Part shown: positions 1-32,912 of the stretch, in pieces | How the letters are laid out: each line of letters begins with the position of its first letter | Position numbering within the stretch: the stretch's first letter is position 1 | Assembly (NCBI GenBank): GCA_003598015.1 | Contig: QZKE01000081.1 | Coordinates: 1 to 32,912, forward strand | DNA from: Actinomycetota bacterium | GTDB taxonomy: Bacteria; Actinomycetota; Geothermincolia; Geothermincolales; RBG-13-55-18 | Length of the DNA stretch: 32,912 nt | Direction of reading: 5' to 3' | Program-made: the position numbers and the translations under genes | Notes under the pieces: model-generated | What the model was told of the DNA's origin: nothing | Database searches by the model: none | The model's input: the letters and a program-made list of their open reading frames with translations, nothing else

Positions 1-263
<263 letters not shown>

Positions 264-279
264 TCTGGGGCCGAAGAAA

Positions 280-355
280 TGGAGCCCGCTAGCAGATTCG
301 AACTGCTGACCCCATCCTTACCATGGATGTGCTCTTCCAGCTGAGCTAAGCGGGC
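280..355 (-). tRNA. tRNA-Thr (GGT)
   Basis: A complete cloverleaf starts GCCCGCTTAGCTCAG at 355, with anticodon stem CATCC/GGATG and loop ATGGTAA, giving anticodon GGT. The acceptor arm pairs GCCCGCT with AGCGGGC, followed by discriminator T and an encoded CCA at 280-282. It is the first gene of the tRNA-Thr, tRNA-Met, tuf series. Only 46 nt separate it from the DUF1638 stop, so its promoter would lie there or further upstream. Confidence 0.95.
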
Positions 356-401
356 TCGTTATTCCTCCGGCGCGCGCGTTAATTATGTTACACCCAGCCA
401 T

Positions 402-1073
402 TCAACCCTGCAAGAACATGGCAAGGGTGGTCTCTTCGCCCGGCTCGACAACGATATATTCCGAGTTCCATTCGCCGTTTACCTCGAGCATCATGCGCAG
501 CATGCGGTTCGACCCCGGGATCTCCTCGTAGTTGAGCTCGAGAGTATCCGCCATGGACCTGGCCGCTTCGCGACATTCTTCCAACCTGTAGTTGCCGGTG
601 TTGATGAGCACGACACGCTTGTAGTTCGCCAGCATCGCCTTGGTGACGCGCATGGCTCTCTCCTGTCCATACTTCTCCACCATGCGCAGGTAGTCGTTGA
701 TGGGTAGTTCGGCGGCCTTGATCCATCCCTTGGTCAGGAAATAGGTCCCGGGTTCCTCCCGCAGCCTTGTCAGATGCTCTTTCCGCGAGCCCAGGAAGAG
801 GGCGATGCAGTCATCCACACGGGGAATGATGAGACGGTGGTTCTGCGAGGTCAGCCCGACCGCGGCGTTGGAGCACAAACCGTAGCCCAGGATGATGTCG
901 CCGTTCCCGGGAATCGCATCTATCTCCTTCTGCAGCGTCTCGCGCAGCTTGTCCGGGTACACGTGGAGTCCGAACTCCAACTCGAGCAGGTCCTCCTCCG
1001 GCACCCCCATGAGGCGCAGTTCCTCCGCCACCGTGGCGCAGGCTATGATTCTTTTCGATCCATTTTCCAGCAT
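402..1073 (-). CDS. DUF1638 domain protein
   Basis: A 223-residue protein starting MLENGSKRIIACATVAEELR. It carries the two blocks I associate with DUF1638: a GYGLCSNAAVGL segment near residue 75 and a PRVDDCIALFLGS segment near residue 95. The biochemical function is not established. Family members often sit near corrinoid proteins and methyltransferases, and paired conserved cysteines suggest metal or cofactor binding (inference). The frame is open upstream to 1325, but that would overlap the kinase gene, while the ATG at 1073 has AGGAGA about 9 nt upstream, so this start is chosen. It follows the FGGY kinase on the same strand after 130 nt and may be cotranscribed with it. Confidence 0.82.
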   Translation of the reverse strand: MLENGSKRIIACATVAEELRLMGVPEEDLLELEFGLHVYPDKLRETLQKEIDAIPGNGDIILGYGLCSNAAVGLTSQNHRLIIPRVDDCIALFLGSRKEHLTRLREEPGTYFLTKGWIKAAELPINDYLRMVEKYGQERAMRVTKAMLANYKRVVLINTGNYRLEECREAARSMADTLELNYEEIPGSNRMLRMMLEVNGEWNSEYIVVEPGEETTLAMFLQG

Positions 1074-1203
1074 GCTCCGTCTCCTGCCTTTGTTCCATGT
1101 GTATTGTACATCCTGCGCACCCGTCGTTGCATGATCCCCGATGCATGCAGCGTAAAAAACCCCTGGGGCGTCCATACCCACGGGCGCTTCAGGCGCACGG
1201 CCT

Positions 1204-2736
1204 TCACGGGGAGCATGATGCTGGAGAATTGAGTTCTCCGCATACACCGCTAAGCTTCGGGTAGATGCGGCGGAAAGCGGCGTAGAGCTCGTCATAGACC
1301 CGGCAGCAGTCCTCACGAGGCACAAAGGTCTTCCTTATACGCACCGCCTTCTTGATCTCCCTGTAAGCATGGTATTCCCCCACAGCCACGGCAGCGGCCA
1401 GGGCGCAACCCATCGCCCCCGCCTCCTGCGGATACTCCACCGCCTCGACGCGGCGGCGGGTCACGTCGGCGACGATCTGCATCCAGACATCGCTCTTTGC
1501 CCCACCCCCTATGGCCCGCAGGGGGTCGCAACCGAAACCAGCCCCGGCCGCCACGTCCAGCAGCCAGCGCAGGTTGTACGCCACACCTTCGTAGACCGCT
1601 CGCAGCATATGGTCGCGTCCGTGCTCCAGGTTGAGATTTAAAAAGGCGGCGCGGATACTGGTATCGGGAACCGGAGACCTTTCTCCGAACATCCAGGGAG
1701 CGAAGAGCAGCCTGCCGGCTCCCGGCTCCACCTTTTCCGCCGCTTCGTCCAGTGCCCTGAAGACGTCCGTGGCCGTCTCCTCGGGGCGCGCGAAGAGCCT
1801 GGCGAACCATTCCAGGCAGGCTCCCGCCGTCTCCGACTCGCCGATCATGATGAACATATCCGGGTCGGCGGAGACCACGGCCGCAATCCCGTTCTTGCCC
1901 AGGTTACGCGGGCGGGATACGGAGATGCAGAGCCAGCTCGAGGTGCCGATGTTGATATGCGCGTCCCCGTCCTCGAGCGCGCCCGAGCCGGTGGCTGCGG
2001 CGGGGATATCGGCCATGCCGGCGATCACCGGCGTGCCCCCGGCAAGGCCCATCTCCCGCGAGGCGGTCTCCCCGAGAGCTCCCACGATATCGATGCTCGA
2101 CCGGATGGAAGGCATCCTGTCCAGGGGCAGTCCCAACATCCTGGCCAGAAAAGGCGACCACTTCCGCGTACGGCCGTTGATGATGCCGGTGCCGCCCGCT
2201 CCCGTATGGTCGATGACCATCTCTCCCGTGGCACGATACACCAGGAATCCCGTAGTGTCGAGAAAGGCGCGCGTGGATGCGAAGATATCCGCTTCGTTCT
2301 CCTGCAACCAGGCCAGCTTGCACACGACGTCCTTGCCCGAGGGGGCGGCCCCTGCGATACGGATGACCATTTTTCTGCCACCGAAACGGCGGATAAAACG
2401 CGCCGCCTGTTCCTCGGCCCGGCTGTCCAGCCAGATGATGGCCCGGCGCAGGGGGGTGCCGCCACCGTCCACGGGTACCACACCCAGCATCTGGCCGGCG
2501 AACCCCACGGCGGCGACCTCAACGGGATCCACGCCGCTCTTCTCCACGAGGCTTCGTGTCCCCGCAGCTACGGCACGCCACCAATCATCTGGATCCTGTT
2601 CCGCCCAGTTCGCGCGCGGATGGTATATAGGGTAGGGCTGGAAGCTGCTGGCGACGAGCTCCCCGCCGGTGGTGGCAATCACGCTCTTGCTTCCACCCGT
2701 TCCCACGTCGTGGCCGATGACGTAACGCTGCAACAT
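1204..2736 (-). CDS. FGGY-family carbohydrate kinase (xylulokinase-like)
   Basis: A 510-residue sugar kinase of usual family length. The N-terminus has the ATPase phosphate motif IGHDVGTGGSKSVI. A central GMADIPAAATGSG and a C-terminal AIGGGAKSDVWMQIVADV followed by QEAGAMGCALAAA match the second FGGY lobe. The family phosphorylates sugars or polyols such as xylulose, glycerol or gluconate; the overall pattern is closest to xylulokinase, but the substrate is not readable from sequence. A GTG at 2742 is in frame but overlaps the Shine-Dalgarno, while the ATG at 2736 has GGGAGG at 5 nt, so 2736 is preferred. No sugar isomerase or sugar transporter is adjacent. The C-terminal tail is short and lacks motifs. 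Confidence 0.9.
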   Translation of the reverse strand: MLQRYVIGHDVGTGGSKSVIATTGGELVASSFQPYPIYHPRANWAEQDPDDWWRAVAAGTRSLVEKSGVDPVEVAAVGFAGQMLGVVPVDGGGTPLRRAIIWLDSRAEEQAARFIRRFGGRKMVIRIAGAAPSGKDVVCKLAWLQENEADIFASTRAFLDTTGFLVYRATGEMVIDHTGAGGTGIINGRTRKWSPFLARMLGLPLDRMPSIRSSIDIVGALGETASREMGLAGGTPVIAGMADIPAAATGSGALEDGDAHINIGTSSWLCISVSRPRNLGKNGIAAVVSADPDMFIMIGESETAGACLEWFARLFARPEETATDVFRALDEAAEKVEPGAGRLLFAPWMFGERSPVPDTSIRAAFLNLNLEHGRDHMLRAVYEGVAYNLRWLLDVAAGAGFGCDPLRAIGGGAKSDVWMQIVADVTRRRVEAVEYPQEAGAMGCALAAAVAVGEYHAYREIKKAVRIRKTFVPREDCCRVYDELYAAFRRIYPKLSGVCGELNSPASCSP

Positions 2737-2742
2737 CTTCAC

Positions 2743-2974
2743 CTCCCTGATTGGACCATGCCTATTGTAACCTCAACGGAGACGCATCACAGCCGCCGGG
2801 ATGGAGCAGATCCACGTTCTCTCCTCCTGTGATTATACCGCTGGTTATTCTCCAAGAAGTGTGGGCAAGGATGACGTCTTATCTCCATCGCTTTGCTGGT
2901 ATCCAGCAGCGAGTAGTTATTTCGTGATTTACCTAATTCTGGGGAAGGAATATACAGGTTGCGGTGGAAAATTA
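2743..2974. other. Non-coding leader region of the FGGY kinase
   Basis: About 230 nt, less GC-rich than the flanking genes, with no convincing ORF on either strand. On the minus strand there is a perfect TATAAT at 2832-2837 about 95 nt before the kinase start. No good -35 hexamer lies 16-18 nt upstream, so the promoter call is weak. Nothing else recognisable was seen. Confidence 0.4.
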
Positions 2975-2982
2975 TATCAGTA

Positions 2983-3083
2983 GGTTCTTCTCTAATAAGT
3001 GTTGGTGAATAGTATGGTGGGGTATAAGTCAGGCCTAGGGGTCAGGCCTGACGGTAGCTACACACATTTCTTGGAGAAGAACC
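2983..3083. mobile_element. MITE-like element with ISL3-like ends
   Basis: A 101-bp non-coding element has perfect 10-bp terminal inverted repeats (GGTTCTTCTC at 2983-2992 and its complement at 3074-3083). Imperfect pairing extends these to about 24 bp per side. The flanks are near-identical 8-bp direct repeats, TATCAGTA at 2975-2982 and TATCAGGA at 3084-3091, as expected for a target-site duplication with one later change. GG-start termini and 8-bp duplications are typical of ISL3-family insertion sequences, so mobilisation by an ISL3-type transposase is the inference. It has no coding capacity and contains an internal palindromic repeat (3026-3052). Confidence 0.62.
3026..3052. repeat. Palindromic repeat inside the MITE, copy 1
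   Basis: The core is an 8-bp perfect inverted repeat TCAGGCCT/AGGCCTGA (3029-3036 and 3044-3051) around a 7-nt loop AGGGGTC. A diverged copy of the same string is at 12051-12080 in the ABC transporter spacer, so this is a dispersed element and not a gene-specific operator. Confidence 0.6.
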
Positions 3084-3306
3084 TATCAGGAGAACGTTGG
3101 AGGTTGTCATACCCAGGGGAGGCATGGTATGGAGATCAAATGCACACGCATCTGCGATGAATGTCCAATTTCCTCCTGTTCGCTGCATCCCAGTTTCCAT
3201 CTCTTTATACAGACCTATCTCAGAGACATGTCGGAGAAGATGCGGCATCGCTAGCCGGGTGATGCGTCCGGCGCCGAATCACACGCCGGCGTTGACGTCA
3301 TACAGG

Positions 3307-3336
3307 AAAAGAGGCGGGATCAGCGCATCCCGCCTC
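3307..3336 (-). terminator. Rho-independent terminator of the SCP2 gene
   Basis: A 10-bp perfect GC-rich stem (3311-3320 with 3327-3336) and 6-nt loop lie 35 nt past the SCP2 stop codon. On the minus strand the stem is followed directly by TTTTCC (A-run at 3307-3310). This is a textbook intrinsic terminator for the SCP2 transcript. Confidence 0.82.
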
Positions 3337-3370
3337 CTCGTCTCATGTCCCGCGCTGCTAGAGCAGGCTG

Positions 3371-3946
3371 TTACATCATCAGATTGCCCAGTGACATCGC
3401 GAAGGGCATGTCTCCCTCGATCTTCAGTTTGCCGGTCATAAACGCAGTGGGCCCGGCAAGCTCACCCTTCTGCATCAGTGCCCAATCCTCGATACCTACT
3501 TTGAAGGTCACCTCGGGGGAAGCTGCGCCGTTGAACACGATCTTCAGGGGGGCGACTGACCCGTCCGCCATGGCCAACTCGACGTTCATGGTGCCGGATG
3601 TGGAATTGAGGGCGTTGTACCGTTTACGGTCCGCCGACTGGCCCATATCCGTGAACATATCCATGGCGCCTTCCATCTTTCCGGTTACGGCTTTGCGCCA
3701 CATGTCCTCGTCCAGCACTACCTTTATCATGGCGTTCTCGAGAGGCCCTTCGCTGACCTCGAGTTCGCTGGCGTCCTTTACCGTGATGCCATAGACGTAA
3801 TCCTGGTCACCCTTGATGTTGAACTCCACGGTGAACATCGTGTCTTCCATGCCCGCGATGCTCGTGCCGGATAGCTGCTCCTTGACCATCTCGGGGACCA
3901 CTTGCTCGAAGTACTCTTGCACGGTCACGTTCTCGGATACTTCCAT
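3371..3946 (-). CDS. SCP2 sterol-carrier-like lipid-binding protein
   Basis: A 191-residue soluble protein without signal peptide or membrane segment. The first 40 residues are acidic; the rest follows the SCP2 pattern of a beta sheet (FTVEFNIKGDQDYVYGITVKD), an AMIKVVLDEDMWRKAVTGKMEGAMDMFTD helix-turn, and a C-terminal helix (MTGKLKIEGDMPFAMSLGNLM) that would cover a hydrophobic tunnel. SCP2 domains bind lipids or acyl-CoA; the ligand here is unknown. The ATG at 3946 has AGGAGG at 5 nt, so the longer in-frame extension to 4006 is rejected. It is monocistronic: its own promoter at 4063-4091 and its own terminator at 3307-3336 bracket it. Confidence 0.86.
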   Translation of the reverse strand: MEVSENVTVQEYFEQVVPEMVKEQLSGTSIAGMEDTMFTVEFNIKGDQDYVYGITVKDASELEVSEGPLENAMIKVVLDEDMWRKAVTGKMEGAMDMFTDMGQSADRKRYNALNSTSGTMNVELAMADGSVAPLKIVFNGAASPEVTFKVGIEDWALMQKGELAGPTAFMTGKLKIEGDMPFAMSLGNLMM

Positions 3947-4062
3947 TCCTACCTCCTTTTTCTCACCGGTACTTATTTCCAGCCGGATATGGGTCGATCT
4001 ACGCAATCACACCCTGTCCCCAGCCGGTCCGACCGCCTACCTTTCGGTACTGACATGTCATT

Positions 4063-4091
4063 ACTATAAATATATGCTACCATAAAGTCAA
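4063..4091 (-). promoter_or_regulatory. Sigma-70-type promoter for the SCP2 gene
   Basis: On the minus strand TTGACT (4086-4091) and TATAGT (4063-4068) are separated by exactly 17 nt in a locally AT-rich patch. Transcription would start near 4055, leaving a leader of about 110 nt before the SCP2 start codon. Confidence 0.68.
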
Positions 4092-4191
4092 CAATACAAA
4101 CGGGTTGATTCAGTATGGCCGACGTCCATCTGTGCCATCCCATCTGCAACCCCCATATGCAAGTCGCACCGCACGAGAAAGGAGAGGGAGC

Positions 4192-5040
4192 TTGGAAATC
4201 AATTCCTCCGCCGTGAAGGATGCCATCCGCGCTGAAGGAATCGAGCTGGTCGGCATCGCGGATGCGAACGCGCTTATCCTCGCCTCTCCCCCGCGCCCGG
4301 CAACGGAGCTCATGCCCACGGCCCGCAGCGTCATCGTCATGGCGGTGGCCCACAGCCTCGGCGCGGTATATGCTCCGGATATCAGGATGTGGACCCGCAA
4401 CAAGATGCAGACCTCACGCCTTCTCGACCAGGTATGTGAGAGATTGAGCAGGCTACTGGAAAAAGAAGGGTATCTGACCCTGCCTGTCTCCGCCGACAAA
4501 CCGGTGGAGATACACAAGCTCGATCCCGCGACGGGCAGGAAGCTGCCGCATACACGCACCGTGGGTCACCTTTCGTTGAAACACGCGGCGGTGAGCGCGG
4601 GCATGGGACAGATAGGACGCTCCAACCTCCTGCTCACCCCGGAGTTCGGGCCGCATCAACGCCTGGGCGGGATCATCACCGAAGCCCCCCTGGAAAGCGA
4701 TATCCACCGGGAGTGGGACCTGTGTCTCAAGGGCTGCTCCAGGTGCGAAGATGCCTGTCCCGTGAGAGCTTTGAGCGACGGGCGCTACGACGTCGACCCC
4801 TGTTTCGACTACTGGTCCATGGGTTTCGAGCGTATGAGGCCGCGCCACCTGTCGGATTGGCCCGCCTTTCTCGGCATGCTCTATCATCACTTCAAGCGCA
4901 GGGACGTGCTCATCGAGACCGGTCAGATCTACATCACCGACGTGGACTTCTGCATAGAATGCATGAAGGCCTGCCCGGTGGGCGAGCGCTGGAAGGGGAT
5001 ACGGCCCGCGGAGCGGGACAACGCAAAGGATCGCCCGTGA
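4192..5040 (+). CDS. QueG-like protein with two [4Fe-4S] clusters
   Basis: A 282-residue cytoplasmic protein. A QueG/COG1600-like N-terminal region (ELVGIADANAL, then PTARSVIVMAVAH) precedes a ferredoxin pair: CLKGCSRCEDACP at about 178-190 and CIECMKACPVG at about 254-264. The first motif gives four cysteine ligands; the second gives three plus a nearby C204. Epoxyqueuosine reductase uses a similar ferredoxin module with cobalamin, but this protein is short and may be a different reductase; reductive-dehalogenase-like accessory roles are also possible. The start is taken as TTG at 4192 because GGAGAGGG sits just upstream. The upstream in-frame ATG at 4105 has no ribosome binding site and would add 29 unlike residues. 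Confidence 0.75.
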   Translation: MEINSSAVKDAIRAEGIELVGIADANALILASPPRPATELMPTARSVIVMAVAHSLGAVYAPDIRMWTRNKMQTSRLLDQVCERLSRLLEKEGYLTLPVSADKPVEIHKLDPATGRKLPHTRTVGHLSLKHAAVSAGMGQIGRSNLLLTPEFGPHQRLGGIITEAPLESDIHREWDLCLKGCSRCEDACPVRALSDGRYDVDPCFDYWSMGFERMRPRHLSDWPAFLGMLYHHFKRRDVLIETGQIYITDVDFCIECMKACPVGERWKGIRPAERDNAKDRP

Positions 5041-5229
5041 AGGTTCACGCATGTTGTGAAGCGCCGGCGTTCCGGGTTTAATATAGACTTGGCTGACATT
5101 CCCCGCGATAACGGCGGCTCGTGGAGGACGGCGCACCAGCCCGGCCAACCATGGAATCGGTCATAGCATTGCAGGCAGATCGTATGAAGGACGCAGACAG
5201 GACATAGCGCCTAAAGGAGTGCACCATAT

Positions 5230-6690
5230 ATGGACACCAGGCTGAACAACCTCGATTACGCCTTCGACCCCCGTTCCGTAGCTTTCGTCGGAGCCACGGA
5301 GAATCTGCGTAAATGGGGGTTCCTCATCCTCAACAATCTCCTCACGGGTGGGTATGAAGGGAATATCTATCCCGTGAACCCTGGCCGGGAGACCATATTG
5401 GGATTGACCGCATATCCATCCGTGCTCGACATCCCCGGCGAGATCGATATGGCCGTCTTCACCGTTCCGGCCCGCCTGGTCCTGAGCGCCCTAGACGATT
5501 GCATCGTCAAGAAGGTCAAGGCCGGCCTGGTGATCACGGCCGGCTTCAAGGAACTGGGCGATGAAGGCGCCGCAATGGAGAAGGAAATGGTGCGCAAAGC
5601 GCGCGACGCCGATATGGTCCTGATCGGGCCCAATTGCCAGGGCATATGCTGCCCCGGCAACAGCCTCTATCCCTGGATGCCCATTCTTTTCCATCCCGCG
5701 CCCGGCAAAATAGGTTTCGTCGCGCAGAGCGGCAACATCCTCAACATGCTTATCGGCCACGCGGTCTCCGCTGGTCTCGGCGTGTCCAAGGCGGTTTCCA
5801 GCGGCAACGAGGCCGACCTAAAGACCGAGGATTATTACGCGTATTTCGGCGCGGACCCCACCACCGAGGTTATCGTGTCATACGTGGAGGGGATAAACGA
5901 CGGACGCCGCTTCGTCTCGCAAGCCCGCGCGGTCACACGGGACAAGCCCATAGTGATCCTCAAAGGCGGGCGTACGCAGTCGGGAGTCTCCGCGGCCCGC
6001 TCCCATACCGGCGCCATGGCAGTGAGCGAGAAGCTTTTCGAGGCCGCATGCCGCCAGGCGGGGTTGGTGCTCACCAGGACCATAGAAGAGGCCGGCCTGG
6101 CGGCCGCCTCCTTCGTCAACCGCCCCCTGCCGCGAGGCAGACGCGTTGGTATCATCACCGGCGGCGGGGGCCTGGGCGTAATCGCCGCCGATTTCTGCAG
6201 CGAGATCGGCCTCGACGTGGTCAGGCTCTCTCAGCGGACCCTGGACGAGCTGGAGCAACTCCTCCCCGACTGGTGGGTCCCGGGCAATCCCGTCGACCTG
6301 GTAGCGGGGCTGGACTTCAATATCCTCAAGCCGGTAATCGAGATACTCATGAAGAGCGGCGAGGTCGACGCGGTCATGTTCCTCTGGATCGGTGCTCCCC
6401 GCAACCGCAAGACAGCGGAAAGGACCCGCGTCGATCGGGGGATGGATATCTCCACGGTCTGGAAGATGATGGACCAGCACTTCATGGACTTCTCCAAAGA
6501 GCTTTACGCATTGATGTGGGAACTGCAGGTACCGCTGTACATGGCCACCAGCATACGGCCGGACGATGGGGACGCCGGCGCCGCCGCGGATGCCGACGAG
6601 GATCCCCTTATCTTCCCCAGCGTGGAATCGGCCTGCCGGGCCATCAGCGCCATGGCCGATCATTACGCCTACCGCTCAGCGAGGGACTGA
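5230..6690 (+). CDS. Acyl-CoA synthetase (NDP-forming), alpha-type subunit
   Basis: A 486-residue protein with a CoA-binding Rossmann domain at about 8-135 (DPRSVAFVGATENLRKWG, then LIGPNCQGICCP), a succinyl-CoA-ligase-like domain at about 150-280, and a second flavodoxin-like ligase domain at about 300-460. The phosphorylatable His is in RSHTGAMA (His259). This is the alpha part of ADP-forming acetate/acyl-CoA synthetase, which interconverts acyl-CoA and acid with ATP synthesis. No ATP-grasp beta domain is fused or encoded in the window, so the partner must be elsewhere, or the protein has another role. The ATG at 5230 has AAAGGAG about 10 nt upstream. The spacers on both sides are about 190 nt and hold no ORF. 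Confidence 0.85.
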   Translation: MDTRLNNLDYAFDPRSVAFVGATENLRKWGFLILNNLLTGGYEGNIYPVNPGRETILGLTAYPSVLDIPGEIDMAVFTVPARLVLSALDDCIVKKVKAGLVITAGFKELGDEGAAMEKEMVRKARDADMVLIGPNCQGICCPGNSLYPWMPILFHPAPGKIGFVAQSGNILNMLIGHAVSAGLGVSKAVSSGNEADLKTEDYYAYFGADPTTEVIVSYVEGINDGRRFVSQARAVTRDKPIVILKGGRTQSGVSAARSHTGAMAVSEKLFEAACRQAGLVLTRTIEEAGLAAASFVNRPLPRGRRVGIITGGGGLGVIAADFCSEIGLDVVRLSQRTLDELEQLLPDWWVPGNPVDLVAGLDFNILKPVIEILMKSGEVDAVMFLWIGAPRNRKTAERTRVDRGMDISTVWKMMDQHFMDFSKELYALMWELQVPLYMATSIRPDDGDAGAAADADEDPLIFPSVESACRAISAMADHYAYRSARD

Positions 6691-6707
6691 TCACCCGGCG
6701 GTCTCCG

Positions 6708-6736
6708 TTGACCACTCCCATCCGCAGCGATAAGAT
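6708..6736 (+). promoter_or_regulatory. Candidate sigma-70 promoter for the fixCX pair
   Basis: TTGACC (6708-6713) and TAAGAT (6731-6736) are spaced 17 nt apart in the intergenic gap, about 140 nt before the fixC-like start. The spacing is ideal and the -35 box is strong; the -10 box is moderate. Confidence 0.45.
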
Positions 6737-6879
6737 ACGACTGCCTGTCATATTTTATGCATGCGGGGGAGCAACTGGCCAGAAATACCGGCCGCTTATG
6801 ATCCGAACGGCTTGGAACGACTTGAAAGATTTCATCGCTTTAAGCTCCTGCGGATTTTCCGACGGAAGGAGGACTCCAT

Positions 6880-8220
6880 ATGGATAAGGTGCAATGCGTA
6901 GTGGTGGGAGCCGGGCCGTCGGGGTCGGCCTGCGCCTTGAGCCTGGCGCGCAAGGGCATCGAGACGGTCCTGCTGGAGCGCGGACAGAGGGCGGGCGAGA
7001 AGAACGTCGCTTCTTTCGTGCTGATGACACCCGTGTTGGACCACCTCATCCCCGGTTTCAGGGACGAGGCTCCCCTGGAGAGGCTGGTCTCCGACCACTG
7101 CCTCGCCTACCTGGGCGAGAAGGACCTCGTGCAGCTGCGCTGGCGCCTGCAGGAGCATACCGACAGGGGACTCGCTTATACCGCCTACCGCAGTAAGTTC
7201 GACGCCTGGTTCGCGGGAAAGGCTGAAGAGGCCGGGGCCGAGCTCCTGACGGGCGTCCTGGTAACCGACATCATCAGGGAAAACGGAAAGGTGGCGGGCG
7301 TTAGGATAGGCGACGAGGAACTCCGCGCCGACATCGTGGTAGGGGCCGACGGCATCCACACGGTGGTGGGCAGGGCGGCGGGCCTGGTCGAGGACGACCC
7401 GCGCACCTACCTGCTGGGGGTGAAGGAGATACTGGATCTTCCCCCGGAGGTCCTGGAGGAGAGGTTTCAGCTCGCCGCGGGGGAGGGCATCTGCTACGAG
7501 ATGGTAGGGTATGCCGTCGAAGATATCATGGGGGCGACCACCCTCTACACCAACAAGGACAGCGTCTCCCTGGCCATCTTCGGGTGGGTGGACCAGCTCA
7601 GGGAGAGGGGCATAGACCTCCACGACAGGCTGCAGCGCGTGAAGGAACATCCCTACGTCGCCTCCCTCGTCGCCGGCGCGGAGCTGCGCGAATACCAGGC
7701 CCATATCATATCCAACGGCGGGAGGATGGACTTCACAAAGCTCTACTCGCATGGTGTGCTTCTCTGCGGGGAGGCCGGAGGTTTCAACGACTATGCCTAT
7801 ATCGGGGTGCCCCCGGGGATGCTGTCGGGGATGATGGCCGCGGAGACCGCCGCGGCGGCGGTGGAAAAGGGTGATTTCAGCGCAGCGGCATTGAGCGGAT
7901 ATATACCGCGCCTGGAGAAGACGGGCCTGACGCGCCTGCTCTACAACTCGCGTACGGCCAGCCGTTACCTCGTCGACCACGGCAGGGCGAACCTCCCGGG
8001 ATACCTGGATCACCTGGTGAGGATAATGGGGGGTATCTTCGAGGACGAGGTCACCTACCTGGATCCTGAACCGTACGCTTTCGCCAGGGACTTCTATCAT
8101 CATATCGCGGAGAACAGCGTGCCCCGGGCATTGCGGCGGCCGCTGAGAGCCGCCATCAAGGCTTTCTCCCCCCTGGCGTCGGCGATGCGCAAGCGCAAGA
8201 TCAGAAAGGCGATGCGATGA
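6880..8220 (+). CDS. fixC: FixC-like electron-transfer flavoprotein:quinone oxidoreductase
   Basis: A 446-residue FAD-dependent oxidoreductase. The N-terminal dinucleotide-binding motif VVVGAGPSGSACALSLARKG is followed by LLERG and GEKNVAS, a FixC hallmark. The second FAD contact VVGADGIHTVVGRAAG is near residue 150, and LLCGEAGGFNDYAYIGVPPGM near residue 290 is the family FAD/quinone-side motif. FixC takes electrons from an electron-transfer flavoprotein and passes them towards quinone together with the ferredoxin FixX. The stop overlaps the fixX-like start by 4 nt (ATGA), showing translational coupling. AAGGAGG sits about 7 nt before the ATG. No fixAB (ETF) genes are adjacent. A geranylgeranyl-reductase-type function is the main alternative within the superfamily. 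Confidence 0.87.
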   Translation: MDKVQCVVVGAGPSGSACALSLARKGIETVLLERGQRAGEKNVASFVLMTPVLDHLIPGFRDEAPLERLVSDHCLAYLGEKDLVQLRWRLQEHTDRGLAYTAYRSKFDAWFAGKAEEAGAELLTGVLVTDIIRENGKVAGVRIGDEELRADIVVGADGIHTVVGRAAGLVEDDPRTYLLGVKEILDLPPEVLEERFQLAAGEGICYEMVGYAVEDIMGATTLYTNKDSVSLAIFGWVDQLRERGIDLHDRLQRVKEHPYVASLVAGAELREYQAHIISNGGRMDFTKLYSHGVLLCGEAGGFNDYAYIGVPPGMLSGMMAAETAAAAVEKGDFSAAALSGYIPRLEKTGLTRLLYNSRTASRYLVDHGRANLPGYLDHLVRIMGGIFEDEVTYLDPEPYAFARDFYHHIAENSVPRALRRPLRAAIKAFSPLASAMRKRKIRKAMR

Positions 8221-8507
8221 AAAAGCACCGGGAAGCCATCGAGGCCAAACTGGCCACGGTCAAGATCGAGATCGACAAGGACGCCCACATCACGGTCAAG
8301 AAAGAGCTCTGCCCGGATTGTCCCACCAGGCCCTGCATCCCCGCCTGCCCGGCGGCCAACTACGCATGGGAGGAGGGCGCAGACCAGCTCGCCTTCAACT
8401 ACGAGGGATGCCTGGAGTGCGGGACCTGCCGCTTCATCTGCCCGCTGGACGCCATCGACTGGTCCTATCCGCGGGGCGGCTTCGGGGTCCGCTACCTCTG
8501 GGGTTAG
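8217..8507 (+). CDS. fixX: FixX-like ferredoxin
   Basis: A 96-residue ferredoxin with cysteines in CPDCPTRPCIPACP and CLECGTCRFICPLDAIDW, and the FixX C-terminal signature SYPRGGFGVRYLWG. It would shuttle electrons for the FixC-like flavoprotein to which it is coupled by a 4-nt ATGA overlap. The second motif gives a full [4Fe-4S] ligand set; the first has enough cysteines for a second cluster. It is the last gene of the plus-strand run. The following gene is convergent after only 24 nt, with no clear terminator. Confidence 0.9.
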   Translation: MKKHREAIEAKLATVKIEIDKDAHITVKKELCPDCPTRPCIPACPAANYAWEEGADQLAFNYEGCLECGTCRFICPLDAIDWSYPRGGFGVRYLWG

Positions 8508-8531
8508 GGGCGAACCCGCAGATCCTTTTGC

Positions 8532-10085
8532 TCAGGGTTGTATATAGTAGGTGGAATCTGAGAGATCGTCCGGGTCAAGCAGGCGTTTAACGCCTCGCTG
8601 CCAGAGGTGATAGTTACAGACATCGGGGCCGAAACGCTCATGGGCTTCCGTGCCGGCGAAAAAGGCGAATCCTACCCCTCCCAGGTGATGTTCGATAGTG
8701 GCCTCGGCGCACTCGCGCGCGAATTCCTCGATAGCCTGGAACTGTTCGGGCCGGCGCGAGTCAAAGATGGCCAGCTCCTCCTGGTGGTTGAAGAGGCCGT
8801 TCTCGTAAGGGCCGCCCCAGGCATTGTCCCCCAGATCATCGCATAGCAGCCCCTTTTCTATATACCTGTTCTTGATCGTCTCGCCGTGTTTGGCCTGCAA
8901 GACCGTATTATCCACGCTCTCATCGCCACCAAAGGCCGTGAAGAAATTGCCCCCGCAGCGGAAGATGACGGGGGGCATGTGAGCCCTTACCAGCCCCCAC
9001 CAGAAAACACCCTGCAGGGAGGGGAAATGCTTCAAATCCTGCAGGAACCCCCCAACCTCGTCCACGATCCGCTTCAGGCAACCTTCCTGGTAATCGAACT
9101 CCCCGGAGGAGCCCGCTGCGATAACGAACTGGAAGGTATGCTGGTAGGCTCGCAGGGCGGACCGGAGGGCGGTCTTTCCCTGCAAGCGGCGCCACAGGCG
9201 GGGCATCATGGAAGCCATGGTCAACCCCACGGCATTCTTGCACATGATGTAACCTATCTCAGCCTCGCCTATGCGGTAAGCGGCGTCAGCCCAGCTCTCA
9301 TAGCTGGGGAAATGGCACATGTAGACACGGCTGAATTCCGGCACCCGCACCTGGCCGTCGAAGGCGCCTCCCGCGACCTCTACGCGGGGAGGACCAGGCC
9401 AGTGATAGAGCTTAAGGGCGATCCGGGTGAATACGCCCAAACCACCATCTGCCCCTCCCCAGCCCCGCATGATCCCCCGCAAAGAAGGCCCCGGTCCGTC
9501 GCCGTTGAACCATTCCTCTCCGCTGCCGGGCATCCCGATGCGCAGCAGGTCCCCGGAGGGAAGGACCCATTCCGCCCCCAGCAGGTTGCGCCCGTTGAAC
9601 CCCATGTAGATCCCGCTCCAACCCATGCCGATATGGGAGGTACAGCTGGCCAATGGAGAGGTCCCGCAGCCGGCTCCGATGATATGCAGGTTCAACCCCC
9701 GTTGCATCGCCTCGGCCTGTACCTGCGCGCAGATGGCATAGGGCTCAACGACCGCGTACATGTTCTTCTCGTCGATGTCCAGGATGCGGTCCATGCGGCG
9801 CAGGTCTATCTGGACGACCCCCTCGCCCCCCGGTCCGGCATGCGCCCCCCAACCGGTGCTCAGGGCTTTGAACCTGGCCCGTCTTTCTCCGCATATCCTC
9901 ACCACTGCCTGAACCTCTTCCGTACAGGAGGGAAGGACGACCGCCTCCGGGCGGTGGATCCAGAAATCAGGGTCCGTCTTGTGGAAGGGTTGCCATGCAT
10001 AACCATCGAGGACGGCCGGCTCTCTGGAGATATTATCCTTTCCCACGGCCCGTTCCAGCTCGTCGTAGACGACATCTTCCAGCAC
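8532..10085 (-). CDS. FAD-linked oxidase (FAD_binding_4/PCMH type)
   Basis: A 517-residue flavoenzyme. The N-terminal PCMH-type FAD domain covers about 45-230: RPEAVVLPSCTEEVQAVVRIC, then STGWGAHAGPGGEGVVQIDLRRMDRIL, IGAGCGTSPLASCTSHIGMG, and GLGVFTRIALKLY closing the domain. The C-terminal 270 residues form the substrate/cap domain. Relatives include glycolate oxidase GlcD, 4-cresol dehydrogenase and alkyl-DHAP synthase, so the substrate is probably a hydroxy-acid or phenolic compound, but it cannot be assigned. No His is visible at the usual covalent FAD site. The start is GTG at 10085 with GGGGGAAG about 9 nt upstream. It is divergent from the EamA permease and convergent with the fixX-like gene. 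No iron-sulfur partner (GlcF type) is adjacent. Confidence 0.82.
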   Translation of the reverse strand: MLEDVVYDELERAVGKDNISREPAVLDGYAWQPFHKTDPDFWIHRPEAVVLPSCTEEVQAVVRICGERRARFKALSTGWGAHAGPGGEGVVQIDLRRMDRILDIDEKNMYAVVEPYAICAQVQAEAMQRGLNLHIIGAGCGTSPLASCTSHIGMGWSGIYMGFNGRNLLGAEWVLPSGDLLRIGMPGSGEEWFNGDGPGPSLRGIMRGWGGADGGLGVFTRIALKLYHWPGPPRVEVAGGAFDGQVRVPEFSRVYMCHFPSYESWADAAYRIGEAEIGYIMCKNAVGLTMASMMPRLWRRLQGKTALRSALRAYQHTFQFVIAAGSSGEFDYQEGCLKRIVDEVGGFLQDLKHFPSLQGVFWWGLVRAHMPPVIFRCGGNFFTAFGGDESVDNTVLQAKHGETIKNRYIEKGLLCDDLGDNAWGGPYENGLFNHQEELAIFDSRRPEQFQAIEEFARECAEATIEHHLGGVGFAFFAGTEAHERFGPDVCNYHLWQRGVKRLLDPDDLSDSTYYIQP

Positions 10086-10254
10086 GCTCTGCTTCCCCCT
10101 TCCCGTACACGATAACGCATTTGCGGGTTCCAGGGAGATATACCCTTTTTCTCGGTGCTCTAACCCTTGCCGCGACGTGCCCCCCTACACCTTTTCTCCT
10201 CCATATACTACACTCATTGCTTGACCGGCACGGAACGCGAGCAAGGACATGCTG

Positions 10255-11160
10255 ATGCCAGGCAGGATCGATTTTCTCACCAGGGCACGGCAGGCGGAGC
10301 TGTCCCTTATTGCCATAACCATCATCTGGGGGCTCACCTTCTCCATGGTTAAAGAGACCCTGGAGGTGATGCCGCCCTTCGTCTTCATGTCCTACCGCTT
10401 CGCCCTGGCCTTCCTGGTGATGGCCGCCGTGTGCGGGAAGAGGGTGGCACGCATAGATCGGGGCACCATCGCAGCCGGCCTTCTCCTGGGAGTCTTTCTC
10501 TACGGCGCTTATTCCTTTCAGACCTTCGGCCTGCAGTACACCACGGCCGGAAACGCCGGTTTCATCACCGGGCTCTTCGTGGTCTTCGTCCCCATCCTCT
10601 CCACGGTAGTCCTGCGCAAGAAGCCGGGGCGGCGCTCGGTGTTCTCGGTGATCGTCGCCACCATCGGATTGGGCCTGCTCTCGCTGCAGCCGGGGCTCAA
10701 GGTGAACTCCGGTGACATACTCGTTCTGGCCTGCGCCTTCACCTACTCGCTGCATATCATCTACATGGACCGCTTCGTGCAGCGCTACGACCTGATGCTG
10801 CTGACACTGCTGCAGATGGGGGTGGTGGCCGTGCTCCAGACCGGCTCCGCCCTTATCTTCGAGGACTTCGTCCTCCCTACCGGCGCTTACGCCTGGCTCA
10901 CCATAGTGGTGTGCGGCGTCTTCGCGTCCGCCCTGGCCTTCTTCGTGCAGGCCTGGGCGCAGCGCGAGATATCCCCCGTGCGCACCTCGGTGGTGCTGAT
11001 CATGGAGCCGGTATTCTCGGTATTCTTCGGGATCATCCTACTGGGCGAGACGCTGACCTGGAGAGGATGGCTGGGCTGCGCCCTCATGCTGGCGGGGATG
11101 CTCATCACCGAGATCAAGCCGGAGAGCAGGAGCAGGGGCGATAAGTGGCCGGGGGGTTAG
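10255..11160 (+). CDS. EamA/DMT-family permease
   Basis: A 301-residue integral membrane protein with about ten hydrophobic segments in two repeated EamA halves. The family starts are recognisable: ELSLIAITIIWGLTFSMVKE at about residue 15 and GDILVLACAFTYSLHIIYMD in the second half, with LMEPVFSVFFGIILLGE near the C-terminus. Members export amino acids, metabolites or drugs; the cargo is unknown. An ATG at 10249 is in frame, but the Shine-Dalgarno AAGGA lies 1 nt from it and 7 nt from the ATG at 10255, so 10255 is preferred. A TATACT at 10204-10209 could be a -10 box, but no matching -35 is seen. Confidence 0.88.
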   Translation: MPGRIDFLTRARQAELSLIAITIIWGLTFSMVKETLEVMPPFVFMSYRFALAFLVMAAVCGKRVARIDRGTIAAGLLLGVFLYGAYSFQTFGLQYTTAGNAGFITGLFVVFVPILSTVVLRKKPGRRSVFSVIVATIGLGLLSLQPGLKVNSGDILVLACAFTYSLHIIYMDRFVQRYDLMLLTLLQMGVVAVLQTGSALIFEDFVLPTGAYAWLTIVVCGVFASALAFFVQAWAQREISPVRTSVVLIMEPVFSVFFGIILLGETLTWRGWLGCALMLAGMLITEIKPESRSRGDKWPGG

Positions 11161-11240
11161 GCCGCCCGCTATCATCCCGTATCTGGACCTCGTCTCTATC
11201 TCATTCCCGCGTCCATTGAGCCTGCGCGCAACGATCCGGG

Positions 11241-11987
11241 CTAGAGGTGGGAGAGGATCTTGGAAAAGAAATCTACGGCACGGGGGCTCCTCGGGTTGGT
11301 GAAGATATCCTCCGGCGGCCCCTCCTCGACGATAACGCCGTCGTCCATGAAGATTAGGCGGTCCCCCACCTCCTTGGCGAAGCCCATCTCGTGGGTGACC
11401 ACCATCATGGTCATCCCCTCCCGGGCCAGGTCCTTCATGACGTCCAGCACCTCACTGACCAGTTCCGGGTCGAGGGCTGAGGTCACCTCGTCGAAGAGCA
11501 TGAGGTCGGGGTCCATGGCCAGGGCGCGCGCGATGGCCACGCGTTGCTGCTGGCCCCCGGAGAGGTGCGCGGGGTAAGCATGAGCCTTGTCCTTGAGGCC
11601 AACCCGGTCCAGCAGGCGCATGGCCTTCTCCTCCGCCTCCCCCGAGTTGGACTTCCTTACCTTGAGGGGGGCCAGGGTCACGTTGCGCAGGGTGGTCAGG
11701 TGGGGAAAGAGGTTGAAGCTCTGGAAGACGATGCCTACTTTCTGGCGGATAGTGTTGATATCCGCTTTGTGGTCGGTGACGTCGATGCCCTCGACGTAGA
11801 TGTGGCCGCCGCTGGCGTGCTCGAGGCCGTTTACACAGCGCAGCATGGTGCTCTTGCCGGAGCCGCTGGGGCCCACGATCACCAGTACTTCCGAGGGCTT
11901 GACCTTCAGGTTTATACCCTTGAGCACCTCGTGATGGCCGAACCTCTTGCGGAGATCTACGATCTCCACCATGCAATCGTTATTCAT
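11241..11987 (-). CDS. Polar amino-acid ABC transporter ATP-binding protein
   Basis: A 248-residue ABC ATPase of the GlnQ/HisP class. It shows Walker [10 protein letters not shown] at 39-47, Q-loop [15 protein letters not shown], signature LSGGQQQRV at 142-150, Walker [15 protein letters not shown] from 162, and the H-loop [12 protein letters not shown]. It powers uptake of an amino acid together with the permease and lipoprotein encoded upstream on the same strand. The spacer to the permease is 202 nt and contains a dispersed repeat. Start ATG at 11987 is preceded by GGGAGGGG. Confidence 0.95.
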
Positions 11988-12038
11988 GACCCCTCCCGGG
12001 ATACGATCCGCTTTCTCCGGACCATATGTACAATCATA

Positions 12039-12088
12039 TTCTTCTCCGAGAAGTCAGGCATAGGGGTCGGGCCTGGACTTATGCCTGA
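12039..12088. repeat. Diverged copy 2 of the MITE-internal repeat
   Basis: In the ATPase-permease spacer, the string from 12051 to 12080 aligns with 3026-3052 with few changes, and 12039-12053 resembles the left end of the 2983 element. It carries its own perfect 9-bp inverted repeat TCAGGCATA (12054-12062) and TATGCCTGA (12080-12088). No right terminus is recognisable, so it is probably a truncated copy. It could also fold as a hairpin in the transporter mRNA. Confidence 0.5.
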
Positions 12089-12189
12089 GCCATATACCCA
12101 GCCTTTCCTCCCCCTCCTTTTGGCCGTTTCGGGCACAGGGGTTATCGTACTCCCCATCTTAATGCATCATCCCCATCATTTGTTACGCC

Positions 12190-13053
12190 TCAATCCTTCA
12201 GAGACAGCCGTGTGGTCATGTACTGCACCAACCGCATCAGGGGGATGGTGATGATCAGGTAGCAGATGGCCGCCCATACCAGGGGGGTGACGTTTGCATA
12301 CCTTCCCATCATCTCCTTGCCGCGGAAGAAGACCTCGGCGAGCCCGATGATCGCGACCAGCGCGGTATCCTTGAGGAGGGCGATGAACTCGTTGGAGAGG
12401 GGCGGGATGACGTTCCTCACCGCCTGGGGCAGGACCACGTAGCGCATGGCCTTGAAGTAGCCCATGCCCAGGGAACGCGCCGCCTCCATCTGCCCCTTGT
12501 GGATGGACTCTATCCCGGCGCGGAAGATCTCCGCCTCGTAGGCCGCGTAGCAGACGGTCAGCGCCAGCACGCCGGCCATGAACCGGCTCAGGTTGAGGCC
12601 GAGATATCCCAGGCCGAAGTAGATGACCACGATCTGCAGGATCAAAGGCATGCCCCTGATAACGTCGATGTACACGGCCGCGAAGAAGCGGAAGGCCTTG
12701 ATGCGCGATATCCTAATCAGGGCGATGATGAGCCCGAGAACGAGGATGAACACCTCGGAGACCACGGCCAGTTCGATGGTGACGACCAGCCCCTTGATAA
12801 CGTATTCCCAGGTCTTGGAGAAGATATTCCAGTTCAGGAACTCGTTCAGGAACCTGTCTATGGCCGGCAGCTCGATCAGCAGGGAAACCACGAATCCCAG
12901 GATAAGCACGGCCAAGCCGTTACCGAGCGCCAGCAGGACCGCCCTTCGCTGGTGAGTACGGAGCATCCTGACAACCAGGACGCAGATCAACGCAACCAGG
13001 GCGAGCACGAGGGCGAACCACAACCACACCAGGGCAGGGGGAACGGATTTCAT
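12190..13053 (-). CDS. Polar amino-acid ABC transporter permease
   Basis: A 287-residue inner-membrane permease of the HisMQ/GlnP class. Two N-terminal hydrophobic segments precede the core; FSKTWEYVIKGLVVTIELAVVSE begins the conserved region, and the EAA loop reads YEAEIFRAGIESIHKGQMEAARSLGMGYFKAMRYVVLPQA. It forms the channel for the ATPase downstream. The frame is open to 13146, but the ATG at 13053 has GGGAG at 8 nt and leads directly into a membrane segment, so 13053 is chosen. A terminator-like hairpin lies between this gene and the upstream lipoprotein gene. Confidence 0.92.
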   Translation of the reverse strand: MKSVPPALVWLWFALVLALVALICVLVVRMLRTHQRRAVLLALGNGLAVLILGFVVSLLIELPAIDRFLNEFLNWNIFSKTWEYVIKGLVVTIELAVVSEVFILVLGLIIALIRISRIKAFRFFAAVYIDVIRGMPLILQIVVIYFGLGYLGLNLSRFMAGVLALTVCYAAYEAEIFRAGIESIHKGQMEAARSLGMGYFKAMRYVVLPQAVRNVIPPLSNEFIALLKDTALVAIIGLAEVFFRGKEMMGRYANVTPLVWAAICYLIITIPLMRLVQYMTTRLSLKD

Positions 13054-13203
13054 GGTCTTTCTCCCGTCATATAACTCCTCGCTCGACGTCCGCAAGGAAG
13101 GTTGGCAGGACGGTACTCGCATATACCGGCGAAAGCGCGGGGGCATCTCCGGATACCCTGGTATATGCCTGCATCGCGCCTCCCTTCATCATCCCAATAA
13201 GAA

Positions 13204-13233
13204 GGGCCTGCACTCTATCCATGGTGCAGGCCC
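13204..13233 (-). terminator. Attenuating terminator between binding protein and permease
   Basis: A perfect 10-bp stem (GGGCCTGCAC at 13204-13213 with its complement at 13224-13233) and a 10-nt loop lie 32 nt after the binding-protein stop. On the minus strand it is followed by TTCTTATT. It probably stops most transcripts after the lipoprotein gene and lets a fraction continue into permease and ATPase, a known way to overproduce the binding protein. The flanking A and T runs make it partly bidirectional. Confidence 0.7.
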
Positions 13234-13265
13234 TTTGCTCACGTCATCGAGGAGTCTATATTTTT

Positions 13266-14075
13266 TTACTCCTCACCGAACCATTCCTCGAATATCATAT
13301 CGTAGGTCCCATCCGCTACCATGTCGGCGAGGGCCACGTTGATGGCATCGAGCAGCTCGTCGTTACCCTTCTTGACGCCTATGCCGTACTGCTCATCCGT
13401 GACCACGGTCGCCACGACCTCGGTCTGGCCGCGGATCTTGCTCAGGTAGGCGTTGACCGGGAAGTCGTTCATTATGGCGTCGATCCTTCCCAGTTCCAGC
13501 TCCTGGAAAGCAAGGAGGATGGTATCGTATTTCCTGATCTCGGCGATGCCTGGTATCTCCTCGGCGGTGAACTGGCCGGTGGTATCCACCTGCACCCCAA
13601 CTACCTTGCCCGCCAGGTCCTCGGGGCCCGTGATATCGGTGGTCCCCTTCTTGACCGCGATGGACTGGTTGGAGTCGATATAGGGATCGCTGAAGTCGAT
13701 CTCGGCCAACCTCTCATCCGTGATGGTCATGGCGGACATGATGATATCGTACTTGTCCGTCTTCAAGCCCGGGATTATGCCTTCCCAAGCCGTGGTGACC
13801 ACTTCGAGCTCCAATCCCAGGCGATCGGCAAGCTCCATGGCGATATCCACGTCGAAGCCCTCCGGTTCCCCGTCGTCCCCGATGCTCTCGAACGGCGGAT
13901 AGGTGGTGTCACTCCCCATGAGGAGCTTGCCCTCCTCCAGGGTGGGGACCGTGACCTCTTCTTCCTTCTTCTCCGTGTCGTCTTTGCTCTCGCCACAGCC
14001 CGTCACCAATACCGTGGCGACAAGGACAAGGGCGAGCATGAGCACCAGGACTGCAAGCAAACCTTTTCTGCCCAT
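13266..14075 (-). CDS. Amino-acid ABC transporter substrate-binding lipoprotein
   Basis: A 269-residue family-3 solute-binding protein. A lipoprotein signal peptide ends in LVTGC with the lipidated Cys at residue 27, followed by an acidic linker. The mature domain has LLMGSDTTYPPFESIGDDGEPEGFDVDIAMELADRLG, KYDIIMSAMTITDERLAEIDFSDPY and a long GxxVGVQxxTTG-type segment, all characteristic of polar amino-acid binders. The anchored protein would deliver its ligand to the permease and ATPase encoded downstream. Start ATG at 14075 has AAAGGAGGG at 3 nt. It has its own promoter at 14115-14143 and a terminator after it. Confidence 0.95.
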   Translation of the reverse strand: MGRKGLLAVLVLMLALVLVATVLVTGCGESKDDTEKKEEEVTVPTLEEGKLLMGSDTTYPPFESIGDDGEPEGFDVDIAMELADRLGLELEVVTTAWEGIIPGLKTDKYDIIMSAMTITDERLAEIDFSDPYIDSNQSIAVKKGTTDITGPEDLAGKVVGVQVDTTGQFTAEEIPGIAEIRKYDTILLAFQELELGRIDAIMNDFPVNAYLSKIRGQTEVVATVVTDEQYGIGVKKGNDELLDAINVALADMVADGTYDMIFEEWFGEE

Positions 14076-14114
14076 CTTCCCTCCTTTAATCCATGAGACT
14101 CGGCAACGGTGAAA

Positions 14115-14143
14115 ATTATATATTCAATCCTCCGTCAAGACAA
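14115..14143 (-). promoter_or_regulatory. Sigma-70 promoter of the amino-acid ABC transporter
   Basis: On the minus strand TTGTCT (14138-14143) and a perfect TATAAT (14115-14120) are 17 nt apart. Start of transcription is expected near 14108, giving a leader of about 33 nt to the lipoprotein gene. Confidence 0.68.
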
Positions 14144-14181
14144 ACCAAGCGGTGGCCGGACAGGCCTTCACCCGCACTAAA

Positions 14182-15294
14182 TCAACGTATCCCCATCACG
14201 CCCACGGCGCGAAGCGGCGGCCTCAGGCCCGTGAGTGCGTTCACCGCCTTCTCATCGATCCCCCGCAGACCCAGGTCTACCGCGAGGTCCATGGAGGCGG
14301 CCATGAGCGACATCTGGGAGAAAGCGATAGGCAGGTCGATCATCCAGAAGGGTTTCTCCATCTTCTCGTAGAGGAATCCCATTTCGACATCTCCGGCCCC
14401 GACTATCGCCGTCCTCCAGGCGTTCTCTACGCCGCAGGCCTGTGCAAGCTTGCCGAGTGCATCCCCCTCCGACACCGCCACGAAATGCCACTTCTGAGCG
14501 TTACCCGCGCTGGGTGCGATGCGGGCCGCCTCGAAGCACGCGTCGACGGCGAGATCGAGAGGGGTATCGCCGCTGCTCTCGCGTTTCTCCTTAAGCTGCT
14601 GCAATAGCCCGCCTATATCCTGGGTGCTCGAGGCGGCAAAAGATCCCCTCGCGAGCTGCGGCTCGGCATAATGCCGGTCCACGCTCTCCAGGTAGGCAAT
14701 TTCCACAAGCGGCTTGCGTTTCCTCGATATCCGCCTGTACATCATGTGGTCCATATCCCTCGCCTTTACCTGCGCCTTCGGCCTGCCGAAGGGGATAACC
14801 GCGGGGACAAACATATCCTTGCCGAGGCCCAGGGCTTCCCTTATCTCCCTCTGGTTGATGCCCCCCAGCCAGCAGGTTCCCATCCCCGCCTCCGTCAGCC
14901 ACAGCACTACATCCTCGGCCGCCACGGACGCCAGCGGCAGCATCTGCGGCCTCTCGCTCCGCACGTCCTCCCTGGGCAGGGCCAGCACGAGGAATCCCCT
15001 TAACGGGGACCTGTTCAGCCACAGGTTGATCTTGCCCTGCATTCCCTTGTGCAGGCGCTGCTTGATCCTCGTCACCAGCGCCGCATCATCCACCACTATC
15101 AGGCTCTCCTCGGCGGAGCCCCGCACGGCAACCGCCAGTCGCGCCGTTTCGCGCAGCTGCTTTACGAGGGGCGCGTCTATCTCGCCCGGAAGATACTTGC
15201 GGTGGGAACGGCGTGCATAGAGGGTCTCCCACAATCCCCAGGGCGTGTCCGAAAAAGAAGGGTAATCCCTCGTCGCGGTCTTGGTCTGTTCCAT
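14182..15294 (-). CDS. Double-module nitroreductase-family protein
   Basis: A 370-residue protein holding two nitroreductase-like halves in one chain. The first has RRSHRKYLPGEID near residue 30 and AAEDVVLWLTEAGMGTCWLGG near 135. The second has DACFEAARIAPSAGNAQKWHFVAV near 265 and FSQMSLMAASMDLAVDLGLRGI near 335. Ordinary nitroreductases are about 200-residue homodimers with FMN at the interface; this resembles the fused TM1586-type group, a single-chain dimer. The substrate is unknown. The frame is open to 15369, but the ATG at 15294 follows GAGGTGGTGAGAAG, so it is chosen. A weak GC hairpin at about 14143-14177, overlapping the next promoter, may terminate it. Confidence 0.82.
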   Translation of the reverse strand: MEQTKTATRDYPSFSDTPWGLWETLYARRSHRKYLPGEIDAPLVKQLRETARLAVAVRGSAEESLIVVDDAALVTRIKQRLHKGMQGKINLWLNRSPLRGFLVLALPREDVRSERPQMLPLASVAAEDVVLWLTEAGMGTCWLGGINQREIREALGLGKDMFVPAVIPFGRPKAQVKARDMDHMMYRRISRKRKPLVEIAYLESVDRHYAEPQLARGSFAASSTQDIGGLLQQLKEKRESSGDTPLDLAVDACFEAARIAPSAGNAQKWHFVAVSEGDALGKLAQACGVENAWRTAIVGAGDVEMGFLYEKMEKPFWMIDLPIAFSQMSLMAASMDLAVDLGLRGIDEKAVNALTGLRPPLRAVGVMGIR

Positions 15295-15393
15295 CTTCTC
15301 ACCACCTCGAACGCTTCTTCGACCTGCAGTTCCCACAACCATACCATAACTCCTGCCATAAGGACGCATCCGGGGCGTACGCGCAGATGGCGT

Positions 15394-15424
15394 AAAAAGG
15401 CGCTCCCCGCCAGGGAGGAACGCC
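15394..15424 (-). terminator. Rho-independent terminator after the receiver gene
   Basis: On the minus strand an imperfect GC-rich stem (GGCGTTCC side with GGAGCGCC side, 15399-15424) is followed by five T residues (15394-15398). It lies about 70 nt after the stop at 15494 and ends the fdhA-to-receiver gene series. Confidence 0.68.
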
Positions 15425-15493
15425 CATACTTGCGAGATCTTTGGGTCTTATCTCATTTCTTCTCTTGCAGCGGTGGTCCCACCGCTCCCGTTT

Positions 15494-15874
15494 TCACTCT
15501 CCGATTAGCTTCTTCACCCTCTCAAAGAGGACTTCCGGATCCACTGGCTTCTCCACGTAATCATCGGCGGAGACCTCCATGCCCCTGCTGCGCGGTATCT
15601 CGGTCTCCTTGGTCATGCGCGAGCCGAAGCTGGTCAGGAGCATGAGTGGGATCGCTTTCAATTCGTCATCGCCGGCGATCTCGTCTGCGGCGGTAAATCC
15701 GTCTTCAACGGGCATGATCACGTCCAGGATGATCAGGTCGGGCTTCTCCTCCCTCGCCTTGGCTATGCCTTCGTTTCCGTCGTATGCCACTACCACCTCG
15801 TATTTTTCCTCCAGCAGAGTGCGCGTCGACTCGACGAAATCCTTGTCATCGTCAACGAGTAGAATCTTTTTCAT
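15494..15874 (-). CDS. Single-domain response regulator (receiver 1)
   Basis: A 126-residue CheY-like receiver without output domain. It has the acidic pocket DDD at 8-10, the phosphorylatable Asp51 in LIILDVIMP, Thr81, and Lys109 in YVEKPVD, so all phosphotransfer residues are present. It is last in the minus-strand series that includes a histidine kinase (17302-18573). A 103-nt gap separates it from receiver 2, so separate expression is possible. AAGGAGGG precedes the ATG at 15874. It is a likely phospho-acceptor for the nearby kinase; the output partner is not evident. Confidence 0.92.
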   Translation of the reverse strand: MKKILLVDDDKDFVESTRTLLEEKYEVVVAYDGNEGIAKAREEKPDLIILDVIMPVEDGFTAADEIAGDDELKAIPLMLLTSFGSRMTKETEIPRSRGMEVSADDYVEKPVDPEVLFERVKKLIGE

Positions 15875-15977
15875 TCGCCGTTCCCTCCTTGGTTCTATAT
15901 GTTCTACGACTCTTTCCCAAGTTTAGCAGCCCCGACTCCCAGTTACTAATTCTTCGCCTGAGGAAAATATAAACGTA

Positions 15978-16373
15978 TTATTCCTTTCTTGCCAATATCT
16001 TGCGGACTCTCTCCATCACCACGTCGGGGTCGATGGGCTTCTCCACGTAATCGTCGACATCCATGCGCATGCCCGTTTCCAGCTCGTAGCGGCGCTGGCT
16101 CGCCTCTTCCCGTACGGAAGTCAACACGAGGATGGGGACGTCCTTCCATTTGGACCAGCGGGGATCCTGAAGGGTCTTGCACACACCGTATCCATCCAGC
16201 TTGGGCATGAGGAGATCCAGGATGATCAGGTCCGGGTTCTCCTCTTTGATACGCTTGAGGCCCTCCTCTCCATCGCCGGCCGAGACGACATCGTAGCCTT
16301 CTCCCTCCAGGAGCACGTAAAGGGCGTCTACGATGTCCGGGTCGTCGTCAACAATCAGAATCTTTGCCGCCAT
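15978..16373 (-). CDS. Single-domain response regulator (receiver 2)
   Basis: A 131-residue stand-alone receiver with Asp9, Asp10 and Asp11 in VDDDPDIVD, the phospho-acceptor Asp53 in LIILDLLMPKLDGYG, Thr85 and Lys113 in YVEKPID. There is no DNA-binding or enzymatic output domain. It starts 14 nt after the metF stop with AAGGAGGTG upstream, so it is almost certainly on the metF transcript. It is similar to receiver 1, especially around the C-terminal DDYVEKP block, suggesting a local duplication. Confidence 0.93.
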   Translation of the reverse strand: MAAKILIVDDDPDIVDALYVLLEGEGYDVVSAGDGEEGLKRIKEENPDLIILDLLMPKLDGYGVCKTLQDPRWSKWKDVPILVLTSVREEASQRRYELETGMRMDVDDYVEKPIDPDVVMERVRKILARKE

Positions 16374-16387
16374 CTATCAGCACCTCC

Positions 16388-17305
16388 TTATAGCACCGGC
16401 CGCGGCAACAGTCCCGCTCTCTCCATGATCTCAGGCACTATCTCCTCCCATCCCACCGCCTGCACATGGATCCCGTGAACACCTTGTATCTGTTTTACCT
16501 GCTCGATGATCTCGAGGATGAAATCAATCCCCTCTTCCTTGACATCCTTCGCGTCCTCGAGCCTCTTGATCATCTCGTCGGGGACCTCCACCCCGGAGAC
16601 GAATTTCTTCATATATCTTGCCATACCAACGGACTTAACGGGAATAATCCCCGCCAGGATATGTGTTTTCTCGTCAATGCCCGCATCGCATATCTCCTCC
16701 ATCCAGCGGGAGAACTTAGGCACGTCGTAAACCGCCTGGGTCTGGATGAAATCCGCCCCGGCCGCGATTTTCTTGGCCAGCCTGGCGGTGCGGAATTCAA
16801 AGGGGTCGGCATAGGGGTTCTCCACCGCCCCTATGAAAAGGGGGACGTCCCCCGCTACTTCCTCCCCGCAGATGAACTTGTGCTCGTCCCGCATCATCCT
16901 GACCGTCTGTATCAGCTGTACGGAATCGATATCGAACACCCCTTTCGCCTCGGGGTGATTCCCGAACTTCACGTGGTCCCCGGAGAGGCATAGTATGTTC
17001 TTTATATCCAGCGCCACCGCTCCCAGGATGTCACCCTGCAGCCTTATGCGGTTGGCGTCCCGGCACAGCGTCTGCATGACGGCGTCAAGCCCCATGCGGC
17101 GCAGTATGGCACAGGAGGCCAGGCTGCACAGGCGCACCACCCCCGTCTGATGGTCGGTGACGTTGAAGGCATCGGCGGCGTGTCCGATCTCCTCTCCGTG
17201 CGCTTCTATCACCCTCGCCGATCCGCTCTTCGGCGGGCCTATCTCAGCCGTGACTGCGAAATGGCCCGCTTCCAGAACGCGTTCCAGGTTGCTTCCGGAT
17301 TTCAC
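16388..17305 (-). CDS. metF: 5,10-methylenetetrahydrofolate reductase
   Basis: A 305-residue TIM-barrel flavoenzyme of the MTHFR family. It opens with FAVTAEIGPPKSGSARV (the catalytic Glu is in AEIGPPK), then DAFNVTDHQTGVVRLCSLASC, NILCLSGDHVKFGNHPEAKGVFDIDS, and FIQTQAVYDVPKFSRWMEE, which closes the barrel. It reduces methylene-THF to methyl-THF in the methyl branch of the Wood-Ljungdahl pathway or for methionine synthesis. Its start overlaps the histidine kinase stop by 4 nt (ATGA). Together with metV two genes upstream, it matches the acetogen-type MetVF pair rather than the NADH-dependent enzyme of Escherichia coli. Confidence 0.93.
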   Translation of the reverse strand: MKSGSNLERVLEAGHFAVTAEIGPPKSGSARVIEAHGEEIGHAADAFNVTDHQTGVVRLCSLASCAILRRMGLDAVMQTLCRDANRIRLQGDILGAVALDIKNILCLSGDHVKFGNHPEAKGVFDIDSVQLIQTVRMMRDEHKFICGEEVAGDVPLFIGAVENPYADPFEFRTARLAKKIAAGADFIQTQAVYDVPKFSRWMEEICDAGIDEKTHILAGIIPVKSVGMARYMKKFVSGVEVPDEMIKRLEDAKDVKEEGIDFILEIIEQVKQIQGVHGIHVQAVGWEEIVPEIMERAGLLPRPVL

Positions 17306-18573
17306 GACCCGTCCTCCTTTTGCTTTTCCCAGAATGTCAGATCACAAATGGCCCCCTTGGGGATGGTGAACGTGATGCGCGTGCCCTTGTCTTTTCCCGG
17401 AGCCGGGCTTTCCGCCCATATCCTGCCGTGGTGCATCTCCACAATACGCTTGCATATGGACAATCCCAGCCCGGTCCCCTCGCGGGATTCACGGTCACCC
17501 TTGAAGAAATCGTCGAAGATGTTGGGCATTATCTCGGGCTCTATCCCGGATCCCTCGTCCTCTATCTGCACCACGATCTCATCCTCCTCCTGGCCGGCCC
17601 TGATAAAGATCCTTGCTCCACCCGGCGTGTAGCGCACCGAATTGGATATGAGGTTGTTGATGAGCTGGCAGAGGCGCACCTCCGAGGCGAAGATCTCCGG
17701 CAGGTCGGGCTCTATCTCCTCGACCAGCACTATACCTTCGGGTTCCACCAGGCCCCTGGCCACTTCTATGCAGTTCTCCAGCACCTGCTTCCAGGACACC
17801 GTGGTGAGTTCCGGCGCTATATGCCCGGTCTCCAGGCGGGAGATGTCGACGATATCGCTGATCAGTTCCAGCATCCCGTCGATGCGCTTGACGCTGCGGT
17901 TCAGCCATTCCTCCTGCTTCTCGGTGAGCGGTCCCGTGCTCCCCCGCAGGATCACCTTGATGTAGCTCTGCACCGCCGCCAGCGGAGCCTTGAGATCGTG
18001 GGCGACCATGCCCATCAGGTATACGAAACGCTCGCGCTCGTCGCTCACGCGGGTGAGCTCCTCCCGGGCCTTGTCCGCCTCCTCGGCTATCCTTTCACGC
18101 TCTTCGGCCTTTTCCAGCACCAGGCCGGAGAGCTCCGCGATGGAGTCCAGGAAATCGACTTCGTCCTTGCTGAAATCCCTGCGCTCCGCGGTGTAGACCC
18201 TCATCACTCCCATGATCCCTCCGGACGAGCGCATGGGCAGGGAGAGAACGGAAACCACGCCCTCGCGCCGGGCGGCCTCCGGATACTGTACGCGGGGGTC
18301 GTCGGCTACGTCCGGGATGGAGACCGCCTCACCCTGGAGAACCTTTTCCACCGTTGCGTCGATCTCTATCTCTCCTTTGCCCACGTAAGCGCCGCTGATG
18401 CCGTAACTGATGCGGTGGACGAGCCTGCTGCCGTCTTCGCTGAGGATCAGAAGGGAACATCCCTTCGCGCCCGTGCCCTTGGCGATGGATTCCACGATGG
18501 CCCGCAGGACGTTCTCCACCCCCACGGCCGCTATGACCGGTTTGGAGATCTCGTAGAGCAGCTTCTTTCTCAT
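17302..18573 (-). CDS. GAF-domain sensor histidine kinase
   Basis: A 423-residue cytoplasmic kinase without membrane segments. A GAF domain covers about 18-160 (LLILSEDGSRLVHRISYGIS, then VLSLPMRSSGGIMGVMRVY), a coiled coil about 155-185, the dimerisation H-box AHDLKAPLAAVQSY with His192, and the ATPase domain about 300-415 with N-box NNLISNSVRYTPGG, DEGSGI and GTGLGLSICKRI. It should phosphorylate itself and one or both receivers downstream. The frame is open to 18654, but the ATG at 18573 overlaps the metV stop as ATGA and has AAGGG upstream. Its own stop overlaps metF in the same way. A kinase coupled between metV and metF is unusual; the GAF ligand is unknown. Confidence 0.92.
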   Translation of the reverse strand: MRKKLLYEISKPVIAAVGVENVLRAIVESIAKGTGAKGCSLLILSEDGSRLVHRISYGISGAYVGKGEIEIDATVEKVLQGEAVSIPDVADDPRVQYPEAARREGVVSVLSLPMRSSGGIMGVMRVYTAERRDFSKDEVDFLDSIAELSGLVLEKAEERERIAEEADKAREELTRVSDERERFVYLMGMVAHDLKAPLAAVQSYIKVILRGSTGPLTEKQEEWLNRSVKRIDGMLELISDIVDISRLETGHIAPELTTVSWKQVLENCIEVARGLVEPEGIVLVEEIEPDLPEIFASEVRLCQLINNLISNSVRYTPGGARIFIRAGQEEDEIVVQIEDEGSGIEPEIMPNIFDDFFKGDRESREGTGLGLSICKRIVEMHHGRIWAESPAPGKDKGTRITFTIPKGAICDLTFWEKQKEDGS

Positions 18574-19259
18574 TCTTTCCCTTCGCTTGGGACCGGAGGT
18601 GGTGGCACCGGGATCCTCATGCGCCTGGCGCCGCCGCTCACGGACTTGCTCCAATCCTTGTAGGGGCGTACCTCTGAGAGCTCATCCAGCCTCCCCAGTT
18701 TCTTCAAGCGGTCGAAGATGAGCTGCCAGCCGCAGGGAAGGCTGGCTTCCACTTCGCACTTGCCTTCCACGGACCCGCCGCACGGACCGTTGAAGAGGCT
18801 CTTCGCGCACTGCACGATGGGGCAGATGCCCCCGTAATCGCCCAGCACGCAATCGCCGCACTGGGCACACTCCTCCTCGAAGAACCCCGGCTCCGCCTCC
18901 CTCCCTATGAAGAGCGTATTGAGAGCCGGCAATACCGGGAGGTCGGTGTAATCGGATACCATCCTGACCCCCAGCGAACAGGCAAGGACCAGGACAGCCT
19001 CCACATCCTGCACAAGCTGCGCGAATTCCCGGCGCCCCTCTGCGGGAAGCGGTTCACATGCCACCGGGATCACGGTATCGGAGACCGGCTTGAACCCCTT
19101 CTCCGCCAGGCGCGAGGCCATATCGCTCACCTCGTTCACTCCCCCGGTCCCGGCCATGGTAGGACAGGTGCCGCATCCCACCAGGGCGACCTTGTGGGAT
19201 GAACCGAGGATCCTGACGATCTCGTCCGTGCTCTTCTGCTGAGTGATACTCTTCATCAT
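18570..19259 (-). CDS. metV: MetV, MTHFR-associated zinc/Fe-S protein
   Basis: A protein of about 229 residues matching the methylene-THF reductase C-terminal family (MetV). The N-terminal half has VALVGCGTCPTMAGTGG and VIPVACEPL; the C-terminal half is cysteine-rich: CAQCGDCVLGDYGGICPIVQCAKS, then NGPCGGSVEGKCEV. In acetogens MetV binds MetF and is needed for activity with low-potential electron donors. The start could be ATG 19259, which shares its A with the TGA of the upstream gene, or ATG 19256; GGGGG lies just before both. Its stop overlaps the kinase start, and metF follows the kinase. Confidence 0.87.
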   Translation of the reverse strand: MMKSITQQKSTDEIVRILGSSHKVALVGCGTCPTMAGTGGVNEVSDMASRLAEKGFKPVSDTVIPVACEPLPAEGRREFAQLVQDVEAVLVLACSLGVRMVSDYTDLPVLPALNTLFIGREAEPGFFEEECAQCGDCVLGDYGGICPIVQCAKSLFNGPCGGSVEGKCEVEASLPCGWQLIFDRLKKLGRLDELSEVRPYKDWSKSVSGGARRMRIPVPPPPVPSEGKE

Positions 19260-20884
19260 CAACCCCCATGTGTCACTGCTTCAGCCGCGGGCGAACAGGA
19301 ACCCGCCACGCAGGCGCCCTCCCTGGCATGGGCCCTGAACTCATCCCCGAACCCCCTCAGGCAGTCGAGGATGGGGTTCAGTCTTTGCGACAGGCGCGGG
19401 CACAGGGCCAGCCCGCCTGCATCAGTGAGAAGCGCGCCCAGGTCCTCCATGGTTTCCTCCCCCGCCTCGGCCCGCAATATGCGCTGGATAAGCCGCGCCG
19501 CCGCGGCGGGCGCGGTCCTTCCCGGGACGCACCCCCCGCAACAGGCTCTCTCCGCGAACCAGGCCAGATAGAGAGCCCAGCGGGGCATGCAGGTCAAGCC
19601 GTCGAGAAGGACGATCTCCCCCACATCCTCGAGGGACTCGCGGCCTGCCAACAGCGGCGTCGTCACGCTGGCCGTTATTCCCCCCAGATAGACCGCTTTT
19701 ATTTCACCCCCACTGCCTTGCATGCCGTCGAGGATATCCTGCAGCCCCACCCCTGGCTGGATCTCCAGCAGGCGGGGCTTTGCGTCCATTCCGGCAAGGC
19801 TTATGAGGCGGTTTCCTTCCCATCCCTCCTCCTTTGCGGACCGTTTTTCCAGCATCCAGGGCAGCCGCCAGGCAAGTTCGGCGTCCAGGACCGCCAGGGA
19901 AGGGTCGCCGTCCCGCGTACCTTTCCAGCCGTAGAGTGAAGCCGCGCGCCACAGCATCATGCCGCTGGTCACCGCGGCCCTGCCGATATCCCATGCGCAA
20001 GGAATTCCCACCGGACCCCTGAAAAACGCATGCTTGATCCCCACACCGGACAGCAGCTCCGAGGCGGCGCTCGCGAGCACCTCCTCCGCCTCCGCCTCGC
20101 TGCAGGGAACGTAGAACACCAGCTTGCGTGCGCCGCAGGCCGCCGCCGCCAGGGCGCTCCCGGCGACGACCGCCCGCGGGTGCAGCAGGGACGCAGCGAA
20201 GCTCACGCTGTTCTCCACACCCGGGCCCGCACTATCGCATAAGAGTACCGGCGGCGGCCTTCCACGGTCCCTGTATTCGCCCTGCACGGCGTTACCGACG
20301 ATCCGCCGTATCACCCCCTCGGGCTGCTCCGATACCCTGCGGATCAGGTCGGGCCCCCAGGAATCGGGCAGGGTGCCCTCCTCCACCGCGGCCGTCCATG
20401 GAGCCGGTTCACGTCCATCCACTGCCTCTACCCGCGGCGGCGAAATATCCTTCATGGGCTTGTAGGCGGAAAGGTCGCCGTTGGTCAGGGCAGCGACGAG
20501 GGCTGTCGTATCGTCCGGTCCCAATCCCTCCGCGAGCCTCGCCCCGTCCCCGGGAGTCTCTATACAAGCAGCGGGCGGACTATGCCAGCGCAGTATCCCG
20601 GGATCCGCCAGGATCTCGACCCCGGAAGGAGCCCTTTTATTTAAGTCCTCCAGTATGGCCCAGGCTCCCGCGTCGGCACACGCGGGCCCCGTGCACACCC
20701 TTATACGCGCCCGGTAGGGGCGCTGCGGCAGTTCGTCGAACTGGCTGATGAAACCGAAGACGCGGCTGGAGGGGATGCGCAGGCGGGAGGCGATACCCTC
20801 GACCTCTTTTTCCCCCACGTATCCCTTCGCCTTTATCTTGTCCAGGATGAGGCGCATCAACTCAGGTTGCGGTGGCGCCTGCAT
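19259..20884 (-). CDS. Degenerate NuoE-NuoF fusion-like subunit
   Basis: A 541-residue protein with a NuoE-like N-terminus and NuoF-like remainder. The NuoE part keeps one cysteine pair (CTGPAC near 64-69), but only one Cys remains of the second pair (near PPAACIE). In the NuoF part the FMN/NADH glycine-rich motifs are not recognisable: the usual GRGGAGFPTG and GEETAL segments are replaced by unrelated sequence. The C-terminal cluster motif, normally SCGxCxPC, reads CCGGCVPG, with a fourth Cys in ALCPRLSQRLNP. Such proteins pair with FdhA to pass electrons to NAD; here the NADH site looks lost, so it may be a structural or ferredoxin-linked connector. The ATG at 20884 (GGAGGAGG upstream) overlaps fdhA by 23 nt. 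Confidence 0.78.
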   Translation of the reverse strand: MQAPPQPELMRLILDKIKAKGYVGEKEVEGIASRLRIPSSRVFGFISQFDELPQRPYRARIRVCTGPACADAGAWAILEDLNKRAPSGVEILADPGILRWHSPPAACIETPGDGARLAEGLGPDDTTALVAALTNGDLSAYKPMKDISPPRVEAVDGREPAPWTAAVEEGTLPDSWGPDLIRRVSEQPEGVIRRIVGNAVQGEYRDRGRPPPVLLCDSAGPGVENSVSFAASLLHPRAVVAGSALAAAACGARKLVFYVPCSEAEAEEVLASAASELLSGVGIKHAFFRGPVGIPCAWDIGRAAVTSGMMLWRAASLYGWKGTRDGDPSLAVLDAELAWRLPWMLEKRSAKEEGWEGNRLISLAGMDAKPRLLEIQPGVGLQDILDGMQGSGGEIKAVYLGGITASVTTPLLAGRESLEDVGEIVLLDGLTCMPRWALYLAWFAERACCGGCVPGRTAPAAAARLIQRILRAEAGEETMEDLGALLTDAGGLALCPRLSQRLNPILDCLRGFGDEFRAHAREGACVAGSCSPAAEAVTHGG

Positions 20885-23573
20885 CGCCCTCACCTCCTCC
20901 CACTCTCTCCAGTCTTACCGCACATACCTTGAGGTCCGGGATCTTGCTCTTGGGATCCAGGGCCGGATTGGTAAGGATATTCGCGGTCTCGGCGGCGAAG
21001 TGAAAGGTGGCGAAGACGCTGCCCGGCTGCAGTTGCGGGGTGATATGTGCGTGGCTGATGAGGCTTCCCCTGCGGGATGTCAACCGCACCGCGCTCCCCT
21101 CCTTGAGTTTAAGCTTCCTGGCATCCCTGGGATTGATGCCCACCCATCCCTGCCCCACCTTCTCCTCCAGGCTGCGGGATCGCCGGGTCATGGAGCCGGA
21201 ATGGAAATGGTAGAGGAGGCGCCCGGTGGAGAGGATAAAGGGGTACTCTTCGTCGGGCAGCTCATCCGGCGGCAGGTATTCCACCACGGCGAACTTCCCC
21301 CTGCCGCGGGGAAAAGCCTGCGTGTGCAGTACCGACGTACCGGGATGATCGGCGTCGGGACACGGCCATTGCAGCCCGCCCTCCTCGAGCCTCGCGTAGC
21401 TGATGCCCCCGTACGACGGCGTGAGGGAGGCTATCTCCCGCATGATCTCCTCGGCGCTGGTCGCGGGCATGGCATAACCCATGCGGCGGGCCAGTTCGGC
21501 GATGATCTCCAGGTCCTGCCAGGCTTCACCGGGAGGATCAACCGCCTTGTGCACCCTTTGCACCCGGCGCTCGGTATTGGTGAAGGTGCCCTCCTTCTCC
21601 GCGAAGCACACCCCGGGGAGCACCACGCCGGCCAGGGCGGCCGTCTCGGTGAGGAAGATGTCCTGCACCACGAGGAGATCCAGGGATTCCATCGCCTGCT
21701 TGACATGGCCCACATCCGGGTCGGTAACCATGGGGTTCTCCCCCAGTATATAGAGAGCGCGCACGTCCCCTCGCTGTGCCGCTCCCATCATCTCCACGAT
21801 TGACAATCCGGGCTCACGCGGGAGTTCCCGCCCCCAGGCCGCGGAGAACTTCTCGTTCGCCTCCACGTCATCCACTTTCTGGTAGCCGGTGAAGACATTG
21901 GGAAGCGCACCCAGATCGCATGCCCCCTGCACGTTGTTCTGCCCGCGCAGGGGATTCACGCCGGTCCCTTCCCTGCCCAGGTTGCCGGTGAGCATGGCCA
22001 GGTTGGCCAGGGCCGAGACGTTGTCGGTGCCGCTTATGTGCTGCGTTATGCCCATGGCATAGAGGATGGCCGCCCGCTTGGCTTTGCCATACATGCGGGC
22101 CGCTCTCGTCAGGTCCCTGGCGGGGATGCCGCTTATCTCCTCGACGCGTTGCGGGGTATATTCCTCCAGTGCCCGGCGCAGCTCCTCGTATCCTTCCGTT
22201 CTGCTCTCTATGAAGCCACCGTCCTCCAGCCCCTCATCCAGGATGACCCTGGCCATGCCGTTGATCCACGCTACGTCGGTTCCGGGGCGGGGCCTCAAGT
22301 GCATGACCGCAAAGCGGGAGAGAGAGATCTCGCGCGGATCGATGATCAACAGTTTAGTCCGCCCGGAGAGCACCGCCTGTTTTATCTTCTCCGCGATCAC
22401 GGGGTGGTTCTCGGAGGTGTTGGTACCGGTAAGCAGAAGGACGTCGGCCTTCTCCAGGTCGGAAATGGAGTTGGTCATGGCCCCGCTCCCAAAGGCTGCC
22501 GCCAGACCGGCGACGGTGGGGCTGTGTCATAAACGGGCGCAGTGATCGATATTGTTGGTGCCGACCACCGCGCGGGCGAATTTCTGCAGCAGGTAGTTCT
22601 CTTCGTTGGTGGTCTTAGCGGAGGAGAGAAACGCGACGGCATCAGGCCCGCTCTCCTCCACGACGGCGGAGAGGCGGCGGGTGACTTCATCCAGGGCCTC
22701 GTCCCAGGATACCTCCACCAGTTCGCCGTCCCGGCGCAGGAGCGGGCGCGTCAGGCGGTCGGGGTGGTCGACGAAATCCAGCCCGAAGCGCCCCTTTACG
22801 CACAGGCTGTAGCCGTTGACGGAGGCGGGAACGCCGGCCCGGACGCCCGTTATGCTCCCGTCCCGCACCAGCAGTTCCATGCAGCATCCCACGCCGCAGT
22901 AGGGGCATGTGGTCACCACGGCCCTGTCCTCTCCGCCCCGGTGCAGGGGGGGTTTCGCGATCAACGCGCCCACCGGGCACAGCGACACGCAGAGTCCGCA
23001 GAATTCGCACACCGACAGATCGACGGGGGAATCCATGCTGGCAGCCGGATGCGCTTGCGCCCCCGAGCCCTTCATCTCGTAGGCGCCCACCCCCTGTACC
23101 TCCTGGCAAGCCCTCACGCACAAGCCGCACGAGATGCACTTGGACAGGTCGCGCAGGTAGAAGGGATTGGCGTCCACGACGGGCCTGTAATCCTGCGAGA
23201 AGGGAAGCTCCCGGCCCGAAATCCCTTCCCGCGATGCGATCTTCTTCAGCTCGCAGGAGTTGTTGCTCTCGCACACCTCGCAATGGAAGGGGTGGGCTGA
23301 GAATATCAGTTCCAGCATGGTTCGCCTGGCCTCTTTAACCCTGTCGGTATCCAGGCGAACCGCCATCCCTTCCTCCGCCCGCGTATCGCAGGCGGTGACC
23401 AGGCGGCCGCTCCCCTCCTCCTCGACCAGGCACACGCGGCAGGTCCCACCGCCGGCGACGGCGGGGTGATAACACAGCGTTGGTATGGAGAGTCCGGCGC
23501 TCTCCGCGGCCTGCAACAACGTGCTGCCCTCCCGCACCTCTACGCGGCGCCCGTTCAATGAAACACCAACCAT
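20862..23573 (-). CDS. fdhA: Selenocysteine-containing formate dehydrogenase alpha subunit
   Basis: A 903-residue molybdo- or tungsto-enzyme read through an in-frame TGA at 22527-22529 (residue 349). The N-terminus is NuoG-like: [2Fe-2S] C34, C45, C48, C62; H94xxxC98, C101, C107; two [4Fe-4S] sets C146-C156 and C189-C199; then CPYCGVGC at 223-230 for the cluster next to the bis-MGD site. The TGA lies in NNIDHCARL-U-HSPTVAGL, exactly where FdhF-type enzymes carry Sec or Cys, and the frame is unbroken on both sides. A SECIS-like hairpin follows. The enzyme interconverts formate and CO2. Start ATG at 23573 has GGGGGAGGGG upstream. The protein has no Tat signal, so it is cytoplasmic. It leads the nuoEF-like/metV/kinase/metF series. 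Confidence 0.95.
22500..22529 (-). promoter_or_regulatory. Sec UGA codon and bacterial SECIS hairpin
   Basis: The UGA is at 22527-22529. On the mRNA, 18 nt later, a CGCC/GGCG stem (22500-22503 with 22509-22512) presents the loop GGUCU (22504-22508). From memory, Escherichia coli fdhF has the same loop sequence at the same 18-nt distance, so SelB recruitment is strongly implied. The element is in-frame coding sequence, as usual for bacterial SECIS elements. Confidence 0.85.
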
Positions 23574-23939
23574 CGGTCCCCTCCCCCGGTTTAGAGTAAT
23601 GCCATATGTATAACGCCCCAGATCAGTGGAGAAGATACTGCGAAAATATCGCCGTTTCAGGATTTCTCGATATAGATGGTCCGAAAAGTACTTGAGTTGC
23701 TTCCCCTTTGGTAACCTTTTATACCCACTTCCGGGGCAAATATAACCACAACCGGGGCGGTCTTTGCGGTATTTTTTTTATGGGCATATGCAGTACAAGC
23801 TCGGATGGCTGGAAGCCGGGCGCAGACACGGTTTCCGGCGGCAGGCCTGCTATCCCGGAAACCCGGCGCGTTCGCTCAAGGCCACCGGGGAGACCGGGCC
23901 GGCGGGATTATACGTGCCGGTTGCGCCGCAGCGGGGAAA
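23574..23939. other. Non-coding region upstream of fdhA
   Basis: 366 nt between the AMP-ligase stop and the fdhA start, with no credible ORF. It holds a strong inverted repeat (23830-23863), an eight-T run on the plus strand (23772-23779), and AT-rich patches at 23640-23760 likely to contain the fdhA promoter. TATAAA and TATATC boxes occur on the minus strand, but none has a well-spaced -35 partner, so no promoter is called. I did not recognise a molybdenum-cofactor or other riboswitch. Confidence 0.45.
23830..23863. repeat. Nested inverted repeat upstream of fdhA
   Basis: Perfect 9-bp arms GGTTTCCGG (23830-23838) and CCGGAAACC (23855-23863) enclose a perfect 10-bp palindrome GCAGGCCTGC (23841-23850). 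It lies 77 nt past the AMP-ligase stop and about 260 nt before fdhA. No T-tract follows on the minus strand, so it is not a standard terminator. It may be a dyad operator or a stable RNA hairpin (inference). Confidence 0.6.
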
Positions 23940-25667
23940 TCAGCCCCGTTCATCCATGGCGTCGGCCTTCTCCCGGAGTTCCTTGTACGCGAGGCCGCCC
24001 TCCATGTCGTTCGTGAGGTCATCCACTATCCTGAGGATGCGGATCCTCTTGTAACGCGCGAGACGGAGGTTCGCGTATTCCCGCAGCTCCTCTTCGCCGG
24101 CCGTGGCCCCGGGCAGGAGCTCGACGAAGGCTACCGGCAACTCACCGTAACGCTCGTCCCTCTTTCCCACCACCACGGAGCGGGACACGGCAGGATGCCC
24201 GTTGATCACTTCCTCGAGTTCCCGGGGATACACATTGTAGCCCTTGTATATGAGCATTTCCTTCTTGCGATCGACTATATACAGATACCCGTCCGCGTCG
24301 AACCGCCCGATATCGCCGGTATGCAGCCAGCCGCCCCGCAGCACCCGCGCCGTCTCCTCGGGATCCTTCCAGTATCCCTTCATCACCTGCGGGCCGCGTA
24401 TGCACACCTCGCCCGCCTCCCCTAGCGGCATCTCTACATCGCCCGCCTCGAGATCCACGATCTTTATCTCCGTATCCGCCAGGGGCAGCCCCACGGAGCC
24501 CAGCCTTATCCGCTCCCTCGCAGGGGGGTTGGCGGTACAGCCCATGGTACATTCGGTGAGCCCATACCCCTCACATACCACCCCGGGGATCTTCTCCAGG
24601 ACCCGTTCCAGGAGGTGCACCGGCATGGGGGCCGCGCCTGAGACCACCAGCCTTATGTTGGACATGTCCGCCTTCCCGAACAGGGGGTGGTCGACCAGGG
24701 GCACGAAGAGCTGGGGGGCGCCACCGAAACCGGTCGCCCCGTACTTGCCTATGGAGCGCAGGTACTGCTCCGGATCGAAGCGGTGGGATACGATCATGGT
24801 CCACCCGTTCATGATCTGGATATCCAGAAAAGCGATCACCCCCATGACGTGGAACCACGGGACTACGATGAGCGATATCTCGCATCCCCTTCTCATGATG
24901 TGTTCTTCTTCCCGGTCTCCTTCCATGCGCGCGACGTCAAGCTTGCCGCCCTCGTATACCACGTCTCCGCCGATGAACCACTGGGCATACTGGCAGCAGT
25001 TGACCACCACGCTGTAGTGGCTGATCATGACCCCCTTGGGGGTCCCCGTGGTTCCCCCCGTATAGGTGATGTGGGCCAGGTCCTCCTTTACCTCGAAGTC
25101 GAGCGACGGCGCCTCTTCCGGGTACTGCTCGAGGAGGGAGGAGAAGTCGATGGCCTCTTCGTCCAGGGGCATTCTCCTCAGGGCCTTGACCGGGGCGGTA
25201 ACTCGCGGATAACAGTCGGAGAGACCGGTCAGGATGATCCTCTTGACCGGCGTCTGGGAGATGATACGGCGGGGCTTCCTGGAGATCAGATCCAGCCCGA
25301 TATAGGTCTCCACGCCCGCGTCGTCGAGCTGGAAGGCCAGCTCTCTCTCGGACAGGAGGGGGCTTAGAGGGACGAAGACGGCGCCCGCCTTCAACAAGCC
25401 GAAGTAGGCTATGGCGAACTGGGGGCAGTTGGGCAGATGCACGCCCACCCGGTCACCCTTCTTAACGCCCTGGTCGGCCAGGGCCGCGGCGAAACGGTCC
25501 GTAAGCAGGTCCAGTTCCCGGAAGGTGATCTCCATCCCCCCGAAGATCATGGCGTTCCTCTCCGGCCACCTCGCGGCGGATGAACGGAGCACCTGGAACA
25601 CGGGGATCTCGGGATAGCTCAGGTGTTTGCAGACACCCTGCGGCCAGCTCACGTAATTTTTCTCCAT
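23940..25667 (-). CDS. AMP-binding acyl-CoA ligase-like protein
   Basis: A 575-residue member of the adenylate-forming superfamily. The phosphate loop YTGGTTGTPKG is at 192-202, followed by a GYGLTE A5 motif, the hinge region LHTGDIGRFDADGYLYIVDRKKEMLIYKGYNVYPRELEEVI, and a C-terminal lid. Such enzymes activate carboxylic acids to acyl-CoA; the pattern is closest to medium/long-chain fatty acid CoA ligases. At the A10 position, where the family has a catalytic Lys in a GK pair, this protein reads MEGGLAYKELRE, with Gly in place of Lys. It may have lost the adenylation step or evolved another use. The ATG at 25667 (GGGGG at 5 nt) is preferred over an in-frame TTG at 25685. Confidence 0.85.
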   Translation of the reverse strand: MEKNYVSWPQGVCKHLSYPEIPVFQVLRSSAARWPERNAMIFGGMEITFRELDLLTDRFAAALADQGVKKGDRVGVHLPNCPQFAIAYFGLLKAGAVFVPLSPLLSERELAFQLDDAGVETYIGLDLISRKPRRIISQTPVKRIILTGLSDCYPRVTAPVKALRRMPLDEEAIDFSSLLEQYPEEAPSLDFEVKEDLAHITYTGGTTGTPKGVMISHYSVVVNCCQYAQWFIGGDVVYEGGKLDVARMEGDREEEHIMRRGCEISLIVVPWFHVMGVIAFLDIQIMNGWTMIVSHRFDPEQYLRSIGKYGATGFGGAPQLFVPLVDHPLFGKADMSNIRLVVSGAAPMPVHLLERVLEKIPGVVCEGYGLTECTMGCTANPPARERIRLGSVGLPLADTEIKIVDLEAGDVEMPLGEAGEVCIRGPQVMKGYWKDPEETARVLRGGWLHTGDIGRFDADGYLYIVDRKKEMLIYKGYNVYPRELEEVINGHPAVSRSVVVGKRDERYGELPVAFVELLPGATAGEEELREYANLRLARYKRIRILRIVDDLTNDMEGGLAYKELREKADAMDERG

Positions 25668-25744
25668 GCATACCCCCGTTTCCAAGCTTGATTATAACGC
25701 CGATCGGGGCCTTGCACGCATACGCACGTTGATATGCCCTTCAC

Positions 25745-26075
25745 CTACAGCAGTTCCCTGATATCCGTCTCGTCGGGTTTCTTCCCCTCTTTCTTGAGGC
25801 GGAGGCACTCCCGCAAGGCGTCATGCCTCTCCCTGGTCATGGGGTAGAGCCAGGCCAGGACGATGCTGACCGCCAGGAAGAAGACCGTGCCGTATCCGAA
25901 GAGCGGTATTCTGCCGGCTTCCACAGCGTGCAAGGGCTACCCCCCTGGTCTGCCCCGCTACCCATCCCAACCAAGCAACGTTCCAGGTACACGCGATACC
26001 CATCAGCGCCAGCCGGCTGTCTCCTCGCGATGCCGCAACATGGCCTCGAGGTCGGCTGCGGCCTGCGCTCGCTTC
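25745..26075 (-). pseudogene. Decayed C-terminal fragment of an MFS (GPH-type) transporter
   Basis: Three minus-strand frames read in order give one recognisable protein end: DLEAMLRHREETAG (near 26030), then RLALMGIACTWNVAWLGWVAGQ (about 26015-25938), then HAVEAGRIPLFGYGTVFFLAVSIVLAWLYPMTRERHDAL to the stop at 25745. Two frameshifts separate the pieces, near 26012 and 25935. The last transmembrane helix followed by YPMTRERHD and a charged tail is typical of sodium-sugar (GPH) symporters. The rest of the transporter is absent, replaced by the UroD-like gene. The 62-residue ORF at 25745-25933 is therefore treated as a remnant, not a gene. Confidence 0.62.
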
Positions 26076-27248
26076 CTAGCCGTCTTCCGCAAGGGGATAG
26101 CGGCCGTACTCCTCCACCGCTTCCAGCATCCAGCGCAGATGCTCGACGTCCATGGCCGGATGGCTGTTGGTGGGCGCCAGGATGTATCCGCCTCCGCGGC
26201 CGGCCTGCAGGATGGAGTCGCGCACCGCTTCGAACACCTCGCCCCGCGCGGCGTCCACGAGGATATGGGTGATGTCCAGGTTACCCAGCAGGCAGAGGCG
26301 GTCTCCCACCATCTCCTTCACCCGGGCCAGCTCGACGCCGGCGGTGGGCTCCAGGGAATGCACGCCGTCGAAGCCGCAGTCCGCGAACCATGGCAGCAGC
26401 GGGTAGACCATGCCGTCGGTGTGCACCACGATCTTCATCCCCAGGGAATGCGCCGTCTCGGTTATGTGCCGCAGCGCGTCGCCGTAGAGCTCGTCCATGA
26501 CGCGTGGGTTGAGCATGGGCCCGGAACGGTAGGCCATGTCGTCAGAGTAGACCGCGCCGGGGACACCGGCATCAGCCCAGGCCTCGATCATCAGACAGTA
26601 GTGATCCTCGTAGAACTTGATCACGCGCCTGATGAACTCCTTCTCCTTGCGCACCGCCACCGCGAAACGCTCGAAGCCCAGGGGCTGCCAGGTGTTCTCG
26701 AAGAGCCCGTAGAGGAAAGAGGCGAAGATGGCTATGCGCCCGCCGAAGTCCTTCTGTATCTTCGCGTAGGTCCGGTTGGCCTTCTCGGGCAGGCGCAGTA
26801 TGGCGCGCTTGTCCCAGGCCTTCCAGTCGGCGGGGGAGGAGATGAGACCGCCCCGGTATACGGGGGTGGCGATATTCCCGTGCTCGTCCACGACGATATC
26901 GTAGTAATGGCCGTAGATGTCCTCCGCTATCCTGGAATCCCGGAAACGCCAGATGGGCACGTGCATCACCCACGCCGCGTCGTAGCCCATCTTCACTGCG
27001 GCCGCGGTGCGGTCGTAGGAGAAACGGTCCATCTCGGAGTCCATGAAACCGACGCGGTTCAGCAGGGGCATGGCGCGATCGAACACCGCCGACGCGTAGC
27101 GGTTGGTGACCAGGAACCCCAAGGGGGTGGGCTTCTTCCCCAGCACCTTGTAGATATTGGCGTACTCCTCCATCACGTCCAGCGTCGGCACGCGGTCGGG
27201 TTCGCGCAGCTCCAGGGCCGCCGTTACGCGCTCGAGTTGTTCCGCCAT
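26076..27248 (-). CDS. UroD/MtaA-superfamily protein
   Basis: A 390-residue TIM-barrel protein starting MAEQLERVTAALELREPDRVPT, the typical opening of uroporphyrinogen-decarboxylase-like methyltransferases. Later landmarks are YSDDMAYRSGPMLNPRVMDE, KIVVHTDGMVYPLLPWFADCGFDGVHSLEPTAGVEL, and LLGNLDITHILVDA. Members with HxC at the HTDG position bind zinc and transfer methyl groups to thiols (MtaA type); here that Cys is Asp, so zinc thiol activation as in MtaA is doubtful. A corrinoid- or methyl-transfer-related role is inferred from family and genome context only. GGGAGG lies 9 nt before the ATG at 27248. Confidence 0.82.
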   Translation of the reverse strand: MAEQLERVTAALELREPDRVPTLDVMEEYANIYKVLGKKPTPLGFLVTNRYASAVFDRAMPLLNRVGFMDSEMDRFSYDRTAAAVKMGYDAAWVMHVPIWRFRDSRIAEDIYGHYYDIVVDEHGNIATPVYRGGLISSPADWKAWDKRAILRLPEKANRTYAKIQKDFGGRIAIFASFLYGLFENTWQPLGFERFAVAVRKEKEFIRRVIKFYEDHYCLMIEAWADAGVPGAVYSDDMAYRSGPMLNPRVMDELYGDALRHITETAHSLGMKIVVHTDGMVYPLLPWFADCGFDGVHSLEPTAGVELARVKEMVGDRLCLLGNLDITHILVDAARGEVFEAVRDSILQAGRGGGYILAPTNSHPAMDVEHLRWMLEAVEEYGRYPLAEDG

Positions 27249-27294
27249 ATTCGCATACCTCCCTTTTGCCGACCGTGGCCAGGACCCTACTATC

Positions 27295-27307
27295 TATATA
27301 TATATAT
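27295..27307. repeat. Short TA dinucleotide run
   Basis: A (TA)6.5 tract in the 190-nt spacer between the kinase fusion and the UroD-like gene. It is AT-rich and about 45-55 nt before the UroD-like ATG, so it may be part of a promoter -10 region on the minus strand; no -35 partner was found. Confidence 0.5.
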
Positions 27308-27438
27308 CACACGCCGCACCCGGCACCTTTTCCTCGCTTGAGTCGAGCTGCGTTGGTTTCCGTAGCATGGATCAAGAGAGAAAGAACCGGGGTATTGCTG
27401 TTACTCCGCGTGTCCCGGGGATGTCTTTATGGAATCGC

Positions 27439-30400
27439 TTAATCCAACAGGTTGAAGCGGAAGATCGAGCCGCCGCCCTCCCGGGATTCGCACCATATAC
27501 GGCCGCCATGGGCCTCTACGATATCCCGGGCGATGTACAGCCCAAGGCCTATGCCCTTCACGGAGTGATGGGGTACGTCTTCTACCTGGTAGAAACGCTC
27601 GAAGATCTTCTCCCGGTCCTCCTCCGGTACGCCCGGCCCCCTGTCCATTATGGATACTTGCACCCCGCCATCGTCAAGCCGGCCCACCTCGACCTCTACG
27701 GCCGAGCCCTGCGGGGAGTAGTTCACGGCGTTCTCGACGAGGATCACCAGCACCTCGGAGAACCCCTCGGGGTCTGCCCGTATCGCACCCACCTCTTCCA
27801 TGAGCCGCAGGGATATGTCGCTCCCGGGGACCCTCCCTCGCATCTCCTTCACCACTCTATCGCATAATGCACCCGGGTCAACTTCTGTTTTTACCATAGC
27901 CATTTTACTGCGCCCTATGCGGGCGGTGTCCAGAAACTGGTAGACCAGCCTTTCCAGGCGGTCCACGCCCTTCTCTATATTGGCGAGCGCCTCCTCCCGG
28001 GTAGCTTCGTCAATCTCTTCCTGGTAGTCCCCCAAGGTCGATACATATCCTTTGATAATGGTCATGGGGTGGCGCAGCTCATGGGAGGCGATGTCGATGA
28101 AGTTCCGCAGCTCTTCCTCGTGGGCGAGCCGCCCCTCCTCGACCGCTATAGCCCGCGCCAGTATACCCAGGAGCCCCAGCTCTTCCGGCCCGAAATCCGA
28201 GGCCTCGCGGTAAAACAGGCACAGGCAGCCAACGACCCTGCCTCCCAGTATTACCGGCTGGTCCGCGTAGGACCGTAATCCCTCCCCGGAGATCTCCTCC
28301 GGGAAACGCCTATAATCCTGTTGTGCGATATGCCTGAGCGTCAAGGGCTCCTTCCTGTCCTCCTCGATGGCGGCGCAGCAGACGTGCTCCCCGGGGTCAT
28401 CCAGCACCGAGAAACCCTCCTCTTTCCTCGCGGCGAAGTACGAGTAGACCTTGCCCTTTTCCCGCCGGCTGTAATGCAGGTGCATTCCGTCCAGAATCTC
28501 CTCTCCGGCGTCCACCATCATCCTTATGTTCTCCACGGGGTCGATCACCAGCTCCAGGAAACAGCGGTTGAGCCTCTGCAGGCGTTCTTCTGACCGCCTG
28601 CGGTCGGTCACATCCTCGATAGACAGCAGGATCAGCGGCGCGGCACCCTGTCTTCTCTCGACCCGTCGCGCGTTGAGGAGCATGGTCCTCTTCCCCAGGG
28701 ACTCGAACTCATGCTCTACCTCGAAGTCGTCGAAGCTCGCCCTGCGCGGGATGACCTCCTCGAGCATCTCCCTGAGCCGGGGGATATCCCACTGCCGGTT
28801 GCCCAGTTCGAACAGGCACCCTCCCTCGGTTTCCTCCTTACCGGCCCGGTAAGTACGGTAGAAGGAGCGGTTGGCGCTTACCACCGTCATGCGATTGTCC
28901 AGGACCACGAGGGGTTCGCGTACCGTATCCATGACGGGTTCGTAGAAATCCTTGAGTAGATCGAGCTCGCGCTTGAGGTCCGTGATATCTACGAAGGTCA
29001 TAACCACGCCGTCGATCTTGTCTTCCATCGTCTTGTAGGGACGTATTACCAGCTCGTACCACCGCCCCCCTATAGCCTTCACCTCCATGCTCGATGACCG
29101 CAGCGTTCCTATAACGTCCAGGATGATCTCCTTCAGACCGGGCAGATCGATGCTGGGTTTGAGATCGTCTATAGGCCTGCCGATATCCGCCGGCCTTACG
29201 TTGAATATCTCCCGCAACGACGGCGTGTAACGACTGATGGTGAGGTCGCTGCGGACGATGGCCACGGGGATATTTATACTCGTAAGCACGTTGAGGAGGT
29301 CATCGCTGGTCACGCGCAGTTCGGCGTTGCGCAAGGCGAGCTCCTCGTTGAGGGTGGTCAATTCCTGGTTGCTCGACTGCAACTCCTCCTTGGCCGTCTC
29401 CAGTTCCTCGTTAGTGCTCTGGAGCTCCTCGTTGGCGGATACGATCTCCTCGCCGGCCGCTCTCAACTCCTCGATGGCCGCCTCGTGTTCCTCGACCGTG
29501 GACTGCACATACTCGCGGGCCGACGCGAGTTCCTCTTCCAGCTCCTGGATCATGGCCTCCCTGGAATCCGTCGCCTTATCTCCCCTCTCCGCTTCGTGCG
29601 CCTTTGTCCGCTCGCTTGAGGGTCCGGTATGTGCGGGGGTTTCCTCGAACAGGATGAGAAAATACTTGTCAGCGGCGTCGGAACCCATGACCGGGAGTAC
29701 CTCGATGCTCACCACTTCCTCCCCGGAGGAATAGTCAAGCCTTATTCCTTCCTTTCTGGCTGGCCCGTTGCTTTGCGCGGCCTTCTTCAGCAAGGCGCGA
29801 AGTTCGTAACCCAGGTTGCCCTTTGCCATCCTCATGATATTCAGGCTGGCCTTACCGGCTTGGAGCTCGAGGTACCTGGCGCTGGAGCCCCGGCTGTGGA
29901 TCATGTTCATGCCCGCGTCCACCAGGATACTCAGCGGCGCGAATCTTGCGACAAGCATCTCGTCCGCCTTCCTCACGGGGTCGGCCCCGGCCGGTACCGC
30001 CGTGAACTGGGCGGCGTCGGCCGGCCTGGGTTCCCAGGCGCGAGCGGGGAAAACAAGATCGGCGGGGACGACTCTGGAGGATGCCTTCTTCGCATATATG
30101 CGCATCTTCTTATCCACGGCCTTGAAGATCTCGTCGAACATCCCGATGCTCTCCGAGGTTCCCAGCATTAAAAAGCCGCCGGGCTTGAGAGCGTAATGCA
30201 GTATGGGGATGATCTTATCCTGCAGTGACGGGCTGAAGTAGATGAGGAGGTTGCGGATGGAGATCAGGTCCATCTGGGAGAACGGCGGGTCGCTGGTCAG
30301 ATCGTGCTGCGCGAAAATACATGTGTCGCGGATGTGCTTCTTGATCTCGAAGGCGCCTTCCCTCCTGGTGAAGAAACGGCCCCGCCGCTCGGGAGATACG

Positions 30401-31647
30401 TCAGCGGAGATGTTCTCCCCGTAGATTCCCTTGCGAGCCCTGGCTATGCTCTCCTCGCTCACGTCCGTCGCGAAGATCTGCACGGCAACATCGCCGGCCG
30501 AGCCTTCTTTGTCCAGGTATTCCTGCAAGGCAATGGCGATGGAATAGGCTTCCTCGCCGGTCGCGCACCCCGGCACCCAGATCCTCACCGGGTTATCGCG
30601 CTTCCTTCCCCTGACGACCCCGGGAAACACCATCTCCTTGAGAGCATCGAACTGCTCGGGGTTGCGGAAAAAGGACGTCACGTTGATGAGGAGGTCCCGG
30701 AAGAGGTTGTCAACCTCTCCCGCGTTTTCCTGCAGGTAGCGCAGGTAGCTCTCCAGGCTTTCCAGCCTGAGCAGGACCATGCGCCTGGCGATCCTGCGCA
30801 TTATGGTGCTCTGTTTGTAGCCGGCGAAATCGACGCCGGTGGAGGAACGCACTATGGCGAAGATCTTGACCAGGGCAGCCTCCTGGACGTCTGGAATCCC
30901 TCCTTCTCCCTCCGTATGCCTGGGCAGGTAGGGATGCTTGCTGATCCTCGCAAGTTCGGCGGCGATCTTCGGTGGGGAAAGCACCAGGTCGACGAATCCC
31001 GTAGCGGCCGCGCTGCGCGGCATGCCCTCGTACTTCGCCGATTCGGTATCCTGGGCCATGGTTATGCCCCCCCGCTCCTTGACGGCCTGGACGCCCAGTG
31101 AGCCGTCGGAGGCAGTGCCGGAGAGGATGATCCCTATGGCTAGAGCCTTGCGATCCTCCGCCAGGGAGCGGAAGAAATAGTCGACGGGCTTGTGCGGCTG
31201 CGGAGAGTCTCCGCGCGGAATGAAGATGAGGGTGCCGTGGAATATCTCCATGCTCACGTTGGGGGGCATCACGTAGATATTGTCCGGCTCGACCTTAATC
31301 CCATCCGCCGCCTCCCTGGTGGGCATCGGCGTGGACTTGGCGAGTATCTCGGACAGCATGCTCTTGTGCGAGGGGTCCAGGTGCTGGATATATACGAAGG
31401 CCATGCCTGTATCTCTAGGCAGGGCCTTCAGGAGTTCGCTGAATGCCTCGAGGCCTCCGGCCGATGCTCCTATGGCCACGATGGGGAAAGTGACTTCCTC
31501 CTGCTCCAACCCATGCCCGCCTTCATGCGCGTAACCGGGATGAGGCGCTCTTTTCGTTGCCTTCTTCGCCGGTTTCCCGGCATCCCGGACCCCCCGCCCC
31601 CTGCCCGTCATGCCAGCTTCTTCGTGCGAGTCAACCCCTTCAGCCAT
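27439..31647 (-). CDS. CheB-CheR-PAS-PAS-GAF-histidine kinase fusion
   Basis: A 1402-residue cytoplasmic signalling protein. Residues 52-235 are a CheB methylesterase with Ser62 (GASAGG), His89 and Asp181 (GTASDG), all intact and without a receiver. Residues 255-515 are a CheR methyltransferase with SAM loop VPGCATGEEAYS at 358-369; the usual CRNxLIYF reads IRNLLIYF. Residues 695-780 form a long coiled coil of EELQSTNEELET type, then PAS at 785-890, PAS at 900-1015, GAF at 1035-1170, H-box ASHELRHP with His1189, and an ATPase domain with ENAVNYS, DRGPG and GIGLGL. CheB/CheR/PAS proteins are thought to modify receptor glutamates and feed a phosphorelay. No chemoreceptor, CheA or response regulator is adjacent. 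The ATG at 31647 has AAAGG about 10 nt upstream. Confidence 0.94.
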   Translation of the reverse strand: MAEGVDSHEEAGMTGRGRGVRDAGKPAKKATKRAPHPGYAHEGGHGLEQEEVTFPIVAIGASAGGLEAFSELLKALPRDTGMAFVYIQHLDPSHKSMLSEILAKSTPMPTREAADGIKVEPDNIYVMPPNVSMEIFHGTLIFIPRGDSPQPHKPVDYFFRSLAEDRKALAIGIILSGTASDGSLGVQAVKERGGITMAQDTESAKYEGMPRSAAATGFVDLVLSPPKIAAELARISKHPYLPRHTEGEGGIPDVQEAALVKIFAIVRSSTGVDFAGYKQSTIMRRIARRMVLLRLESLESYLRYLQENAGEVDNLFRDLLINVTSFFRNPEQFDALKEMVFPGVVRGRKRDNPVRIWVPGCATGEEAYSIAIALQEYLDKEGSAGDVAVQIFATDVSEESIARARKGIYGENISADVSPERRGRFFTRREGAFEIKKHIRDTCIFAQHDLTSDPPFSQMDLISIRNLLIYFSPSLQDKIIPILHYALKPGGFLMLGTSESIGMFDEIFKAVDKKMRIYAKKASSRVVPADLVFPARAWEPRPADAAQFTAVPAGADPVRKADEMLVARFAPLSILVDAGMNMIHSRGSSARYLELQAGKASLNIMRMAKGNLGYELRALLKKAAQSNGPARKEGIRLDYSSGEEVVSIEVLPVMGSDAADKYFLILFEETPAHTGPSSERTKAHEAERGDKATDSREAMIQELEEELASAREYVQSTVEEHEAAIEELRAAGEEIVSANEELQSTNEELETAKEELQSSNQELTTLNEELALRNAELRVTSDDLLNVLTSINIPVAIVRSDLTISRYTPSLREIFNVRPADIGRPIDDLKPSIDLPGLKEIILDVIGTLRSSSMEVKAIGGRWYELVIRPYKTMEDKIDGVVMTFVDITDLKRELDLLKDFYEPVMDTVREPLVVLDNRMTVVSANRSFYRTYRAGKEETEGGCLFELGNRQWDIPRLREMLEEVIPRRASFDDFEVEHEFESLGKRTMLLNARRVERRQGAAPLILLSIEDVTDRRRSEERLQRLNRCFLELVIDPVENIRMMVDAGEEILDGMHLHYSRREKGKVYSYFAARKEEGFSVLDDPGEHVCCAAIEEDRKEPLTLRHIAQQDYRRFPEEISGEGLRSYADQPVILGGRVVGCLCLFYREASDFGPEELGLLGILARAIAVEEGRLAHEEELRNFIDIASHELRHPMTIIKGYVSTLGDYQEEIDEATREEALANIEKGVDRLERLVYQFLDTARIGRSKMAMVKTEVDPGALCDRVVKEMRGRVPGSDISLRLMEEVGAIRADPEGFSEVLVILVENAVNYSPQGSAVEVEVGRLDDGGVQVSIMDRGPGVPEEDREKIFERFYQVEDVPHHSVKGIGLGLYIARDIVEAHGGRIWCESREGGGSIFRFNLLD

Positions 31648-31936
31648 CCGATCTTGCCTTTCCGTTACAGCCCGGCTGAAGATATCTTAAGATGAAATAT
31701 TACCCAGTTGCTCTTTCTTCATCTAACATAATGTTCCCTTCCGCGGGCAAGGATAAACGGCTCTTCCCCGCTAAACGTGGTGGATATTCAATGGGAACGG
31801 AAAAACGAGGCGCACGTCCAGATCCCTTTGCCGCACGAGCCAAACCTGCTCCGGCGCGTAACCCATCGGCAAGCGTCCAGGAGGAGTCCCTGACGACATG
31901 GCGACCTCTTCCGGGCCTTGGCCCTGATTCGGACGA
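31648..31936. other. Non-coding spacer upstream of the CheB-CheR fusion
   Basis: About 290 nt without a supported gene. An AT-rich stretch at 31680-31735 with TAATAT on the minus strand may hold the promoter of the fusion gene, but no convincing -35 was found. The part towards 31936 continues into the small dispersed repeat. Confidence 0.4.
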
Positions 31937-32013
31937 GATCGCTTCGTCTCCACGCTTCTCGCGATGACGGTATTCCGCAATGATCGCTTCGCTCAGGACC
32001 GCGATGATGGTAT
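31937..32013. repeat. Tandem pair of a dispersed intergenic repeat
   Basis: Two related units begin GATCGCTTCG and end CGCGATGAYGGTAT: 31937-31973 (37 bp) and 31982-32013 (32 bp), 8 bp apart. On the minus strand they translate as HREKRGDEAIS-like peptides, resembling the short intergenic repeats of many environmental bacteria that are often mis-annotated as small proteins. No transposase is nearby. Confidence 0.6.
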
Positions 32014-32025
32014 CGTATGCGCCAC

Positions 32026-32912
32026 TCAGGATTCCTCGCTCGGCGTGGGGCCCTCGTAGACCTCCATGAACTTGTCGGCCAGGGGTGGGATGAGGTTGGA
32101 GGCCAGGTCGGTCTTGACGCACACTACCGCCGGAAGCTCGTGGTTCTTGGCCCGCTCGAAGGCCGGCACCAGGTCCTCGGGCTTGTCCACGAACTCACCG
32201 TGGCAGCCGATGCCCTCCGCCACCTTGTCCCAGCGCACCGGCGACTGCTGGCAGGCGATGATCTTGGAGACATCGCCCTCGAAATACATCATCTGCTCGA
32301 TCTCCTCCATGCACCAGTGCTCCTCGGCGTGGACGATCACCGTTATCTTGACCTTCTCCCGCAGCGCCGTCTCCATCTCCATGAAGTTGAAGCCCGCCGC
32401 CCCGTCCCCGGTGATGACGTACACGTCCTTATCCGGGTTGGCCAGCTTGGCGCCTATGGCCATGGGTATGCCCGTGCCCAGGTGGCCGAACTCGAAGATG
32501 CCCAGCGAGGTCCTGGGGTTGGTGAAGCGCAGGTAGAGGGCGTCGAAGAGGCTGGTGTTGCCGCCGTCCCCCACGTTGATCGCCGCGGGGCCGAAGACCT
32601 TGGCCGCTGCCTCCACCGAGGTGGCGGGGTGTACTTTGTCCCCCTCGTAGCTCTTGGGCCCAGCCTCCAGAATGGCCATCTGCTCCTCCTGGATGTCCCT
32701 GTATTTCCTCACCATCTCGCCCGAGGAGGGTTTGACCCCCAGCTCCTTCAGCCTGCCCAGCAGGGCCCGCAGGGTCGCACCGGCGTCGGCCACGATCCCC
32801 ATGGCGATGGGACGGTTGGTCCCCACGTTGCGGGGGTCGATATCCACCTGGATCAGCTTCTGCTTGCCCGTGTCCCCGAAATAGATATCGTATGGCAGGT
32901 CCAGGTTGCCGA
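32026..32912 (-). CDS. TPP-dependent enzyme (acetolactate synthase-like), 3' part
   Basis: A partial gene; the frame is open to the right edge, giving at least 295 residues. The visible part begins in the central domain (IYFGDTGKQKLIQVDIDPRNVGTNRPI) and includes the C-terminal TPP domain with FGHLGTGIPMAIGAKLANPDKDVYVITGDGAAGFNFMEMETA. The family includes acetolactate synthase, benzoylformate decarboxylase and oxalyl-CoA decarboxylase; the substrate cannot be told. The cofactor motif starts GDG, but the Asn pair normally found 24 residues later is Ala-Glu (HAEEHW). A GTG at 32847 is internal, not the start. The next gene on this strand is the CheB-CheR fusion, about 380 nt away. Confidence 0.85.
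   Translation of the reverse strand, partial: GNLDLPYDIYFGDTGKQKLIQVDIDPRNVGTNRPIAMGIVADAGATLRALLGRLKELGVKPSSGEMVRKYRDIQEEQMAILEAGPKSYEGDKVHPATSVEAAAKVFGPAAINVGDGGNTSLFDALYLRFTNPRTSLGIFEFGHLGTGIPMAIGAKLANPDKDVYVITGDGAAGFNFMEMETALREKVKITVIVHAEEHWCMEEIEQMMYFEGDVSKIIACQQSPVRWDKVAEGIGCHGEFVDKPEDLVPAFERAKNHELPAVVCVKTDLASNLIPPLADKFMEVYEGPTPSEES

Follow-up and report, generated by a model that had tools for sequence, protein, structure and literature searches.

The 101-bp element at positions 2983–3083 of the window, the whole 32,912-nucleotide stretch of Actinomycetota DNA that was analysed, is an ISL3-type MITE, and it is most likely a deletion derivative rather than the founding form of its family. 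Specifically, we propose, with a probability of roughly 85%, that a MITE mobilised in trans by an ISL3-type transposase came to carry a hitchhiking doublet of an unrelated repeat, and that its short copies arose by deletion. An ISL3 (DDE) transposase acting in trans would recognise the 20–25 bp ends and insert the element with an 8-bp A/T-rich target duplication, and would have amplified the family in this species. Many full-size copies are composites, in which a doublet of the repeat that flanks a Y1/HUH transposase gene (of the TIRYT/RAYT kind) lies between ISL3 ends. Deletion between short direct repeats within the doublet, probably by slippage across the palindrome, would shed this passenger, and the resulting short copies, the window element among them, would retain a small palindrome as its scar. 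The analysis shows the insertion itself, the copy number, the composite architecture, the target duplications at the outer ends of composites and the exact agreement in length of the modelled deletion; we infer which transposase acted on the ends, and a Y1 transposase presumably moved the 35-bp repeats.

Structure and genomic context of the 101-bp element

The element starts with GGTTCTTCTC and ends with GAGAAGAACC, which match in inverted orientation at 10 of 10 positions, so that the perfect 10-bp termini reported in an earlier note on this DNA are borne out. Its terminal repeats are GGTTCTTCTCTAATAAGTGT on the left (2983–3002, plus strand) and GGTTCTTCTCCAAGAAATGT on the right (3064–3083, minus strand). 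In line with the imperfect terminal pairing described before, an inverted-repeat search of the window returned arms of 22 nt with 86% complementarity at 2981–3002 and 3064–3085, the sole short-distance pair (61 nt apart) among 14 inverted pairs in the window. The interior is non-coding, as had been stated, in that none of the 114 ORFs of at least 80 aa in the window overlaps 2983–3083. The claim of an 8-bp target duplication holds with a correction: the left copy, TATCAGTA (2975–2982, plus strand), and the right copy, TATCAGGA (3084–3091, plus strand), agree at 7 of 8 positions rather than 8 of 8, and the duplication is confirmed by a single copy at the empty site.

This empty site was found by searching 901 bases around the element against 39 genomes (its own and 38 relatives), in which the syntenic locus is that of the sister species G002, a member of the same genus. 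On contig C30 of G002 both flanks align, the element is absent and one TATCAGGA stands where the window has TATCAGTA, the element and TATCAGGA. The right duplication is therefore identical to the empty-site sequence, and the left duplication is the one with a changed base. Additionally, the element belongs to a multicopy family. BLAST of 2975–3091 against its own genome gave 30 matches with E ≤ 0.001, and a 20-base pattern of the ends, searched with at most 3 mismatches, gave 89 + 77 matches (about 166 end sites), against 1 + 1 for the reversed-pattern control. The same pattern has 0–13 matches per genome in the 38 relatives, which indicates an amplification particular to this species among the genomes searched. 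The element is thus neither unique nor without an empty site. A solitary ISL3-like end, GGTTATTCTCCAAGAAGTGT (2843–2862, plus strand), lies 140 bp to the left without a partner end; the alignment with G002 has a gap over this region.

We regard it as highly improbable that the element is instead kept for a host role, as the leader hairpin or terminator of the small gene at 3129, and is not mobile. Its position, 45 bp upstream of the ATG of a conserved 41-codon frame (3129–3254), and its folding as one long hairpin would suit such a role; however, the small frame is also present in G002, where the element is absent, and no promoter-like or terminator-like site lies inside it. In 2740–3400 there are no promoter-like sites, and the one terminator-like site (2892–2913) is outside the element. 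A host RNA element was likewise rejected, with no Rfam match within 2700–3400 and no promoter-like site in 2740–3400. The frame itself (MEIKCTRICDECPISSCSLHPSFHLFIQTYLRDMSEKMRHR) is Cys-rich, has no Pfam match and is kept in G002.

An ISL3 transposase remnant shares the ends of the family

PF01610 is found in three stretches of the same genome: two neighbouring pieces on contig C50 that belong to a single frameshifted copy, and a C-terminal stub on C24. The C50 remnant matches PF01610 at 1.7e-55; both of its pieces match DDE_Tnp_ISL3 and one also matches HTH_Tnp_ISL3, and NF033550 is among the matches of the ISL3 transposase pieces. It adjoins an end, GGTTCATCTCCCAGAAGTGTGGGT, that equals the MITE family end consensus at 22 of 24 positions; a second end of this copy was not found. 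The C24 stub terminates with GGCTCTTCTGCATTAATTGTGGGT, which agrees with the consensus at 18 of 24 positions. A search of the 89.5%-complete assembly turned up no intact ISL3 transposase, only this frameshifted one-ended copy and the stub. The ISL3-like ends recognised earlier thus have their counterpart beside a transposase remnant, and the copy number, the remnant with the same ends and the empty site together support the reading of the element as a MITE.

ISL3 relatives in public genomes have comparable ends. Of 80 loci taken, 32 (at least 6 kb) were long enough for an end scan; 15 of these showed ends starting with GGTTC and an identical 8-bp A/T-rich duplication, several of which are runs of A or T and therefore have soft limits, and 17 showed none. 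The lengths of the 15 elements are 1303–1307 bp in 14 cases and 1109 bp in one, and the matches are from Burkholderiales. In a genome of the same phylum (L076), a complete ISL3-type element has a 25-bp inverted repeat without mismatches and is flanked by the duplication TGTTGAGG. In G018, a genome of the same class, an end at 447 on contig C46 (L317), GGTTCATCTCCCAGAAGTGT, is identical to the end of the ISL3 remnant described above and adjoins an apparent transposase C-terminus, which hints at a wider spread of this ISL3 element.

Full-size copies enclose a repeat doublet and insert as units

The full-size copies (186–227 bp) consist of ISL3 ends around an inverted doublet of a 35-bp repeat, the main form of which is TCAGGCATAGGGGTCGGCCCTGGACTTATGCCTGA; in copies of 201–227 bp the doublet spacer is about 75–80 bp. 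A 21-base core of the repeat has 80 + 85 matches in the genome and 0 for the reversed control; the main form as query has 74 + 83 matches there and 0–5 in each of the 38 relatives. We catalogued the copies from 100 of 190 end sites, 100 of 165 repeat sites and the BLAST matches, only part of these listed sites having been fetched. The catalogue holds at least 96 clusters, of which 37 combine the repeat with an ISL3 end, 24 have the repeat only (two of them being the flanks of a Y1 gene) and 35 have ISL3 ends only; these counts are lower bounds because copies whose immediate surroundings were the same have been merged. Ends were accepted at 5 mismatches, so that a few may be due to chance, and at this threshold L008 and L044 lose an end and L026 is merged. 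The doublet lies inside the ISL3 ends and hence hitchhikes with the MITE.

Target duplications were assessed in 31 two-ended clusters, with the pairs picked by end quality alone, blind to the flanks. The duplication matched at 8/8 positions in 12 clusters, 7/8 in 9, 6/8 in 2 and at most 5/8 in 8, so that 23 of 31 reach at least 6/8; in shifted-flank controls, 9 of 930 reached 6/8 and 0 of 930 reached 7/8 or more. The duplications are 73% A+T, compared with 42% in the flanks. The window cluster is among the eight low scorers, since pairing without regard to the flanks had joined the end at 3083 to the solitary end at 2843; the true 101-bp pair gives 7/8. Among the two-ended composites, 12 of 16 have duplications at 7/8 or 8/8 and the other four only 2–5 of 8. 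The composite is thus mobile as one unit, through its outer ends.

The family resembles known ISL3 insertion sequences and the MITEs derived from them in its GGTTC[A/T]TC ends and its 8-bp A/T-rich duplication. Unlike the public relatives of about 1.30 kb, it has no coding part, and its interior is a foreign doublet or a scar with no visible transposase relic. A simple internal-deletion MITE of an ISL3 gene was rejected for the full-size copies, whose interior is an independent repeat doublet; the interior was compared with the ISL3 gene by eye only.

It might be argued that the composites are ordinary ISL3 MITEs with a native central palindrome, and that the 35-bp repeats elsewhere are broken MITE interiors. 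The catalogue lends this some support, as most sampled repeat clusters (37 of 61) also hold an ISL3 end. Nevertheless, 24 clusters have the repeat without a trace of ISL3 ends, and the repeat stands inverted on both sides of a Y1 gene, as do the diverged repeats of its orthologues in relatives, which makes a native palindrome very unlikely. Solo doublets as MITEs with worn ends were rejected by a flank test: the best ISL3-end match in the 60 flanking bases of the repeat-only clusters has 8–12 mismatches, against a median of 10 for random stretches of the window.

A truncated composite lies elsewhere in the window at 12037–12088 (plus strand), where a partial ISL3 end (12037–12053) is joined to one full 35-bp repeat (12054–12088). 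It sits between two minus-strand ORFs, 11241–11987 and 12190–13146, whose translations resemble the ATP-binding protein and the permease, respectively, of an ABC transporter. In four other loci of the genome (L122, L151, L172 and L178) the repeat forms short three-arm arrays, the spacers being about 75 bp in most cases; some of the arms are in direct order, and L122 has a period of 109 bp.

A composite also occurs in G002, for which 12 of 13 end sites and one repeat site were examined. This is L303, 186 bp long, whose duplication matches at 7/8 and whose arms are identical at 30–31 of 35 positions to the repeats of the window's own genome; L310 is a 161-bp candidate around GGGTCAGGTCTTG-type arms with a poor duplication, and L305, L307 and L309 have GGGGTC repeats just inside an end. 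Reloading of a G002 MITE from the repeat of the Y1 gene of G002 itself was rejected, because the composite arm matches that repeat at 26 of 35 positions versus the 30–31 of 35 above. Judged by these identities, common ancestry or transfer of the composite fits better, and the nesting therefore either predates the expansion in this species or was transferred.

The 35-bp repeat accompanies a Y1 transposase gene

An intact gene for a 327-aa Y1_Tnp protein (PF01797, 3e-10) lies on contig C29 (L149, 1468–2451). It has the repeat at 1325–1359 and 1366–1400 (plus strand) upstream and, inverted, at 2611–2645 and 2662–2696 (minus strand) downstream, the outermost with 7 mismatches. The residues H60-Y61-H62 are invariant in four aligned Y1 proteins, and orthologues that are 68% (G001), 65% (G002) and 49% (G005) identical are flanked by their own diverged GGGGTC repeats. 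The survey covered nine Y1 loci, of which three belong to the genome of the window; the partial locus of G012 has repeats on the upstream side only, and at the locus L150 of the window's own genome no repeats were seen. The matches to a C-terminal Bac_DnaA_C-type helix-turn-helix are all under the Pfam cut-off (E of 0.13 for the protein of this genome; 0.0015, 7.5e-5 and, in one case, none for the relatives).

TIRYT genes with TIR repeats and a GGGGWSAS motif are described in PMC3733652, and PMC6006769 places this kind mostly in subclass 2.1. The repeat has the motif as GGGGTCAG in one subfamily (8/8) and as GGGGTCGG in the main subfamily (7/8). Judging from these likenesses and from the repeat-only clusters, the 35-bp repeat appears to be distinct from the MITE and of the TIRYT/RAYT kind. 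Two solo-doublet loci were compared with relatives for empty sites; since their flanks were not syntenic on both sides, it is the dispersal of the inner repeat and its association with the gene that suggest an independent mobility. A second Y1 transposase gene of the genome (L148) has a different inverted repeat, TAGGGGTCAGGTCTTTCATTTTGCATAC, at 906–933 and 2068–2095, and a TAGGGGTCAGGTCTTG stretch also adjoins a composite at C47:7876 (L127).

The window copy as a probable deletion product

Ten short copies were modelled as deletions of five full-size copies. Removal of 126 bp between AGGCCT repeats from L004 (227 bp) leaves exactly 101 bp, is 86/101 identical to the window copy and reproduces its central TCAGGCCTAGGGGTCAGGCCTGACGGTAGCTAC. 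At CCTAGG, L004 minus 133 bp gives L002 (94 bp; 93/94 identical), and at TATGCCT, L026 minus 143 bp gives L024 (83 bp; 80/83 identical). L003 fits the model if one gap is allowed, and L017 if AGGCCT is taken at a different position. The other five (L110, L011, L016, L008 and L007) could not be matched to a clean parent among these five full-size copies. With an identity of only 86/101 to the modelled product, the direct full-length parent of the window copy was not found either.

Given this exact match in length, we read the palindrome at the centre as a scar left when a passenger was lost. This scar, TCAGGCCTAGGGGTCAGGCCTGA, occupies 3029–3051 (plus strand), with AGGCCT at 3044–3049 as the deletion junction, and 3029–3049 match the repeat core with one mismatch. 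The palindromic interior that the earlier note had seen is thus present, and its origin, left unexplained there, now reads as the remains of a nested TIRYT/RAYT-type doublet; hence the 101-bp unit is most likely a derivative rather than the founder. As the 72-bp copy L109 has no repeat scar, this MITE may never have carried the passenger.

Short copies could also result if the Y1/HUH transposase actively excised the passenger as single-stranded DNA, in place of replication slippage. Enzymes of the IS200/IS605 type excise hairpin-bounded single-stranded DNA (PMC6006769). Against this, the three junctions (AGGCCT, CCTAGG and TATGCCT) are different and each is a short direct repeat, which resembles slippage and not cutting at a fixed place. 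We consider excision unlikely; the distinct junctions suggest slippage across the palindrome rather than the cut of one enzyme.

Relation to known repeat families and implications

The Y1 gene and its repeats resemble the TIRYT systems of PMC3733652, in which a Y1 gene is flanked by inverted GGGGWSAS-like repeats and the repeats are single, dimeric or grouped, but here more than half of the catalogued repeat clusters lie with ISL3 MITE ends. The nearest precedent is formed by REP dimers in palindromes in the same paper, namely GTAG-15 of A. variabilis and CGTC-1 of H. neapolitanus. There, too, a repeat dimer is enclosed by a larger palindrome, but the passages concerned do not name that palindrome as a transposable element; in the family described here the outer unit has ISL3 ends and target duplications, one member has an empty site, and some copies lack the passenger. 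REPINs (PMC3116915) are likewise inverted repeat doublets with many copies per genome, but here the spacer measures about 75 bp and the transposase looks like a TIRYT. A literature search confined to PMC, with ISfinder outside its scope, and including the string GGGGTCAGG, REP inside MITE and ISL3 MITEs, returned no REP/TIR doublet inside an ISL3 MITE. The parts and the carrier are of known kinds; what is new is that they occur together, with target duplications, decay products and one member for which an empty site is available.

A composite with two engines, in which an ISL3 DDE transposase acts on the outer ends and a Y1/HUH TIRYT on the inner doublet, with a preference of the HUH enzyme for targets at the tips of MITE palindromes, is a doubtful extension of our account. 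If true, it would explain the REP dimers in unexplained palindromes of other bacteria, and each partner would help to spread the other.

Although small bacterial repeats are usually divided into MITEs on the one hand and REP-type repeats on the other, here one is nested in the other. The hitchhiking of the doublet with the MITE provides a concrete route by which a REP-like family spreads without its own transposase doing the work, and a possible reason for REP dimers lying within palindromes. A further lesson is that a MITE which is small and palindromic need not be the founding form but can have arisen by deletion.
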